Shown here in pieces: positions 1 to 64,000 of a stretch of DNA of 64,000 nucleotides (position 1 is the first letter of the stretch; every line of letters begins with the position of its first letter). Both the position numbers and the translations under genes were made by a program. Location: positions 1 through 64,000 of the forward strand of contig JAPUDO010000023.1 in assembly GCA_027493055.1 (NCBI GenBank), written 5' to 3'. This DNA comes from Niabella sp. (GTDB taxonomy: Bacteria > Bacteroidota > Bacteroidia > Chitinophagales > Chitinophagaceae). The notes under the pieces were generated by a model. That model was not told the origin of the DNA. It ran no database searches and saw nothing but the letters and a program-made list of their open reading frames with translations.

Positions 1-1057
1 CAGCATCCGGAAGAACAATCTCAGGAACCCTGCGAAGCTCACCATAAGCATAGTTAAGCGGATTTAACCAGTAAAGAGGCTCAACTCTTTTAGATTTGTT
101 ACCCAGGTTGAAGTTAAGACCAACTGTAAAATAATTAAACCAGTCTTTATCAGGCGTTAAATCTTTTTGCTCAGCCCAACGGACACCGTCTAACATATCA
201 GATCCGTTAAAAATAATACGGTCTTCAATAGCTAAATTAATGCGGGAAGAAAGGCGGAAAGCAACACCGGCACCTACTGTAGCAGAAGGAGTCAGGTAAC
301 CTGCAAAGGTCTTGCTCCATTTTTTAGATGGATCTCTTTCAGCAGCGCTTTCATAAGTGTCGTCCAAAAGATCCTTAATAGCTTTTATCTGATCTTTTCT
401 GTTGTCATATTCTTGCCCCTGAGCTGGGAAATTGTAGGTGCTATTACCATTCAAAGCATTAACGCTTGTTTTGAAAGTGTTGATACCAACACCAGCCAAA
501 GCGTAAACAGTTGCACCGGTCTGACCTTTATAGAAACGGATATTACCTACATTAAACAAAGCCTGTAAAGAAAGGTCCTGAGCTTTTGTTTTATAGTTAT
601 AATAAACCTGACGTCCGCCGTAAGCAGCCCAAGGCGTATTAGAACCAGCAACAGCATAACTTGCTGAAGGCCTCCAGTTTAAACCATGAGCAACACCATA
701 AACATACTCAAGTCTTAAAGACATAACATGGCCCAAAGCTTTGCGGATATGGGCACCAAAACCAAATGAATTCAAATATCTTGCATCAACATCTGCAACT
801 GGTATAGAGAATGAACCTCCTTTGATACCTAATTCCCACATATCCCTTGGCTTACCAGGATAGTCATAGTTTCCAACAACAAACTCTTTATTCTGAGCTA
901 ATTGCTTGTTGTTGTAGTAATTTTCATCTGTAACTGAAAATGTGCCATATACCGGATGGGGAGCCGTATATGGGTGCGAAGGGCTGACCTGAGCGAACCC
1001 TGTAGACGCAACCAGGCAACTAAGGCCTGCAAGTAATTTGTACTTTTTGCTTGTCAT
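1..1057 (-). CDS. OmpA-type outer-membrane protein, N-terminal barrel (cut by left edge)
   Basis: The frame is open from an ATG at 1057 to the left edge, giving about 352 visible residues; the C-terminus is outside the window. It begins with a signal peptide (MTSKKYKLLAGLSCL..., cleavage near FAQ) followed by alternating hydrophobic and polar strands rich in Tyr, Gly and Asn, for example FGFGAHIRKALGHVMSLRLEYVYG split over several strands, as in a small outer-membrane beta-barrel. The last visible part (WLNPLNYAYGELRRVPE) resembles the segment that precedes the calcium-binding repeats and the peptidoglycan-binding OmpA domain in many Bacteroidota OmpA-family proteins; that C-terminal domain is inferred, not seen. 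Likely role: structural outer-membrane/cell-wall anchor. It is divergent from the prenyl synthase gene, with about 180 bp between them. Confidence 0.7.
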   Translation of the reverse strand, partial: MTSKKYKLLAGLSCLVASTGFAQVSPSHPYTAPHPVYGTFSVTDENYYNNKQLAQNKEFVVGNYDYPGKPRDMWELGIKGGSFSIPVADVDARYLNSFGFGAHIRKALGHVMSLRLEYVYGVAHGLNWRPSASYAVAGSNTPWAAYGGRQVYYNYKTKAQDLSLQALFNVGNIRFYKGQTGATVYALAGVGINTFKTSVNALNGNSTYNFPAQGQEYDNRKDQIKAIKDLLDDTYESAAERDPSKKWSKTFAGYLTPSATVGAGVAFRLSSRINLAIEDRIIFNGSDMLDGVRWAEQKDLTPDKDWFNYFTVGLNFNLGNKSKRVEPLYWLNPLNYAYGELRRVPEIVLPDA

Positions 1058-1236
1058 AACTAAGGATTAAGATTTAAAATGATTTTCTTAATAAGTTCAG
1101 CAAATTTAGAGCCATTTGTTAAATAAACAAATTTTAACCTAAAAAATAATTAAATATAGTATATAAAAGATCCGCAAATATTATGCAAAAAAGCAATAAA
1201 ACCCCTATAAATTCCTTATTTTGCCCCATTAATGTT

Positions 1237-2199
1237 ATGAACTTACCCGTTTCTTTAATAAAAAGTGAATTAGAAAGCTTTGAGGAAAGATTTAAGATAG
1301 CAGTAAAAAGCCAAACACCTTTGTTAAATAGTATATTAAGGTATATTGTTAAAAGAAAGGGTAAACAGATGCGGCCTATGTTTGTTTTTCTTTCAGCAAA
1401 GCTTTTCGGCTCCCCCACAGAAGCTACTTACCGCGCTGCTTCACTGGTGGAAATTCTTCATACAGCCACCCTTGTTCATGATGACGTAGTGGATGATTCG
1501 CTGGAAAGAAGGGGATTTTTTTCAGTATATGCGCTTTGGAAAAACAAGGCGTCTGTTCTGGTTGGGGATTATCTTTTAGCCAAAGGACTTATCCTTTCCC
1601 TTGAAAATCATGATTATCGTATCCTGCACATTTTAGCCGATGCTGTAAAAAAGATGAGTGAAGGAGAGCTTCTGCAGTTGGAAAAAGCAAGGAACCTGAA
1701 CCTGAGAGAAGATATTTATTATGAGATCATCCGCAATAAAACGGCGTCCTTGCTGGCATCTGCCTGTAGCGCCGGGGCATGGTCTGCTACAGAAAATGAA
1801 GAGCAAGCAGAAAAAATGCGGATCTTCGGTGAAAAAACAGGTATTGCCTTTCAGATCAAGGACGACCTGTTCGATTATGCCAGCGAAGATGTAGGCAAAC
1901 CTACAGGCAATGATATTAAGGAAAAGAAAATGACGCTGCCCTTAATCTACACATTGAATAACGCCGATAAATCAACCCGCCAGAAAGTTATTAATATTGT
2001 CAAAAATAACAATAACGATAAGAAAAAGGTAGCCTGGGTGCTGGATGTGGTAAACGCTACCGGGGGTATTACCTATGCTACTGAAAAGATGTACGCTTAT
2101 AAAAAAGAGGCTTTAGATATATTGATGCAGTGCCCGGATAACGAATACCGGCAGGGACTGAAAGACCTGGTGGATTACGTTACGGAACGCAAATATTAG
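1237..2199 (+). CDS. Long-chain polyprenyl diphosphate synthase
   Basis: A 320-residue trans-isoprenyl diphosphate synthase that extends allylic diphosphates with isopentenyl diphosphate, most likely making the side chain of menaquinone. Both Asp-rich magnesium-binding motifs are visible: LVHDDVVDD (first, around residue 80) and FQIKDDLFDY (second, around residue 207). The KGKQMRP segment near residue 45 binds the substrate diphosphate. I start at the ATG at 1237, because homologues begin close to LIKxELESFE and the 18 residues from the upstream ATG at 1183 look like translated leader. The length fits octaprenyl/heptaprenyl synthases. Product chain length cannot be read from the sequence. It is followed by recJ on the same strand after about 160 bp. 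Confidence 0.9.
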   Translation: MNLPVSLIKSELESFEERFKIAVKSQTPLLNSILRYIVKRKGKQMRPMFVFLSAKLFGSPTEATYRAASLVEILHTATLVHDDVVDDSLERRGFFSVYALWKNKASVLVGDYLLAKGLILSLENHDYRILHILADAVKKMSEGELLQLEKARNLNLREDIYYEIIRNKTASLLASACSAGAWSATENEEQAEKMRIFGEKTGIAFQIKDDLFDYASEDVGKPTGNDIKEKKMTLPLIYTLNNADKSTRQKVINIVKNNNNDKKKVAWVLDVVNATGGITYATEKMYAYKKEALDILMQCPDNEYRQGLKDLVDYVTERKY

Positions 2200-2358
2200 C
2201 AGCACCGGTTCCTTTTTTCTTTTTAAAACACAGCTAATTATGAAACACACCCTAACCCTATACCTCGTGTCTGACGGCAGATGTAGCGGATAGTATATTG
2301 CATATCCTGCCTTCACGAAAGCAAATTAAATCAATAACCCACTTAACTTCTACATATC

Positions 2359-4053
2359 TTGGTTAAACGATGGAATATTGTAAAAGCCGATAGTAATAAG
2401 GTCGCTGCTCTTCAAAAAGAGCTTGGAATCCACCCTGCGCTTTGTAAAATATTAGTACAGCGTGGCATACATACATTTGACGAGGCCAAAAACTATTTCC
2501 GCCCGCAAATGGCTCATTTGCATAGCCCGTGGCTGATGAAGGATATGCAGAAAGCAGTAAACAGAATCCTGGCTGCTTTTCAGCGTAAAGAAAAAATACT
2601 GGTATTTGGCGATTATGATGTGGATGGCACCACGGCAGTGGCAGGTATGTATAGTTTTCTTAAAAAACTGCATACGGATGTTGCGTTTTATATACCTCAC
2701 CGGTACAAAGAAGGGTATGGCATTAGCAAGGCGGGTATAGATTTCGCGAAAGAAAACAACTTTTCACTGGTAATTGCGCTGGATTGCGGTATTAAATCGG
2801 TTAACCTGGTTGATTATGCCCATACAATAGGCGTGGATTTTATCATTTGCGATCATCACCTGCCCGATGAAAAGACCCCGCAGGCGGTTGCTGTTCTTAA
2901 CGCCAAGCAAGCAGACTGCCCCTATCCTTACAAAGAACTATGCGGCTGCGGTGTTGGGTTTAAACTTATGTGTGCCTTATGCGAACGCTTAAATATTCCC
3001 TTTGAAAATGCTTATGAATACCTGGACCTGGTAGCTACGGCTATTGCAGCAGATATTGTACCCATAACAGGAGAAAACAGGGTGCTTGCTTTTTACGGAC
3101 TTAAAAAGGCCAACGAAAATCCCAACCTGGGGATTAAAGCTTTAGCCACTCTCAGCGGGGCTAAACTACCCCTGCATATTGACAACCTGGTGTTTATGAT
3201 AGCACCCAGGGTAAATGCCGCCGGCCGCATGGACGATGCCAGCAAAGCGGTACAATTATTCATTGCTTCCTCGGGTGCAGAAGCCCTGCAATATGCAGAG
3301 TTGTTACATAGTGATAACAGCGATAGAAAAGAGGCTGACTCCGGCATTACGGCCGAAGCACTGGAACTGATCTCCCAAAACCAGCACTGGGCACAAAGAA
3401 AATCTACCGTTGTGTATCAAAGCCACTGGCATAAAGGAGTGGTTGGAATTGTAGCTTCAAGGCTTATTGAGCAACATTACAAGCCAACAGTGGTTTTAAC
3501 AGAAAACGGCAATTATGCAACCGGAAGCGCGCGGAGTGTGCCTGGTTTTAATTTATACGAAGCCATCCATGCCTGTCGCGAACATTTGCTTGCTTATGGA
3601 GGGCATTTTGCAGCAGCCGGACTTACTCTCGAAAAGCATAACATCGAAATTTTCAGAAATAAATTTGAAGAAGTAGTCTCAGCCACCATAAAAGAGGAGT
3701 TATTAATTCCGGAAATTGTTATTGATGCCGAAATTTCTTTTAAAGATATAACCCCCGCCTTTTATAATATCCTTTGCCAGATGGAACCTTTTGGCCCGGG
3801 GAATATGGCCCCTGTCTTTATCACACACAATGTTGTTGACACAGGATTCAGTAAAATTATAAAAGAAAATCACCTGCGCGTAGTTGTAAAACAAGATGAT
3901 ATTGTGCTGACAGGCATTGGTTTTAATATGGCTGGAAAATTTGACATAGTAGCAAGCCGCCAGCCTTTTGAAATCGTTTTTAAAATAGATGAAAATGAAT
4001 GGAACGGGCAGAAATCACTGCAGCTACGGGTAGAAGACATCAGGCGTGAGTAA
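2359..4053 (+). CDS. recJ: Single-stranded-DNA-specific exonuclease RecJ
   Basis: RecJ degrades single-stranded DNA 5' to 3' in recombination and mismatch repair. The 564-residue protein carries the DHH-phosphoesterase motifs: GDYDVDG near residue 83 and CDHHLPDE near residue 168, then the DHHA1 region with GHFAAAGLTLE near residue 413, and a C-terminal OB-like domain. The length is normal for the family. The start appears to be TTG at 2359: the residues after it (VKRWNIVKAD) match the usual N-terminus, whereas the first in-frame ATG lies about 50 codons downstream and would remove conserved sequence. It converges on kup; the gap holds a short GATGAC-type tandem repeat and a 6-bp hairpin (4123-4139). 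Confidence 0.95.
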   Translation: MVKRWNIVKADSNKVAALQKELGIHPALCKILVQRGIHTFDEAKNYFRPQMAHLHSPWLMKDMQKAVNRILAAFQRKEKILVFGDYDVDGTTAVAGMYSFLKKLHTDVAFYIPHRYKEGYGISKAGIDFAKENNFSLVIALDCGIKSVNLVDYAHTIGVDFIICDHHLPDEKTPQAVAVLNAKQADCPYPYKELCGCGVGFKLMCALCERLNIPFENAYEYLDLVATAIAADIVPITGENRVLAFYGLKKANENPNLGIKALATLSGAKLPLHIDNLVFMIAPRVNAAGRMDDASKAVQLFIASSGAEALQYAELLHSDNSDRKEADSGITAEALELISQNQHWAQRKSTVVYQSHWHKGVVGIVASRLIEQHYKPTVVLTENGNYATGSARSVPGFNLYEAIHACREHLLAYGGHFAAAGLTLEKHNIEIFRNKFEEVVSATIKEELLIPEIVIDAEISFKDITPAFYNILCQMEPFGPGNMAPVFITHNVVDTGFSKIIKENHLRVVVKQDDIVLTGIGFNMAGKFDIVASRQPFEIVFKIDENEWNGQKSLQLRVEDIRRE

Positions 4054-4059
4054 GCGGGC

Positions 4060-4139
4060 GGATGACAGAGGACGGATGACCGATGACAAGACATGACAGA
4101 ATAGCATTAGTTGAGGATTCTCCGCTTCACTACGAAGCG
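4060..4139. repeat. Degenerate GATGAC tandem repeat and short hairpin between recJ and kup
   Basis: Between the convergent recJ and kup genes, the unit GATGAC recurs several times with small variations (4060-4097). It is followed by a hairpin with arms CGCTTC (4123-4128) and GAAGCG (4134-4139). The hairpin could help terminate recJ but has no T-tract directly after it. The remaining sequence to 4244 is AT-rich and shows nothing else. Confidence 0.35.
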
Positions 4140-4244
4140 ACGATCATTTTGTTTCCCGGTTACGCACAACAAGATTGAAAAGTTTAAACAACTTCTTTAT
4201 TTAAAATTTTACATTTTATATTTTATATTCTACATTTCACTCCC

Positions 4245-6248
4245 CTACTCCACCCGGGTAAGCTTTATGCTGGTAACCGGCGCTACAATCAGCGGAAATT
4301 TTTCTACTGTAACATTTGACAGATCAAGACCAAAGTTCTTTTCTTCCGACAAGCTGATCTTTTTTATCCAGAAATGCATCTTCATGATCATCTTTTCAAT
4401 AAAAGGCAGCTCATTTTCCAGGCTCAGGTATTTTTCCATTACCATAAACTGAAAATCGCCTACTGTATTACTGCTGGCCAGGCTTTCGTAGCGGCTCATT
4501 ATATTCACTTCCTTATTCTGAACCAGGTCTTCCAGCACTTTTTTGAATAACAGGTTAATACGGGGCTGCATCCTGAACCCTAATTTAAAGTCGATCCGGA
4601 TAATATCATTAGGAATAATATGCACTACTTTATATTCCGATGTATAAGGGTCATCAGCGGTATCCACATGCACAAACCAGTAAATATCGGCCCGTTTAGG
4701 CTTTCTGTTTAAAATAGAATAAATGATCTTGTGCTCTATTTCCTTAGGATTATCTGCGCTGGTAAGATAAATAAGATGGGTAGCGTACTTGGCCACACTT
4801 TTATCGTTGCTCAGCTCCTGGATCTTGGAAATATAATGCTCCATGCGCACAAACTCCACATAACGGTTTTTGATCTTTCTTGCCCGGAACCAAACATACA
4901 TCACCAAAAACATAAGCCCCCCTATCATTAAAGTAATATAACCCCCATGCGGAAATTTTTCCAGCAACGCCACCAGGTAGGCAGTTTCTACAATAAAAAA
5001 GCTTATGAGGAAGACATATACCAGTTTTTTATTTACCCTTTTTAATACCAGGTAATTGGCAAAAAGGATGGTAGTGGTTATCATGGTTACTATAATAGCC
5101 AGTCCGTAAGCCGCCTCCATTCTTGAAGATTTCTGAAAATACAGTACTACGAATACACATCCTGTAAATAAAAGACTATTTACAGCAGGTATAAATAACT
5201 GTCCCTTGGCCTCTGATGGATAACGGATGCGCAGTTTAGGCCAGAGATTTAAGCGGATAGCTTCACTGATCAAAGTATAGGCCCCGGAAAGCATAGCCTG
5301 GCTGGCTATGATGGCAGCTGTAGTGGCTATTATTACCCCGGGTACAATAAACCATTCAGGCATCAGGTTAAAAAAAGCATTGATTCCCTGTTCATTTTTT
5401 ACAGCTTCTGTAATTGTTTTTCCGGTATGATGTGAAAGCAGGTACGCTCCCTGTCCAAAATAATTGAGCAATAAGCACAGCTTTACATACATCCACGAAT
5501 AGCGTATATTTTCGCGCCCGCAATGCCCCAGGTCGCTATACAAAGCCTCTGCCCCGGTTGTACAAAGAAATACGGCGCCCAGCAGCCAAAAACCATGAGG
5601 ATAATTAATTAAAAACTCAATAGCGTAATAAGGGCTCAACGCCCTGAATATGGTAAGATCATCTGTAATGTGCAAAGCCCCGAATACCGCAAGCATTGTG
5701 AACCATATAAACATGATGGGGCCGAATATCCTGCCTATAGAAGCTGTTCCAAACTGTTGCAGGAAAAAGAAAGCGGATAGGATACCTAATACTATCCAGA
5801 CAATCGTTTTAGTAGGCATTTCCTTAAGCTCCGGCAGCATTTTCAACCCCTCAATGGCAGAGGTTATGGTCATTGGCGGAGTGATAATACCATCGGCTAT
5901 CAGCGCCGCCCCGCCTATCATTGCCGGTAATACCAGCCATTTCCGCCGTCGCCGTACCAAAGCATATAAAGCAAAAGTGCCCCCCTCCCCTTTGTTATCT
6001 GCGCGTAAGATCAAAACCACGTACTTGATAGTGGTTTGCAGTGTAAGCGTCCAGATAATACAGGATAATGTGCCAACAATAAGCTGTTCGGTTATTTGCC
6101 GGTTACCTATAATGGCGTTAAATACATACAGGGGTGATGTTCCAATATCGCCGAAGATGATACCTAAAGCAATAAGCAGGCCTGCTGCAGTTGCTTTATT
6201 AGCATGAGATTTCACCAAATAAGACAGGTTAAAGTTTAAATAAAACAC
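4245..6248 (-). CDS. kup: Kup-family potassium uptake transporter
   Basis: A 667-residue membrane protein that takes up potassium, probably by proton symport, across the inner membrane. Family signatures are clear: GDIGTSPLYVF near residue 33, GEGGTFALYAL near residue 88, and GAEALYSDLGH near residue 230, the GAEALYSDLG block being highly typical of KUP/HAK/KT transporters. About 12 hydrophobic segments occupy residues 20-450, followed by a soluble C-terminal domain of about 200 residues, the usual architecture. It is divergent from the 6524 gene and convergent with recJ. The first residues (MFYLNFNLSYLVKSH) are less conserved, so the true start could lie slightly inside. Confidence 0.95.
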   Translation of the reverse strand: MFYLNFNLSYLVKSHANKATAAGLLIALGIIFGDIGTSPLYVFNAIIGNRQITEQLIVGTLSCIIWTLTLQTTIKYVVLILRADNKGEGGTFALYALVRRRRKWLVLPAMIGGAALIADGIITPPMTITSAIEGLKMLPELKEMPTKTIVWIVLGILSAFFFLQQFGTASIGRIFGPIMFIWFTMLAVFGALHITDDLTIFRALSPYYAIEFLINYPHGFWLLGAVFLCTTGAEALYSDLGHCGRENIRYSWMYVKLCLLLNYFGQGAYLLSHHTGKTITEAVKNEQGINAFFNLMPEWFIVPGVIIATTAAIIASQAMLSGAYTLISEAIRLNLWPKLRIRYPSEAKGQLFIPAVNSLLFTGCVFVVLYFQKSSRMEAAYGLAIIVTMITTTILFANYLVLKRVNKKLVYVFLISFFIVETAYLVALLEKFPHGGYITLMIGGLMFLVMYVWFRARKIKNRYVEFVRMEHYISKIQELSNDKSVAKYATHLIYLTSADNPKEIEHKIIYSILNRKPKRADIYWFVHVDTADDPYTSEYKVVHIIPNDIIRIDFKLGFRMQPRINLLFKKVLEDLVQNKEVNIMSRYESLASSNTVGDFQFMVMEKYLSLENELPFIEKMIMKMHFWIKKISLSEEKNFGLDLSNVTVEKFPLIVAPVTSIKLTRVE

Positions 6249-6429
6249 AAAGTTTATGCAAATCCTGTCAAATGAAAAAACTTTATATTTTCATGCTAAA
6301 CCCTTATATTAAATGGCATTTTTTAAAAGAAAGTTATAATTTGCACACAACCCTATTGTTCTTTACTGATAATCATAGTATATGTAACTTTATACCAGAA
6401 TTGGTTGAATGATGAAACGTCCCTATTTC

Positions 6430-6447
6430 CCCGATAGCCATCGGGAT
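6430..6447. repeat. Short palindrome CCCGAT-AGCC-ATCGGG
   Basis: A 6-bp stem with a 4-nt loop (6430-6445) in the divergent gap between kup and the 6524 gene. A similar core (CCCGAWAGC, then ATC and CGGGAT) recurs at 42421-42440 and in part at 22556-22571, so this looks like a short dispersed palindrome rather than a gene-specific operator. Confidence 0.4.
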
Positions 6448-6523
6448 CATTACAGGGCGTTCCATCAGACCATAAAAACCCGTCCAAACGGAGTTCATCC
6501 GGGCGGATATAAAAAATAAACTG

Positions 6524-8125
6524 ATGAAACGCAAATTTTTATCCGTACTTGCCTTTACTCTTTCCTCTGTTGCTCTTTATGCCCAGACGATTACCTACGC
6601 CGACATCAGTAAAGGAGATGCAGAGCGTATGAATTTTGAGATATTAGGGGAGGCTGCAGACAATTACCTTGTGTACAAAGAAGTAAAGGGCAACCACCGC
6701 ATTTCGGTATATGATTATAATATGAAGCTGCGCGAGGATATTCCCATCACCGCTTTACCTAAACAGAATACATTGCTGGATATCAGCTTCTATAGCGGCG
6801 AACGCCATAATTATCTTCTTTACCAGTACCAGGAAGGTGACATTGTATATTTGAAAGCATTGCAAATTGAGGCCAACGGCCGTATTTTGAGCGAACCGGT
6901 TTTATTGGACACTACCATGATTGCCTATAAAACCGAAAACAAAATTTACAGTACCACCACCAGCAACAATAGCAGTAAGCTTGTGGCTTTTAAGATCAAT
7001 AAAAAAGACAGGAACGTGTTTCGCTTTACTACCCTGCTGTTTAACGAAAGCCTGGAGCCTATTGGTGAGAGCCGCTTTTCGGTACCCATGGAATACAAGG
7101 GTGATTATTTAACCGGGTATAGTATTACCAACGATGGAAGCTATGCCTTTGTAAAGTATCACCGCCAGGCTAATGGTAATATTGTTGATGCTTCTTTAAT
7201 TGAGAAACCTGCCAATAGTGATGAATATACGGAGCATAAGCTGAATATCAACGACCTTTTCCTGGATGATATAAAGCTAATGGTAGATGACTTAAATGAC
7301 CGTTATTTGCTCTCGTCGTTTTACAGCACCCGGAAACGCGGGGATGTTGACGGATTGTACGTATATGGTGTACAGAAAAAAACCGGCAATGTAATTTTTG
7401 AAAAAACCACATTATTTAATGATGAGCTCAGGAAAAAAGCTAAAGGCAGATCCGGTAAGAATGTTTTCAACGATTTTTTTATAAACAATATTATTGTGCA
7501 TGGCGATGGCAGCTTTACGGTAGCGGCTGAAGCCTTATATAATACCGGCAACTGGGACCGTTGGGGATTCTGGGGAGGGCCTTACATGGGCGGATGGGGC
7601 GGACCCGCAATGTGGGGTGGCTGGGGACCCGGATGGGGTTGGGGCTGGGGCCGTTGGGGTGGCGGCTGGTGGCCTTACTCTTATTATTCTCCTTTCCTTT
7701 ACCGCAGTTATTGGTGGGGTTGGGGACCCGGGTGGGCATGGGGTGGCCCCGGCTGGGGTGGTAGCTCACAGCAATTCAACGCAGGAAATGTAGCTGTTAT
7801 ATCTTTTGACAGCGAAGGCAATAAAACATGGGACAATGTGATCGTTAAATCGCAAAGCGAAAGCAATACTGATGGAAGCATTTCTTACCAGGTATTGCCG
7901 GGCAACAGCAACATGCATTTCCTGATGAATAATTCGGGTAAAATATCCAGCCTTGAAAATATTATCATCAACAACAATGGAACGGTGACATCAAGCGCAC
8001 CAATAAATGCAAAGGATAAAAAAATTGATTTTATGCCTAAATACGGTAAGCGAACCGGCGCCAGGGAAATCATCATCCCTTATTTCTATAAAAAAAATAT
8101 ATCCTTCGCTAAGGTAGAGTTATAG
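6524..8125 (+). CDS. Secreted protein with a Gly/Trp-rich insert, function unknown
   Basis: A 533-residue protein with a signal peptide (MKRKFLSVLAFTLSSVALYAQ), so it is exported. I do not recognise a family. The body has repeated beta-strand-like segments with sheet-type spacing, for example YLVYKEVKGNHRISVYDYN near residue 50. From about residue 347 to 422 there is a low-complexity stretch dominated by Gly, Trp, Pro and Tyr (WGWGPGWAWGG and similar), which interrupts an otherwise ordinary sequence. The reading frame is intact through it and the flanking parts continue the same fold style, so it looks like an expanded insert or a surface loop. It is followed 39 bp later by a membrane-protein gene; a -7-like box TACTTTTG lies at 8137-8144 between them. 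Confidence 0.75.
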   Translation: MKRKFLSVLAFTLSSVALYAQTITYADISKGDAERMNFEILGEAADNYLVYKEVKGNHRISVYDYNMKLREDIPITALPKQNTLLDISFYSGERHNYLLYQYQEGDIVYLKALQIEANGRILSEPVLLDTTMIAYKTENKIYSTTTSNNSSKLVAFKINKKDRNVFRFTTLLFNESLEPIGESRFSVPMEYKGDYLTGYSITNDGSYAFVKYHRQANGNIVDASLIEKPANSDEYTEHKLNINDLFLDDIKLMVDDLNDRYLLSSFYSTRKRGDVDGLYVYGVQKKTGNVIFEKTTLFNDELRKKAKGRSGKNVFNDFFINNIIVHGDGSFTVAAEALYNTGNWDRWGFWGGPYMGGWGGPAMWGGWGPGWGWGWGRWGGGWWPYSYYSPFLYRSYWWGWGPGWAWGGPGWGGSSQQFNAGNVAVISFDSEGNKTWDNVIVKSQSESNTDGSISYQVLPGNSNMHFLMNNSGKISSLENIIINNNGTVTSSAPINAKDKKIDFMPKYGKRTGAREIIIPYFYKKNISFAKVEL

Positions 8126-8164
8126 AACCGGCGGTTTACTTTTGCCCAAAAATTACCACTGCTA

Positions 8165-9148
8165 ATGACAGGTGTGTTCAGTCAAAAGAACCCGGGCAAT
8201 ATCATGCTGCTTTTTATGCTGGGCATATTTATAAAGCTGCCGGCTTTCTTTCATGATAAAGGCTTTATAGTAAAAACCAGCGATGGGGCTTTCTATACCG
8301 GTATGGTTACCTTTTTTAAAGGAGCTTCGCATGGCAGCCCGTTTTTCTTTGCTGCTATTGCCTTTGGGCTCAACCTGCTTATTGCTTTTATTCTGAACAA
8401 TTTTATTAATACAGAAAGGCTGATGAACAGGTCCAATTTCCTGACGGGAATGGCTTATATGCTTATCACTTCCTTTTTGCCTTCTTTCAATTTGCTTTCA
8501 GCCAACCTGGTAGCGTCTGTGCTGCTTTTAACTGCATTCACCTTATTTTATAAATCCTATAATAATAAAAACAATATTTTTAATGCTGCGCTGCTGATAG
8601 GGCTGGCATCACTATTCTTTTTGCCTGCCCTATTTTTTATAGCGTGGGCATTTTTAGCATTAGCCATTTTAAGACCTTTCAGGTTTTCTGAGTGGATGGT
8701 ACTATTGTTAGGGTTAACCACTCCTTATTATTTTTATGCCGCCCACCTGTTTCTAACGGATCAGGCCTACATACCCGCCTACTTTTTCCAGCTTTCCTTT
8801 CTTAGTTCGCAGGTAAACTACTCTCAATGGCATGCCGTAGCCCTGTTTTTTTTACTGGCTCCATTGCTGGCAGGTATATACTATATGCAGGCCAATTCAG
8901 CCAAAATGCTTTTTCATGTGAGAAAAGGGTGGCATTTGTTTACCTGGTACCTGGTTATCAGTATGGCAATAGCCCTGTTTGATATTGAAAAGACTTCGGA
9001 AAATATGGTACTGACACTGGTACCGGTTGCTGCCTTTCATGGCTACGGCTACCTGAACGCAGAACTGAAACTTTATCCCAAAATAGCTTTCTGGCTGACT
9101 ATTATTTTTATTGCCGCCTGCCAGCTATACAGTAACCTGTGGCACTAA
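8165..9148 (+). CDS. Polytopic inner-membrane protein (DUF6427-like)
   Basis: A 327-residue protein that is mostly hydrophobic, with roughly eight to ten predicted membrane segments (for example residues 14-30, 55-80, 97-130, 138-170, 215-245). The N-terminus (VFSQKNPGNIMLLFMLGIFIKLPAFF) resembles the Bacteroidota-specific DUF6427 family by eye; no enzymatic motif is visible. Function is unknown. It follows the 6524 gene with a 39-bp gap and may be cotranscribed with it or use the TACTTTTG box at 8137-8144. Confidence 0.65.
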   Translation: MTGVFSQKNPGNIMLLFMLGIFIKLPAFFHDKGFIVKTSDGAFYTGMVTFFKGASHGSPFFFAAIAFGLNLLIAFILNNFINTERLMNRSNFLTGMAYMLITSFLPSFNLLSANLVASVLLLTAFTLFYKSYNNKNNIFNAALLIGLASLFFLPALFFIAWAFLALAILRPFRFSEWMVLLLGLTTPYYFYAAHLFLTDQAYIPAYFFQLSFLSSQVNYSQWHAVALFFLLAPLLAGIYYMQANSAKMLFHVRKGWHLFTWYLVISMAIALFDIEKTSENMVLTLVPVAAFHGYGYLNAELKLYPKIAFWLTIIFIAACQLYSNLWH

Positions 9149-9179
9149 TTGGCTGTGTACAAAATCAATGCTACCTTTG
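9148..9179 (+). promoter_or_regulatory. Bacteroidota-type promoter for the DsbD-domain gene
   Basis: A -33-like ATTG at 9148-9151 and a perfect -7 box TACCTTTG at 9172-9179 are separated by 20 bp. They lie about 95 bp upstream of the 9275 start, overlapping the end of the preceding gene. Assigned by consensus only. Confidence 0.4.
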
Positions 9180-9274
9180 TAAGGTATATTGATGGCACAA
9201 CCTTTGGGCCGGAAAAACCATCTGTATAAAGGACCCTTTTATCAGTTAAAAGTTAATTCAGTAAAAAACAAGAG

Positions 9275-9727
9275 ATGAAAAAAATATTATTTGTATGGGT
9301 AGCGGTATTAGCAGCAGTGTTTGCGCAAGCGCAGTTAGATCCTGTAAGCTGGAAGTTTTCCAGTAAAAAAATATCTGATAAAGTTTACGAAGTGCATATG
9401 ACCGCAGTAATGCAAAGCGGCTGGCATTTGTATTCGCAAACACAGCCCTCCGATGCCATTAACCTACCTACCCAGATTGCTTTTGCAGCCAACCCCTTAG
9501 TTACCTTAACCGGCAAAGTAGCAGAAGTAGGCAAAATGGAAAAATTTCACGATGCAATTGTTAAAGCAAGTGCCAACCAGTATTCTAAAACGGTGACTTT
9601 TGTGCAGAAAGTAACGCTTAAAGCTGCAGCTAAAACCAATATTTCGGGCACCGTTACTTACCAAACCTGCGACGATAAACAGTGCCTTCCTCCAAAAAAG
9701 GTTCCGTTTAAAGTAGATTTGGGATAG
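9275..9727 (+). CDS. Free-standing DsbD N-terminal-type periplasmic thiol-redox domain
   Basis: A 150-residue exported protein with a signal peptide (MKKILFVWVAVLAAVFAQAQ). The rest resembles the N-terminal domain of DsbD (an immunoglobulin-like fold that passes electrons to periplasmic thiol proteins). The key feature is YQTCDDKQCLPPKKVPF near residues 128-144: two cysteines followed by PP, matching the catalytic pair of that domain. The membrane and thioredoxin domains of full DsbD are absent here, so it must work with a partner encoded elsewhere or have another ligand. Expressed on its own, between unrelated genes. Confidence 0.75.
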   Translation: MKKILFVWVAVLAAVFAQAQLDPVSWKFSSKKISDKVYEVHMTAVMQSGWHLYSQTQPSDAINLPTQIAFAANPLVTLTGKVAEVGKMEKFHDAIVKASANQYSKTVTFVQKVTLKAAAKTNISGTVTYQTCDDKQCLPPKKVPFKVDLG

Positions 9728-9831
9728 GAAATTTTAAATATAGAATTATAAATATTAAATGTAGAATGTAAAAGCCTGATGGCCGCACGTTCTGCATTTT
9801 TCATTTTTATACCTCCTTACTCCTGCTCAGG

Positions 9832-11463
9832 CTATTTTGTCTCCACTTCTTTCTTAGCCGTTTCCGGGGCAACTTGTACCAATGAAGATCCCGCTTTTAA
9901 TCCTGATTTTTCAATAAGGATATTTTTACTGTTCTTACCAGAAACGTTCAGCAGTACTTTTGTATCAACCGGATAGGCCGTACCTGTTATTTTAATATCA
10001 GAACTATTATTTACTGCAATTACAGGTTCTTTCTTTTTACTTTCAAATTTTACATTTTCGAGGAGTATATTATCACTCAAAATCAGCTCTGCACCAATAT
10101 CTGTAGTCAGCTGTGTGTTTTTAACACATATATTCTGTATAGGCGCTTCCGGAAGGCCTCTTATAAAAATGCCCTTTCTGGCTCCCTCACAGATAATATT
10201 TTCGAACTGCATATCGCGGAACACAGGAGTGGTTTCACCAAACGTGGTATCCACTTTTCTCACACCATCAGTAGCAAAGGTTACGGCATAGGTCATATCA
10301 AAAAAGATGGCTTCCTGCACTATATCCCTCATTTGAATATTGCGTGCATATATTTTCTCCACCAGGCCACCCCGTCCGCGTGTTGATTTAAAGCGCAGCC
10401 CTTTATCTGTACCTGCAAAAATGCAGTTTTCTATAAAAATATTGTTGGTACCACCGCTCATCTCACTGCCTACTACCACACCGCCGTGTCCTTTATATAC
10501 CAGGTTATTTCTTATGATGCCGTTTTGAGTGGGCATACCGCGCCTGCGTCCTTCCTCATCTTTGCCGGATTTAATACAAATAGCGTCGTCCCCCACGTCA
10601 AACACACAATTTTCCACAATAAAATTTTTGCAGGATTCAATATCCAAGCCATCGCCATTGTGGGAGTAGTCAGGATTTTTTACAGTTACATTCCTGATAA
10701 TAAGATCTTCACTCATTAAAGGATGCAGGTTCCAGGCCCCAGAGTTTTGAAAGGTTACCCCTTCCAGCAAAATACGCTTACATTGGGTAAGCACCAACAG
10801 GTTGGGACGTAAAAAATCTTTCATATCCCCAAAATCCTCCAGCTTTTTACCCGGCTCCAGCAACATGCTGCGTTTGCTCTCACTGGCCTGCTTAAACTGC
10901 TCTGAAGGATACCATCTTTTCCCATCGGTACTTAATACTCCGCCCGATTTTACCCTGCTGTTCCAGAAAGATTCAGTAACCGCAGATTTTGTAAGCCCTC
11001 TCCATACATCTCCGTTACCATCAATAACGCCACCGCCTGTAATAGCAATATTCTCCGCATTTTTGGCCCATATAGGCGACTGGTTACGGGCTGAGCTCCG
11101 GCCTTCATAACTTCCGGCCACTATATCATACTGGCTTTTGTCCTTAGTAAACAACAACATGGCACCTTTTGCCACATACAGGTTAACGTTGCTTTTTAAC
11201 TGAAGCGGCCCGGTTAACCATATTCCAAACGGCACCACTACTACTCCGCCCCCGTTGGCATTACAGGCATCTATAGCTTTGGTTATACTGGTGGTATTAA
11301 GCGTCCTGCCGCCTGATACTGCACCATATTTTACTATATTAAAACTATCTGTTTTAAAAGAAGTTTGCTTTACAACAGGCAGGTTGCTCCAGCTATACTG
11401 GGCATAAGCGGCTAAGTAGCAAAAAGAGATCAGTAGCGTTGCAAGCGTTTTTTTAACCATCAT
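9832..11463 (-). CDS. Glycoside hydrolase family 28 (polygalacturonase-type), secreted
   Basis: A right-handed beta-helix enzyme of about 543 residues that hydrolyses galacturonide-type links in pectic material. Family signatures are present in order: HNGDGLDIES, GDDAICIKSG (catalytic Asp pair), KGHGGVVVGSE (the GHG motif) and RFKSTRGRGG (equivalent of RIK). I start at 11463 because the second or third Met gives a clean signal peptide (MVKKTLATLLISFCYLAAYAQ); the 19 residues before it look like leader. The C-terminal part has further helix turns (SDNILLENVKFES). It stands alone, about 28 kb from the polysaccharide locus, and its exact substrate (homogalacturonan or rhamnogalacturonan) is not readable. 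Confidence 0.9.
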   Translation of the reverse strand: MMVKKTLATLLISFCYLAAYAQYSWSNLPVVKQTSFKTDSFNIVKYGAVSGGRTLNTTSITKAIDACNANGGGVVVVPFGIWLTGPLQLKSNVNLYVAKGAMLLFTKDKSQYDIVAGSYEGRSSARNQSPIWAKNAENIAITGGGVIDGNGDVWRGLTKSAVTESFWNSRVKSGGVLSTDGKRWYPSEQFKQASESKRSMLLEPGKKLEDFGDMKDFLRPNLLVLTQCKRILLEGVTFQNSGAWNLHPLMSEDLIIRNVTVKNPDYSHNGDGLDIESCKNFIVENCVFDVGDDAICIKSGKDEEGRRRGMPTQNGIIRNNLVYKGHGGVVVGSEMSGGTNNIFIENCIFAGTDKGLRFKSTRGRGGLVEKIYARNIQMRDIVQEAIFFDMTYAVTFATDGVRKVDTTFGETTPVFRDMQFENIICEGARKGIFIRGLPEAPIQNICVKNTQLTTDIGAELILSDNILLENVKFESKKKEPVIAVNNSSDIKITGTAYPVDTKVLLNVSGKNSKNILIEKSGLKAGSSLVQVAPETAKKEVETK

Positions 11464-11569
11464 TTTAATTTTATAAAAGCCAAAGAATAAGATTGCAGAA
11501 TGACGCTGCAACCATACCATTCAAAAATAAATGAATAAACCCCTAATCTGCCGACAAACCACGCAATCG

Positions 11570-11600
11570 TTTGCGAAGAAGCTGATTTAGAATATCTTTA
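11570..11600 (+). promoter_or_regulatory. Promoter for the 11651 lipoprotein gene
   Basis: A -33 box TTTG (11570-11573) and a -7 box TATCTTTA (11593-11600, 7 of 8 to TAnnTTTG) are separated by exactly 19 bp, the usual Bacteroidota spacing. They sit about 50 bp upstream of the ATG at 11651. Confidence 0.5.
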
Positions 11601-11650
11601 CCTTTTCAGGCATACATTTTGAGTTTTATACCTTCAACAAAAAATATACA

Positions 11651-12160
11651 ATGAGAAGCATATTAACAGGGGCACTGGTTTTAGCAATAATATTTGCAGC
11701 ATGTAAGTCAAGGTCGGCTGATGCAGGCGCCACACCTCAAACAGCAAGCGAGTATTATGAAAAAATTATTGAGCTGGAAGAAACCATGTCTGAGCCCCTG
11801 TTAACCACCGAAGCAGCTATTAAAGCCAGGGGAGATAAACAGGATTTTGAAGGAATTGTCAGATCGGCCAAAGCAATGGAAGATACCATAGATATAAGGA
11901 TCAACGCCATTAAAAAAATGGAGCCAGTAGGCCATGGTGGTGAAGATTTTAAGATAGTGGTCACCAGGTATTTTGAATATATCAAAAGCATTTATACAGC
12001 TTACAGAACTATAGGGGAAGCTAAAACAGAAGAGGACAGGATGAAAGCAGCTGATAAAATGGCCAGTACTATTAACAGGCAGGAAGCTGTAATGGCCAAC
12101 CTGCAGGCAGCCCAGGCCCAATTTGCAGCCAGTAATCATTTTACTATTGATGCACGGTAG
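11651..12160 (+). CDS. Small helical lipoprotein, function unknown
   Basis: A 169-residue protein with a lipoprotein signal: hydrophobic stretch then FAACKS, so Cys18 is the probable lipidation site and the protein is anchored to a membrane. The mature part is nearly all predicted alpha-helix with many charged residues and few aromatics (for example YYEKIIELEETMSEP and RMKAADKMASTINRQ), like a helical bundle. It faintly resembles the LIC11966-type surface protein family but I cannot confirm this. It has its own promoter-like boxes and is convergent with the glucan synthase gene. Confidence 0.7.
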   Translation: MRSILTGALVLAIIFAACKSRSADAGATPQTASEYYEKIIELEETMSEPLLTTEAAIKARGDKQDFEGIVRSAKAMEDTIDIRINAIKKMEPVGHGGEDFKIVVTRYFEYIKSIYTAYRTIGEAKTEEDRMKAADKMASTINRQEAVMANLQAAQAQFAASNHFTIDAR

Positions 12161-12284
12161 CGCACTTGCGGAGCACCGTAGAAAGCAAAACATAATGCTA
12201 AAACGGGTACATAACATTTTTAGCTTTTTAATGAATCCTTCGGATTCACACATTTATAGCTCAATAAATCCCATATAGCTGGTT

Positions 12285-12353
12285 CGACCCCTTCGGGGTC
12301 GTATATATCTTGCATATCCATTTTTTCTATAAATATTTGACCTCTACGAGGTC
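12285..12353. repeat. Two related palindromes in the convergent gap
   Basis: A perfect palindrome CGACCCC-TTC-GGGGTCG (12285-12301) and a second one GACCTC-TAC-GAGGTC (12339-12353) lie 37 bp apart. The stems differ by compensating changes on both arms, as expected when structure rather than sequence is kept. The arrangement resembles REP-type doublets. The 443-bp gap 12161-12603 holds these, the long hairpin at 12385-12429 and no gene. Confidence 0.6.
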
Positions 12354-12384
12354 TTAAACAAAAAATGTTATGCACCTGCTAAAA

Positions 12385-12429
12385 CAGAGGCTGTATTAAA
12401 AGTAGATTATCATTTTAATACAGCCTCTG
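12385..12429. terminator. Long bidirectional hairpin between convergent genes
   Basis: A perfect 17-bp stem (12385-12401 with 12413-12429) and an 11-nt loop. The arms end in AAAA next to the loop, so there is no classical external T-tract, but its place between two convergent genes suits a shared transcription stop. Confidence 0.55.
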
Positions 12430-12603
12430 GCATTTATAGCTGGCCCTTTTCCGGTAATTACAGCACTTACCGGGGCGTTGAAAATCAATGTCGTCCTGTG
12501 TCCTGACGAAGGGCATTAATAAACCCTCGCTCAAGGCTTCGTCAAGCTCTGCCTGACTACGCTTACTGTCATTTCAATAAATGCCGGCACTGCCCGGAAA
12601 GGA

Positions 12604-15600
12604 TTAAACCTCCACGGTTACATTGTGCTCCAGCCCGTCATCCTGTAATACCAAAGCCTTTTCCCTCACTGCCTCTCCGTCAACAGTTAATGCAATAGTT
12701 CCATCCTTTCTGTGGTTTACTACTTTGATCTGGTAAAGCGAGCCGCCAACCCTGTAATTCACTTCAAAATCAGTCCAGTTATCAGGGATACAGGGATTTA
12801 TATGAAGCTCATTACCCTTACGTTGTAACCCCAGTATATGCTCTAACGCCAGTTGGTAGGTCCAGCCGGCAGAGCCGGTGTACCATGTCCAGCCGCCGCG
12901 GCCTTCGTGCGGAGCCACTCCATACACATCAGCCGCCATTACATAAGGCTCTACTTTATACTTCTGCATTTCGTCGCTGTTGGCAGCATGGTTCACAGGA
13001 TTCACCATAGAGAACAATTCCCAAACCCGCTCTTTATCTTTTATCATGGCAAAGGCCATCATCGTCCATATAGCAGCATGGGTATATTGTCCGCCGTTCT
13101 CTCTTACGCCGGGCACATAACCTTTGATATATCCGGGGTAAAGGTCTGATTTATCAAATGCAGGGGTGAGCAGCTTTATGATACCATGTTCTCTATCTAT
13201 AAGATGCTCATTGAGCGATGCCATCGCTTTTTTGATATGATCCGGTTCCCCGGCACCAGAAATAACCGACCAGCTCTGCGAAATGGAATCTATACGGCAT
13301 TCCTCGTTTTCTGCAGAGCCCAGAGGTGTGCCATCATCAAAATAAGCACGACGGTACCATGCTCCATCCCAGGCATTCTGATTGATATTATCTTTTAATT
13401 TTTCCGCTTCGCTGATACACTTCATGTGGAATTCTTTATCGCCATAATCATCCGCTATCACAGCAAACTTCATTAACACATCATAAAGGAAAAATCCAAG
13501 CCATACACTCTCTCCCCTTCCGTGCGCCCCTACTTTGTCCATACCATCATTCCAGTCTCCTGAGCCTATCAACGGCAGGCCATGTTCCCCGAATTTCAGT
13601 CCGAAATTAATAGCACGCTTACAGTGATTGTATATGGACTCCCAATCATTCAGGAATACAGGTAAATCGTAATAGCTTTCCTCATCAGGACGCAACGGTC
13701 TTCCTTCTATGTAAGAAACATATTCGTCCAGAACGGCCTTGTCTGCTGTGGCCTCAATATAGCGGGCGGTAACATAAGGCAGCCACAGATAATCATCGGA
13801 GCAGGTAGTGCGTACCCCGCGCCCTGTTGGCGGATGCCACCAGTGCTGTACATCCCCTTCCTTAAACTGACGGGAAGCAGCCAGTAATATCTGCGCCCTC
13901 GTTACATCGGGCCTGGTGTGCATTAATGCCAGCACATCCTGCAACTGGTCCCTGAAACCAAAGGCCCCGCCGGATTGATAAAAGCCGCTCCGGCCCCAGA
14001 CACGGCAGGCCAAAGTCTGGTACACCAGCCATCCATTAGCTAGCAGGTTAAAGGATTCATCAGGGGTTTTAATATAAACATTACCTAAAATACGGTTCCA
14101 CATATCGTGCACCTGCGACTGGGCCTCATGCACTGTTGACGCGCTTTTATATTTTAGAGCGAGTAACCTTGTATCATGCTCAGACCTGGAGCTGCCTAAA
14201 CGGAAGATCACCTCTTTTTCTTCATCAGGCATCAGCTCTACACCGATTTGTATAGCGGTACAAGGATCAAGAGCCGCACCATATTTGTTTGACAGCTTTT
14301 CACGCGTCATTGCTTGCGGCGCTTCCAGCGACCCGTTCCTGCCTATAAACTCGGCACGGTCGCAGGTATATGATTTGGTACTGCCATCCGCATCAAAAAA
14401 AGATATCCTTTCTGCGAAAGTGCTGTTATAGTGGTTGCGCGCAAATATAACCCCTGTTTCCAGGTCTTTTTCTGTTACCACATGCATCCTTGTATTGGTA
14501 GCCGTATCACCTAAAATCCATTCTACATAACCCGTAACAGTAAGCTTTCTCTGCTTTGAAGACAGGTTTTTAACTCTTACTACGCTGAATTTTATAGCAT
14601 CGGCCGCATCAACAAATACCCATAGCTCCGACTTAATGCCAAAGGCGATATGTTCATACACCGTATAACCAAAGCCATTTCTCGTAACGTAGGGTTTACC
14701 GCTATTACAAGGCAAAGGCGATGGCGACCAATAGTTCCCGCCGATCTCATCCCTTATATAAAAAGCTTCACCGGTCTTATCTGAAACGGGATCGTTTTTC
14801 CAGGGTGAAAGCCTGTAAGAGTGGGCGTTCTCGGCCCAGCTATACCCCGACCCGCTTTCCGACATCATAGTTCCAAACTCCGCATTGGCTATAATATTGA
14901 CCCAGGGTGCCGGTGAGGTTTGCGCGGGAGTTGTGAGAATAAAATACTCCTTTCCATCCGGCGTAAAACCGCCTGTACCGTTATTGAAAACAAGATTACC
15001 GGGCAGCTCAGCTTTCAGATCGGGGTCAAGAATATTATCTCCTGTAACTTTAAGCGCAGGCGGTAATACCCTGGCTGGCTTTTGCCGGGCCATTTGTTCC
15101 TGCAAGGCACCTCCTTTGTCAGTAAAGATCAGCCTTGCCACCGTTTGGAACAGCACCCGGTCTTCGGTTGTCAGCTGATCGCCCTGGCGAACATATATGC
15201 CACCGGGCTGGTCTACAATAGAGCCGCTCATAGCGGTAACAAAACCCATGATCTGATCGTGCAATAACTGCCTGTAAGTCCCGAAATCATCATTCCAGAT
15301 CACAAGGTCTACGGCAAGCCCTTTCATACGCCAATACGAGTGCGCTTTGATCAATTGTCTTACCAAAGCCGTATTATCGCTATCCTGCACCCTTACCAGC
15401 ACCACAGGCAGATCGCCCGATATGGAATAACCCCACAAGCCAGACTGGCCTTTCCTGTTGCTGGCAATGATATTAGCTTCGGCCCTGTGCGTAGCATTTG
15501 CATAAAGTATATGGCCCGCCATTGCATTGAATAACTGGGCTTCGGGCTCGCTTGCATTGATCTGCCTCAGCAGCACCTGGCTATGCGTCCATGATAATTC

Positions 15601-18600
15601 AAAGGCACGGTTCTTAAGATGCTTATCGCGGTATTTACCTATAAGCTGCTGACTTTTATCCTGTGTTTCTGTAATACCTATGATGATGTCGAAAGTGGCT
15701 GTCTGGCGCGGCTTTAAAGTGGTTTTGTATTTGATGGCGGCTACAGGATCTAAAACAGAGCCTGCTGTTCCGGATAATGCACCGCTTTGTTTTACGGCTA
15801 TGGGTTCTGCAAGTGTTCTTGTTCTTCCAATAAAACGCATTCTGTCGCTTTCAAAAGATACATCTTCCTGCACCGCACCGGTCAGCGACATCATAAAGAA
15901 CATCCATGGTGGCTGCTCATCTTTAGAGCGCGCCCTGCGGGTGCATAAAATAGCGTTGACCTCTTCGCTGATCTTTGTCTGAACAAACAGGTTGCTAAAT
16001 GCCGGATGCGCTTCATCTGCTGCCTGCGGAGCTATCACTACTTCGGTATAACCCGTTACCTCAAGGGCTTTTACAGCATTACTTTTATTGGTGATCCTTA
16101 TTCTTCTTATAGAAACGTCATCTTCCGGAGATACTACGATATCAGTCTTTGTTTCAAAGTCATTGCTCACCCGTCTGAACTCTACATGGCCTTGTGAAAA
16201 AATAGTTTCATCTATATTGAATTTTTTCTTTGTAGGCTGATAGGTGTTGGACCATAACACACCGGTGGAAAGATCTTTTATATAACAGAAGGTCCCCCAG
16301 TTATCCTCGGTCACATCTTCGCGCCAGCGCGTTACAGCAATATTTTTCCATCGGCCGTAACTGCCTCCTGCATTGGTGATTGCCACATGATACCTGCCAT
16401 TGGAAAGCAGTTGAACCTCAGGTATAGCCGTGCCAGGCGTATTAATAATTCTTATATGGGATTCATGGCTGGACACTATTTTGCCGGTAGCACTATCATC
16501 CTGCGTATAGTAGTTGGTAGCCTTCGGTGCCTTTTCCTTTAACAGTAAAAGAGCAGATTGCAACTGCGGATCACGCTCAAACCTTTGCTGCATTTTTTCG
16601 CCCAGCAATAAACGTGACAGGGATAAGAAGCTCATCCCCTGGTGGTGCGCCATAAACGAGCAGATGATAACATGCGCTTTTCCCCTTGGCATTCTTGAAG
16701 GCGTATAATCAATAGCCTCATAAAAACCATACCGGCCTTCAAACCCGTTCCTTGATAATTCCAGCAGGTTTTTCAAAGCAGCCCCTGCATCAAACATTAA
16801 AGATAACATGGTAGCGTAGGGCGCTATTACCAGATCCTGTCCCAGGCCGCGTTTTAGGCCCAGCCCCGGAACACCAAATGCCTGGTACTGGTAATTAAGA
16901 TGGGCATCTACCAGGTTATAGCCCGATTCTGAGATACCCCAGGGAATATCTTTTCGCCGGCCATAGTCTACCTGATTTTGAATAACACCTCTCGCTGTTT
17001 TTTCGAGTAAAGTGTTTTCGTAGGAAGGCATCACCAGGTCGGGCATAAGATACTCAAACATAGAACCGCTCCATGAAAGCAGTACCGGGGTCATACCTTC
17101 ATTGGTTATAAGCCTGCCCAACGCGAACCAACTATCCTGCGGTACTTTTCCCTGTGCTATGGCTGTATAAATACCCAGCCTTGCTTCAGATGCAAGTATA
17201 TCATAATAGCTTTTATCCTTAACATCCTCACTAACATTATAACCAATATGGAACAGGTGTTTGGAGCTGTCGTACAGAAAATCGTACTCCACATCAGCAA
17301 ACCCGCTGCACTCATTGGCCAGCTTTTCAATTTTACTGAGTTTCTCCAAAGCATGGTTAGCGGCTACTTTAAGCGTCATATACAATCTTTCCAGCCACAA
17401 CCGCTTTTCATCATCACCGGTTTCGGATATTAAACTTTCAGTTACAAGTAATAACGAATCTGTTAAATTACCAATATCGTTAAGTACCGGAACGGATTCC
17501 AGTGGCTGTAATACTTCAAAGCCCTGCATAACCGGCAGCAGATCTGTCCACGGTGTTAAAACAGCAAATGAATTAAAAGCATCGTTTACCTGTGCTTCAA
17601 ATTTATCGAACCAAAACATGCTGTTTTCATCTGCAGCCACCGCTTTATCCGTTTTTAATACCTGTACCTTTTGAAGCAACTGTTGTAAGTGCGCTTTATG
17701 CTCGTGAAGCAATTGTTCAGGTCCTGCCAAAAGCTGGTCGAGGTAATTTTCCACTTCTTTAAACAACCTGCTGTTTGGAATATTGTAGCTCTTTGCAGTG
17801 AGCCATGTATGCTTTAACCCTTCATAAAACCTGTTAGTAAAAATTTTACTGTGAGGCAGCTCAAGCAATCCCTGCCTTAATACGATCATATTAGCTACAA
17901 AATTTCCGCTGTCAACCGCCGATATATATTTTGGATACAAGGGCTGCAGGTTAGTGGTATCGTACCAGTTGTAAAAATGCCCTTTATAACGCTCCATATC
18001 GTTCAGGGAGTTGAAGGTATTCTGGGTACGCTCTACCAGCTCGCATAGTGTAATATAGCCAAAATCATACGCCGATAAATTCACCAGACACGAAAGCCCT
18101 ATATTGGTGGGCGAAGTGCGGTGCGCAACCACAGCAACAGGTTTTTCCTGGAAATTATCGGGCGGCAGAAAATGATCTTCAGCTCCTACAAAATCCTCGA
18201 AGAAAGCCCATGTTTTACGGCCTACAATATTGAGAAACGCAGTTTCTGAGGAAGAAATACTAAAGTCCTTTTTAGTACGCGGCTTGCTTACCCACCACGC
18301 AATAGCCGGGGCCAACAACCATAATATCAAAAATGGCGCTGCAATAAAAAGAGCTATTGGATTATAAATGATGATCAGCGCAGCCAATATCAGCACCAAT
18401 GCAATGGACTGCCACATATAGACATAAGCTCCCGCCACCGTTTTTTTACCTCCTGCCCTTTGCGCCGCATAGGGCGTCCATTGCAGCAAATTCCTTTTTG
18501 AAAAAAGAAGTCGCCAGTTAGCAAGGAATATGGCATTCGCGTTTTTAAGCGCTTCAAATGGTAGTACTGTAATGTTATAAAACACCTGCACCACATTCCT

Positions 18601-21282
18601 TGTAAAAGAATCCCACACTTCTGCTATATGTGATTTTTTATCTACATCACCGGAATTACTGCTTAGCTGTAACAGGGCGGACACCAACGGCATAAGGAAC
18701 CAGAACGCGACAAAACCCAGTGTCCAAAGCACAGGAGCGGGCAACACCAGCCATACCATCGCCAGTAACAGCAACATAGCAGGTGGTACCAGGCTTCGTT
18801 TAATATTATCCCATATCTTCCATTTGGACAAAGAGGAAATGTAATTTTTCCGCAACCGGTTTTTTGCATCGGGTGCAAATGGCAGGCCCCATGTAGCGAT
18901 CTGCCAGTCGCCCCGTATCCAGCGATGACGGCGGCTTACATCGGTCCAGTACGTTTCGGGATAATCTTCGAATAATTGTACATCTGTAAGCAATCCTGAG
19001 CGCACGTAAGAACCTTCCAGCAGGTCGTGACTTAAAATGCGATTTTCGGGAAATGCGTTCCCTAACACTTTTTCAAAAACATCAATATCGTAAATACCTT
19101 TTCCTATAAACGAGCCTTCTTCAAACAGGTCCTGGTACACATCAGAAACCAATTGTGTATAAGGATCAAGACCCGAGTCGCTGCTGTGCATACGGGCATA
19201 CACAGAGCTGGTTTTACCGGGCAGGTTAATGGCAGTACGGGGCTGTAAAATGCCATAACCTTCAACCACCCGGTTCTTTTTAGGATCGACCAGCGGCTGA
19301 TTCAGCGGGTGCGCCATAGTGGCGATCATTTTCCATGCGGACTCACGCGGCAATATGGTGTCAGCATCTAAAGTGATCACATACTTTACATGGGTCAACG
19401 CTGCTATATCACCTACGATCAGTGAAAAATCGTGATAACCGGTATTTTTCAGCAGGCTGTTCAGTTCGCCCAGCTTTCCTCTTTTACGTTCATAGCTCAT
19501 CCATACCCTTTCCTGCCTGTTCCATTTGCGCGGGCGATGCATTAGAAAGAATGTATCAGGGTCATTTTCTTTTTTATACTTCAGGTTCAGCAATTCGATT
19601 TCCTCCTGTACAAAAGAGAGCAGGTCTTCGTCCCCAGGCATGTGCTCCTGCGGCGCATCAGCAAAATCGGTAAGCAGGCAGTAGAACAGGTTTTTTTGCG
19701 GATTGGAAAGATAACGCACTTCCAGATCGCTGACTAATTCTTCAATCCCCGCCTTACTGGTGATAAGGCACGGAACCGCCACCATGGTGCTATACGCATC
19801 GGGTATATGTCCTGAAAAATCAAATTTTGGCAAAGATCTCGGCGCTACCAGGAGCGTTGAGAGCCAGTTAATAATTACTGTTGCAAACTGGCCTATAACG
19901 ATAAAGCATAAAATGCCTGTGGCAATTGCCATCCACAGCTCATGATTTTGTGCATATACAGCAAATGCTAACAGGGCGCTCAGTATGAATGCAAACAAAA
20001 ATGTTGATCCTGCATATATAGGCAACCTGTTCCTTCTAAAGAACACTTTAAGGCGATCCCGCAGATCCAACCTGGCGGAAGTTGCTTTTAGCAGCTCATC
20101 CCTGCCCTTATCCACCAGGAAATATCCTACATGGTGCCGGCGTTCGGGCTCGCCATAAATTTTTGCCTTCCGGGAAAGATCAATAGCTAAAGCCGCAATC
20201 TCGTGCTCAGGTTTTCCTGATTTTTTCCCTACCCATTCCACCACATGCCGGTAACAGTCGCGGGTAGTAAAGTCCATTAAAGGATAAGTGCCGGTTACAT
20301 CCTGGTACAAAACCTTTTCTACCTCGCTTACGCTTTCCACAAAATCTTTCCAGTCGGTAGTTTTCAGCAGACGAATACTTTCAATGCTGTTGCGCATAGA
20401 AACCTGGTCTGCCGCCTGGCTCTGGTTATGAATATTCACCAGTTCAGCGATCGAATGTCCTGTATCGGAAAGCTGCTGCTCTATCCACGACAAAGGCATG
20501 GCAAGCCCCTGCCCTTTACCTTGTAGCCTCCTTGTAAACTCTGCTACAAAAGCACTGTTAAGATGTATATCACTTTTGGCCATTTCGGCCGTTGTAATAA
20601 TGATATTACGGGGCTCTTTCTGGGCTATTTTTATAAACTCCTCGGCCCAGAAAACCGCTTCATTTTTGTCCAGCCGGTCGATGGCAATGCGCGAAGCAAT
20701 ACGCCTTATATTTTCGATAATGGCGAAGCGCAGCATAATGGGAATAGCCCACAACTCACCGATAGTAAGCACATTTTTTTCCTGGTACCCTTCTATAAAC
20801 GAGGTAAGATTGGCAACATCTATTCTTCCATCGCTATGCGAAATAATTTCCAGCGCAATATCATATACCCGTGGCATGCCGGCAGACTTGCCTTTCGCCA
20901 GTATGGGCAGGGTTTGGCTATATTTTTTAGGTAAGTGCTTGCGGGCAATGTTAATCTGCTCTTTTACCAGGTAAAAATTATCCAGGAACCATTCGCTTGC
21001 CGGGGCAATGACCAGCTTTTCCTTAATACTTTCCGAGATCATTTCCTGCACCCTGTCTATCACCTCCTCATTATCGTTCAGGCGCTTTAATACTTTATCC
21101 GGTTGTTTTGTTGTTAATACTTCGTGCTGAGCCGCTACGCGCAGGCCATGTGACTCCATCTGGGCATTGCTAAGCAGATCGAGCCGGAACGGATCTTCAT
21201 TTTTGAAGGGATAATTGGATTCGGAAGTAAAATACTCCCGCATTTTCGTCATAATTTCATCAACGGGCCTAGTTATCTTCAT
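12604..21282 (-). CDS. ndvB: Cyclic beta-1,2-glucan synthase (GT84 + GH94), giant membrane protein
   Basis: About 2890 residues, the normal size for NdvB/ChvB proteins, which build a beta-1,2-glucan chain from UDP-glucose and close it into a ring. Order of parts (residues from the ATG at 21282): N-terminal helical region; a membrane pair near 420-480; a processive GT-A glycosyltransferase with LDADTILP near 640, SHDLLEGSYVRSG and RRHRWIRGDWQ near 770; more membrane segments near 810-850 and 960-1010; a glycoamylase-like domain (GRLITNEGMTPVLLSWSGSM, LGQDLVIAPYAT near 1480); then two beta-sandwich regions and a C-terminal GH94 phosphorylase domain (SGDWNDGMDKVG near 2580) that controls chain length. 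The 18 residues from an upstream ATG at 21336 look like leader. Such genes are best known from Rhizobiales, so finding one here is notable; the frame is intact over 8.7 kb. Confidence 0.88.
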   Translation of the reverse strand: MKITRPVDEIMTKMREYFTSESNYPFKNEDPFRLDLLSNAQMESHGLRVAAQHEVLTTKQPDKVLKRLNDNEEVIDRVQEMISESIKEKLVIAPASEWFLDNFYLVKEQINIARKHLPKKYSQTLPILAKGKSAGMPRVYDIALEIISHSDGRIDVANLTSFIEGYQEKNVLTIGELWAIPIMLRFAIIENIRRIASRIAIDRLDKNEAVFWAEEFIKIAQKEPRNIIITTAEMAKSDIHLNSAFVAEFTRRLQGKGQGLAMPLSWIEQQLSDTGHSIAELVNIHNQSQAADQVSMRNSIESIRLLKTTDWKDFVESVSEVEKVLYQDVTGTYPLMDFTTRDCYRHVVEWVGKKSGKPEHEIAALAIDLSRKAKIYGEPERRHHVGYFLVDKGRDELLKATSARLDLRDRLKVFFRRNRLPIYAGSTFLFAFILSALLAFAVYAQNHELWMAIATGILCFIVIGQFATVIINWLSTLLVAPRSLPKFDFSGHIPDAYSTMVAVPCLITSKAGIEELVSDLEVRYLSNPQKNLFYCLLTDFADAPQEHMPGDEDLLSFVQEEIELLNLKYKKENDPDTFFLMHRPRKWNRQERVWMSYERKRGKLGELNSLLKNTGYHDFSLIVGDIAALTHVKYVITLDADTILPRESAWKMIATMAHPLNQPLVDPKKNRVVEGYGILQPRTAINLPGKTSSVYARMHSSDSGLDPYTQLVSDVYQDLFEEGSFIGKGIYDIDVFEKVLGNAFPENRILSHDLLEGSYVRSGLLTDVQLFEDYPETYWTDVSRRHRWIRGDWQIATWGLPFAPDAKNRLRKNYISSLSKWKIWDNIKRSLVPPAMLLLLAMVWLVLPAPVLWTLGFVAFWFLMPLVSALLQLSSNSGDVDKKSHIAEVWDSFTRNVVQVFYNITVLPFEALKNANAIFLANWRLLFSKRNLLQWTPYAAQRAGGKKTVAGAYVYMWQSIALVLILAALIIIYNPIALFIAAPFLILWLLAPAIAWWVSKPRTKKDFSISSSETAFLNIVGRKTWAFFEDFVGAEDHFLPPDNFQEKPVAVVAHRTSPTNIGLSCLVNLSAYDFGYITLCELVERTQNTFNSLNDMERYKGHFYNWYDTTNLQPLYPKYISAVDSGNFVANMIVLRQGLLELPHSKIFTNRFYEGLKHTWLTAKSYNIPNSRLFKEVENYLDQLLAGPEQLLHEHKAHLQQLLQKVQVLKTDKAVAADENSMFWFDKFEAQVNDAFNSFAVLTPWTDLLPVMQGFEVLQPLESVPVLNDIGNLTDSLLLVTESLISETGDDEKRLWLERLYMTLKVAANHALEKLSKIEKLANECSGFADVEYDFLYDSSKHLFHIGYNVSEDVKDKSYYDILASEARLGIYTAIAQGKVPQDSWFALGRLITNEGMTPVLLSWSGSMFEYLMPDLVMPSYENTLLEKTARGVIQNQVDYGRRKDIPWGISESGYNLVDAHLNYQYQAFGVPGLGLKRGLGQDLVIAPYATMLSLMFDAGAALKNLLELSRNGFEGRYGFYEAIDYTPSRMPRGKAHVIICSFMAHHQGMSFLSLSRLLLGEKMQQRFERDPQLQSALLLLKEKAPKATNYYTQDDSATGKIVSSHESHIRIINTPGTAIPEVQLLSNGRYHVAITNAGGSYGRWKNIAVTRWREDVTEDNWGTFCYIKDLSTGVLWSNTYQPTKKKFNIDETIFSQGHVEFRRVSNDFETKTDIVVSPEDDVSIRRIRITNKSNAVKALEVTGYTEVVIAPQAADEAHPAFSNLFVQTKISEEVNAILCTRRARSKDEQPPWMFFMMSLTGAVQEDVSFESDRMRFIGRTRTLAEPIAVKQSGALSGTAGSVLDPVAAIKYKTTLKPRQTATFDIIIGITETQDKSQQLIGKYRDKHLKNRAFELSWTHSQVLLRQINASEPEAQLFNAMAGHILYANATHRAEANIIASNRKGQSGLWGYSISGDLPVVLVRVQDSDNTALVRQLIKAHSYWRMKGLAVDLVIWNDDFGTYRQLLHDQIMGFVTAMSGSIVDQPGGIYVRQGDQLTTEDRVLFQTVARLIFTDKGGALQEQMARQKPARVLPPALKVTGDNILDPDLKAELPGNLVFNNGTGGFTPDGKEYFILTTPAQTSPAPWVNIIANAEFGTMMSESGSGYSWAENAHSYRLSPWKNDPVSDKTGEAFYIRDEIGGNYWSPSPLPCNSGKPYVTRNGFGYTVYEHIAFGIKSELWVFVDAADAIKFSVVRVKNLSSKQRKLTVTGYVEWILGDTATNTRMHVVTEKDLETGVIFARNHYNSTFAERISFFDADGSTKSYTCDRAEFIGRNGSLEAPQAMTREKLSNKYGAALDPCTAIQIGVELMPDEEKEVIFRLGSSRSEHDTRLLALKYKSASTVHEAQSQVHDMWNRILGNVYIKTPDESFNLLANGWLVYQTLACRVWGRSGFYQSGGAFGFRDQLQDVLALMHTRPDVTRAQILLAASRQFKEGDVQHWWHPPTGRGVRTTCSDDYLWLPYVTARYIEATADKAVLDEYVSYIEGRPLRPDEESYYDLPVFLNDWESIYNHCKRAINFGLKFGEHGLPLIGSGDWNDGMDKVGAHGRGESVWLGFFLYDVLMKFAVIADDYGDKEFHMKCISEAEKLKDNINQNAWDGAWYRRAYFDDGTPLGSAENEECRIDSISQSWSVISGAGEPDHIKKAMASLNEHLIDREHGIIKLLTPAFDKSDLYPGYIKGYVPGVRENGGQYTHAAIWTMMAFAMIKDKERVWELFSMVNPVNHAANSDEMQKYKVEPYVMAADVYGVAPHEGRGGWTWYTGSAGWTYQLALEHILGLQRKGNELHINPCIPDNWTDFEVNYRVGGSLYQIKVVNHRKDGTIALTVDGEAVREKALVLQDDGLEHNVTVEV

Positions 21283-21342
21283 GCTTAAAATTACTGCAAT
21301 TTCCACGCCGGGAATTATTATGTTGCTTTTAATCAATAAAAT

Positions 21343-21372
21343 AGCAGGGATTCAAGATTTTGAATCCCTGCT
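21343..21372 (-). terminator. Hairpin over the 3' end of the transposase gene
   Basis: A 13-bp perfect stem (21343-21355 with 21360-21372) and a 4-nt loop. It overlaps the last codons and the stop of the RAYT gene, so it is either its terminator or the end structure of the element. It also lies just upstream of the glucan synthase start. Confidence 0.5.
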
Positions 21373-21858
21373 CCATTTCGCCGGATTGTTTAAAATATAA
21401 TTGGCAATGCGGATGTATTCCGCATCATTGCGGATGATATGTTCATAATAATTCCGTTGCCATACCCGCATATTTTGGTCCCCCTGATTTTCATACCGGA
21501 ACCATTTGGTAACGCCGATTTTAAATCCGCGGATAATGGATCCGATGGTTTTCGACGGTGAACGAAACGGCGTTTGAAATTGTAGGGGCGAATAATCATT
21601 CACCCCTACAATTTCAACAATCCCATGAATATGGTCGGGCATTATCACGAATTCATGCAATTTGGTTTTGGGGAAATGGACGGGTATATCCTGCCAGCAT
21701 TTTGCCGCCACTATGCCGGCATCGTTCAAAATCATTTCGCCATTTATTATCTGGCCAAACAGGTGTGCTCTGTTCTGTGTGCAAAGGGTTATAAAATATA
21801 GCCCTGCCTGTGCATAATTATATCCTTGCAGGCGGATGGATTGACGGTTGTGTTTCAT
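21352..21858 (-). CDS. REP-associated tyrosine transposase (Y1/IS200-like, RAYT)
   Basis: A 168-residue single-domain HUH nuclease. Visible signatures: the N-terminal RQSIRLQGYNYAQAGLYFITLCTQNR strand-helix block typical of RAYTs (given here only in outline), the metal-binding HUH motif in MPDHIHGIVEI near residue 75, and a C-terminal helix with candidate nucleophile Tyr in NYYEHIIRNDAEY near residue 136. RAYTs act on palindromic REP sequences and are usually domesticated single-copy genes rather than mobile IS. No terminal IS200-type ends are evident apart from the 21343-21372 hairpin. A large palindrome lies inside the gene, between the HUH strand and the following helix (see the repeat at 21574-21617). 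Confidence 0.85.
   Translation of the reverse strand: MKHNRQSIRLQGYNYAQAGLYFITLCTQNRAHLFGQIINGEMILNDAGIVAAKCWQDIPVHFPKTKLHEFVIMPDHIHGIVEIVGVNDYSPLQFQTPFRSPSKTIGSIIRGFKIGVTKWFRYENQGDQNMRVWQRNYYEHIIRNDAEYIRIANYILNNPAKWSRDSKS
21574..21617. repeat. Palindrome embedded in the RAYT coding sequence
   Basis: Arms 21574-21588 and 21603-21617 are perfectly complementary over 15 bp, and after one mismatch four more pairs follow. The core reads GTAGGGGCGAATAATCATTC then ACCCCTAC. On the minus strand it encodes EIVGVNDYSPLQFQ within the transposase; on the plus strand the same DNA encodes EIVGANNHSPLQFQ. It looks like a REP-type sequence accommodated in frame in a variable loop of the protein. Confidence 0.75.
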
Positions 21859-22147
21859 TAGGTTATGGTGTTGGTATAAATATACGAAAAGGTGGGTTAT
21901 ATATTTCCTTTACGAGTCCCTGCCGGTTTTATGCTCCAATTAACCAACAGAGAAAAGACGAAGTAGTTGCAAAATGCGACCACCTTAAGACAATATAACG
22001 ACCTGGTTTGCCAGTACATTATCAGGAGGCGCGCCGAAGTATTTTTACATCAACAATCTACTTTACGGGTTCCCGTAATGCAACCCTAAATTATAGCTTT
22101 ACATTAGCAAAATGTAATTATTAACAAATCCAAAAAATAAAATAAAA

Positions 22148-22516
22148 ATGAATAAATTATTACTTTCTGCCATAATTCTTGTAAGCAGCTTGACAATAAA
22201 AGCTCAAACTGTAAATGATATTCCACTAACAGACATTGATGTTGAATATGTACAAATTGTTGGAACTTCAAAATTATTAAGCACCAAACTAACTATTCAA
22301 ATTGACTTTGGACAAAGAACAAAGCTCTTATCATCCGGGAAAGAAACGATTGTTAAGGATGCTGACGGGAAAGCCCTTGATTTCAATTCAATGATTGACG
22401 CTTTAAACTTTATGTCTAAAAACGGTTACGGATTTGTAACTGCTTATGCAATTACAATTGGCAATCAAAATGTTTATCATTACTTATTAAGAAACAAGAA
22501 ACAAAAAGTTGATTAA
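22148..22516 (+). CDS. Small secreted protein, function unknown
   Basis: A 122-residue protein with a signal peptide (MNKLLLSAIILVSSLTIKAQ). The mature part of about 100 residues has alternating strands (VEYVQIVGTSKLL, KLTIQIDFG) and a helix (DFNSMIDALNFMSKNGYGF); I do not recognise the family. It starts the AT-rich same-strand gene block. Upstream, 21859-22147 holds no gene; a small inverted repeat TTACGGG-TT-CCCGTAA lies at 22063-22078 and a -7-like TAGCTTTA at 22094-22101. Confidence 0.65.
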   Translation: MNKLLLSAIILVSSLTIKAQTVNDIPLTDIDVEYVQIVGTSKLLSTKLTIQIDFGQRTKLLSSGKETIVKDADGKALDFNSMIDALNFMSKNGYGFVTAYAITIGNQNVYHYLLRNKKQKVD

Positions 22517-22533
22517 AAAACTACTACCAATAA

Positions 22534-22654
22534 GGCTTGGCGTCAGGCGGGTTCTCGAAAGCTTTCGGGATTCCCGTTCGACACTTTTTCGTAAATTTGG
22601 CCCTTGTCGCTCGCTCGGAATTTTCTACCGAAAATCCCGAGCGAATGCCAGGCC
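22534..22654. repeat. Composite imperfect palindrome between accessory genes
   Basis: The spacer after the 22148 gene is GC-richer than its neighbours and self-complementary at several scales: outer arms GGCTTGGC (22534-22541) and GCCAGGCC (22647-22654, one G-U pair), an inner CGAAAGCTTTCG and CGGGA-T-TCCCG, and a 15-bp hairpin with one mismatch (22611-22625 with 22630-22644). A perfect -7 type box TAAATTTG lies inside at 22592-22599. It looks like a MITE- or REP-like insertion; no target duplication was identified. Confidence 0.5.
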
Positions 22655-22708
22655 CCGAGACGTTGCCTGCTATTATTGCGAACACCCTATAATTCCAACT
22701 GACAAGCA

Positions 22709-23557
22709 ATGAAAGGACAAAACACATTTACAAGTTTGCAAGTTCAGACAATCAAAAAACTCATTGCAGAAAAAGCTGTTGCAACAACAGATAAACAAAA
22801 GGTAATTAGAGCAAAAATTCGCAAAATTGGTTTTCATTATTCAGACTTTAGCTCAAAAAAAGACGGCTATACTGTTGCTGACTTTGAAGCACTAATTCGC
22901 TCAGGACAAATTAAGATAAATGACGTAAATTACAAGCCCGAAACGACTGCAACAAACAAACCTATTGACAAATCAAAGCCAGTAAAAAAGAGAATTATAG
23001 TAACACAAAAATCAAATGGCCTAAACTCTAACCTTGACAATTTCAAAGTAAACCGCTTTGACCCTAAAACCGACAGTGAAACAATTATTGCAAACAGTTC
23101 TGGTAACTATATTTTGTGTTTAAAGAAGAACTCAAAACTCCCGACTGTTTCAATCAAACCCATTTTGACAAACTTTGAAGGACTTCAAGTAATTTATACA
23201 GGCATTGCAAGTGGTAGCTTAAGAACAAGAGATTTTAGACAACATTTTAAAGGCAATAATGCAGGTCGTTCGACACTTCGTAAAAGTTTAGGCGTACTAT
23301 TTGGTTATAAGCAAATTCCAAGAGACAGCGATCCAAATACAGGCAAGACAAAATTTGGGAATACAGATGAAGTGAAATTATCAGAATGGATGTGTAACAA
23401 CTTAATTATGTTTTTCTTACCGACATCGGACTATGACAGGATTGAGATTGAGTTGATAAATCACTTTAACCCACCATTAAACTTAAAAGACAATAGCAAT
23501 ACTATCAACGCAGACTTTAGACGATTACTTTCAAGCTTGAGAACAAAAAAGTATTAA
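22709..23557 (+). CDS. GIY-YIG-like nuclease domain protein
   Basis: A 282-residue protein. The C-terminal half matches the GIY-YIG superfamily by pattern: LQVIYTGIASGSLRTRDFRQHF near 155-177 (Y and G of the core, an Arg-rich helix), then GRSTLRKSLGVLFGYKQIPR near 186, and an acidic end with IEIELINHFNPPLNLKDNS near 250, where the Glu and the NPPLN block are typical of this subgroup. The N-terminal 80 residues (LQVQTIKKLIAEKAVATTDK...) look helical, perhaps DNA-binding. It is cytoplasmic, with no signal peptide. The gene is AT-rich compared with the flanking core genes. A role in DNA damage, restriction or defence is possible but not shown. Confidence 0.65.
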   Translation: MKGQNTFTSLQVQTIKKLIAEKAVATTDKQKVIRAKIRKIGFHYSDFSSKKDGYTVADFEALIRSGQIKINDVNYKPETTATNKPIDKSKPVKKRIIVTQKSNGLNSNLDNFKVNRFDPKTDSETIIANSSGNYILCLKKNSKLPTVSIKPILTNFEGLQVIYTGIASGSLRTRDFRQHFKGNNAGRSTLRKSLGVLFGYKQIPRDSDPNTGKTKFGNTDEVKLSEWMCNNLIMFFLPTSDYDRIEIELINHFNPPLNLKDNSNTINADFRRLLSSLRTKKY

Positions 23558-23656
23558 CAAAATTCTCGGCTTAACGAATATAGGCTCAACAGTTATACTA
23601 CTTTTAGCTTTTGTGCTGTATTCGGCTGACGGAATCCTATTTCCGCCACAACGCCA

Positions 23657-24613
23657 ATGCTTCAACGTTGCTTTATGACCCGACTCAACACAATAATTCG
23701 TAGAAAGTTACAGAAGGAACTTAAAAACTTCCCTTTTGAATACTCATTTGAGGATTATAAAAAACAAAACTTGCTTCTTGAAGAGCATTTCAAGCATTTT
23801 AAATACATTAACGATTTTTATCGTAGAAACTTTACTCTTGAAAAAGAGTATTTCAAATTCCTAATATTGAAGAACACACAGTTTGTTCTTTCACTACATC
23901 ATTATTTTGACAAAACAAATAAGGCTAAAGAAGATTACCCGGAAAATTCATTTCATTATAAATGCCTTAATGACTTTTGGAAGATTTTTACGGTAATTAC
24001 AAATAACTACATCGTTTTAAATGAACTCTTACTAAACGGCAAGGACTATCAGGCGAAAATCATTTTTCGCAACACCATTGAACTATCTGAATTATGTATT
24101 TGCATATTAGGTAATGAACGCTTTTATGATTTCTTTAAAAAGGAAAATGATGTTGACGACCCAAAATATATGTTCAAAACTTTAAAATTTGAGACAATCA
24201 AAAAATCAACTCGAAAGGTTATTGAGGCTATTAAGCAATTACCAAACAACAATCTACCAAAAGAAGTTTGGGACGAATATTTGAAAATCAGACAAGAATT
24301 CTATAAGGACACATCAGAACATATTCATCCAAATTTTTTGAACCTAATGTTTGGCAGTCACATCCAAATGATTGAAACGGATATTACTGATGTAAAAGGA
24401 ATGATGCTGCATAATTTAGGAGGAATCATCAATTCGGAAACAAAACAGAACCTAAAAAATATTATCATGTATGATTCAATTACTTACATGATAATCTTGA
24501 TTTTAATCATTGAAAACCACAAACTATGTTTTAGCAAACTTGACAAAGATGTAAATCACTTAACAATACTCTCCAAGTTTAATTGGGATTTATTAAGCCA
24601 TATATTGAAGTAA
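23657..24613 (+). CDS. Helical protein of unknown function in the accessory island
   Basis: A 318-residue protein without signal peptide, mostly predicted helix and rich in Lys, Asn, Phe and Tyr. I do not recognise the family. Residues 130-155 (AKIIFRNTIELSELCICIL) and the conserved-looking EHIHPNFLNLMFG near 225-237 recall the arrangement in DUF5677-like proteins, where a helix with an Arg and a later His-containing motif recur, but this is weak. A start at the second Met (23675, MTRLNTII) is also plausible. The spacer in front contains a CGGAA/TTCCG hairpin. Composition is AT-rich as in its neighbours. Confidence 0.55.
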   Translation: MLQRCFMTRLNTIIRRKLQKELKNFPFEYSFEDYKKQNLLLEEHFKHFKYINDFYRRNFTLEKEYFKFLILKNTQFVLSLHHYFDKTNKAKEDYPENSFHYKCLNDFWKIFTVITNNYIVLNELLLNGKDYQAKIIFRNTIELSELCICILGNERFYDFFKKENDVDDPKYMFKTLKFETIKKSTRKVIEAIKQLPNNNLPKEVWDEYLKIRQEFYKDTSEHIHPNFLNLMFGSHIQMIETDITDVKGMMLHNLGGIINSETKQNLKNIIMYDSITYMIILILIIENHKLCFSKLDKDVNHLTILSKFNWDLLSHILK

Positions 24614-24760
24614 AATCACAAAACCTCAAGATTCTCTCTTCGATTTTCCACTTCTTCGTCAAGCTGCGGAACCGTTATGAGCCTTCCTACGTCAATATTC
24701 ACCTAAAATTAAGCGACAGGAAAAGTCACACTTTGTTCACCAATTAGTTACCTTAGTGAA

Positions 24761-25090
24761 ATGAAAAGACACCTGAAAACGAAAGAAATAAAAAGGCCAA
24801 AAAATAAAATTATAGACTGGGACGACCACCTCGACAAAAAATATGGAAAGGTGGGCTCTGCAACCAGAACTGAATTTGAAAGCAAAGCCCAGGCATTTGT
24901 AATCGGTGAACTTTTGAAAGAGGAACGGCGCAAAGCAAACCTGACGCAGGAAGCATTAGCCCTAAAAACAGGAACCAAAAAAAGTTACATATCAAGAATT
25001 GAAAATGGACATGCCGACATCCAACTTTCGACCTTGTACAAATTAATAGAGCAAGGACTGAACCGCAAACTTGAGTTATACATTCGTTGA
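24761..25090 (+). CDS. HigA-like XRE-family antitoxin/regulator, apparently without partner
   Basis: A 109-residue DNA-binding protein with a classical helix-turn-helix at residues 50-103: LLKEERRKANLTQEALALKTGTKKSYISRIENG covers helices 1-4 (LTQEALA and KSYISRIE are the hallmark parts). The N-terminal extension with WDDHLDKKYGKVGSATRTEFE is characteristic of HigA-type antitoxins of HigBA modules. In such modules the RelE-type toxin gene normally sits just upstream, but the 147 bp before this gene contain no such frame, and neither does the 228 bp after it. So it is an orphan antitoxin or a solitary regulator. Gap 25091-25318 contains AT-rich sequence only. Confidence 0.8.
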   Translation: MKRHLKTKEIKRPKNKIIDWDDHLDKKYGKVGSATRTEFESKAQAFVIGELLKEERRKANLTQEALALKTGTKKSYISRIENGHADIQLSTLYKLIEQGLNRKLELYIR

Positions 25091-25318
25091 CAGAAAAAGG
25101 GAGTACACAAATCTCCACAACTGCAAAAAATAGTATCTTAGCAAAGTAAGCATTTGAAAAAATTGTACGCCAAAAGCACAAAGGCCAAAACGGTTACGGA
25201 AGTAATAAATTTTTTAACCAGTAAAAGCTATTAAATAGCCGCTTTTAAGCGTTTATAAATGACTATAAATGTTTAGTAATTGCGGTAATCGGCAAGTTAG
25301 CAATATAAAGAACCCTCG

Positions 25319-26104
25319 ATGCAAGAAAATCCAAAAAACTGTTTCGTAATTATGCCAATTTCAGACCAAGATGGTTATGAAAAAGGACACTTTAATAGAG
25401 TATATGAATATTTGATAAAACCTGCTTGTGAAAAGTCGGGATTTGAACCGGTCAGAGCTGATGAAGAAGTAAAGACAAATTATATTGTTGTTGACATAAT
25501 AAAAAAAATTCTAGATTCTGATTTAGTCATTTGTGATTTAAGTGCTAAGAATCCTAATGTATTATACGAGCTTGGTCTAAGACAAGCTTTTAACAAGAAG
25601 GTGGTACTAATAAAAGATAAAATTACTGACAGAATCTTTGACATTCAAGGTCTGAGAACACTCGATTATGACCACAATTTAAGAATTGATGAAGTTAATA
25701 AGAACATACAACAAATATCAAAAACACTAATTGAAACATTCCAATCCAATGAAGATGAAGTAAACTCATTAATTCAACTATTATCAATTAAACCAGCAGA
25801 CTTGCCTTCGCAAATAAGTTTATCTCAAGAATCGAGTTTAATTCTTGAAGCACTAAATGACCTTTCCGTAAGACTAAGAAAAATTGAAGGAAAAGGAAAA
25901 GAAAACAATTATATCAGAAATAAAAATCTTAAAGTTGCTTTGAATAATGCTGAGTATGAAATTGGAGAAGAAATTTATAATAAAGAAGGTCTACTAGGTA
26001 AAATTATAGACATTCATAGTGATGGCATTTTCTTAAAAAAAGAGGAGAATATTTATAAAGTGCCCTACGATGATAAAAGATTAGCTGAAGTTTATCCGTT
26101 TTAA
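25319..26104 (+). CDS. Nucleoside deoxyribosyltransferase/TIR-like Rossmann protein, possible immune effector
   Basis: A 261-residue cytoplasmic protein. Residues 8-105 form a Rossmann-like domain: CFVIMPISDQDGY, then FNRVYEYLIKPACEKSGFEPVRADE, SDLVICDLSAKNPNVLYELGLRQAF and KKVVLIKD. The DLSxKNPNVxYELGxR block is shared by TIR-like and nucleoside 2-deoxyribosyltransferase-like domains that act as NAD or nucleotide-degrading effectors in several bacterial defence systems; the Glu of YELG is a catalytic candidate. The middle (110-200) is helical, and the last 60 residues look like a small beta domain (EIGEEIYNKEGLLGKIIDIHSDGIFLKKE) resembling an SH3-like barrel that could sense a ligand. No companion nucleotidyltransferase or reverse transcriptase is next to it. 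Defence role is inference. Confidence 0.6.
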   Translation: MQENPKNCFVIMPISDQDGYEKGHFNRVYEYLIKPACEKSGFEPVRADEEVKTNYIVVDIIKKILDSDLVICDLSAKNPNVLYELGLRQAFNKKVVLIKDKITDRIFDIQGLRTLDYDHNLRIDEVNKNIQQISKTLIETFQSNEDEVNSLIQLLSIKPADLPSQISLSQESSLILEALNDLSVRLRKIEGKGKENNYIRNKNLKVALNNAEYEIGEEIYNKEGLLGKIIDIHSDGIFLKKEENIYKVPYDDKRLAEVYPF

Positions 26105-26224
26105 ATATACTGCTGATAGCATGGTATTTATAAAAGGCGGGTTGAAATCTAATACTCAACTTTTGTGCATCCATCTTCCGCCCTTCATAAATACCCGAAC
26201 CGTTAAACTACATACCAATTACTC

Positions 26225-26455
26225 CTATCTCTTAATCTCCCTAAAAAAATCTTCAAGCGTCAAGTCTCTTGCGGTACAAATTTTTTCTAATGTATATAGT
26301 GTGATTTTATAGGGAGCAGTTTTCCAGTTTTTTATTCTTCTCACAGTCTTTTCATCAATATCATGATTGGTTGCAAATGAACGCATAGATTCCTCACTTG
26401 GGCCAATCCATTCCCTTGTAATAAAGCTACATATGACATCGTACAAATCCTGCAT
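26225..26455 (-). CDS. Small helix-turn-helix regulator
   Basis: A 76-residue protein almost entirely consisting of an HTH fold: MQDLYDVICSFITREW, then SMRSFATNHDIDEKTVRRI (helices 2-3, with the turn at HDID), and KITLYTLEKICTARDLTLEDFF (helices 4-5). This pattern is common among short Bacteroidota XRE-like regulators. It is divergent from the 26755 gene. A perfect palindrome lies between its promoter boxes, so it probably represses itself and perhaps the divergent transcript (inference). Confidence 0.75.
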   Translation of the reverse strand: MQDLYDVICSFITREWIGPSEESMRSFATNHDIDEKTVRRIKNWKTAPYKITLYTLEKICTARDLTLEDFFREIKR

Positions 26456-26478
26456 TTAACAAATAAAGAGTTTGTGGA

Positions 26479-26507
26479 AAAAAATAAAGCGGACACCTGT
26501 CCGCAAA
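26479..26507 (-). promoter_or_regulatory. HTH promoter with palindromic operator
   Basis: On the minus strand a -33 TTTG (26504-26507) and a -7 TATTTTTT (26479-26486) flank a perfect palindrome GCGGACA-CC-TGTCCGC (26489-26504). The palindrome fills the 17-bp spacer, the classical place for a repressor site, about 35 bp before the HTH start codon. Confidence 0.6.
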
Positions 26508-26514
26508 TAACAAA

Positions 26515-26546
26515 ATTGTTATATATTTGCCCTGATATTATTTTTG
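26515..26546 (+). promoter_or_regulatory. Divergent plus-strand promoter
   Basis: A -33-like ATTG (26515-26518) and a perfect -7 box TATTTTTG (26539-26546) with a 20-bp spacer. A second -7 match, TATATTTG, is at 26522-26529. Transcription would begin near 26552 and run through the structured RNA at 26588-26698 into the 26755 gene. Confidence 0.45.
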
Positions 26547-26587
26547 CGATTACTTCATAAAATCATTTGAAGCATTCGCTTTCAATC

Positions 26588-26698
26588 TCGAACTGAAACG
26601 TCGGAACTTTCAAGTACACGGGATGATAAGCAGAATAGCTCACGACCTAGGCGTGGGCTCTCTTATCCGTGTACAGGCCTCCGACGGCCTCAGTTCGG
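26588..26698 (+). ncRNA. Highly structured leader or small RNA, about 110 nt
   Basis: Four nested helices fold the region into one long arm. P1: 26589-26596 with 26690-26697 (8 bp). P2: 26599-26604 with 26681-26686 (6 bp). P3: 26614-26621 with 26667-26674 (8 bp), a 4-nt bulge GATG, then 26626-26630 with 26662-26666 (5 bp). P4: 26637-26644 with 26652-26659 (8 bp, one G-U) and a 7-nt loop ACCTAGG. About 35 pairs in 110 nt is far more than chance. It lies between a plus-strand promoter and the 26755 start, so it is a 5' leader element or a separate RNA; a T6 run follows at 26717-26722. It does not match riboswitch or ribozyme cores I know. Confidence 0.55.
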
Positions 26699-26754
26699 TA
26701 AGTTGAGCATCACGCCTTTTTTGTGCGCGGTGTTCATTTAAAAAACTTTTTGTT

Positions 26755-27399
26755 ATGAACAACGCCGTTGCCACACCTGTACAAAGCGCCTGCCACAAGC
26801 CAGGCCACACCAAAGACCCCTTTGAAACCCATTGCTGGCGGAATGAAAGCCTTACAAATCCTTACCAGGTATTTGCCGCCATTTTTGCCGAAGCCCATGT
26901 GCACGATTTCCGAAAGCTGGTTAAAAAGCTCGTCAGCAGCGCCAGCGGAGCAGGAGTATATAAAGGCGAAGCAACAGGAGATGTGCTGCTGTATATGAAG
27001 CTCATTCGCTCACTTATAAAAGCGGCACATGCCTTAAAGCGTGAAAAGAATAGTGCTATTGTCATTACCAGGGACGATCTGTTCAATAAAAAATACTATT
27101 GCAGCCATTATGTTAGCGCCGATGCGTGGAAGGAGTTTCCGCGCCACCTGTCTGAAAAAGAATATGGTAACCCATACCTGGTGTTTCAAAAGTTTTTCCG
27201 CTACCAGTCGCTAACCAATTGGCTGCATTGCTGGGAGCAGGTTGTGGATGGCGCATTTTGCGGGGATGGCAGTTTTGCACCCGTTGCCCCGTTCAAAGTG
27301 CACAGCCATTTGGCAAAGCTGGTGGAAGCCGCGCATTTGATTGATGTAAGGGAGGATAGCATACACAAATTCACATATCGCCATGAAGCGGTAGAATAA
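26755..27399 (+). CDS. Unrecognised 214-residue protein with internal duplication
   Basis: No signal peptide and no family recognised. The protein contains two similar halves: residues 35-92 (NPYQVFAAIFAE ... LIKAAHAL) and 139-196 (NPYLVFQKFFRY ... LVEAAHLI). Each starts with NPYxVF, continues with an amphipathic helix region rich in Trp, Phe and basic residues, has a Val/Ala-containing middle, and ends with a helix L(I/V)xAAH; spacing between NPY and AAH differs by only two residues. Between the halves is a segment with paired charged residues (KREKNSAIVITRDDLFNKKYY). The gene is GC-richer than the block before it. It is preceded by the structured RNA and followed by the structured tail repeat. 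A diverged 3' end of a second copy lies at 28253-28321, so the gene once belonged to a tandem family. Confidence 0.65.
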   Translation: MNNAVATPVQSACHKPGHTKDPFETHCWRNESLTNPYQVFAAIFAEAHVHDFRKLVKKLVSSASGAGVYKGEATGDVLLYMKLIRSLIKAAHALKREKNSAIVITRDDLFNKKYYCSHYVSADAWKEFPRHLSEKEYGNPYLVFQKFFRYQSLTNWLHCWEQVVDGAFCGDGSFAPVAPFKVHSHLAKLVEAAHLIDVREDSIHKFTYRHEAVE

Positions 27400-27401
27400 G
27401 A

Positions 27402-27499
27402 GTACGAGGCGAGGACGCCTCGTACAGCGAATAACAACAATGTACTACTTGTTCCGCAAAGCGGAAGGCCAGCCACGCACATTGCCAGGCTTTAGGCCT
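27402..27499 (+). repeat. Structured tail repeat, copy A
   Basis: Directly after the stop codon of the 214-residue gene come a perfect 10-bp hairpin GTACGAGGCG-AGGA-CGCCTCGTAC (27402-27425), a linker with AACAACAATG, a hairpin TTCCGC-AAA-GCGGAA (27452-27466) and a longer-range stem AGGCC/GGCCT (27466-27470 with 27495-27499). The same order recurs in copy C and in part in copy B. Confidence 0.7.
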
Positions 27500-27556
27500 G
27501 CGCAAGGAAACAGCTACGGTTTCGCGCATTTCCAATAAATTTCATAAATTCGGTAT

Positions 27557-27775
27557 ATGATTTTTGAGAGAATAACATTCAATACTAATATAATGCACGG
27601 AAAAGCATGCATAAGAAATATGCGCATCCCCGTATCATTAGTATTAAATCTTCTTGCCAATGGCATGAAAGAAGATGAAATCATTAAAGAATATCCCTCT
27701 CTGCAACGCGAAGACATTGCCGAATGTTTGAAGTATGCCGCATGGTTAGCCATAGAAGAAATTTATGCCGCCTGA
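27557..27775 (+). CDS. DUF433 antitoxin
   Basis: A 72-residue protein matching the DUF433 (VapB45-type) antitoxin pattern: RITFNTNIMHGKACIRNMRIPVSLVLNLLANGM then EIIKEYPSLQREDIAECLKYAAWLA (each is a continuous family block; key residues are HGK, CIR, R-P and the EYP helix). The C-terminal helix ends where the toxin gene begins: the toxin ATG at 27765 overlaps the antitoxin by 11 nt in another frame, the usual translational coupling of this module. It would bind and neutralise a DUF5615 PIN-like toxin and its own promoter. Confidence 0.85.
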   Translation: MIFERITFNTNIMHGKACIRNMRIPVSLVLNLLANGMKEDEIIKEYPSLQREDIAECLKYAAWLAIEEIYAA

Positions 27776-28147
27776 AAATATATGTAGGTTTCTCTGCGAT
27801 ATGGGTGTATCTATATCCGTTACCAAATGGCTTCGTCAAAATGGATATGACGCAACGCATTTGATAGATGAAAATTTACATACACTAAATGATGAGCTAA
27901 TTTTTGAAAAGCTGAAAAAGAAAACAGGATAATACTGACGTTCGATTTGGATTTTGGTGAAATACTTTCAAAAGTAAAAGCAAAACAACCTTCCGTAGTT
28001 ATTTTCAGACTTGAGAATCAAACACCTTTGAATGTTATACGCCACATGCAAAACATCACAGCTAATTATACCTCACAACTATCAGAAGGCGTTACTTTAC
28101 TCGTTACGGAACACAAATACAGAATAAGGCGATTACCAATCAAATAA
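27765..28147 (+). pseudogene. DUF5615 PIN-like toxin, frameshifted
   Basis: The first frame (27765-27932) encodes 55 residues: FLCDMGVSISVTKWLRQNGYDA, then HLIDENLHTLNDELIFEKLKKKTG and a stop. The continuation, in the frame starting with AGG at 27926, reads RIILTFDLDFGEILSKVKAK... to the stop at 28145-28147. Together they make a normal-length DUF5615 toxin of about 127 residues with its acidic sites (D12, D36/E37, D in TFDLDFGE). The shift is one base within the A-rich run GAAAAAGAAAAC. It is either a real disabling mutation, a sequencing error in a homopolymer run, or slippage. The antitoxin upstream is intact. Start chosen at the ATG overlapping the antitoxin stop. Confidence 0.75.
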
Positions 28148-28194
28148 GGCAACACACCAGTGTATCACCCTTACTTTGATGGTAGAGTTAATAA

Positions 28195-28250
28195 GTAACA
28201 ACAATGCACGGGTCAGCCACTCACATGCTATGCTACAGACCCGCGCAAGA
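28195..28250 (+). repeat. Structured tail repeat, copy B (short form)
   Basis: Begins with AACAACAATGCAC and contains the stem CGGGTC (28209-28214) with GACCCG (28238-28243) around the shared loop AGCCACTCACAT...CTACA. It lacks both hairpins of copies A and C. It ends in CGCAAGAAACAGC and then runs straight into the gene remnant at 28253. Confidence 0.6.
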
Positions 28251-28252
28251 AA

Positions 28253-28321
28253 CAGCATTTGATCGATGTGAGGGAGGAAAGCATACAGGCATTCACATAT
28301 CGCCATGAGGCGATAACATAG
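28253..28321 (+). pseudogene. 3' remnant of a second copy of the 214-residue gene
   Basis: The frame reads QHLIDVREESIQAFTYRHEAIT and a stop, against AHLIDVREDSIHKFTYRHEAVE at the end of the intact gene. Several of the base differences are synonymous (ATT/ATC, GTA/GTG, GAA/GAG), so the second copy evolved as a coding gene before losing its 5' part. Only the last 22 codons remain. Confidence 0.7.
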
Positions 28322-28323
28322 AA

Positions 28324-28426
28324 GTACGAGGCGAGGACGCCTCGTACAGCGCGAAATAACAACAATGCACAGCTTGTCCCGCAAAAGCGGGAGGTCAGCC
28401 ACTCACATTGCTACGCTACAGACCTC
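28324..28426 (+). repeat. Structured tail repeat, copy C
   Basis: Same order as copy A behind the remnant: the 10-bp hairpin GTACGAGGCG-AGGA-CGCCTCGTAC (28324-28347), AACAACAATG, hairpin TCCCGC-AAAA-GCGGGA (28377-28392) and stem GAGGTC/GACCTC (28391-28396 with 28421-28426). The stems differ from copies A and B by paired changes. The 370-bp gap 28148-28517 holds copies B and C, the remnant and the recA terminator. Confidence 0.7.
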
Positions 28427-28464
28427 CGCAAGAATTTAAATCAAATGGCAATGCACACTAAAAA

Positions 28465-28487
28465 AGCCGCTCCAAAAAGAAGCGGCT
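28465..28487 (-). terminator. recA terminator
   Basis: Stem AGCCGCT (28465-28471) with AGCGGCT (28481-28487) and a 9-nt loop. On the minus strand it is followed by T6, a standard intrinsic terminator about 30 bp after the recA stop codon. Confidence 0.75.
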
Positions 28488-28517
28488 CACTAACCCATCC
28501 AAGAATTTGTATAGCAG

Positions 28518-29549
28518 CTAAGCGTTCTTCAGCTCTTCAATCTTTTCCCTGATCTTTGCTTCTATTTCATTAGCCAGCTCGGGGTTATCCAGCAGCAGGT
28601 TTTTCACAGCATCGCGGCCCTGCCCCAGTTTATCACTGTTATAGCTATACCAGGATCCACTTTTTTGAATAATGCCCAGGTCAACCCCCATATCAATAAT
28701 TTCACCTGTTTTGGAAATGCCCTCACCAAAAATGATATCAAATTCCGCAGAACGGAAAGGAGGCGCTACCTTATTTTTTACCACTTTAACTTTTACACGG
28801 TTACCAATCGCTTCATCCCCGTCTTTTATCTGGGTCTGACGGCGGATATCCAGCCTTACTGAAGCATAAAACTTCAACGCATTACCTCCTGTGGTAGTTT
28901 CAGGGTTGCCAAACATTACCCCGATCTTTTCACGCAACTGGTTGATGAAAATACATATCGTGTTGGTTTTGGAAATGGTAGCCGTAAGCTTACGTAAAGC
29001 CTGGCTCATAAGACGGGCATGTAAGCCCATTTTACTGTCGCCCATTTCACCTTCCAGCTCACTTTTGGGTACCAATGCCGCCACAGAGTCTATCACCACC
29101 ACATCCAAAGCGCCTGAAAGTATCAGCCTGTCGGCGATTTCCAAAGCCTGCTCGCCATAATCGGGCTGGCTTATTAAAAGATTATCTACGTTTACCCCCA
29201 GTTTTTTTGCATACACACTGTCAAAAGCATGTTCCGCATCAATAATAGCGCACATGCCGCCTTTTTTTTGCGCCTGTGCTATCACATGGGTCGCAATAGT
29301 GGTTTTACCGGAGGATTCCGGGCCGTATATTTCAATAACCCTGCCGCGTGGCAGGCCACCAATGCCTAATGCTGTATCCAAACCTATTGATCCTGTAGAG
29401 ATCACTGAATGGGCCTCTACGGCTTTCTCGTTCATCATCATTACACTACCCTTACCATAATCTTTATCAATTTTTTCCATGGTAAGCTTAAGCGCTCTGA
29501 ACTTCTCGTTATTTACGTCTACTTCGGGTAATTTATCTGTCTTTGCCAT
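28518..29549 (-). CDS. recA: Recombinase RecA
   Basis: A 343-residue RecA, which coats single-stranded DNA, carries out strand exchange and triggers the SOS response. Signatures: Walker [10 protein letters not shown] near residue 75, Walker [11 protein letters not shown] near 150, the [36 protein letters not shown] region with the L1/L2 loops (given only in outline), and the C-terminal [19 protein letters not shown]. Length is standard. It starts at the ATG at 29549. Promoter-like boxes lie at 29600-29607 and closer to the start; no LexA-type site was recognised. A terminator follows. Confidence 0.98.
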
Positions 29550-29599
29550 AAATCAAAAATACAATTTCGCTATCTCCTTTCTAAAATAATTATCAACAG

Positions 29600-29607
29600 C
29601 AAAGCTA
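29600..29607 (-). promoter_or_regulatory. recA -7 box (TAGCTTTG)
   Basis: On the minus strand, a perfect TAnnTTTG match about 50 bp upstream of the recA ATG. A second perfect match, TATTTTTG, lies about 5 bp before the ATG and would leave almost no leader. Neither has a clear TTTG -33 box. Confidence 0.35.
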
Positions 29608-29812
29608 ATATATTTAGCAATAAAAACTAATTTTTTTGGATTTTTATTTTTTGCTGCTAATTCGTATGGTCAAATCGAATTGAAAATAACTTTTAAATAG
29701 CTTTCCTAAAAATATGCTGAAGCCAGAGTATAATGGAATAGTATTCAGTTTGTAAACTATGCCACATAGAGTAATCGCTTCTTAAAATATCAAAAAAATG
29801 GAAATATAATTC

Positions 29813-29931
29813 AAAAAGAAGCCCCAGTACCACAGAATAAATCGTACCTTTGTAAGGTCTTCAATTACTTGAAAGTAGTTCACTGAACTTCGCAGGGTAT
29901 CCTGCTCAGGGTATTTGGGGGCTTTTTTTTT
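29813..29931 (+). ncRNA. Candidate small RNA with closing stem and four hairpins
   Basis: The ends are complementary: AAAAAGAAGCCCC (29813-29825) pairs along 13 positions (one G-U) with GGGGCTTTTTTTT (29918-29930). Inside, four small hairpins follow one another: ACCTT/AAGGT (29846-29858), TTCAA/TTGAA (29860-29873), an AGTTCACTGAACT palindrome (29877-29889) and GCAGG-GTAT-CCTGC (29892-29905). The 3' end is a G-rich stem followed by a T9 run, like a terminator. A -7-type TACCTTTG at 29845-29852 could instead start a shorter transcript from about 29859. The 388-bp gap 29550-29937 has no other feature besides the recA upstream region. Confidence 0.4.
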
Positions 29932-29937
29932 ATGAAC

Positions 29938-30660
29938 CTACAATATGGTTATTCCTTTTATCTTAGGCTTTATAAATTCATAGAAGCGTTCTTCTCCTCT
30001 TTCATATTTTCGCTGAACTGCCCAACACAAATAATCCACAAAGTTCAATAACGGCTCATTTTTCTGGTTTACTACATCTAAAATAATTTCTCCATTGGTA
30101 ACAGGAGCCGGGGTGTTTGTATATAAAATATTTATGGCTTTGGACAAAGCCATTTCTAAAGTTGCCTGCCGTGTAGTATTTCCTCTTTGGGACACCAGGA
30201 AAATATGTTTCCCATCTTTGTCCATTTTTGAATGTAGTAAATGAGCAAGTAAATCCGTATATAATTCCCTTTCATTTCTATTGTGCTTTTTAATAAATTT
30301 TTCAATATCCTTTTCTGAAATTGCCATTTCAAATTCAAAATCTACAGACATAATTAAATCAAGAAACAACATTCTTATTTCAGGTATATCATCAGTAGCA
30401 TGAAAATAGAACTTCCCAGTTTGGGCAATCTTCTTCTGAACACTCCCTACTTTAAAATAAGGATCAGTAGCAATCCTTTTTTCTAACGCAATTATTTTAT
30501 TTCGAATCGGCTGAAGAGGTTCATTAAAATGACAAATCCCCATACTAAAATATTTTGAAACACCTTCTTTTCCTAACATTGGAATACCTCCTTTTCCAAA
30601 GAAGGTAGTATCACCTGCTTCATCTAAAAAATGATGATACTTGCTTATCTCTTTTTCCAT
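29938..30660 (-). CDS. DUF3800 family protein
   Basis: A 240-residue protein matching DUF3800 by pattern: HHFLDEAGDTTFFG near residue 9 (acidic start), FYFHATDD near 87, and the C-terminal NEPLLNFVDYLCWAVQRKYERGE near 201-223. These proteins have an RNase H-like layout with conserved acidic residues and are frequent in mobile islands and phage-related regions; the biochemical role is not settled. It is AT-rich compared with the core genes next to it and stands alone on the minus strand. A 10-bp inverted repeat lies 36 bp upstream of the start. Confidence 0.75.
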   Translation of the reverse strand: MEKEISKYHHFLDEAGDTTFFGKGGIPMLGKEGVSKYFSMGICHFNEPLQPIRNKIIALEKRIATDPYFKVGSVQKKIAQTGKFYFHATDDIPEIRMLFLDLIMSVDFEFEMAISEKDIEKFIKKHNRNERELYTDLLAHLLHSKMDKDGKHIFLVSQRGNTTRQATLEMALSKAINILYTNTPAPVTNGEIILDVVNQKNEPLLNFVDYLCWAVQRKYERGEERFYEFIKPKIKGITIL

Positions 30661-30695
30661 TTATCGTTCTTAATATAATTTTTAAAACTGCAATC

Positions 30696-30727
30696 TATAA
30701 AAATCATTGAGCATTACGATTTTTATA
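30696..30727. repeat. Inverted repeat upstream of the DUF3800 gene
   Basis: Arms TATAAAAATC (30696-30705) and GATTTTTATA (30718-30727) are perfectly complementary with a 12-nt spacer. Outer arms AACTG (30686-30690) and CAGTT (30736-30740) add five more pairs at matching places. It could be an operator. The rest of 30661-30935 is AT-rich with no gene seen. Confidence 0.45.
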
Positions 30728-30935
30728 ACTAAAAACAGTTAGATAGGATATGATAACAAAGTATATCAAAATTGTGAGAATGGAATAACTAAATTAAATG
30801 TCGAGTATATAAAAGCTGTGGCTAAAATTCATAGTGTAGTGTTAAATACAAAAACAATGATGTTTGCAATGCCAAAATTAAAAATAATGAAGGGCATAAT
30901 AGAAGTAGTACTGTAACCATACATAATCCCGAATC

Positions 30936-30965
30936 AAAAAAGCGCACCCTCCGGTACGCTTTTTT
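30936..30965 (-). terminator. Terminator after the M16 pair
   Basis: AAAAAAGCG and CGCTTTTTT enclose an inner ACC-CTCC-GGT hairpin with one C/A mismatch. It is bidirectional in form and lies 18 bp after the stop codon of the M16 peptidase-like gene on the minus strand. Confidence 0.7.
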
Positions 30966-30983
30966 AAAAACATTCAGCGGCGT

Positions 30984-33059
30984 TTACTCAAAATCCTTAT
31001 CGGTAACGCCTTCATTAACCTTATAATTGCTCAGGGTGAGCTCAAAGCCCTGGCCCATGGCAGACTGAGCCATGGTTCCGGGCAGTTTTATGCCATTAAC
31101 AGCAGTGTAATTGCCATACTCCGTAACCCGCTCCACTTCCTGCCCTGCAACTTTTATTTTGCTGTATTCTTTCAGCAACAACCCTGTATTTACAGAATAG
31201 TATTCTGTGCTTGCATTGCCGCTTGGTTTGGTTATCACAATCTTATACGTATCCTCACCATTTACTTTTTCTACTACCGGCGCAGCTAGCTTAAACCCTT
31301 CGGTATTGTAGTACATCTGGGGGATAATACCCCTGGTATCTCCCGCAATTGCGATCTCGTCTGCCCCCAGTTCTTTCTTTTGCCCCATTTGCTCATTGTA
31401 GCCGGTTGCACCGTTAAACACTCTTTTTATAACGGTCATGTTTCCCATGGATAATATCATGAGCGATTTATTGGGTGAGGCATTTTTCCATGTGCCTCCC
31501 AATGTTTGTCCGCTTACACTCATACTTACATCGCAGCTTAAGGTATTCACTTTCGATAAAGCTTCTTTACCACCGATAGCGGTAATGTATTTGTTAATTA
31601 CTCCCTGCGCTGTAATGCTCTTATCTGCAGCAGCCGATGGTGTTGCAGATGCGGTTACAGGGTTTGCATAAGCATCAAATAGTTTAACAGGGTAACCCAG
31701 TTTTTCCAGGCCTGGCTTTACCACATCCGCTTTACCTACTACAATGATCCTTGTATCCTTACTGTTGAAATATTTTTCTGCTACGCGTTTGATGTCCGCT
31801 ACTGTTACCGCGTTTATTTTTTGCAGATAGGTCCTGTAAAAATCATTGGGCAGGTTATGGATTAATATAGTAGCAGCATAGCTGGCGGTGGTTTGCGGAT
31901 TTTCCATGCGCAACGCAAACATGCCGTTATAAACCGCTTTGGCTGTGGCCAGCTCTTCAGCATTTATCTTGCCTGCGCGCATATTATTGATCTCATTCAT
32001 AATTTCTGCTACGGCACTATCTACCTTATCATTACGAACAGATGCGCCGGCACTGAACATGGACTGGTAACGGTCGGCCCCTACATCACTGTAGCTGCCA
32101 TACGTAAAGCCATGTTTTTCGCGCAGGTTCATGAATAGTTTGCTTTCTGCACCACCACCTAAGATATGGTTGGCCAGTACCAGCGCATGATGATCGGGAT
32201 TGCTGTAGGGATTATTAATCAGGTTACCAACCGTTATTTCGCTTTGCACTGCAGAAGGAACATCTATTAAATCAATCTCCGTTTTTTCGGGATTGGCTAC
32301 CGGTACATTTTTGGCAATTACCAGTTTTTTACCTGCCCATGTGCCAAATGCTTTTGTAGCGAGCTCTTTGGCTTTGGCAGGGGTTATATCTCCTACAAAA
32401 GTAAGGATGCTGCTGGCGGGGCTCAGGTATTTCTGATAAGCGCTTTTTACATCATCTAATGTTATAGCCTCAGTTGTCTGGATCGTCTGGAACTCACCAC
32501 CTGCCGTATTTTTACCATAAGAAAGCGCCCTTACCATGCGCGAGGAGATGGCTTTTGCATTTTTTTCCTGGGCTTTCAGGCCTGTGAGCTCCTGCGATTT
32601 TAATTTATCAAAATTCTCCTGTTGGAACGCAGGATTTCTTAAAGCATCAGCCATTAACATCAGGCTGGGCTCAAAATAACGGTTCAGTGCAGAAACATAA
32701 CCACCCCCGGAATTTAAAGAAACCGTGGCGCCCATCATTTCTACTTTTTCATCAAACTGCTCTTTGTTGAGGGTTTTAGTGCCTTCATTCAGCATACTGC
32801 CCATAAGGCCAATAACACCAGCTTTATCATCTTCAAAGATAATACCCCGGTTAGTACTAAGGCTGGCGGTAACTTTAGGCAGCTTATGGTTTTCTACTAC
32901 CAGCACTGTCATTCCATTAGGTAAAGTAAATTTTGCCGGGTCAGCTATTTTAATAACCGGCGCCGGGCCTGCTTTAGGCTTCTGGCTCCTGTCTATGGTT
33001 TGCGCAAATACCGCTGCTGATAGTAAGAGCGCGACAGATGCGATATATATTTTTTTCAT
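30984..33059 (-). CDS. M16 peptidase-like protein lacking the zinc motif, with C-terminal extra domain
   Basis: About 691 residues from the Met giving a signal peptide (MKKIYIASVALLLSAAVFAQ); the nine residues from an upstream ATG at 33086 are ignored. Residues 40-460 follow the M16 (insulinase/pitrilysin) fold: FTLPNGMTVLVVENHKLPKVT, and the second-half motif LREKHGFTYGSYSDVGA used for substrate binding. Where active members have HxxEH this one has GLMGSMLNEGT, so it cannot bind zinc and is the inactive partner of a heterodimer. Residues 480-690 form an additional domain with repeated strands (VNTLSCDVSMSVSGQTLGG, KVNGEDTYKIVITKPSG) that resembles lipoprotein-carrier (LolA/LolB-like) folds. 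It lies downstream of the active subunit gene in the same direction. Confidence 0.85.
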   Translation of the reverse strand: MKKIYIASVALLLSAAVFAQTIDRSQKPKAGPAPVIKIADPAKFTLPNGMTVLVVENHKLPKVTASLSTNRGIIFEDDKAGVIGLMGSMLNEGTKTLNKEQFDEKVEMMGATVSLNSGGGYVSALNRYFEPSLMLMADALRNPAFQQENFDKLKSQELTGLKAQEKNAKAISSRMVRALSYGKNTAGGEFQTIQTTEAITLDDVKSAYQKYLSPASSILTFVGDITPAKAKELATKAFGTWAGKKLVIAKNVPVANPEKTEIDLIDVPSAVQSEITVGNLINNPYSNPDHHALVLANHILGGGAESKLFMNLREKHGFTYGSYSDVGADRYQSMFSAGASVRNDKVDSAVAEIMNEINNMRAGKINAEELATAKAVYNGMFALRMENPQTTASYAATILIHNLPNDFYRTYLQKINAVTVADIKRVAEKYFNSKDTRIIVVGKADVVKPGLEKLGYPVKLFDAYANPVTASATPSAAADKSITAQGVINKYITAIGGKEALSKVNTLSCDVSMSVSGQTLGGTWKNASPNKSLMILSMGNMTVIKRVFNGATGYNEQMGQKKELGADEIAIAGDTRGIIPQMYYNTEGFKLAAPVVEKVNGEDTYKIVITKPSGNASTEYYSVNTGLLLKEYSKIKVAGQEVERVTEYGNYTAVNGIKLPGTMAQSAMGQGFELTLSNYKVNEGVTDKDFE

Positions 33060-33231
33060 GTGTATATTTTTATAAATTGTAGCCATGTAGTTTTTTTATC
33101 TAATGCTCCTACACGATTGGATTTGTGAATAGCGCTTTTTGCGTACCGGGATATATTGAGCTGTACAAGTGAGTTCCTAATCTATCGGAACAATACCGAT
33201 GCCATCTGCACCACTGCCCGGTCCAAAAAAA

Positions 33232-34554
33232 TTATTGGGCGGCTTCTTTTTTTTCCGGTAAATAATAAATGACTACCCGCTGGTTTTTATTCAGGTATTT
33301 TTTTGCCACATCCTGTATATCCTGGCGAGTGATAGATTTTATAAGATCCAGTTCTGTATTTAAATAATTGGTATTGCCATGAAAAGTGAAGCCGTTGGCC
33401 AGGCTTTGAGCAATGCCCATCATGGTGTTATTGCCGCTTACAAAATCATTTTCTGCCTGGTTTTGCAGCTTGGTAAACTCTGCTTCGGAAATAAGCGCGC
33501 TTTGCAGCTTTACCACTTCTTCATCCATATCTGCCAAAAGGCCGTCTAAACTTTGATTGCCATTGGGTAACGCAAACGTAAGATAGGCACCATAATCTTC
33601 CAGCGTATAATTAAAGGCCGCTACCTGTAAAGCGTTCTTCTTTTGATCTACCATTTTCTTATACATACGGCTGCTGGCGCCGCCACTTAATATCTGTGAA
33701 GCCATATCCAGCGCTACCGCGTCACGCGCTTTCATGCCTGGCGTGCGATAGGCTGCTATAATGGCCGGTATCTGAATATTGGCATCGTAAGCTGTATCTA
33801 CAATTTCTTTTGTGATAGGATCTTCGGTAAAACTTACCCTTTCAATGGCCGGACCTTTTGGTATGGGGCCGAAATAAGCCTCTACCAGCTTTTTTGTTTT
33901 TACAGGATCAATATCTCCTGCAACTACCAAAACAGCATTATTGGGCGCATAGTATTTTTTATTGAAAGCTAAAAAATCGGGAAGTTTGGTACCATCCAGG
34001 TCTTTCATGCTACCAATAATCGGCCAACGGTATGGGTGCTTGATAAATAACTTTTCAAATACCGAAGAGATCAGGTTCCCATAGGGCTGGTTATCTATAC
34101 GAAATCTTTTTTCTTCTTTTACTACTTCGTTTTGAGTGCTAACACCGTCTTCGTTTATTACAGGATGCATCAGCCTTTCGCTTTCCAGCCACAGGCCTGT
34201 TTCCAGCTGATTGCTGGGGAATACTTCATAGTAATAAGTACGGTCCTGGCTGGTGTTGGCATTATTTTGTCCACCGTTTTGAGAAACGATCTTCATAAAC
34301 TCGCCTTTTTTAATATTTTTTGATCCTTCAAATAATAAATGCTCAAAAAAATGCGCCATACCCGTATGGCCGGGAACTTCGTCTTTACTTCCTACATGAT
34401 ACATTACCGATGTAACCACTACAGGTGCGGTATGATCTTCGTGCAGTACCACCCGCATCCCATTGCTCAAATCGAATTCTGTAAACTTTACCTTTTGAGC
34501 CAAAACAGGTAATGCACCCATCAGCAACAAAAAGCCAATGTTGATTTTTTTCAT
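33232..34554 (-). CDS. M16 zinc metallopeptidase, active subunit
   Basis: A 440-residue exported protease with signal peptide MKKINIGFLLLMGALPVLAQ. The inverted zinc-binding motif is intact: HFFEH at residues 68-72 within GHTGMAHFFEHLLFEGS, and the third ligand is expected in NEVVKEEKR near residue 147. The C-terminal half has the fold-repeat region (YRTPGMKARDAVALDMASQIL). Members of this group cleave peptides in the periplasm. The gene is followed after about 170 bp by the inactive partner gene, so the two most likely form one heterodimeric enzyme. Confidence 0.92.
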   Translation of the reverse strand: MKKINIGFLLLMGALPVLAQKVKFTEFDLSNGMRVVLHEDHTAPVVVTSVMYHVGSKDEVPGHTGMAHFFEHLLFEGSKNIKKGEFMKIVSQNGGQNNANTSQDRTYYYEVFPSNQLETGLWLESERLMHPVINEDGVSTQNEVVKEEKRFRIDNQPYGNLISSVFEKLFIKHPYRWPIIGSMKDLDGTKLPDFLAFNKKYYAPNNAVLVVAGDIDPVKTKKLVEAYFGPIPKGPAIERVSFTEDPITKEIVDTAYDANIQIPAIIAAYRTPGMKARDAVALDMASQILSGGASSRMYKKMVDQKKNALQVAAFNYTLEDYGAYLTFALPNGNQSLDGLLADMDEEVVKLQSALISEAEFTKLQNQAENDFVSGNNTMMGIAQSLANGFTFHGNTNYLNTELDLIKSITRQDIQDVAKKYLNKNQRVVIYYLPEKKEAAQ

Positions 34555-34695
34555 TTGATTGTGTTAAAAATTTTAATGATAATAAAAAGAAACAGGTTGC
34601 TTAAACATACGAAACTAATAAAAAAGAAAACACCCCTTATTACCGTTCATATAATATTTAGAGCCTGGAATACCTGAAAACCCGGGCTAAAAATG

Positions 34696-35385
34696 TTATG
34701 CCACCAGGTTTGCTATTATAACGGCAACTGTTCCTGCTGCAAGGCCCAGGTAATACTCTCCCGGCGTATGCTCTGAAAGCAGTAACCGTGACGAGCCTAC
34801 CATACCGGCAAACAACATGGTTAGCGCCAGGTATAACGTGATATTGGGTGATGATGGATCAAAGGCCAGTAAGCATAAAAAGGCCGTTGCAGTACCCATG
34901 GCAATACCGTGCATACTTATTTTCAGGTAAATATTTGCCAGAAGCCCGATGGAAGAAGCCAGGAAAACGCTTAAGGCAAACACTATTAAATAATGTGGAG
35001 CGCCGGGCAGGCCACGCCACACATACCATATCCAGAAATACCAGATATTACAAACGATAAAAGGGATAATACGGTCTTTACGGTTTTTCAGCTTTATGGA
35101 GCTGATAAGATTGAGCCCTTTTAATAGCAATACACTCACTAAAGGGAAAAAAGTATAATTAATAATGGCCTGCCCTAAAGTGAGGATTTTTTCCTTTGGA
35201 GGCGCTCCCACAAATAAAAAAGGTTCTGTAAACAGCAGAAAAGCTACTACATATAATGGTACAAATACCGGATGAAAAACATACGACAAAAAACTGGCCG
35301 CTACCCGTAAAAACAAATTAGGCTGCGGCGCTTCGCCTGTTTCCTGCAGCCCCTCCGGAGTAACTATATATTTAGCTGTTTCCAT
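34696..35385 (-). CDS. Polytopic membrane protein with a PAP2-like C-terminus
   Basis: A 229-residue protein with about six membrane segments (residues 25-55, 75-95, 115-135, 148-170, 175-195, 205-228). The C-terminal segment GSSRLLLSEHTPGEYYLGLAAG has the spacing of the last PAP2 phosphatase motif (SR then H four or five residues on), but the usual Asp after the His is replaced by Glu and the first PAP2 motif is not evident. It could be a degenerate phosphatase-like membrane protein. Function unknown. It lies 140 bp upstream of the M16 pair, on the same strand. Confidence 0.7.
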   Translation of the reverse strand: METAKYIVTPEGLQETGEAPQPNLFLRVAASFLSYVFHPVFVPLYVVAFLLFTEPFLFVGAPPKEKILTLGQAIINYTFFPLVSVLLLKGLNLISSIKLKNRKDRIIPFIVCNIWYFWIWYVWRGLPGAPHYLIVFALSVFLASSIGLLANIYLKISMHGIAMGTATAFLCLLAFDPSSPNITLYLALTMLFAGMVGSSRLLLSEHTPGEYYLGLAAGTVAVIIANLVA

Positions 35386-35584
35386 ATATGGACAAAGTAA
35401 ATGATTTATTTTTTATCAGCTGAATAGCCGTTTTTTAAAAATCCCCCTCTTTGGGGTAGAATATCTATAAAACTTCCTGTTAGATTTGCTTTAAAATAGA
35501 AAAGTAAATATTTAAATACATACTACCATAAACAGGTGCTATCTTTTTTTCTCATGTAATTGTTTGTTAAAAATAATTGCACAG

Positions 35585-35604
35585 CAGGCGGTTTCTACCG
35601 CCTG
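35585..35604. terminator. Hairpin in the kinase leader region
   Basis: Stem CAGGCGGT (35585-35592) with ACCGCCTG (35597-35604), a 4-nt loop, followed by a T-rich stretch. It lies in the 301-bp region 35386-35686 before the kinase gene, which otherwise holds a CCCC/GGGG hairpin near 35440 and AT-rich sequence. It supports placing the kinase start downstream, at 35687. Confidence 0.4.
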
Positions 35605-35686
35605 TCCATTTTCGTTTTTGTTTGCGTACATAAGCCATTATATTAGCATATCCGGTAATTTTTTAGCTATAAATCGCTTTAGTACC

Positions 35687-38599
35687 ATGTACCGTCCTCT
35701 AACTATATTTTTCATCTTATTTTTTTCGGTCATATTTCCTGTGGCTGGTCAAAAATTATCTTTTGAACAGTTTGGGGTTGAAGATGGCCTGAGCCAATCG
35801 CAGGTGTTGTGTATAGCCCAGGATGCTCAGCGGCATATATGGGTTGGCACGCAGGGAGGAGCAAACAGGTTTGACGGCTCCAAGTTTGATAAATTTTTAA
35901 GAAAGGATGGCCTGAACGCTTCTATTATTTACAATTTATATGCTTCTAAAAGAAAAATGCTATGGTTAGGAACCAATAAAGGACTGTACAGCTACGATGG
36001 TAATAAGTTTATCCATTACCCGGCCCCCAATGATTCTATAAAAGGCATCCATGCCATTGCAGAAACCAGCGAGGGCAGGATATGTGCGGTTACCAACTAC
36101 ATGCAATTAGTTTTTTTGGAGAACGGCCGGTTACAAAATATGCCTTTTCCTGTTGATGATTATCATATCACCTGGATGGGATTTACTGCTTCAGGATTAC
36201 TCTCTGTTTACTGTTATAATTATGGGTTTTTTACGTTTCGCAATCAAAAATGGGAAAAGGATTCCTTTCAGCCGGAGCTGGACCGGGGTGACTTTGTGAG
36301 ATTTTACATCACCCATAATAACGAACAGTTTCTTATTACGAGGTATAAAAAAATTTTCAGGTTATCCAGGAATAAGGTGATGGCAAAAGGTGATGTTGCC
36401 GGCAATCATGTACTTTCTGCAACCATAGAAAAACAGGGCGGCTTGTGGATTGCATCTGATAAAGGCGTATATATATATAACAGTGAAACCTTAGTGGCAG
36501 AGACCCATTGTAATACCGCAAATGGACTTTCGGACAATTTGGTTTACACACTGTTCACAGATGCTGATGGAACGGTTTGGTTAGGATCAGACGGGGATGG
36601 ATTGTTTAAATATAACGGCAGCCGCTTTCAGCGATATGATGCATCTAACGGACTTCGGGGGAATGTTGTAATGGGACTGGTAAAAACAACAGATGACCGC
36701 ATGTTCATTGCCACACGTGAAGGCGGGTTATCGCTATATGACAATAACACTAAAACATTTAAGGCTATCCCTTACAGCGGTTTAAGCAAACCAGGCATTA
36801 ACTGTATTGGTGGCGAACCATCAGGCCCTGTTTATATAGGTACGCTATACGGTAAGCTGCTGAAGTACGAGAAAGGGACGGTATCTGAAATTAATTTTGG
36901 TACCGGAAGAAATACCATTCAAACCATTACTGCCGGGAACAATAAGATATGGATATCAGCTTTCAGCGGATGCTTTGAAATACAGGATAATAAGATCAAG
37001 AAAATACCGGGAGTGGATCACCTGGTTTTTTCTGTTTTGCCAGTAGGAGACAGTTCTATTCTTATAGGCACTATGGAAGGCCTCTATGAATATACGGGCT
37101 ATAAGGCGGCCCGGAAAATAAATATACCACAACTAAAAGATAATGAGATAACATGCCTGACCCTATACCGGCAATATACGGTTATAGGCACTTCAAATAA
37201 TGGTATCTTTTTCTGGAACAGAAACAAAAATACTATTGAACATTGTGATACAGAGAAAGGCCTGGCAGATAACCAGGTCTTCAGTCTTTTCACAGACTCG
37301 AAGGAAAATGTTTGGGCAGGAACCGGTACAGGCCTGCAACAGGTAGTGTTTCATGAAGCTCAAAAATCCTTTGCGGTAAGAAGGTTCTCTGCTGCTGACG
37401 GATATGGCAGTTTTGAATCTAATTTAAACGCGATAACCGAAGACAAACAGGGCCGTATATGGATCGGGAATACAAAAGGGGCTTTTATTTACCAGCCTCC
37501 TGCTGTGGAAAATGAACCACTGCCCCCTTTTACGCTCATTGACAGAGTAGTATTTCCCGGGAATGAATCCGGTCGTTTTTTACCCGGAACCCGTTTACCG
37601 GCTTACCCCGAAATAGAATACAGTGGCAATCATATCAGCTTTCACTTTAAAGGGGTGTACCTTAAAAATCCATCGGCTGTAAAATACTCCTATATGCTGG
37701 ATGGATATGATACAACGTTCTCTAAACCAACAAAAGAGACACAGCTGAGCTACCACAACCTGGAGCCGGGGAAATACACCTTCAGGGTTCGCGCCATTGC
37801 AGGAGCGCAATTGTCGTCCAATACAGCTGAATATACCTTTACCATACAAACACCGTTTCACAAAACGATTGGATTTCTTGTGCTATTGGTGGTAGCGTTA
37901 TTGCTTACCGGCAACCTGATACAATATTCATTTGCAAAAGCAAAGCGCAGAAGGATCAGGCAGATCAGGGAAATAAAAGAACAGGAGCAGCAAAAAGTAA
38001 GAGAGCAAACCGCAGCAGATTTTCATGATGAGCTGGGTAATAAGCTGACAAGGATATCCCTGCTTGCAGAAATGCTGCAACAAAAAACAGATCCTGCCGA
38101 TGAAGAAAAGAAGCAGATCATTGACCAGATACAATCCAACGCCCGCGGACTTTACACGGGAACTAAAGAAATTATCTGGTCGCTGTCAAAAGAAAGTGAT
38201 AACCTGAAAGATGTTCTATTCATTATACAGCAAACAGGCGTGGAATTGTTCAGCAATACAAATGTACAGTTTGAGTTAACCGGGCTGGACACCCTTGACC
38301 CGGATATAAAAATACCAGCAGGTTACAACCGGAATATTATCATGATCTTCAAAGAGCTGATGAATAACAGTATGCGGCATTCCCATGCAACAAAGGTTAC
38401 AATAACATATCGGAAAGAAGACACGGGTACAATCGGGATCCATTTTACAGACAACGGCATCGGGTTTGATGAAAAGGTAGTTGAAAAAGGCAATGGGCTG
38501 ACTAATATTAAACGCAGGGCTGAAAAAACAGGAGGCAGCTTTACGATAAGCTCCGCTGAAGGATTTGGCACTGCCTGCAGTTTGATCTTCAGTATATAA
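35687..38599 (+). CDS. Sensor histidine kinase with periplasmic beta-propeller (Reg_prop, Y_Y_Y)
   Basis: About 970 residues. I start at the ATG at 35687, which gives a signal peptide (MYRPLTIFFILFFSVIFPVAGQ); the 41 residues upstream are rejected because they include the hairpin at 35585. The periplasmic part holds many propeller repeats of the WxGTxxGGxxxF type (IWVGTQGGANRFDG, LWLGTNKGLYSYDG, VWLGSDGDGLFKYNG, IWIGNTKGAF), then a Y_Y_Y domain near 640-720 (VKYSYMLDGYDTTFS), one membrane helix near 735, and a cytoplasmic NarL-type kinase: phospho-acceptor His in DFHDELGNKLTRISLL near 785 and an ATP-binding domain with ELMNNSMRHS, DNGIGFD and GNGLTNIKRRAE. It senses a periplasmic ligand, perhaps a saccharide, and phosphorylates the adjacent regulator. 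Confidence 0.93.
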   Translation: MYRPLTIFFILFFSVIFPVAGQKLSFEQFGVEDGLSQSQVLCIAQDAQRHIWVGTQGGANRFDGSKFDKFLRKDGLNASIIYNLYASKRKMLWLGTNKGLYSYDGNKFIHYPAPNDSIKGIHAIAETSEGRICAVTNYMQLVFLENGRLQNMPFPVDDYHITWMGFTASGLLSVYCYNYGFFTFRNQKWEKDSFQPELDRGDFVRFYITHNNEQFLITRYKKIFRLSRNKVMAKGDVAGNHVLSATIEKQGGLWIASDKGVYIYNSETLVAETHCNTANGLSDNLVYTLFTDADGTVWLGSDGDGLFKYNGSRFQRYDASNGLRGNVVMGLVKTTDDRMFIATREGGLSLYDNNTKTFKAIPYSGLSKPGINCIGGEPSGPVYIGTLYGKLLKYEKGTVSEINFGTGRNTIQTITAGNNKIWISAFSGCFEIQDNKIKKIPGVDHLVFSVLPVGDSSILIGTMEGLYEYTGYKAARKINIPQLKDNEITCLTLYRQYTVIGTSNNGIFFWNRNKNTIEHCDTEKGLADNQVFSLFTDSKENVWAGTGTGLQQVVFHEAQKSFAVRRFSAADGYGSFESNLNAITEDKQGRIWIGNTKGAFIYQPPAVENEPLPPFTLIDRVVFPGNESGRFLPGTRLPAYPEIEYSGNHISFHFKGVYLKNPSAVKYSYMLDGYDTTFSKPTKETQLSYHNLEPGKYTFRVRAIAGAQLSSNTAEYTFTIQTPFHKTIGFLVLLVVALLLTGNLIQYSFAKAKRRRIRQIREIKEQEQQKVREQTAADFHDELGNKLTRISLLAEMLQQKTDPADEEKKQIIDQIQSNARGLYTGTKEIIWSLSKESDNLKDVLFIIQQTGVELFSNTNVQFELTGLDTLDPDIKIPAGYNRNIIMIFKELMNNSMRHSHATKVTITYRKEDTGTIGIHFTDNGIGFDEKVVEKGNGLTNIKRRAEKTGGSFTISSAEGFGTACSLIFSI

Positions 38600-38628
38600 T
38601 GCAAATGTAAAAAGCATAAATATTTTTT

Positions 38629-39288
38629 ATGACAACAGGTAATCCATATAATCATAGCGACCCCGCTCAACCCTATAATATTTGTGTTATAGAAGACGAT
38701 GAAGTCATCAGGAAAGGCTATGTGAGCCTGTTGCAGGAAGACGAAACTTTTTTTGTATCAGGTGCGTATGCCTCTGTAGAAGCAGCGCTGAAGCTTCTTC
38801 ATGAAAATCAGCCGGATATTATTTTACTGGATATACAGCTTCCCGGTATAAAGGGAGTGGACGCTATCCCTGCTATAAAAAAGCTATTGCCTGCCACCCG
38901 TATCATTATGCTCACCGTGCATGAAAGCAGCGACCTGGTATTTACTGCTTTAAAAAACGGGGCAGCAGGATACCTGACCAAGAACACATCGTTCAGTAAA
39001 ATAAAAGAGCATATAAAAGAAGTGGCAGCAGGCGGCGGCGCTATGAGCGCAGGTATTGCTTTGCAGGTAATGAAGCATTTTCAAAAAAACATTCACTCTC
39101 CGCTAACCCGGCGGGAAACCGAAATTTTAGAATGTATTGCGGCCGGTCAAAGCCGTACAAAAATTGCTACAGCATTATTTATAGATAAAGAGACGGTGAA
39201 GTCCCATATCAAAAATATTTATCACAAGCTGGATGTAAACTCGCGCGATGAAGCCATTAAAGTAGCAAGAGACGGAAAGTATATCTGA
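38629..39288 (+). CDS. NarL/LuxR-family response regulator
   Basis: A 219-residue regulator. The receiver domain (residues 17-132) shows the acidic pair EDDE, the phosphorylated Asp in DIILLDIQLPG, the Thr of IIMLTVHES and Lys of GAAGYLTKN. The C-terminal LuxR helix-turn-helix (residues 150-215) reads LTRRETEILECIAAGQSRTKIATALFIDKETVKSHIKNIYHKL, given here as motif description. It is separated by 29 bp from the kinase gene on the same strand, so the two form a two-component pair. It converges on the GH105 gene of the polysaccharide locus, but whether it regulates that locus cannot be seen. Confidence 0.93.
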   Translation: MTTGNPYNHSDPAQPYNICVIEDDEVIRKGYVSLLQEDETFFVSGAYASVEAALKLLHENQPDIILLDIQLPGIKGVDAIPAIKKLLPATRIIMLTVHESSDLVFTALKNGAAGYLTKNTSFSKIKEHIKEVAAGGGAMSAGIALQVMKHFQKNIHSPLTRRETEILECIAAGQSRTKIATALFIDKETVKSHIKNIYHKLDVNSRDEAIKVARDGKYI

Positions 39289-39359
39289 GCTCAGCTGCTC
39301 TGACAGTTTTTGCTGTTGCCATGTCAAATATACAATGCCTGTTACATTTCATACTACGA

Positions 39360-40511
39360 TTAGAATCCACTGTTTTTTGATAAGAACGCCGTTGCACACC
39401 ACAGCAATGGCGCCTGCCCGTGAAGATCGCCGGTAATACGTTTCCGATCCAGGTAGTACTGACGATCGTTTTTCTTATTGGTGCCCTCACACACATCTGT
39501 GATGTCTCCATCAGCATTAATATATTTAATTAATGAAAGCCATGCTTTGCGTGCAGCAGGCGCATAAATGGATGGATGGAGCCAACCCTCTTTTACGCCT
39601 GTTATGAATGCAAAGGTGAACATACCGGTACAGGAGGTTTCTTTCCAGGAAGCCGGATCATCAACCAGCTGCCGCCACATGCCATCTTCGGCCTGGTATT
39701 GTAACAGCGTAGCCATCATTTTCTTATAGCCTTCCATTATACGTGCACGGTTAGGATTATCCTTTGGCAGCGAACGTAATAATTCACTCATGCCGGCAGC
39801 CATCCAGCCATTACCCCTGCCCCAGAAATAAGGCACATCAGGCGCATGATAAAACAGGCCATTCGGCTGCTGTAATGAATCCAGGTAAAATACCATTTCA
39901 TTAGCAGCTTTATCAATATACACAGGATTACCTGTAACCCGGTAAGCCTGCGACTGAACGGCGCTGATCATAAACATATCATCAATCCACAGACGCGTTT
40001 GCCAGCTCAGACCTTTATTATAAAACCGGTGCGATTCTGCTGTTACCCTTTTACCTTCCGGCGGCCCCCATTGTTTATCGGCAAATAACTTTCCTATCTT
40101 TAGATAACGCAGATCTTTTGTTTGCAGATACAGCTCCAGGGGTACCGTGCCAAACACTGTATAGTCTACATGATCAGGAACAGGAATCAATGTATCACGG
40201 CTGCTTAACAAAGGCTCAAAACGACCGGCCAGTTGTTTTGTCAAAGCTTTATTACGGGTAACTCCAGCAAAAGTCAGCGCTCCATACCACGCGCAGGTTT
40301 CGGCATACGTAATAACTTTAGGAGGGCCCGGGCGATTAAAGTTGGTATGAGGCGTAGCCACAAACCTCGCCGCAATCCTATTGCCTATCTCTTTTGGAGA
40401 CACGCCTATGGGCCAGGCTTGAAAGACATCTGTTTTTAAAGATTGTGCGAAAGTGCCCATACCACCTGATAACAGGACAGCGCCGGCCAACAAAAAATTT
40501 AAAGTTTTCAT
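39360..40511 (-). CDS. GH105 unsaturated uronyl hydrolase, secreted
   Basis: A 383-residue enzyme with a signal peptide (MKTLNFLLAGAVLLSGGMGTFAQ). GH105 removes the unsaturated uronic acid left by polysaccharide lyases from the non-reducing end, by hydration of its double bond. Diagnostic parts of the (alpha/alpha)6 barrel are seen: LWIDDMFMISAV near residue 175 (catalytic Asp), YFWGRGNGWMAAGM near 228, and KETSCTGMFTFAF near 290. It is the last gene of the locus on the minus strand and lies 20 bp after the hydrolase gene. Confidence 0.9.
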   Translation of the reverse strand: MKTLNFLLAGAVLLSGGMGTFAQSLKTDVFQAWPIGVSPKEIGNRIAARFVATPHTNFNRPGPPKVITYAETCAWYGALTFAGVTRNKALTKQLAGRFEPLLSSRDTLIPVPDHVDYTVFGTVPLELYLQTKDLRYLKIGKLFADKQWGPPEGKRVTAESHRFYNKGLSWQTRLWIDDMFMISAVQSQAYRVTGNPVYIDKAANEMVFYLDSLQQPNGLFYHAPDVPYFWGRGNGWMAAGMSELLRSLPKDNPNRARIMEGYKKMMATLLQYQAEDGMWRQLVDDPASWKETSCTGMFTFAFITGVKEGWLHPSIYAPAARKAWLSLIKYINADGDITDVCEGTNKKNDRQYYLDRKRITGDLHGQAPLLWCATAFLSKNSGF

Positions 40512-40531
40512 CTTTATGCTATATTATTTTT

Positions 40532-41401
40532 TTACCGGGCAGGAGGCAAAGAATCTTTTACCAGGATACAGTTAGTAAAAATAAAATCCGCCAGCTTTTC
40601 CGGATGCTCAACCGGGAAATGATGACCACTTAGTTCCTGTTCTCCTCTTGTCATAGGAACCACCGTAACGGTCCCGCCTGCCCTGATATAGTTTTGAACC
40701 AATACCAGGGTATTTTCATCATAAGGCACTATACTGTCTTTTAAACTGATGATGTGCAATACAGGCACCTTATAGGCTGCAAGTGTTTCCAGGTGGTCCT
40801 TTGGCTGATCTTTGTATTCAAGCGCCTGTATTTCTGTAAATCCAAATACCTGCAGCAGCTTTTCCCAATCAGATGGAGCACCTTTTCCTTTACCCTTTCC
40901 TCCAGGCCAGCTTGTGAAATCACACACGGGCGCTTCGGCATAAATGCAGCTTACTTTGCCGGGGTTTCTTTTAGCCCACGCATAAGCATATAACCCACCC
41001 CGGCTCACCGCTTCCAATGCGGGTTTCAGCGAAAATTTCTTTACGGTTGTGAGGTAATTGTAAAAATCGTCCCACAAATTCATGGCAGACGAATGCCCGT
41101 ACAAATCATTTGCCTTTATATAAGCAATATGAAAACCACGTTCCAGCAGGATGCTGTCCATTTCTGTATGCCAGTCTGGAAAATAAGCCCGCCATACCCA
41201 GGGATTGCCAGGCTGGGAAGTACGGGGAACGGTATACCAGGCCTCACTTCCATTCAATTTAAACACTACCCGTTTAAACCCTTTCCAGGCACTTTCCTGC
41301 TGCCCGGTAACAACCTGTGCGTTACCTGTATGAATGCCCATCCCAACTACAAGCAATAGCAACAACAATTTTTTATTTTTTATAGATATCTGCATTTCCA
41401 T
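40532..41401 (-). CDS. Secreted alpha/beta-hydrolase
   Basis: About 289 residues from the Met at 41401, which gives a signal peptide (MEMQISIKNKKLLLLLLVVGMGIHTGNAQ); a start at 41395 is equally possible and the 16 residues further upstream look like leader. The alpha/beta-hydrolase core is indicated by the nucleophile elbow EAVSRGGLYAYAWA (Ser in SRGG), the acid residue in VLHIISLKDSIVPYDEN and the His in SGHHFPVEHPE. The fold family includes carbohydrate esterases, and in this locus it may deacylate the polysaccharide (inference). It sits between the AraC regulator and GH105 genes, all on the minus strand with short gaps. Confidence 0.8.
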   Translation of the reverse strand: MEMQISIKNKKLLLLLLVVGMGIHTGNAQVVTGQQESAWKGFKRVVFKLNGSEAWYTVPRTSQPGNPWVWRAYFPDWHTEMDSILLERGFHIAYIKANDLYGHSSAMNLWDDFYNYLTTVKKFSLKPALEAVSRGGLYAYAWAKRNPGKVSCIYAEAPVCDFTSWPGGKGKGKGAPSDWEKLLQVFGFTEIQALEYKDQPKDHLETLAAYKVPVLHIISLKDSIVPYDENTLVLVQNYIRAGGTVTVVPMTRGEQELSGHHFPVEHPEKLADFIFTNCILVKDSLPPAR

Positions 41402-41456
41402 TCGCGGGAGATCAAACCAGGTAGTCAAAAAATAAGTGAAAAGATGCACCCTGTTG

Positions 41457-42320
41457 CTACATCATAAACTCCTTTTGATACATTAAAGGGCTACGGCCGG
41501 TGATGGTTTTAAAATATTTGTGAAAACTTGAAAAATTGTTAAACCCGCTTTCAAAACACAAACGTTTGAGACATATATTGGTTTCTATAAGAAGCCTGCA
41601 CGCATATCCTACCCTGAGCTCTATAAGATAATGTGAATATGTTTTTCCCGTCCTGGACTTAAAGTACCTGCAAAAGGAATTGGGACTAATATTTGCCACT
41701 TCAGCAATCTCTTCCAGTGCAATGCCATGCCTGAAGTGTTTAACAGAATAATCAAAAATCGCCTGAAGCCGCTCGTTTTCATCAGTATAATCACCGGGCC
41801 TGAATCCATGGGAAGATAGTTCGGTATAGCTTTGTTCTGAAGAAATAACCGTAAGCGCTTCTATCATCAGCAGTATTCGCTGGCTTCGTTCGGCCTGAGA
41901 AAGCTGTTCCAGAATAGCGCCAACACGGCTGCGCGCTTTGCCTTCAATCCGCAAGCCTCTTTTGGAACGTTCAAACACTGCTTTTATTTCTATATTTTCC
42001 GGAAGATCCAAAAACTGGCTTCCAAGAAAATTTTGCGGGAAATGGGCCACAAATACATTCACCTGCATGGAGTTCTCTTCAAAAAAAGAATCAGAAAAAC
42101 GCCAGTAGTGCGGAAGATTGGGTCCTACCAGTACAACATCGCCACTTTTGAAAGTTGAAATATTGTCTCCCATGAATTGTGTTCCTTCGCCACTTTTAAA
42201 ATAGATCAGTTCCAGCTCTGCATGAAGATGCCAGTGGTTATTTATATGCGGTACCAGATCATGTCTAAAGCTAAATGAGCAACGGGGCTCAGTATGCATT
42301 TTAAGCAATTGAGGTTTCAT
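41457..42320 (-). CDS. AraC-family transcriptional regulator
   Basis: A 287-residue regulator. The N-terminal half is a cupin sensor domain (HWHLHAELELIYFKSGEGTQFMGD, then FKSGDVVLVGPNLPHYW). The C-terminal 100 residues form two helix-turn-helix motifs: IALEEIAEVANISPNSFCRYFKSRTGKTY and RLCFESGFNNFSSFHKYFKTITGRSPLMYQ, the second being the AraC signature. It probably responds to a sugar released from the polysaccharide and controls the locus. It lies between the lipoprotein and hydrolase genes; the 193-bp gap before it contains a short palindrome (42421-42440). Confidence 0.92.
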   Translation of the reverse strand: MKPQLLKMHTEPRCSFSFRHDLVPHINNHWHLHAELELIYFKSGEGTQFMGDNISTFKSGDVVLVGPNLPHYWRFSDSFFEENSMQVNVFVAHFPQNFLGSQFLDLPENIEIKAVFERSKRGLRIEGKARSRVGAILEQLSQAERSQRILLMIEALTVISSEQSYTELSSHGFRPGDYTDENERLQAIFDYSVKHFRHGIALEEIAEVANISPNSFCRYFKSRTGKTYSHYLIELRVGYACRLLIETNICLKRLCFESGFNNFSSFHKYFKTITGRSPLMYQKEFMM

Positions 42321-42420
42321 AAAAACATCATTTTGTTTTCCAGCCTATTAGCAATTTTCTTTTATCCTTTAATTTCCCCTGAATATTTTATTATTGTTTT
42401 TAGCCGTGGGGAACTTCCAT

Positions 42421-42440
42421 ATCCCGAAAGCATCCGGGAT
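42421..42440. repeat. Short palindrome ATCCCG-AAAGCATC-CGGGAT wording variant
   Basis: Arms ATCCCG (42421-42426) and CGGGAT (42435-42440) around an 8-nt loop, in the gap between the surface lipoprotein and AraC genes. It belongs to the same dispersed family as the palindrome at 6430-6447. Confidence 0.4.
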
Positions 42441-42513
42441 TCATTCTTTGTGTATTTAATAAATGAAAAAATTTATATTGGTTTCGCCAAAATAATATCC
42501 TGCATCCAGGCTG

Positions 42514-43023
42514 TTACTGAATAACTAAAGGACGCCTGTGAGCAGTAGAAAATGTATCCACTACATACTGGCTGGTGCTGTCCCCAAGCAGATTAATTAC
42601 GGCCCTGCGTGTACCGGGCACAGGATTGTTTAACATTTTAATATAAATAGTATCCTTTGCCTGTCGGGCATTAGGAAAAATAATAGAAAACTTACCATCC
42701 TGCGGTTGCAAAATATTCCCGTTTTTGTCCACCACATTAAAGTCGGCTCCCAAAGCTGCGGGGTTATTAATTCCGGTAGTTTCTACCCTGTAATATGCTT
42801 TCGCATCGTAATCTCTTATGAATGTGGAGTAAAACTGTACCGGCAGTTTTATCAGTGTTGTTTGCGACCTGGTTACCCGTACCGTATCGTTGGTATTGGG
42901 AACATACACTACATAGTAATGATGATCGTATTCTGAAAGTCCTTTGGGGTAGTCCTTCTTTTCACAGGCAACTGCTGCTGCTATCAGGATGCAAAAGGCC
43001 AATAAATATTTTATAGATTTCAT
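42514..43023 (-). CDS. Surface lipoprotein accompanying SusCD (DUF4843-like)
   Basis: A 169-residue protein with a lipoprotein signal (AAAVACEKKDY, Cys20 as the lipid site). The mature part is beta-rich (YVVYVPNTNDTVRV, TLIKLPVQFYST) with a pattern like DUF4843 or related immunoglobulin-like lipoproteins that often follow susD in these loci. Such proteins are usually displayed on the cell surface and may bind glycans. It starts 31 bp after the susD stop and is clearly cotranscribed with it. Confidence 0.75.
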   Translation of the reverse strand: MKSIKYLLAFCILIAAAVACEKKDYPKGLSEYDHHYYVVYVPNTNDTVRVTRSQTTLIKLPVQFYSTFIRDYDAKAYYRVETTGINNPAALGADFNVVDKNGNILQPQDGKFSIIFPNARQAKDTIYIKMLNNPVPGTRRAVINLLGDSTSQYVVDTFSTAHRRPLVIQ

Positions 43024-43054
43024 ATTTCTACTTTTTAATAATTATAGCCAGATA

Positions 43055-44704
43055 TTATTTCCAGTTAGGGTTCTGGACTACATTGTTTTTGCTCAATGCT
43101 ATTTCATTTAGCGGAACAGGATATAAATAGTCCCGCTCAGCCCTGAACGACCTTGATGCGGAAGGCTCTACAATAAGAATGCTGTTTGCATTCAGGTTTA
43201 GTGTATTGGGATTAGTGCCCACCCACTCTGCGGCAACAAACTTGCCACCCAGCAGTTCCTTTGGAAGCACGGTTTCTGCTGTTTTCCACCTGATGAGATC
43301 ATCATAGCGGAAACCTTCCAGCGCCAGCTCCACAGTTCTTTCACGACGGATCTCTTCCCTCATGTTCAGGTTATTGGCCGTAACAAAAGCATTGGTTAAC
43401 TTAACCGGCATACCCACCCGGTCGCGAAGCAGGTTAATGGTTTTGTTGAGATCAACATCACTAACAGCGCCTGTCAGCTCATAAGTTGCCTCGGCATAAA
43501 TGAGCAGCACTTCGGCATACCGTATCAGCAACCGGTCCGCAACACTTCTTTGTGAAAGATCATCGGCATTTATATATCCTTTTTTAACACCATAGGAGGT
43601 TCTGCCGCCAATGCTGACAGAAGGGATCCATGGCCGTCCGTAGGAGTTCTCACCCATCAGAAAAACAGTAGCAGTAAGCCGGGGATCGCGGTTCTGGAGA
43701 ATGGTGTTGTAAGAAGTTTCGTTTTGCTCCGGTACAAAAAAGGGCGACTTTACAGAAGAAGGAGCATTATCTGTATTAAAAGCCGGCAGCCCGTCGGTAT
43801 ACAAATACATGCGGATCTGGTTCCTGGTAATAGCATTAGCCCCGTTTGCCAGTGCCCTTGGATTGCTATGTGTAAGAATAGGATTTGCTACGCTTTCGCC
43901 ATAAACCTTTACAAAAATATTTTCCTTATTGGCCGGTCCGTCCGCAGTGCTCAGGAACAGGTTCCGATAGTCGGGGTAAAGGGAATGTCCCTGCCCCATT
44001 ACATTGGAGGCTGCCTGCACCGCAGCCTGCAGGTGCTCCTGCCACCCGTTCTGACCATGAAACTTTAAACGGGTTCCTTCATATAAAGCAGCTCTTGCTT
44101 TTAAAGCCCAGGCAGCACTCCGGGTTACTCTTCCATATTCAGCAGCAGGAAGTGCTGCCATAGTGGGCAGCCATGATGCTGCAAAATCCAGGTCCTCATA
44201 AATTTGTTTAACAACTTCTGCACGTGGTGTGCGCGGCATAAATAGTTCAGGCGAGTTATAATCAAGCGTCTTTAACAATAGCGGCACATCGCCGTATTTC
44301 TGTAAAAGATTAAGGTATGCGTATGCCCTGAAGAAACGGGCCTCGCCAAAGTACCGGTTTTTGATCTCGTCAGCAACATTTGCTTTTTGTCCTTTTAAAA
44401 GGATATTGTTTGCTGTAAATATTTCCTTGTAGCGGTCACTCCAGTCTGTGCTGGTTGCAGGTACTTCGCGGGTGCCGTTGCTTACAGTATTAATGGAAAT
44501 AGCTACACTTTCATCTGACCGGGTATCATTCCAGTTGGGGGCTAATTGCTGATAGAGCCTGTTGGTTGCATTTACCAGATCAGTTTGTGTATTCCAGAAA
44601 TCATCATCGGGAAGTATGGATTCTGGTTTACGATCTATTGAACATGCAGCCAGCAGTATGTATAGAAAAACCGGCAGCAAATACAGTCTTTTATTCTTTT
44701 TCAT
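43055..44704 (-). CDS. SusD-family outer-membrane glycan-binding lipoprotein
   Basis: About 549 residues from the Met giving a lipoprotein signal (MKKNKRLYLLPVFLYILLAAC); the upstream ATG at 44743 would overlap susC by 23 bp and adds 13 residues of no apparent function. The helical repeat (TPR-like) core of SusD is visible in RYFGEARFFRAYAYLNLLQKYGDVPLL near residue 110 and the C-terminal segment ERTVELALEGFRYDDLIRWK near residue 450, both hallmarks of the family. It forms the lid of the SusC transporter and binds the oligosaccharide. Its start is 16 bp after the susC stop, so the pair is translationally close. Confidence 0.95.
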   Translation of the reverse strand: MKKNKRLYLLPVFLYILLAACSIDRKPESILPDDDFWNTQTDLVNATNRLYQQLAPNWNDTRSDESVAISINTVSNGTREVPATSTDWSDRYKEIFTANNILLKGQKANVADEIKNRYFGEARFFRAYAYLNLLQKYGDVPLLLKTLDYNSPELFMPRTPRAEVVKQIYEDLDFAASWLPTMAALPAAEYGRVTRSAAWALKARAALYEGTRLKFHGQNGWQEHLQAAVQAASNVMGQGHSLYPDYRNLFLSTADGPANKENIFVKVYGESVANPILTHSNPRALANGANAITRNQIRMYLYTDGLPAFNTDNAPSSVKSPFFVPEQNETSYNTILQNRDPRLTATVFLMGENSYGRPWIPSVSIGGRTSYGVKKGYINADDLSQRSVADRLLIRYAEVLLIYAEATYELTGAVSDVDLNKTINLLRDRVGMPVKLTNAFVTANNLNMREEIRRERTVELALEGFRYDDLIRWKTAETVLPKELLGGKFVAAEWVGTNPNTLNLNANSILIVEPSASRSFRAERDYLYPVPLNEIALSKNNVVQNPNWK

Positions 44705-44720
44705 AATTATAAGGCTGGCT

Positions 44721-47700
44721 TTATAGTAATAAATTAATACCAAAGGACACGGTCCTGTAGAAAGGATAGGTTACCGCCCCTACTCCGTTCCTGACTTCAG
44801 GGTCAAATACGGACAATACTTTGCTGGTTTCCCAAAGGTCCTGCCCGGAAACGTATATGCGCAGGTCTTTTATAAAATGTTTCTTTACAGGCACATTGTA
44901 TCCTAACTGCAGGTTTTTCAGCCGCAGGTAATTCCCGTTTTGCGCCCATTTATCGGAAGGCAGGTAATTAAAAGATGCGGTTTGGTACATCCTGGGGAAG
45001 TAGGCATCGGGGTTATCGGGTGTCCACCGGTCCAGATGTATGGTCCATGGCATGTTGGACGTAGCTACAAAAGGCGCCATCGTATTAATATCTATCAGGA
45101 ATTTTCGTTGTAATACGCCCTGGAAGAAAACAGAAAAATCAAATCCTTTCCAGTTCAGCCCAATATTAAATCCATAAGCGTACCGCGCATCTGCTGTTCC
45201 CAGGTACACCAGGTCTCCGTGGTTTTCAGGCGTTGCATTACCTACATTAATTTCATTATCCCCGTTTACATCTATATAGCGGATATCTCCCGGACCTGAT
45301 TTTACCGGGAAACCACCAGGGTGTTTAATTTTAGCCCGGTAATCATCTGCCTCCTGCTGGTTTTGGAAATATCCATTGGTACGGTATCCCCAAACAGTAT
45401 TTAAAGGATATCCTTCCAGCAGCGGCGTAATGCCTCCCAGCTCAGCGGAGTTGGTATTGATAACGTTGCGGCCGTCATATTTCAGCAGCTTATTCTGATT
45501 GTCGGAAAAGTTGACGCCTATGTTATAAGACAAAGAACCTATACGATCTTTCCATTTCAGATCCAGCTCATACCCCCAGCTTTTTAATTCTCCTACATTG
45601 AAAAAGGGCAGGTCCACACCAATCATGCTTGGTAGGTTAAGCGCGGCCAGCATATCTTTATTCTTCTTTACATAATAATCAGCCGTTAGTGAAAGCCTGT
45701 TGGTTAATAAGGAAATATCCACTCCAATATTTGATTGCTGAACTGTTTCCCATGTTACTGAAGGCGATGCCAGTACCGACTGGTAAATATATTGCGTGCG
45801 TGTATTATTGAACACCAGGTTGTCATTAGTGCTCAAACCGCTGGTGAGCAAGGGTATATATGGATACAGCCCCAGTGGAGAGCCATTTCCCAGTTGCCCC
45901 CAGGAACCCCTGAGTTTTAGCTCGTTGAGAAAAAACAGGCTGTTTTTCAAAAACGGCTCCTCGCCAATTCGCCAGGCACCGGAGAACGATGGGAAAAGCT
46001 GCCACCTGCTTTCAGGTGCAAGCCTTGAGCTTCCATCATACCGGTAAGAAGCTTCCAGCAAATACTTATTTCTGAAACCATAATTCAGGCGCCCGAAGGC
46101 TGATGCCATGGCCCATGTTTCAATGGTTTGGAAAGATTTTATGGTAAGGGGATCTCCATAATTAATGCTAAATGCGTCGTTGTTGATCATATTCTGGGCA
46201 GAGGCATCTACCCTGTCATTCCTGTACTCTTCATAAGACCCGCCCTGCATAACCGTAAGCTGGTGCGCCTCACCAATATTGAAGTTATAAGTAAGATAGC
46301 TTTGCAGGTTATTCTGGTACCCTCTTGCTTTTGCTATGGCTATTGAGTTGGGATCATTCAGACGGAAGCGTACGGTATTTTTGGTTCTTCCATACCAGAA
46401 TATGCTCCTGTTGTGCGTCTCTGAGTTATAAGCCGACTGGTTTCTCCAGCCAATAACATCCAGTGTCAGCCCTTTGATCACATTTTTTACCTGGAAATTG
46501 ACCCGGCCCGAAAAGTTTTCCAGGTTTGACTTTCTCATCCCGGTATTCTTTTCAATATCAACCGGATTTACCTGCAGATCGCCATTATAAGGCTGGCCGG
46601 TGATATCCTCATCAGGAGTGTATAATCCCTGGCGGGTGCGGCTTCTGTAAATCCGGTCTATGATAACATCGGTTCCATTGGAGTTCTCTTCAATAATATT
46701 GCTTACATAACCCATGTTAACCTTCAGGCTCAGGTAATGGCTGAGTTCTGCGTTAATATTAGCTTTCAGGTTATAACGATAATTATTATCCGGCCCATAA
46801 CGTAAAACACCATCGCGTGTATAAAAGCTACCCATTAATATATAGTTGAGCTTATCTGTTCCTCCACTTATAGACACCGCATGATTCTGCATGTGGTTGA
46901 CTTTATCCATTCCTTCTTTGATCCAGTCTGTGTTTCCGAAATATTCCCACCGGTCTGTATTTGGGTTAGGGCGGTACCAGAAATTGGGATTGCGTAACCA
47001 CTCATTCTGCTCTGCATTAAATTCTGCCGAACCGGTGGCATTCTGTCTCGACTCATCAATAAGCATTTGCTCATCCCAGGAAGTTAAGCGTTCAGGCATA
47101 CGGGCACTGATATTCAGCCCGTAATAACTGTTTAAAGAAACCCTTGTTTTACCGGAAGCAGCTTTCCTGGTTGTAATAAGAATAACGCCGGCCGCGGCAC
47201 GCGCTCCATAAATTGCAGAAGCCGATGCGTCCTTCAATACAGATATAGATTCTACTTCATTGGGATCTACCAGGTTAATATCCTGCTCAAGGCCATCTAC
47301 CAAAACCAACGCATCAGCATTATTTGCAGAAGTAGCGCCTCTTACCCGTATGCCCAGGCCCTCTGCACCGGGCTTTCCGCTGGAACGCAGTACCGTTAAA
47401 CCCGGTACCACACCCTGAAGAGCGCCGGTTACGTTAGGCACCGGGCGGTTTAACAGGTCTTTCCCCCCTATTTGTGTAACAGCACCGCTCAGGTTCACTT
47501 TTTTTTGTGTACCATAACCAACCACAACAATTTCACTCAGTTTTGTTTCGCTTTTTTGTAATGTTATCAATGCCGGCATTTCCTTAACTGCTACTTCTAA
47601 AGTATTATACCCCACTATTGAAATAATCAAAACCGATTGCTCATTCTGCACTTTAATTGAAAAGCTGCCATCAGCCCTGGTAACCGTACCATTGGTTGTG

Positions 47701-48155
47701 CCCTTTTCAATGATATTAGCATCCGCTATCGGCGCACCCATATCGTCCGCAATCCTTCCTTCAACAAGTTTTTCTGCCTGATCGGGTTCATTACCAATAA
47801 TAACGATAAGGTCTTTATTCATTTTCTTATATGAAAAAGGCGTGCTTTGAAGCACCTGCTGCATCAACTCATCAATAGTAGCATTGCGGGCAAATACGTC
47901 AATGCGCTGCCTGCTCAGTGCCACACTGTCGGTGTACACAAAACGATAATCATACCTGGATTCTATTCCCTGCAAAACAGACATGATTGAAATATTGGTC
48001 TGTCTAAGATTGATCTTTTCCTGGGAGAAGGAATTGATAGCAACCACCTGGCTGGAAGTAAGCAGTATCAAAAAAACGACAAGCTTCATTATCAACAGAT
48101 ATTTGATAATTAATTGCACCCCACTGCACATGGCCGGGCAATCCTTAATTTTCAT
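44721..48155 (-). CDS. SusC-family TonB-dependent transporter with STN domain
   Basis: An 1144-residue outer-membrane transporter. Order: signal region (MKLVVFLILLTSSQVVA), STN signalling domain (INLRQTNISIMSVLQGIESRYDYRFVYTDS, residues 45-120, only part quoted), carboxypeptidase-regulatory domain near 130-205 (VEGRIADDMGAPIADANIIEKGTTNG), the TonB box and plug (SEIVVVGYGTQKKVNLSGAV, then SGKPGAEGLGIRVRGATS), and the barrel up to the terminal Phe-type strand. The STN domain is the contact for an anti-sigma factor, fitting the FecR and sigma genes just upstream. It imports oligosaccharides with SusD by TonB/ExbBD energy. Confidence 0.95.
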   Translation of the reverse strand: MKIKDCPAMCSGVQLIIKYLLIMKLVVFLILLTSSQVVAINSFSQEKINLRQTNISIMSVLQGIESRYDYRFVYTDSVALSRQRIDVFARNATIDELMQQVLQSTPFSYKKMNKDLIVIIGNEPDQAEKLVEGRIADDMGAPIADANIIEKGTTNGTVTRADGSFSIKVQNEQSVLIISIVGYNTLEVAVKEMPALITLQKSETKLSEIVVVGYGTQKKVNLSGAVTQIGGKDLLNRPVPNVTGALQGVVPGLTVLRSSGKPGAEGLGIRVRGATSANNADALVLVDGLEQDINLVDPNEVESISVLKDASASAIYGARAAAGVILITTRKAASGKTRVSLNSYYGLNISARMPERLTSWDEQMLIDESRQNATGSAEFNAEQNEWLRNPNFWYRPNPNTDRWEYFGNTDWIKEGMDKVNHMQNHAVSISGGTDKLNYILMGSFYTRDGVLRYGPDNNYRYNLKANINAELSHYLSLKVNMGYVSNIIEENSNGTDVIIDRIYRSRTRQGLYTPDEDITGQPYNGDLQVNPVDIEKNTGMRKSNLENFSGRVNFQVKNVIKGLTLDVIGWRNQSAYNSETHNRSIFWYGRTKNTVRFRLNDPNSIAIAKARGYQNNLQSYLTYNFNIGEAHQLTVMQGGSYEEYRNDRVDASAQNMINNDAFSINYGDPLTIKSFQTIETWAMASAFGRLNYGFRNKYLLEASYRYDGSSRLAPESRWQLFPSFSGAWRIGEEPFLKNSLFFLNELKLRGSWGQLGNGSPLGLYPYIPLLTSGLSTNDNLVFNNTRTQYIYQSVLASPSVTWETVQQSNIGVDISLLTNRLSLTADYYVKKNKDMLAALNLPSMIGVDLPFFNVGELKSWGYELDLKWKDRIGSLSYNIGVNFSDNQNKLLKYDGRNVINTNSAELGGITPLLEGYPLNTVWGYRTNGYFQNQQEADDYRAKIKHPGGFPVKSGPGDIRYIDVNGDNEINVGNATPENHGDLVYLGTADARYAYGFNIGLNWKGFDFSVFFQGVLQRKFLIDINTMAPFVATSNMPWTIHLDRWTPDNPDAYFPRMYQTASFNYLPSDKWAQNGNYLRLKNLQLGYNVPVKKHFIKDLRIYVSGQDLWETSKVLSVFDPEVRNGVGAVTYPFYRTVSFGINLLL

Positions 48156-48303
48156 ACTTTTGCAATGATTTAAGTGGTAGAATATTGCTCTTCCGCAATT
48201 ATTATTACTGTCTTGATTCCGGCGGGAAATGTTACGAGCATTTTCCGCCTTTTCATTATGTAGAGATTAAGTTTCTTTTTTCATATATGCAATGCGTTTA
48301 TGG

Positions 48304-49359
48304 CTATTTAAAAATGATTACTACTGAGTCTTCAGTTTTATATTTTAAACCTGCAGCAAGCTTAAAGGTTTCTAATACTTCTGCAAGCGTTTCATTTTGA
48401 AATACTCCGCTCAGCCTTCTGTTCAAAAGACTGCTGTCCCGTACTATAATACGCGTATTATAGTACTGTTCCAGTTCTTTTATAATGATGCCGAACTTAA
48501 CCTGCTTAAACACCAGCTTATCCTGCATCCACTGTGTTTCCCGGGTAGTGGGAACGGCAGCAAGCGAATCATACCTGACTTTTACCACTGCAATTTCGGG
48601 CAGGTCATTTTCTTTTATTTCTGCTGATTCCCCGCCGGCATTTTTAACAATCACTTTTTCCATTGGCTTCAGGATAATTTTTTCTCCTGTCTTTCTTTTA
48701 AACTCTACTTCAACAGAACCTTCCAGCAACGTGGCCTCAGCGCTTTTTTCGTTGGCATAGGAACGCACATTAAACGCAGTTCCCACGGCTCTGATATCCA
48801 TAAGCGACGTATGAACAATAAAAGGATGCGCTTTATCCTTTGCTACTTCAAAATAAGCTTCGCCGGTTAAAAATACTGACCTGGTCTTTATCCCAAAAGA
48901 ATGATCATACGTGAGCTTAGAGCCTGCATTTACCCACACTTTGCTGCCATCTGGTAATGTAAGCCTGGTTTTAGATCCCTCACCTGTTGAAACGATATTG
49001 GCTGCTTCTGCAGGTGCTGTAACTTTAGTTGTGGAAGAATACACCAGGTATCCCACAGCCACTATAGCAATGATGGATGCAGCTGCCAGCCAAACTCTTG
49101 TCATTTTACGCACACTGCCCCTATTATTATTGTCCTCTGCCTGCTTAATACGGGCCCTTAACTTTTTAATCTCACCAGCAGCCTGGTCTTCGGAGGTCTT
49201 GTTAAAAACCACATCATCCGAAACGATCTTCAGCGTTTCCAGGACGTCAGCATACCATTCGTTCTGCTCCAGGGCATCATTTAATTCCCTTTGCTCCAGC
49301 AATGATATTTCACCGCTTTCTTTCTTCCTGATAAGTTCAATAAACCGGGATCGTTCCAT
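48304..49359 (-). CDS. FecR-family anti-sigma factor
   Basis: A 351-residue protein with an N-terminal cytoplasmic part (residues 1-85, MERSRFIELIRKKESGEISLLEQREL), one membrane helix near residues 87-107 (VWLAAASIIAIVAVGYLVYS), and a periplasmic FecR domain (TRLTLPDGSKVWVNAGSKLTYDHSFG then GEAYFEVAKDKAHPFIVHT and AVGTAFNVRSYANEKSAEATLLEGSVEV) with a DUF4974-type C-terminal domain that contacts the STN domain of SusC. It holds the sigma factor until the transporter signals the presence of ligand. It lies between sigma and susC. Confidence 0.93.
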   Translation of the reverse strand: MERSRFIELIRKKESGEISLLEQRELNDALEQNEWYADVLETLKIVSDDVVFNKTSEDQAAGEIKKLRARIKQAEDNNNRGSVRKMTRVWLAAASIIAIVAVGYLVYSSTTKVTAPAEAANIVSTGEGSKTRLTLPDGSKVWVNAGSKLTYDHSFGIKTRSVFLTGEAYFEVAKDKAHPFIVHTSLMDIRAVGTAFNVRSYANEKSAEATLLEGSVEVEFKRKTGEKIILKPMEKVIVKNAGGESAEIKENDLPEIAVVKVRYDSLAAVPTTRETQWMQDKLVFKQVKFGIIIKELEQYYNTRIIVRDSSLLNRRLSGVFQNETLAEVLETFKLAAGLKYKTEDSVVIIFK

Positions 49360-49445
49360 AAAAAAGCTACACTTATTAAGTTAAGAGTATTGAAGCATCA
49401 AAAACCCTTAGTCTTAATAAAAAAAATTTAACAGAGGAATGCCCC

Positions 49446-50036
49446 TCAGGAGCCGGACTTCCGTTTGGAGGAATAAGAGCGGGTATGATGGGGTAAAATT
49501 GTTTCAAGACATTCCACAATCCGGCTATAGGCCAGGGTCATGTGCGCTTCAACAGTTTTCACTGAAACATCAAGCAGGCCGGCAACATCTTTATATTTTA
49601 ACCCGTCTTCTTTAATTAACCGGAAAATAAGACGGCATTTATGAGGTAATGAGTTAATAGCTGCTTCCAGGAGCCGGCGGTTTTCCCTGGCTATTGCATC
49701 CAGTTCAGGGTTGGAGCATTCTAAGGTTACCAGATCGCTTTGCTCTTCAAAAAAAGTCACGCCTCTTTTCCGGGTTTTAAGGTAATGAACTGCATTGTTC
49801 TTTAAAGAACAATATAGATAGGTAGCTATATTATCTATGGAAGTAAGATTTCGCCTATTGGCCCAGATACCGGCAAAAAGATCCTGAACAAGATCCAACG
49901 CAACTTCCTGATCTCCTGCAAGCGTTGCTGCATAAGCCCGCATCCCGGGAGAAAAATAAAGATACAACTTCTCAAAAGCCTCATGAGAGCTCTCTTCTGC
50001 AATAAGAATGATCCAATTTCTTATGTCACTTTTCAT
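49446..50036 (-). CDS. ECF RNA polymerase sigma factor
   Basis: A 196-residue sigma-70 family protein of the extracytoplasmic-function class. Region 2 is in YLYFSPGMRAYAATLAGDQEVALDLVQDLFAGIWANR near residues 25-62 (family key residues RAYA, DLVQDLF, W), and region 4 in INSLPHKCRLIFRLIKEDGLKYKDVAGLLDVSVKTVEAHMTLAYSRI near residues 122-170, a helix-turn-helix. It works with the adjacent FecR and SusC as a surface-signalling system. No lead gene in the locus shows a specific -35 motif that I can define from a single case. Confidence 0.93.
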   Translation of the reverse strand: MKSDIRNWIILIAEESSHEAFEKLYLYFSPGMRAYAATLAGDQEVALDLVQDLFAGIWANRRNLTSIDNIATYLYCSLKNNAVHYLKTRKRGVTFFEEQSDLVTLECSNPELDAIARENRRLLEAAINSLPHKCRLIFRLIKEDGLKYKDVAGLLDVSVKTVEAHMTLAYSRIVECLETILPHHTRSYSSKRKSGS

Positions 50037-50155
50037 GAAGCTTCTGATCTTTTAATCACTGGTATCAATATTGTTTTTACCGCATAAAGTTGCTGCTTTT
50101 TATTGATTTGCCTTTATTTTTTTGAGCAATCATCATTTAAAATATCACAGGCCGT

Positions 50156-51580
50156 TTAATCCAGCTCACCCGTATTCATTTTTTTACTGCCCTTTATATT
50201 TACGTTTGCAACTTTGCCTGCCACATTCAATTGTACCAGAGAGGCAATTTTGTCGGGTGCATTTTTACGCAGCGTAATCACCACGTTTCCCTTTACATTT
50301 TTTGCTGTTAATGATTTATTGCCCGCTACCAGCTTTGCATTGATCACTTTATTGGCAAGAGCCGGCACTACCAGTTTTCCGTCAGCAGGCCAGTCAAATA
50401 TAAACAGGTTTAACGTGGTATTGCTGCCATTATCTTTCATGGTGCAGCGTCCCCATGAAAGATCGGGTAACGGGCTGGCTTGTGTAGCATAAATGGCGCT
50501 GCTATTAACTTTCATCCATTCGCCAATTGCTGCCAGGCGGTCAATGCTTTCCTGTGGTACTGTGCCATCATCTTTAGGGCCAATGTTTAATAAATAGTTG
50601 CCGCCTTTGGAAGCGATGTCTACCAAATTGCGGATCAGCATTTCGGCAGACTTCCAGTTATGATCCCAGCTTTTATAACCCCAGCTGCCGTTCATGGTCA
50701 TACAGGTTTCCCAGTCCTGGCCATCCAGTTCCGCCTGTGTAGGGATCTTCTGTTCCGGTGTTTTGGTGTCGCCTGGAAAGTTCGGCCTTTTCAGCCTGTC
50801 GTTGGTAATGATGTTAGGCTGCAATTTCAAAGCGTCTTGTAATTTCTGCGCTGCTTCATCAGTCATATTCGTTGGCGTATCCCACCACAATACCGCAACA
50901 TCACCATAATTACTTAAAATTTCCTTTACCTGTGGCACAGATACCTCATCAATATACTGATCAAAAGTTTTTGTTTCCTGCAACGGATCCCAATGACCTT
51001 TATGCGCCGCTGTGTACGCATCAATTTTTGCTGAATCAGGATTAGGCCATCCCTCCCTCATTTCTTTACGGGCGGCAGCACCGCCAGGGTTGTTCCAGTC
51101 CTGCGCCTGCGAGTAATAAAAGCCCAGCTTCATGCCATACTTCCGGCAGGCATCTGCCAGGGGTTTTAATAAATCTTTACCATACACAGTAGCATCTGCC
51201 ACATTCCATTTGCTGGCAGCCGACTTAAACAAAGCAAAGCCATCATGATGTTTGGCGGTAATGATAATGTACTTCATCCCTGCATCTTTTGCCATCTTCA
51301 CAATAGCATCGGGATTGTAGTTAACCGGGTTAAAAGATTTTGCCCGCTCCTGGTATTCTGTTACAGGAATCTTGCTGCGGTTCATAATCCATTCTGCACC
51401 ACCGCGCGCCTGCTGATGTCCGTGATACACACCACCCCACTGTGAATAAACACCCCAGTGAATAAACACCCCAAAACGTGCCGCCCGCCACCACGCCATG
51501 CGGGCATCTTTATCCGGTGCCTGCGCATTTAATGAGGCTGTAAAGATTAAAGCTATTGCAATTGTAAAGATCCTTTTCAT
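50156..51580 (-). CDS. GH29 alpha-L-fucosidase, secreted
   Basis: A 474-residue enzyme that releases alpha-linked L-fucose. It has a signal peptide (MKRIFTIAIALIFTASLNAQ). The family is shown by ARFGVFIHWGVYSQWGGVYHG near residue 34, KYIIITAKHHDGFALF near 105, and the catalytic nucleophile Asp in DVAVLWWDTP near residue 228. The C-terminal domain is a beta sandwich (VTPALANKVINAKLVAGNKSLTA). Typical length. It lies upstream of the sigma/FecR genes in the same direction as the rest of the locus. Confidence 0.95.
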   Translation of the reverse strand: MKRIFTIAIALIFTASLNAQAPDKDARMAWWRAARFGVFIHWGVYSQWGGVYHGHQQARGGAEWIMNRSKIPVTEYQERAKSFNPVNYNPDAIVKMAKDAGMKYIIITAKHHDGFALFKSAASKWNVADATVYGKDLLKPLADACRKYGMKLGFYYSQAQDWNNPGGAAARKEMREGWPNPDSAKIDAYTAAHKGHWDPLQETKTFDQYIDEVSVPQVKEILSNYGDVAVLWWDTPTNMTDEAAQKLQDALKLQPNIITNDRLKRPNFPGDTKTPEQKIPTQAELDGQDWETCMTMNGSWGYKSWDHNWKSAEMLIRNLVDIASKGGNYLLNIGPKDDGTVPQESIDRLAAIGEWMKVNSSAIYATQASPLPDLSWGRCTMKDNGSNTTLNLFIFDWPADGKLVVPALANKVINAKLVAGNKSLTAKNVKGNVVITLRKNAPDKIASLVQLNVAGKVANVNIKGSKKMNTGELD

Positions 51581-51659
51581 GAATATATTTTTTATGCTTA
51601 GATATTAAATGCTTTGTATTAAAATATAATCCCCATTGTTTTTATCTATACTTAATTGA

Positions 51660-53042
51660 TCACCGGATACCTCTGGCCAACGCACCAACTTCAGTAAGTG
51701 TCAATACATGGGCTATCGTTTTAGCATTACTATATTGGTCGGCACCAATATCCCATTTCCCCTGCCGTGGCTGTCCATCCATATCAACCGTCACTACCTT
51801 AAAATCCGCATTACCGGCTGCAATTACCGGGCTACCGGCGCTAACGCGATAAATACCATTTTTATCTTTTGTTAGCTTAGGGTTTTCATTTTTAAAACTT
51901 CCCGCAGGCATATCCCCCGGACTGCTTACATTGTACAACCAATTATTTTTCCAGCTACCATCTTTTAAAGGCCCCAACAGAACCACAGCTTCTTCCCCAC
52001 CCTGTACCAGGTTATCAGCTATAGTTATAGCCGTAGCACCTAACCCGTTTTGCCTTGCCTGCAGTACTATATTTTTCTTATTATTTATTAAAGTATTAAA
52101 AGCGATCAGGACACGATCAGGCCGGTCATGAGAAGTGAGGGGTGCACCATCGGCTACTTCCGCGCCACCATTACCAATAGTTATTGCCTGGCTGCAATTC
52201 TCAAAATAGTTGCTGAAGATATTGTGATCATCCCCATAAATACGTAACCCAGGCGTATTAAAAAAGAAATTGCCATACACATTACAGTAATTCCCATGCC
52301 TCAATGTAAACTGTGCCGGGCAATCGCGAATGGTATTATAACGCAATGTTACACCAGATGCTTTTACTGAGATTAGCTCATTTTCTCCGTGACATTTTTC
52401 AAAAAGATTGTATTCTACAATGCTGTTGCTAAAAGAAAGGCTTAAACCACTTAAACCAAACTGCAATGTTTCAGCCCCGTTAGCACCTCCCTGATCGGGG
52501 AAGTTATAGAAATAATTATGATGGATATGCAAGCGCGCTGCCACCTGCTTTCCCTCGCCCCTGATAGCCAGGATGCGCCCCATTTCTTTTTTGTTCTGAA
52601 ATGTATTGTAATCTATTTCATGGTCATCTCCGGCAATAGTAAGGTACTCGCCGTTACCTGGTGTTTCAAATATATTACGTGTCCAGCGGCAGAAACGCGT
52701 ACCGGTAGCCGATCGCGCATGAGAAGCGGTATGCGTAAACTTAAATCCTTTGATCACTATATTAGCGGCAGGACTTACAAGATTGAAACCCCCTTTACCA
52801 CTAATAACCGCGCCCCCAATAGACTGTGATCGTATAACAATAGGATGCTCCTTTGTTCCTGCACAATTTATCTCAATGTCTGCTTTCGTTTTATACATAC
52901 CATTTTTCAAAATAATGGTTGTGCCCGGAACTGCCTTGCTGATTGCTTTTTGCAGAGCTTCTATAGAGGACACTGTTATGGAAACTGCAAATGCAGGAAA
53001 GGTAAAAAAGAAATATACCAACACCAGTGAATATTTTATCAT
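51660..53042 (-). CDS. PL6 polysaccharide lyase (alginate/chondroitinase B type), first copy
   Basis: A 460-residue right-handed beta-helix lyase with signal peptide (MIKYSLVLVYFFFTFPAFA). PL6 enzymes cut uronate chains by beta-elimination; known activities are on alginate or dermatan. Visible hallmarks: CHGENELISVKASGVTLRYNTI near residue 240 with the catalytic Lys (SVKAS), and PAQFTLRHGNYCNVYGNFF near 262 with the catalytic Arg (LRHGN), plus NGAETLQFG. The second PL6 gene lies 62 bp further upstream. Which substrate it uses here cannot be read. Confidence 0.9.
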   Translation of the reverse strand: MIKYSLVLVYFFFTFPAFAVSITVSSIEALQKAISKAVPGTTIILKNGMYKTKADIEINCAGTKEHPIVIRSQSIGGAVISGKGGFNLVSPAANIVIKGFKFTHTASHARSATGTRFCRWTRNIFETPGNGEYLTIAGDDHEIDYNTFQNKKEMGRILAIRGEGKQVAARLHIHHNYFYNFPDQGGANGAETLQFGLSGLSLSFSNSIVEYNLFEKCHGENELISVKASGVTLRYNTIRDCPAQFTLRHGNYCNVYGNFFFNTPGLRIYGDDHNIFSNYFENCSQAITIGNGGAEVADGAPLTSHDRPDRVLIAFNTLINNKKNIVLQARQNGLGATAITIADNLVQGGEEAVVLLGPLKDGSWKNNWLYNVSSPGDMPAGSFKNENPKLTKDKNGIYRVSAGSPVIAAGNADFKVVTVDMDGQPRQGKWDIGADQYSNAKTIAHVLTLTEVGALARGIR

Positions 53043-53104
53043 ATTGTTATTACGTTTTTCTTTTTTAAAATTGATTCCGTGTCATTTCACAAGAACCGTA
53101 GCTA

Positions 53105-54568
53105 CTATGGTTGTAATAAATCCTTTCCTAAACCTGCAACCCATGACGGACCTATTCCTTCTGATTTTAGCAGCGCTTTACGTTTATCATCTAAAGCTTT
53201 TGCGCCTACATCAGCAGAAGTGAAAAAAGGAAAAGATCCCTGGAAAGCGCCAAAAACAGGACTTCCGGTTTGCGGCTCATAAGTACCAAAAGCAGTAATG
53301 CCCAGTGGTTGATTGATCTGTATAAAACCTTGCGGCATAACCACCGTTCCTGTCACATAAGCCATGTTACCCATATAAGTGAAATTTTCGGGAGTATCTG
53401 CCAGCTTTAACAAGGTAGCCCCGGCTTTTTGCTGCAGGTTATTAGCTACAGTACAATTTGCGGGAGGCATAGTACGGCCGTTTCCTCCTTTGCCTGCGCC
53501 TATTTCGAAGGCCTGGGAGCAATGAACTATTGTATTCCCTACAATTTTTGCATTTTTTACCTGGAAGTAGCCGCTGGGCGCCGAATTAGGCACGCCATCT
53601 AAAAGAGAAATGGCACAAAACTGGCCGGTTTGAGCTACGCCCTGGATATAGTTATTGTATACCAGGTGGTTTTCACCAACTATTCTTATTCCACCAACAT
53701 CAGCAACACCATTGCCTATAATATAATTTCCATATACCTCTGTATCATTGCCGTGGCGAAGGCATAGTGTTCCGCGACTCTCAAAAAACAGGTTATTCCG
53801 GATAATATTTTTACTCATCTTGTTGGAAATGATTTCGGTTTCTCCATTGCATTTATCAAAAATGTTTTCTTCTATGATAACATTACTTTGGGTTAAATAG
53901 TAATCGCTGGTTCCTACCCTGATGGTTTCCCCGCCATTGTTTCCCAGATCAGGCCGGTTTCCAAAATAATTATGATCTATACGGTGATCAAGAGCAGCAT
54001 TTTTACCCCAGATCACTACAGTGGCCCCCTGGTGCGCTTTACCTTTAATATAACAGTGATCTAAGCGATTTTTCGTTCCATTCATAGAAACCCACCGGTA
54101 ATCTATGGCAGCATCGGTTGGGTTATAGTCTGTAATAGAAGTATTAGTAAGCCTGCACCCCAGGGAAGAAGATGTAAAATCAACAATAAATTGTCCCGCT
54201 TCCAGTTTTCCCTCTTTGAAATTCAAGCCGTTTACTTCCAGGTATTCGCCATCTATCCTGACAGATGATGATCCCTTCATGATCACCTCTCCTGGTTTTT
54301 CGGCCATTAGCACAATCGGCGATTGCATTGTCCCTTTTGCTTTGAATATAACTTTCTGGTCCTTCCAATCTCCTGATTTCATCACAACCGTATCGCCCGC
54401 CACAAGCGTAATCGCTGAAAGCTCTGCAGCTGAGGTTATTGTTTTGCAGGATGAGCAAACAGGAAGGGTCCCCTCCAATGGTTTCTCTTCTTCAGGCCCG
54501 CTTTTTTTGCAGTTTATTACGGACAGCGGCAATATCCCCAATACAAAAAATATGTTTATCGCTTTCAT
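53105..54568 (-). CDS. PL6 polysaccharide lyase, second copy, lipoprotein
   Basis: A 487-residue beta-helix enzyme with a lipoprotein signal (LPLSVINCKKSG, Cys as lipid anchor), so probably surface-attached, unlike the first copy with a Sec signal. Hallmarks: CNGETEIISNKMSKNIIRNNLFFES near residue 240 (catalytic Lys region), GTLCLRHGNDTEVYGNYI near 268 (catalytic Arg), and NGGETIRVG. It is more diverged from the first copy than expected for a recent duplicate, so the two likely differ in specificity (for example endo versus exo action). Confidence 0.9.
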   Translation of the reverse strand: MKAINIFFVLGILPLSVINCKKSGPEEEKPLEGTLPVCSSCKTITSAAELSAITLVAGDTVVMKSGDWKDQKVIFKAKGTMQSPIVLMAEKPGEVIMKGSSSVRIDGEYLEVNGLNFKEGKLEAGQFIVDFTSSSLGCRLTNTSITDYNPTDAAIDYRWVSMNGTKNRLDHCYIKGKAHQGATVVIWGKNAALDHRIDHNYFGNRPDLGNNGGETIRVGTSDYYLTQSNVIIEENIFDKCNGETEIISNKMSKNIIRNNLFFESRGTLCLRHGNDTEVYGNYIIGNGVADVGGIRIVGENHLVYNNYIQGVAQTGQFCAISLLDGVPNSAPSGYFQVKNAKIVGNTIVHCSQAFEIGAGKGGNGRTMPPANCTVANNLQQKAGATLLKLADTPENFTYMGNMAYVTGTVVMPQGFIQINQPLGITAFGTYEPQTGSPVFGAFQGSFPFFTSADVGAKALDDKRKALLKSEGIGPSWVAGLGKDLLQP

Positions 54569-54602
54569 CCGTATATTTTTTAATTTTTAATTTGGTCGGA
54601 TG

Positions 54603-54623
54603 CCTGCCTGTCCGGCAGACAGG
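54603..54623. repeat. Short inverted repeat in the gap before the GH88 gene
   Basis: CCTGCCTG-TCCGG-CAGACAGG, arms matching with one mismatch, in the 104-bp gap between the second PL6 gene and GH88. The motif resembles a dispersed CCTGTCTG-type palindrome; nothing else is seen there. Confidence 0.3.
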
Positions 54624-54672
54624 GAACGCCCTATCTACCTCCTCTCTGTTTGTAAAATTTTACATGGGCGTT

Positions 54673-55857
54673 TCATTTGTTTATTTTTTTCAGGCGCAAC
54701 AACGCTTCAAGGTAATAGTAGTCTGCATAGCTTAAAGGAACATCTACTTCACTATTAGCTGGCTTTGAGCCGGTGCTGTGCAATAATATAAACCCGAAAT
54801 CTTTTCCAACGGGCGCGCGGTAATGCTCGGTGATATTTATCAATAGCTTTTTAGCAAGCCCTTTATAATAACTTCCCTTTTTACTATAGGCGCTCAGCTC
54901 CAGCAATGCCGATGCTATGACCGTTGCGGCTGAAACATCACGTGGTTCATTGGGTATACCCGGCGCATTAAAGTCCCAGTAAGGAACCAGGTCCTTGGGC
55001 AGATTGGGATGCTTAAAAATAAATCCGGCAATATTCTCAGCCTGCTTCAGATACCGGGGATCTTTTGTTTCACGGTAACACATGGTATAGCCGTATAAGC
55101 CCCAGGCCTGGCCACGCGCCCAGGCCGAAGCATCGGAGTAACCCTGGTGCGTTGTTTTCTTATTGATCTTACCGTATTGCGTAGAATCATAGTCTACTAC
55201 GTGCCAGGTGCTGTAATCCTTCCTGAAATGATTTTTCATTGTGTTATCAGCATGGCTGACAGCTATATCATAATACTTTTTATCACCGGTAAGCCTGGAA
55301 GCTTCAAACAAAAGTTCCAGGTTCAGCATATTATCAATGATCACAGGATAATCCCATTTCTGTTTATTGTGATCCCAGGAGCGGATCACGCCGGCGGTTT
55401 TATTAAACCTGGTGCTTAATGTTTGAGCTGACCGGATCAACACTTCTTTGTAATGTTCATCCTTTGTGAGCCGGTAACCGTTGCCCACGCTGCAATACAC
55501 TTTAAAACCCATATCGTGTGTACTGCCATTCCATTGCTCTTTTTCAATATTGGCTGTAAAAGCTTTTGCCTTTTCTCTCCAATCCTCATTTTTTGTATAC
55601 TCATACAGGTACCATAATACTCCCGGGAAAAAACCGGAAGTCCAGTCGCCTGATTTAACAAGCCGCAAACAGTCGTTCTCAATAGTACGTGGCGATACCA
55701 GCTCTTTTGATCCGTTTTTGGCTTTATCAATTTCAGCCAGCATCACCAGGGTTTGTTGTTCTGCATCCCGAAACACGTTGGGAATACTTAGCTTCTGAGC
55801 GCCGGCTCCAGCACTCAGTAATAAAGCAGTTGTCAAAACAATTATATTACGTTTCAT
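54673..55857 (-). CDS. GH88 unsaturated glucuronyl hydrolase, secreted
   Basis: A 394-residue enzyme with signal peptide (MKRNIIVLTTALLLSAGAGAQ). GH88 hydrolyses the unsaturated uronic acid from di- and oligosaccharides made by lyases. Signatures of the (alpha/alpha)6 barrel: WTSGFFPGVLWYLYEY near residue 72, STHDMGFKVYCSVGNGY near 112 (catalytic Asp), YPVIIDNMLNLELLFEAS near 173 (second Asp) and SDASAWARGQAWGLYGYTM near 240. It fits the adjacent lyase genes directly and complements the GH105 at the other end of the locus. Confidence 0.95.
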   Translation of the reverse strand: MKRNIIVLTTALLLSAGAGAQKLSIPNVFRDAEQQTLVMLAEIDKAKNGSKELVSPRTIENDCLRLVKSGDWTSGFFPGVLWYLYEYTKNEDWREKAKAFTANIEKEQWNGSTHDMGFKVYCSVGNGYRLTKDEHYKEVLIRSAQTLSTRFNKTAGVIRSWDHNKQKWDYPVIIDNMLNLELLFEASRLTGDKKYYDIAVSHADNTMKNHFRKDYSTWHVVDYDSTQYGKINKKTTHQGYSDASAWARGQAWGLYGYTMCYRETKDPRYLKQAENIAGFIFKHPNLPKDLVPYWDFNAPGIPNEPRDVSAATVIASALLELSAYSKKGSYYKGLAKKLLINITEHYRAPVGKDFGFILLHSTGSKPANSEVDVPLSYADYYYLEALLRLKKINK

Positions 55858-56012
55858 AGAATTTATGTTTTTATTTTTATTAACCCAGCTATAGAATATA
55901 TGGCATCGGTCTTGCGTCGCACAGCGTCATCTGCAGATTACATGGCATCTGCCCTCTTTATGAAACAGATCTTTGTCCTCATCGCCTTTAAACTTTTCAT
56001 CCTGTCAACGCA

Positions 56013-57191
56013 TTACCTATCCAGCCATATCAGCGGATTCCTTACCGGCAGGTTGCGGATCACTTCTTCTACTTCAGGGAAATGATCAAGTCCCGCCCAT
56101 GTAGCCAGCCATTGCTTATTGCCAAATGCCGCAGCGCCAAACACCAGTGCTGGCTGAGCTACCGGCCAATCGTTCCAATACATCACATCCTGCTTAAACG
56201 GCCATTTTGTTTTATCATTAATATAAGGATACAAATAAGCAATTCCTTTTTTTATAGAACGTCCATCGGCTGTTTGATAATTCCATAAATCATCCTGCTT
56301 TGTTGAAAGAACCTGACAGAGCGTAACCATGGCTTCCAGGTTGAATAAAGAATAACCATAAGGTTTGGTTCTTGACAACTCTTTTGGGAAGCTGCCGTCT
56401 GCCGCCATCTGACCAGGTAGTAAAACCATTTTATAGCGGTCGCTGCAAAACTCCATTAGCTTTTTGTCTCCCGTAAACCTTGCAAAACAGGCCACCTGCA
56501 TGGCCCAGCAGGTACCATGATTATTGGCAGCGTTCATTTCATCAATCCCGTATTGATGCGTGGTTACCCAATGCAAATACTTCGTAAACCATTGTTTTAT
56601 CTGTTGCAATACTTCCTGATCCATTAATGGGGAACGCTCCATAATATATAATCCCTGCGCTACTTCCATCAATTGGATGGCATCAATGATACCAATACCT
56701 CTTCCTGTTGCCCGCCCCTTAATTGCCTGCGCATACAACAGATGCGGGTTCATCATGGTGGCAGTATCCACAAACCAGGCAGTGCAATGTTCCATTGCTT
56801 TTTTTAAATAAACCTCTTTTTGAGTAATACGCCATGCCGAAGCCAACACACCAACTATCCGGCTAAAACGGATCATTGCCAGGCGATGCGCTACAAAATT
56901 ATCGGGATTGGTCATCCCGTCTTTCTGAATATACGGGCTATCCGCACTTACCGGGTTTGGCCACCAGTAATCACCCTCGCTAAAAAAATCATGTTTTCCG
57001 CCCGCACTGCGCACGCTGGTTTCGGCAGTTACTGTTACCGGTTTTTCTTTCAAAGCCTTATAAGCTGCAATTAAAACCTCTTTCTGCAATACTTTTAATG
57101 CTTGCCCATAAACGCTCTTTACAGCATCTTTTCTTTGCGCGCTGACCCCGGTGCATATTAAAAAACAGCCTATCGTTATTACTAACCGCAT
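56013..57191 (-). CDS. Alginate-lyase-superfamily enzyme (PF05426, PL38-like)
   Basis: A 392-residue exported enzyme with signal peptide (MRLVITIGCFLICTGVSAQ). It has the (alpha/alpha)-toroid pattern of the Alginate_lyase superfamily: DFFSEGDYWWPNPVSADSPYIQKDG near 68, MNAANNHGTCWAMQVACFARFTG near 195, with the NNHG motif (Asn and His of the catalytic site), and QMAADGSFPKELSRTKPYGYSLFNLEAM near 245 with a catalytic Tyr/Arg pair. The closest family by appearance is PL38, which includes glucuronan lyases from Bacteroidota. It starts 3 bp before the GH31 stop region, so the two are translationally coupled. Substrate is inferred to be a glucuronic-acid polymer. Confidence 0.85.
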   Translation of the reverse strand: MRLVITIGCFLICTGVSAQRKDAVKSVYGQALKVLQKEVLIAAYKALKEKPVTVTAETSVRSAGGKHDFFSEGDYWWPNPVSADSPYIQKDGMTNPDNFVAHRLAMIRFSRIVGVLASAWRITQKEVYLKKAMEHCTAWFVDTATMMNPHLLYAQAIKGRATGRGIGIIDAIQLMEVAQGLYIMERSPLMDQEVLQQIKQWFTKYLHWVTTHQYGIDEMNAANNHGTCWAMQVACFARFTGDKKLMEFCSDRYKMVLLPGQMAADGSFPKELSRTKPYGYSLFNLEAMVTLCQVLSTKQDDLWNYQTADGRSIKKGIAYLYPYINDKTKWPFKQDVMYWNDWPVAQPALVFGAAAFGNKQWLATWAGLDHFPEVEEVIRNLPVRNPLIWLDR

Positions 57192-57194
57192 GGT

Positions 57195-59348
57195 TTATTT
57201 TTGATCCGTCATAAAACGGAAAGTGATTTTATGATAAGACTGAACAGCTTTGTTATGTGCTGCTTCTACCGAGCCTTTTAATTTCCCCCCGGCATCTTTT
57301 TCAATGGTAACAGTACGCCAGTCAAAAGCTCCTTTTTCATAATCCATTGTGAAGCCATCATCATCGTACAACTTATAAGTGGCCGGTTTGCTGCCATACA
57401 CCCTGATCTCCAGGTCTACCTGCTCCCCCTTTACAGGCGCATGCAACATGGCAGGCATCATAGGTATCATACCACCATCTTTTACATACACGGGAATCTT
57501 ATCCAAGCCCGGCATAACGGTGATGATCTCTCCATCACCCTCATAAGCGCCTGTATAGAAATCATACCATTTTCCTTTGGGCAATATTATTTTTCTTGAT
57601 TGCTGCCCGGCAAATAAGGGCGCTACTAGTAAATATTCTCCTGCCATATACTGGTCTTTCACTTCCCTGGAAACCGCTTCCAGGTAAGGGTTGTCCTCCA
57701 GGTTATTTTTCACTGTGCTGCCTGTTTTGCTTTCAAATCCCGGCTCCAGGCTCATACCACGAAAAACAGGGGTTCCCTCATAATGATATTTTGCAAATTC
57801 CGAATACCAGTAAGGCATCATGCGCATCCGCAACAGGGCCAGCTCTTTTACTGCCCCCGCTACATCTGCATAAGACCAGGGCTTAGTGCCGCTGGACCAG
57901 GCATTGATCATGGCCAGAGGTGAAAAGATCACCGTTTGAAAACGGCGCAACCACTCTTCCGAAGTTTTGGAAGCACGAACCTCCGGCGTCCACAATACAC
58001 CAATATAGCCACTATTAACAAGCGCTGTGATAAAATCTTCATGATTATAATAATCGTTATAAATAACATAGGGATAAGTATTGGTGCCTGCATTGGAACC
58101 GCGCACCAATCCATAAGTACGTTCATTTTTTTCTTTAAACAGGTCAAGGCTATAACGCATGGCCAGCACACCATAGGTTTGCCGCACCTGCTCACCGGTT
58201 AGGCCACCCGGAAAGCGGGCCACATCCGGCCACAGGTAATAATCATATCCATCTACCTCGTCAATCTTGTAGCCGCTCACACCAATACCCACCTGGTCCT
58301 TTTTTAATTGATCAAAGAAAATTTTCCGCGCCCGGGGAATAGTTAAATCCGGAACCTCACCTACCCACACTGTATGCGAGCCTGTATAAGGTTTGATCTC
58401 GTTATAAAAAGAAGCCTGTTTGGATACATAAGGATTGATCCAGAGATTAAGCCGGATATTTTTATCCAGCATCTCTTTAACAAAGCCTTTGGGATCAGGA
58501 TAGCGTTTTTTATCCCACTCAAAAGTTCCGGGATAGGCACGGCTTTGCCAGCCGGGTTCCAGTCCCACAAAGTCAAGAGGATATCCCTTTAAACGGAAAG
58601 CATCCACTTCCCCCCTCACTTCATCAGCCGTAAACAATGATTTAACGCGCTGTGTAAAACCCAATCCCCACCGGGGTGGCAATGCGCCGCCACCGTTAAA
58701 CAGGTTATACCGCCTTACTGCGTCTAAAGCAGTAGGGCCTGCAAATACATATATTTCAACTCCCGCAGCTGGCACTAGTATTTCAACAGCATCGGAGTAA
58801 GGGCGCGAGCTCCAGCTCTTATCTTCATTACGGTTCTTTTCTGCCGGCGAGTGCCCGCTATCCTTTCTTACCGCCGTACCGGCATACACCGTGACATAGC
58901 GCGCCGTGTTAATAAACACACCATAGCCGGCACTGGATACATAAAAAGGAACCGGCGCATGTGTTCTGCCATTGTCTTTTCCACCATAATGGTCCATGTG
59001 CAATTGCAGTATTTTACCCCGCTGATGAACGGTCTGGAAATTTAAGCCCAGGCCAAACAACTGTTCCTTTTCTGTTAAGGGAAAACGCAGGTAGGTTTTG
59101 CCATCTGTTAATGCAGCGCTAACAGCCCGCTGATCAAAAGGAAAAGGCTGGTTGCCCATTTTTTGCAAAGCCGGAACAGACGGAGCAGAACCCGCCGCTT
59201 TTAACAGGTCATAAGCTTCGGGCTGGCCCGCCACGCCTTTCCACACGCCGGGAGCCACCTGCTGCCAGGCAAGCGGTTGCGCACCCGCTTTATGGAATAA
59301 AACAAATAAAAGAAAGATCAAAAAGAGTTTATTACCTGCAATTTTCAT
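57195..59348 (-). CDS. GH31 glycosidase, secreted
   Basis: A 717-residue enzyme with signal peptide (MKIAGNKLFLIFLLFVLFHKAGAQ). Parts: N-terminal beta sandwich (residues 30-215), TIM barrel (215-550) with WGLGFTQRVKSLFTADEV, GYKIDEVDGYD near residue 370 (nucleophile Asp) and SGYIGVLWTPEVRASKTSEEW near 445; then distal beta domains with KIILPKGKWYDFYTG. In most GH31 members the acid/base segment reads GD, here TPEVR, so the acid/base may be the Glu. The family includes alpha-glucosidases and alpha-xylosidases; specificity is not readable. Gaps to neighbours are 3 bp (PL38-like) and 38 bp (GH95). Confidence 0.9.
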   Translation of the reverse strand: MKIAGNKLFLIFLLFVLFHKAGAQPLAWQQVAPGVWKGVAGQPEAYDLLKAAGSAPSVPALQKMGNQPFPFDQRAVSAALTDGKTYLRFPLTEKEQLFGLGLNFQTVHQRGKILQLHMDHYGGKDNGRTHAPVPFYVSSAGYGVFINTARYVTVYAGTAVRKDSGHSPAEKNRNEDKSWSSRPYSDAVEILVPAAGVEIYVFAGPTALDAVRRYNLFNGGGALPPRWGLGFTQRVKSLFTADEVRGEVDAFRLKGYPLDFVGLEPGWQSRAYPGTFEWDKKRYPDPKGFVKEMLDKNIRLNLWINPYVSKQASFYNEIKPYTGSHTVWVGEVPDLTIPRARKIFFDQLKKDQVGIGVSGYKIDEVDGYDYYLWPDVARFPGGLTGEQVRQTYGVLAMRYSLDLFKEKNERTYGLVRGSNAGTNTYPYVIYNDYYNHEDFITALVNSGYIGVLWTPEVRASKTSEEWLRRFQTVIFSPLAMINAWSSGTKPWSYADVAGAVKELALLRMRMMPYWYSEFAKYHYEGTPVFRGMSLEPGFESKTGSTVKNNLEDNPYLEAVSREVKDQYMAGEYLLVAPLFAGQQSRKIILPKGKWYDFYTGAYEGDGEIITVMPGLDKIPVYVKDGGMIPMMPAMLHAPVKGEQVDLEIRVYGSKPATYKLYDDDGFTMDYEKGAFDWRTVTIEKDAGGKLKGSVEAAHNKAVQSYHKITFRFMTDQK

Positions 59349-59386
59349 GTGTGAAGATTTGAGTCCATAGTCAATGGTCCATGGAC

Positions 59387-62053
59387 TTACAACGGTACGA
59401 TGGTATATTGTTTGCCTTTTTCCGTTTTAAAATCGATAGTATATCCTTTCACCTGGTTCACATCTGCCAATACACTCCTTGTATTATTATTGTATGGTGT
59501 TTTACCATAACGGTTCAGCAATACATTATCCACAGTTCCGGATGCATTTACTGATCTTACTTCCAGCACTTTTACAGGTTGTAATGTGCGCAGGCGGCAA
59601 ACCCCTCCGTTTTCAGCATAAATGACCGCCTTGCTTAACCGGCTATTATCCCAATCAATCGATACACTAAAATTGCCCCTCGCTTTTACCCCACTAATGC
59701 TTCCCTTTTTCCATACAGGAGGTAATGCCGGCAACAGGAAGAGATAGCCCTCATGGCTTTGCAGCAACAGCTCAGTCATACCCGCAGTAGCCCCAAAATT
59801 TCCATCGATCTGGAAAGGCGGGTGCGCATCAAACAGGTTGGGATAAGTACCGCCACCACTCATATTTTCCCTTGCCTGTTTGGGATCGATATAAGTGAAA
59901 GCATCGCTTAATATTTTATAAGCATGCTCACCGTCATAGAGCCTTGCCCACCAGTTTATTTTCCAGGCCATGCTCCAGCCGGTGCTTACATCTCCGCGAA
60001 AGATCAATGATTGCTTTGCGGCTGCGGCCAATTCAGGCGTTTCACTTAACGTAACCTGGCTTCCGGGGTATAACCCGAACAAATGAGAAAGATGCCGGTG
60101 CTTGTCTTTGGGATCATCCCAATCCTGGTACCATTCCTGCAGCTGGCCATATTGGCCTATGTTGTAAGGATATAATTCTTTAGTCGCTGCTTCCAGTGTA
60201 CGGGCAAATGCCGCATCTATGTCCAATAACTTTGCTGACCGGATCACTGCAGTAAACAGCTCCCGGATGATGGACATATCCATAGTGCTGGCCATTGTTA
60301 GCTGGTATTCCCTGCCTTTTATTTTTATAGTGTTTTCAGGTGAAGTGGAAGGGTTTGTGACAAGATAGCCTGAGGCCGGATCTTTTACCAGCCAGTGCAA
60401 TAAAAACTGCGCAGCGCCTTTCATTAACGGGTAAGCTTCTTTTTGCAGGAAGCTTTTATCACCTGTAAAAAGATAGTGCTCCCACAAATGCGTAGTTAAC
60501 CATCCCCCTGCCATTGGCCAGCAGCTCCAGCGGGGCATACCCCGCGGATCATTCCATCCCTGTCCGCCGGGTGGTGATGTTTTAGCCCAAAGATCTGAAT
60601 TATGGTGCGCTGTCCACCCTTCATTGATCCCGTAGTTGACTTTTGCAGTAATGGCCCCATTTACAGCCAGCTCTTTCATAAAATCAAACAAAGGCTGATG
60701 GCATTCGGAAAGATTGGTATTCTCTGCCGGCCAGTAGTTCATTTCAGTATTGATGTTAGTGGTATAATTACTTCCCCAGGGCGGTTGTATATGATCATTC
60801 CAGATACCTTGCAAATTGGCAGGCCGTGAACCGGGGCGCGATGCAGCAATCATTAAATAACGGCCAAGCTGGTAGTATAATGTCTGCAAACCAAAATCAT
60901 AAGGTTCTTTGGCAAATGCCTGCAGGCGCTCATCAGTAGGCAACCCTGCGTTGGCCGAGGCATTTTCAATTTTAAAAGAGACCCTGTTAAATAACCGCTG
61001 ATAATCGGCTACATGATTTTGCCAGAGTTTATTAAAGGGAATTGTTTGCACCCGCTGCATGTTTGCTGCAGCTTCCACATGCGGATCCTTTCCCTCTTTA
61101 CCAGGCGATTTATCAAAACCATTAAAGCTGGTAGCATTGGTTAAATAAATGGTAACCGAGCTGGCACCAGAAATATCAAGATAACCGCTCTCCGCACTGA
61201 TCGTTCCTCCCTGTGTTACAACCTTCACCTGCACTTCAAAGTTGGTTCCTTCTCCCTGCCAGTCGTCATAAACCACCTGCTCTTTTTCATAATCCCTGTT
61301 AGCTACAAACTTTGGCGCTTTGCCCTTCAGTAACAAGCCATCTTTCCCGTTGAGCACAACCCTGTGCTTTAGCTTGCTGGAGAGTGATAGGCTGAGGCTG
61401 ACCGCGTTTTTTTTATTGGCTGTAATATGCACCACCATTGTTTTGTGCGGGTAACTGGTAAACGCCTGCCGGGTATATTTTACTCCATTTAAGGTATAAT
61501 TTACAGTGGCCGTTGCGGTACGCAGATCCAGCTCGCGGTAGTAAGCCGAAGCAACTGTGTCCGTGCCTTTCAGTTTTAGCCACAGGTCCGCCATAGGCAG
61601 GTACCGGGCCGAATAAGGCCCGTGCATTTTCTTCCATACATTAGCGGCACTGTCATATTGCCCCGCAAAGATCAGTTTGCGTACTTGTTCCAGTATTACA
61701 GGGCCGCCAGGTGTATTGCCGGGATCCGGAGCTCCGGACCAAAGCGTATTATCGTTTAACTGGAAGCGCTCCGTGCCTACTCCGCCAAAGATCATGGCGC
61801 CTGTTTTTCCATTGCCGAGTGGCAGCGCCTCTTCCCATATTGAAGCAGGGTTTGTGTACCAGAGTTTGAGCGCAGTTGTAGCTGCTGTATTAACAGCATT
61901 ACGGGGTTGCGCCTGTAAAACAGTGACAGTGGTAATTAAAAACAATAAAGCTTTTATTGGCAAGATGCGACGGGATAATGATACGAGGCGTGGACGCATA
62001 GTATAGCATCTAGTATAGCTGATCGGTAACATAAATAATTTCTTTCCGGCCAT
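59387..62053 (-). CDS. GH95 alpha-L-fucosidase, secreted
   Basis: An 888-residue enzyme that releases alpha-1,2-linked L-fucose (inverting mechanism). Family pattern: WYTNPASIWEEALPLGNGKTGAMIFGG near residue 66, GIWNDHIQPPWGSNYTTNINTEMNYWPAENTNLSE near 415 (catalytic Asn region, partly quoted), and HPPFQIDGNFGATAGMTELLLQSH near 745 (catalytic Asp in QIDGNFG). The start at 62053 is 2 bp from the GH2 stop, which suggests coupling; a start at the internal Met (61999, MRPRLVSLSRR) also gives a good signal peptide with ALLFLITTVTVLQAQ. DNA at 61982-61997 is almost identical to one arm of the tail repeat at 27402. Confidence 0.93.
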   Translation of the reverse strand: MAGKKLFMLPISYTRCYTMRPRLVSLSRRILPIKALLFLITTVTVLQAQPRNAVNTAATTALKLWYTNPASIWEEALPLGNGKTGAMIFGGVGTERFQLNDNTLWSGAPDPGNTPGGPVILEQVRKLIFAGQYDSAANVWKKMHGPYSARYLPMADLWLKLKGTDTVASAYYRELDLRTATATVNYTLNGVKYTRQAFTSYPHKTMVVHITANKKNAVSLSLSLSSKLKHRVVLNGKDGLLLKGKAPKFVANRDYEKEQVVYDDWQGEGTNFEVQVKVVTQGGTISAESGYLDISGASSVTIYLTNATSFNGFDKSPGKEGKDPHVEAAANMQRVQTIPFNKLWQNHVADYQRLFNRVSFKIENASANAGLPTDERLQAFAKEPYDFGLQTLYYQLGRYLMIAASRPGSRPANLQGIWNDHIQPPWGSNYTTNINTEMNYWPAENTNLSECHQPLFDFMKELAVNGAITAKVNYGINEGWTAHHNSDLWAKTSPPGGQGWNDPRGMPRWSCWPMAGGWLTTHLWEHYLFTGDKSFLQKEAYPLMKGAAQFLLHWLVKDPASGYLVTNPSTSPENTIKIKGREYQLTMASTMDMSIIRELFTAVIRSAKLLDIDAAFARTLEAATKELYPYNIGQYGQLQEWYQDWDDPKDKHRHLSHLFGLYPGSQVTLSETPELAAAAKQSLIFRGDVSTGWSMAWKINWWARLYDGEHAYKILSDAFTYIDPKQARENMSGGGTYPNLFDAHPPFQIDGNFGATAGMTELLLQSHEGYLFLLPALPPVWKKGSISGVKARGNFSVSIDWDNSRLSKAVIYAENGGVCRLRTLQPVKVLEVRSVNASGTVDNVLLNRYGKTPYNNNTRSVLADVNQVKGYTIDFKTEKGKQYTIVPL

Positions 62054-62055
62054 TT

Positions 62056-64000
62056 TTATAAGTTTAAAAACACCACAGGAAGCTGATCTACTTTTGCGCT
62101 GGCAATCGATTTACCTCCATTGGTTCTGATACGGATCACAGCCCGCCCGTTGTATAACTGTACCTTGCCTGATCCGGATGAAGTACCTAAATCATCCAGC
62201 AATATGCCTTCTCCGGTTAAATCAAAACGGATCCAGTTGGCAGCATCCAGGCATTGCATATTTTTGGCATCATACAGCCGGGCTTCAATGGTTACGATCT
62301 CATTTTCTTCATTTAGCTTTTTAAGAGTAACCTTTGCAGGCTTTTCCCATTTGCCCGACTGGTATTCAAAATTGATAGTATCACGCACAATTGATTTTCC
62401 CTTGCGGGCGATTATATACGCAGTGTAAGCTCCTGCCTGCATAGGTACGTTCCAGCGCAAACCTGCCGCCGGAAAATCCTGGCTGTTCCGCTTTTTAACA
62501 CCATACGATTTGCCATTTACAAACAACTCCACCTCATCACAATTGGAATACACTTTGATCATTTTTTCTTCCCCCTCATTGCCCCAGCGCACCGGCCAGG
62601 AGTGGCCATAGATATGCGCCATTGGCTTACCTGTCCAATACGACTGGAATACATAATATGCTTCTTTTTTTGTAAGGTCTCTTTCTACCACCCCTTTCTG
62701 GTTCATATAAGGTACCGGATTGTCGGGGCGTACAGGTGTTGAAAAATCCTTAAATGGCCATTGGGCGGTTCCGGTAAGCCAGGGCATGGCTTCCTGCTCT
62801 TTTAAATGCCAGTCTACGAGGTTGCAGATATAGGTTTCGCTCCAGTCACCATCCTTTGAAGCACGTGCAGCGCCGCCGTATAAAGACGCATCGCCCGCGC
62901 GCTCATCAGCGGCTCCGTTTGCTTTAATAAGCTGCAGTGCTTTATCAGGACTTTCGGAATGCCGCCCTGCATGGCTGTCGCCGCCCCATTCTACATGCAG
63001 GAAATGGTCTACTCTATCAAATTCGGTTTTTGTTACTTCTTTATATTCCGTATAAATGCCCCTGTACCATCCTGCCCATATAGAGGGAGAATATACATCT
63101 ACAATATCCTTGCAGAAATCACAACGTCGTATAGCCGTTTTGCGGGAAGGATCTAAGGAATGAGAAAGGCTGTTCAGCTCTTTCATATACGTGCGGATCT
63201 TTTCTTTATCGAATTCAGGGAAATCATTCGGCCAGTCATTTTCATTTCCCAGTCCCCAGATGATCACCGAGGGATGGTTATAATGTTGCTCAATCATATT
63301 AGTGAGCATCCGTTTTCCCTGCGCCTGGTACACCGGACCGCCCAGGCCTCCGCGGCACCAGGGGATCTCTTCCCACACCAGGATACCCAGGCTGTCGCAC
63401 AGGTTTAAAATAATCCGCGATTGCTGGTAATGCCCCAGGCGGATAAAGTTCACGCCCATTTCTTTCATGGAGATCATTTCTTCCCGCATCATTTCCTCAG
63501 TCATGGCCGCCGCCACTCCTGCATGGTCTTCATGGCGGTGGGTACCTCTCAGCAATAATCGTTTTCCGTTTAATAAAAAGGGACCTTTTTTCACAAATTC
63601 AAAGCTGCGGAAACCAATATGGGATACTGATGTATGTGTACCTGCCGATGTGGTAATGCTCGCTTCAACAGCATAAAGTTCCGGCTGATCAGGACTCCAT
63701 AATTGCGGATTTTTAACTGCAAAGTCGGCCACCTGCATATCACCGTCAAAATGGTCCAGGTCCTTTTGAACTTTTTGTACCTCTTTACCCGAAGGATCTT
63801 TAAGGCTTATCATCAATTTTCCCTCTGACAATTTTCCGGGGTTGGAGCAACGCAGCTTCACACTTAGGGAAGCGGATTTACCATTAGCAGCTACCACCGG
63901 TAAGGCGAACAGCTTATCAATATACAGAGCAGGTTCATATACCAGGTTTACATAGCGATATAAGCCGCCATACAGGTTAAAGTCTGACAGATCAGAAGGC
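62056..64000 (-). CDS. GH2 glycosidase (cut by right edge)
   Basis: The frame is open from the right edge of the window to the stop at 62056-62058, giving about 647 visible residues; the start lies beyond the edge. The visible N-terminal part (NLYGGLYRYVNLVYEPAL) belongs to the sugar-binding jelly roll. The TIM barrel carries HPSVIIWGLGNENDWPNDFPEFD (acid/base Glu in GNEND) and HFLHVEWGGDSHAGRHSESPD (nucleophile Glu in HVEWGG), with NFIRLGHYQQSR. The C-terminal domains continue with EKMIKVYSNCDEVELFVNG and a further beta domain. GH2 includes beta-galactosidases and beta-glucuronidases; which one cannot be decided here. It leads the run of enzymes on the minus strand. Confidence 0.92.
   Translation of the reverse strand, partial: PSDLSDFNLYGGLYRYVNLVYEPALYIDKLFALPVVAANGKSASLSVKLRCSNPGKLSEGKLMISLKDPSGKEVQKVQKDLDHFDGDMQVADFAVKNPQLWSPDQPELYAVEASITTSAGTHTSVSHIGFRSFEFVKKGPFLLNGKRLLLRGTHRHEDHAGVAAAMTEEMMREEMISMKEMGVNFIRLGHYQQSRIILNLCDSLGILVWEEIPWCRGGLGGPVYQAQGKRMLTNMIEQHYNHPSVIIWGLGNENDWPNDFPEFDKEKIRTYMKELNSLSHSLDPSRKTAIRRCDFCKDIVDVYSPSIWAGWYRGIYTEYKEVTKTEFDRVDHFLHVEWGGDSHAGRHSESPDKALQLIKANGAADERAGDASLYGGAARASKDGDWSETYICNLVDWHLKEQEAMPWLTGTAQWPFKDFSTPVRPDNPVPYMNQKGVVERDLTKKEAYYVFQSYWTGKPMAHIYGHSWPVRWGNEGEEKMIKVYSNCDEVELFVNGKSYGVKKRNSQDFPAAGLRWNVPMQAGAYTAYIIARKGKSIVRDTINFEYQSGKWEKPAKVTLKKLNEENEIVTIEARLYDAKNMQCLDAANWIRFDLTGEGILLDDLGTSSGSGKVQLYNGRAVIRIRTNGGKSIASAKVDQLPVVFLNL

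Follow-up and report, generated by a model that had tools for sequence, protein, structure and literature searches.

A Bacteroidota RNA family absent from Rfam 15, found mostly 5' of genes and proposed to act as a transcription-attenuating leader

The locus and the distribution of the RNA

The window, that is, the whole stretch of DNA analysed here, comprises 64,000 nucleotides of a contig of Niabella sp. (Bacteroidota; Chitinophagaceae). It contains a small gene for an XRE/Cro-type HTH protein, a palindrome, two -7-type promoter boxes, a structured RNA and a gene that we refer to as the payload gene (Table 1).

Table 1. Features of the RNA locus, with positions in the window
Feature	Position	Strand	Remarks
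Small XRE/Cro-type HTH gene, 76 aa	26225-26455	-	divergent; Pfam HTH_26, E 9.9e-5
Palindrome GCGGACACCTGTCCGC	26489-26504		perfect except centre; candidate operator
-7 box TATATTTG	26522-26529	+	box of the initial annotation
-7-box-like TATTTTTG	26539-26546	+	adjoins the RNA
Whole element	~26546-26722	+	from comparative evidence
P1 hairpin AAGC-AUUC-GCUU	26570-26581	+	94.7% paired, no double-sided change
PK1, 5' strand	26585-26589	+	partner 26620-26624
Closing stem A, 5' strand	26591-26596	+	last two bases common to H1 stem
Hairpin H1	26595-26611	+	kissing loop CGTCGG at 26599-26604
Central arm	26614-26674	+	helices C, D and apical E
Helix C	26614-26619/26669-26674	+	double-sided change in 5/6 pairs
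PK1, 3' strand	26620-26624	+	partner 26585-26589; over the bulge of the initial annotation
Helix D	26626-26630/26662-26666	+	
Apical helix E	26638-26644/26652-26658	+	99.3% of cells paired
Predicted terminator helix, 5' strand	26650-26660	+	GGCGTG 26650-26655, CTC 26658-26660; common to helix E
Hairpin H2	26676-26689	+	kissing loop CCGACG at 26681-26686
Closing stem A, 3' strand	26690-26695	+	partner 26591-26596
Predicted terminator helix, 3' strand	26705-26716	+	GAG 26705-26707, CACGCC 26711-26716
U-tract (T6)	26717-26722	+	
Payload gene, 214 aa	26755-27399	+	no family at curated cut-off

The initial annotation had described positions 26588-26698 as an unrecognised, highly structured RNA that did not match the riboswitch and ribozyme cores familiar to it, and the observation is confirmed. 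The predicted folding energy of this stretch is -50.6 kcal/mol, compared to a mean of -29.3 for shuffled sequences (z -5.98, with 0/200 shuffles as low), and the wider stretch 26570-26725 gave a z of -5.33. A cmscan search of the window returned 0 matches to Rfam 15 at or above the gathering thresholds, while nine further loci gave three Rfam 15 matches, none of them at the RNA. Scans at permissive E-values (26450-26800 of the window and loci L176, L078, and L195) yielded nothing better than E 0.2, and no tRNA was found in the window.

A search of the Niabella genome itself found six DNA-similar places, including the window copy, with 75 to 100% identity. Among these copies the arm sequences diverge and pairing is kept, with 13 of 49 predicted pairs changed on both sides. 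A covariance model built from the six copies (R1) gave hits in 140 of the 394 genomes examined from the family, spread over 54 of 101 genera; at most seven candidates were scored per genome, so that copy numbers are lower bounds. Using a second model built from 67 copies (R2), we found at least eight copies in the Niabella genome. Among sampled genomes, R2 had matches in 66 of 298 at the level of the order, in 87 of 395 at that of the class, and in 34 of 296 at that of the phylum, where six of the matched genomes lie outside the class; these samples overlap, and the Niabella genome is in each. The specificity of the matches was judged from 67 matches in 864 kb, all at the centres of the loci, and from calibrated E-values, which are themselves rough.

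An exact pattern search of genome contigs returned 10 stretches, in carriers that include Terrimonas pollutisoli, Sediminibacterium magnilacihabitans, Lacibacter cauensis, and a Ferruginibacter MAG. A match of an exact pattern to a viral contig (L201) lay within overlapping open frames and was taken as chance. DNA relatives of one copy (L174) are present on five plasmid records from Bacteroides, Phocaeicola, and Parabacteroides, and R2 matched all three of those to which it was applied (E 1.6e-6 to 2.4e-5). The RNA units are single; in the two loci with two units (L127 and L165), these lie kilobases apart. As judged from these genomes, the RNA is a family absent from Rfam 15 that recurs across the phylum Bacteroidota, mostly 5' of genes. 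Large structured RNA families that span a phylum and combine kissing loops with pseudoknots are, in our judgement, uncommon finds.

Comparative structure and a conserved alternative pairing

We aligned 67 copies, the window copy included, with MAFFT; the regions came from 60 loci of other genomes of the family and 5 of the Niabella genome. The resulting model has 42 pairs, in P1, stem A, the arm C-D-E, hairpin H2, the kissing loop, and PK1. Over the alignment, 95.0% of the cells are paired in this model, compared to 81.5% after shuffling and 36.9 to 51.0% when the partner is slid. Twenty-six pairs show a double-sided change, with 387 such cells against 112 in shuffles, and the covariation score is 0.404, with 0.157 in shuffles. 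Of 500 shuffles, which ignore relatedness, not one reached any of the five measures. As an internal control, all 16,738 column pairs of the alignment were ranked by an APC-corrected G-test: ranks 1 to 9 are all pairs of the model, as are 17 of the top 45, and much of the remainder of these 45 consists of cross-terms among the kissing-loop columns. Homologues with compensatory changes, the evidence that the initial annotation had named as support, are found in large numbers, with strong covariation in the 67 copies.

The comparative evidence redraws the RNA. Where the initial annotation had seen one continuous arm with a 4-nt bulge, it gives a closing stem, two hairpins joined by their loops, and a central arm; the bases of the bulge pair in PK1 with a sequence that begins just upstream of 26588, and the bounds first given were too small. 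Once the copies were aligned, the single-arm model was dropped, since PK1 and the kissing loop account better for the bulge and the GTCGG/CCGAC stretch. All six pairs of stem A, and all six of the kissing loop taken alone, show double-sided changes; PK1 alone is 95.8% paired, with double-sided changes in three of its five pairs. For both tertiary contacts, the cells paired, the double-sided cells, and the covariation score each exceed all 500 shuffles, whereas the number of changed pairs was reached by 33 (kissing loop) and 159 (PK1) of the 500 and the number of pair types by 116 and 28, respectively. Most pairs of helices E and D and of the H1 stem are nearly invariant, and the helices tolerate G-U pairs.

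A second set consisted of 43 further copies (40 plus 3 plasmid copies), aligned to R2, which itself holds no pairs for the kissing loop, PK1, or the terminator helix. These copies come mostly from other families of the order, from the class, or from plasmid hosts, with one (L189) from the Niabella genome. In this set, the kissing loop is paired in 89.1% of the cells compared to 65.3% after shuffling (maximum 70.0) and PK1 in 88.1% compared to 77.3% (maximum 83.2), while the H1 stem (86.5% versus 85.7%) gains no added support. Taken together, these data support a junction with kissing loops and a pseudoknot as the predicted structure.

The loop of P1 may in addition pair with GAAU (26633-26636, between D and E), a contact that we call PK2. 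It scores 11.73 compared to 10.11 for swapped partners (0/500, with 41 distinct combinations), and its columns 40/108 rank 33 of 16,738. An inverted repeat at the 5' end, P0 (GCGA 26546-26549/TCGC 26576-26579 and CTTCA/TGAAG), was not included in the model, since it is overlapped by the -7 box and competes with P1, and since CTTCA/TGAAG is often broken.

GGCGTG in the arm had also been noted to be complementary to CACGCC just before a T6 run, which would permit an alternative fold; the three elements are present exactly as described, and the pairing proves to be a conserved, terminator-like one. In the 67 copies, this helix is 97.2% paired compared to 95.2% after shuffling, and five of its nine pairs show a double-sided change compared to 2.0 in shuffles (0/500); slid by +2, it is still 74.8% paired. 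The second set gives 97.9% compared to 89.5% (maximum 93.8), although the CTC/GAG part, at 74.4% versus 65.4%, receives little support there. Columns 146/201 extend the helix (CG 13, UA 6, AU 6; rank 14 of 16,738), but 35 of the 67 copies have a U-U mismatch there, which is the commonest state. TTTT follows within 9 nt in 59 of the 67 copies, compared to 5.7% of control windows, and is absent from 8.

In nested folding, with pseudoknots uncounted, the compact form of the window copy is lower than the terminator form (-71.0 versus -64.3 kcal/mol). With pseudoknots likewise uncounted, the mean gap over the 67 copies is 5.5, and the terminator form is the lower one in 15. The minimum-energy fold of 26570-26725, on the other hand, contains the terminator pairing, so that thermodynamics leaves the winning state undecided. 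The conservation of the alternative pairing directly before T6 suggests an attenuator.

Promoter box, divergent regulator, and payload genes

The -7 box reported upstream of the RNA is there, and it is accompanied by a second box that adjoins the element. TANNTT[TC]G lies exactly at -6 from the start of the model in 48 of the 67 copies, while any such box was found in only 8 of 398 control windows. Among 40 copies of the second set, the box is at the fixed position in 8 and between -60 and -14 in 32, compared to 15 of 231 control windows. We then determined the orientation of the first downstream gene encoding 120 aa or more, from open reading frames called by a custom script and for those loci that have such a gene. 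It lies on the strand of the RNA in 95 of 104 loci (58 of 66 in the 67-copy set and 37 of 38 in the second set) and on the other strand in 9, of which at least L069 resembles an artefact of ORF calling. The median distance to this gene is 219 nt in the 67-copy set, many copies of which are more than 200 nt away, and 45 nt in the second set.

On the upstream side, the HTH regulator named by the initial annotation is present, with the correction that it is divergent, on the minus strand. The profile used to look for divergent XRE genes was itself trained on genes of this kind. It placed one within 700 nt upstream of 52 of the 67 copies and of 9 of 40 in the second set (L189 included), and found none on the other strands or in the other regions that were examined. 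The nearest upstream minus-strand genes are diverse, with 57 of them 7 to 64% identical to that of the window and a few being non-XRE; all nearest upstream genes divide into 35 minus and 32 plus (67-copy set) and 15 minus and 24 plus (second set). The XRE gene is a frequent partner that stays outside the definition of the RNA. Upstream of the RNA, 40 of the 67 copies have a palindrome with an arm of at least 7, compared to 8 of 67 control stretches, and its sequence varies between copies. Farther upstream in the window, the protein encoded at 25319-26104 has weak matches to nucleoside deoxyribosyltransferase and to a PADLOC TIR effector, and another copy of the Niabella genome (L003) has an AbiJ_NTD4/PDC-S32 gene upstream of the RNA.

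The payload protein of the window gave only sub-threshold matches in Pfam, NCBIfam, and PADLOC. By eye, it appears helical with an internal repeat; an AlphaFold2 model computed with no alignment had a mean pLDDT of 39 and was discarded. Close copies lie behind two further RNA copies of the Niabella genome. At the cut of our script, its domain is found downstream of 15 of the 67 copies and 2 of 40 in the second set, a count that misses L127_15199 solely because its frame opens earlier. This protein family, which has no Pfam model above cut-off, accordingly occurs at 17 of 107 loci by the same cut, sometimes in neighbouring genes. A 20-codon stretch 0.9 kb downstream (28256-28315), 80% identical to payload residues 194-213, suggests a duplicate of the payload gene that has been lost. 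The palindrome-like repeat gtacgaggcgaggacgcctcgtac, REP-like by eye, occurs twice near the payload gene (27402-27425 and 28324-28347).

The initial annotation had expected homologues of the RNA to stand before homologues of the 26755 gene, but the payloads proved very diverse. The Pfam input comprised 38 large and 95 other downstream proteins, with some left out. A TonB plug was found in 30 of the 38 large proteins, and the 95 others included 11 Sigma70_r2, 10 FecR, and 11 SusD_RagB matches. Thirty-eight downstream proteins of the second set, one of them partial, gave 4 TonB plug, 3 N6_N4_Mtase, and 3 RibD_C matches. The payloads, among them SusC/D, ECF sigma factors, DNA methyltransferases, RibD_C proteins, and others, have no common pathway. 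Long payload operons occur, such as ECF-FecR-SusC-SusD, and several other payloads are short genes.

Several further features were seen among the downstream genes. Short unannotated ORFs of about 25 to 66 aa with a KPKNPV-like tail before the stop lie within 450 nt downstream at 19 of 107 loci (including L076, L077, L082, L092, L094, and L130), and the same script found none in its control windows. Many of these loci run on into a SusC-kind gene of about 1,000 aa, and the short ORF is possibly a peptide signal, a substrate, or a leader peptide. In the Bacteroides and Parabacteroides plasmids, the gene that follows the RNA carries the annotation dihydrofolate reductase family (L195 and L196) or deaminase (L197), with a type IA or III topoisomerase alongside; RteC is near the RNA in L195 and L196 and an integrase in L197. 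L174 has a RibD_C gene in the place of the payload together with an rteR match, and L188 is similar by eye. The payload of L005 (1688-2227), for which Pfam, NCBIfam, and PADLOC listed no family, has a C terminus that looked toxin-like by eye.

Proposed mode of action and comparison with known systems

A promoter box, a knotted domain, a strand common to a helix of that domain and to the terminator pairing, and the orientation of the genes are best fitted by an attenuator acting in cis. We consider it reasonably likely that the element belongs to a new family of leader RNAs, portable between genes, that attenuate transcription in cis; judging from its sequence, it probably acts as an on/off switch for the reading of the gene. 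Transcription would start at a dedicated promoter, with the -7 box adjoining the RNA, and the nascent RNA would fold into a compact form made of stem A, the kissing hairpins, the central arm with helix E, PK1, and possibly PK2. In this compact domain, helix E would employ the strand GGCGUGGGCUC. If the domain were lost, GGCGUGGGCUC would pair with GAG..CACGCC beside the U-tract and RNA polymerase would stop before the payload gene, so that the compact form would be the ON state. Payload expression would then be set by a signal that makes the compact domain more or less stable. In the Chitinophagaceae-type copies, a divergent XRE protein, presumably binding its own palindromic operator, probably adds control at the promoter.

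Several observations speak against this attenuator. The terminator helix pairs only slightly above shuffles and survives a slide by +2; its extra pair is mismatched in more than half of the 67 copies, and some copies are devoid of TTTT. In the second set, neither the H1 stem nor CTC/GAG stands out, and the payloads have no pathway in common. The next long gene is on the opposite strand at 9 of the 104 loci, and in the 67-copy set it is often distant. These last points, together with the dedicated -7 box and U-tract and the several copies per genome, would also be expected of a small RNA that stands alone between a promoter and a terminator and acts in trans, the downstream gene being read by occasional read-through or from a separate promoter. 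The initial annotation had left the choice between a 5' regulatory element and a small RNA; our data support that proposal in general, with the cis-acting element the more probable of the two. We regard the small RNA as unlikely, given the strong same-strand bias (95/104), the closeness of the second set to start codons, and a terminator strand shared with a helix of the internal domain, an arrangement typical of attenuators.

The diversity of the payloads and the length of operons such as ECF-FecR-SusC-SusD are what a processive antitermination element would predict, namely one that binds or modifies RNA polymerase and so lets it pass the terminators of long operons. Several payloads are short genes, though, and the direct alternative pairing would already give control at the adjacent terminator, which makes this explanation quite improbable. 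Least probable of all is a hairpin that functions as DNA, for instance a recombination or transposition end, instead of as RNA: dispersal in multiple copies, some on plasmid-like or integrative elements, would suit it, but the box is fixed on one strand, a U-tract is present, the genes are biased in orientation, G-U pairs are tolerated, and the families listed for the scanned downstream proteins, at most 25 per scan, include no transposase or recombinase. On the same evidence, an attC- or REP-like DNA hairpin was rejected.

Returning to the cis-acting attenuator, the features by which riboswitches are recognised are found in part. At the level of the sequence, the RNA has the position of a 5' leader on the strand of the gene and a platform of mutually exclusive pairings, and its fold is conserved, complex, and aptamer-like; a common payload pathway is missing, which is unusual for a metabolite riboswitch. 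Because the payloads lack such a pathway, a general signal would be more likely than a pathway metabolite. We tentatively entertain the idea, with rather more doubt than conviction, that the family is a phylum-wide new class of RNA sensor, in which one conserved knotted aptamer responding to a general cellular signal has been moved, as a portable switch module, in front of unrelated accessory genes. Candidates for this signal would be a metabolite, a nucleotide, or the state of RNA polymerase. The targets would include nutrient receptors, sigma factors, DNA methyltransferases, and genes of conjugative-type elements, and each Chitinophagaceae-type copy would be paired with an XRE regulator and a differing candidate operator. 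If true, Bacteroidota, with elements of gut Bacteroides among them, would control surface receptors, sigma factors, and DNA methyltransferases from one shared point, and the RNA would pose a concrete orphan-signal problem.

Flavo-1, RteR, and DonS are likewise Bacteroidota RNAs. In PMC7366714, DonS is described as antisense to susC and located at susC genes, and RteR as a 90-nt trans-encoded RNA on a conjugative transposon. The rteR match in locus L174 is on the opposite strand, 567 nt past the RNA, and Rfam scans found no Flavo-1 match in the window, in 26450-26800, or in the nine further loci. PMC9723704 reports that Flavobacterium psychrophilum has 64 structured 5' regions, some with no Rfam hits, and PMC8040213 reports 3,161 candidates from human microbiomes. 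A description of the RNA was not found in the literature searched, including passages of these three papers; it may be an unnamed entry among the 64 or the 3,161.

Like ToxI of type III toxin-antitoxin systems, our RNA is pseudoknotted and precedes a gene. Type III systems are defined by tandem RNA repeats together with ToxN; here the RNA unit is single and not repeated in tandem, and no ToxN-type family is among those listed for the proteins scanned, so that such a system was rejected. The EAR and put RNAs let RNA polymerase read through the terminators of long operons. Our RNA is similarly a large structured leader before unrelated and often long operons, but unlike them it has no Rfam match and directly overlaps an adjacent predicted terminator. 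Purine and cobalamin riboswitches terminate transcription and contain kissing loops. Known riboswitches were rejected in view of the Rfam 15 scans, and our RNA differs from these two in its secondary structure and in lacking a single payload pathway. It nevertheless shares with them a loop-loop contact in a junction, the position in the 5' leader, a conserved aptamer-like core, and a predicted terminator that competes with an internal helix.
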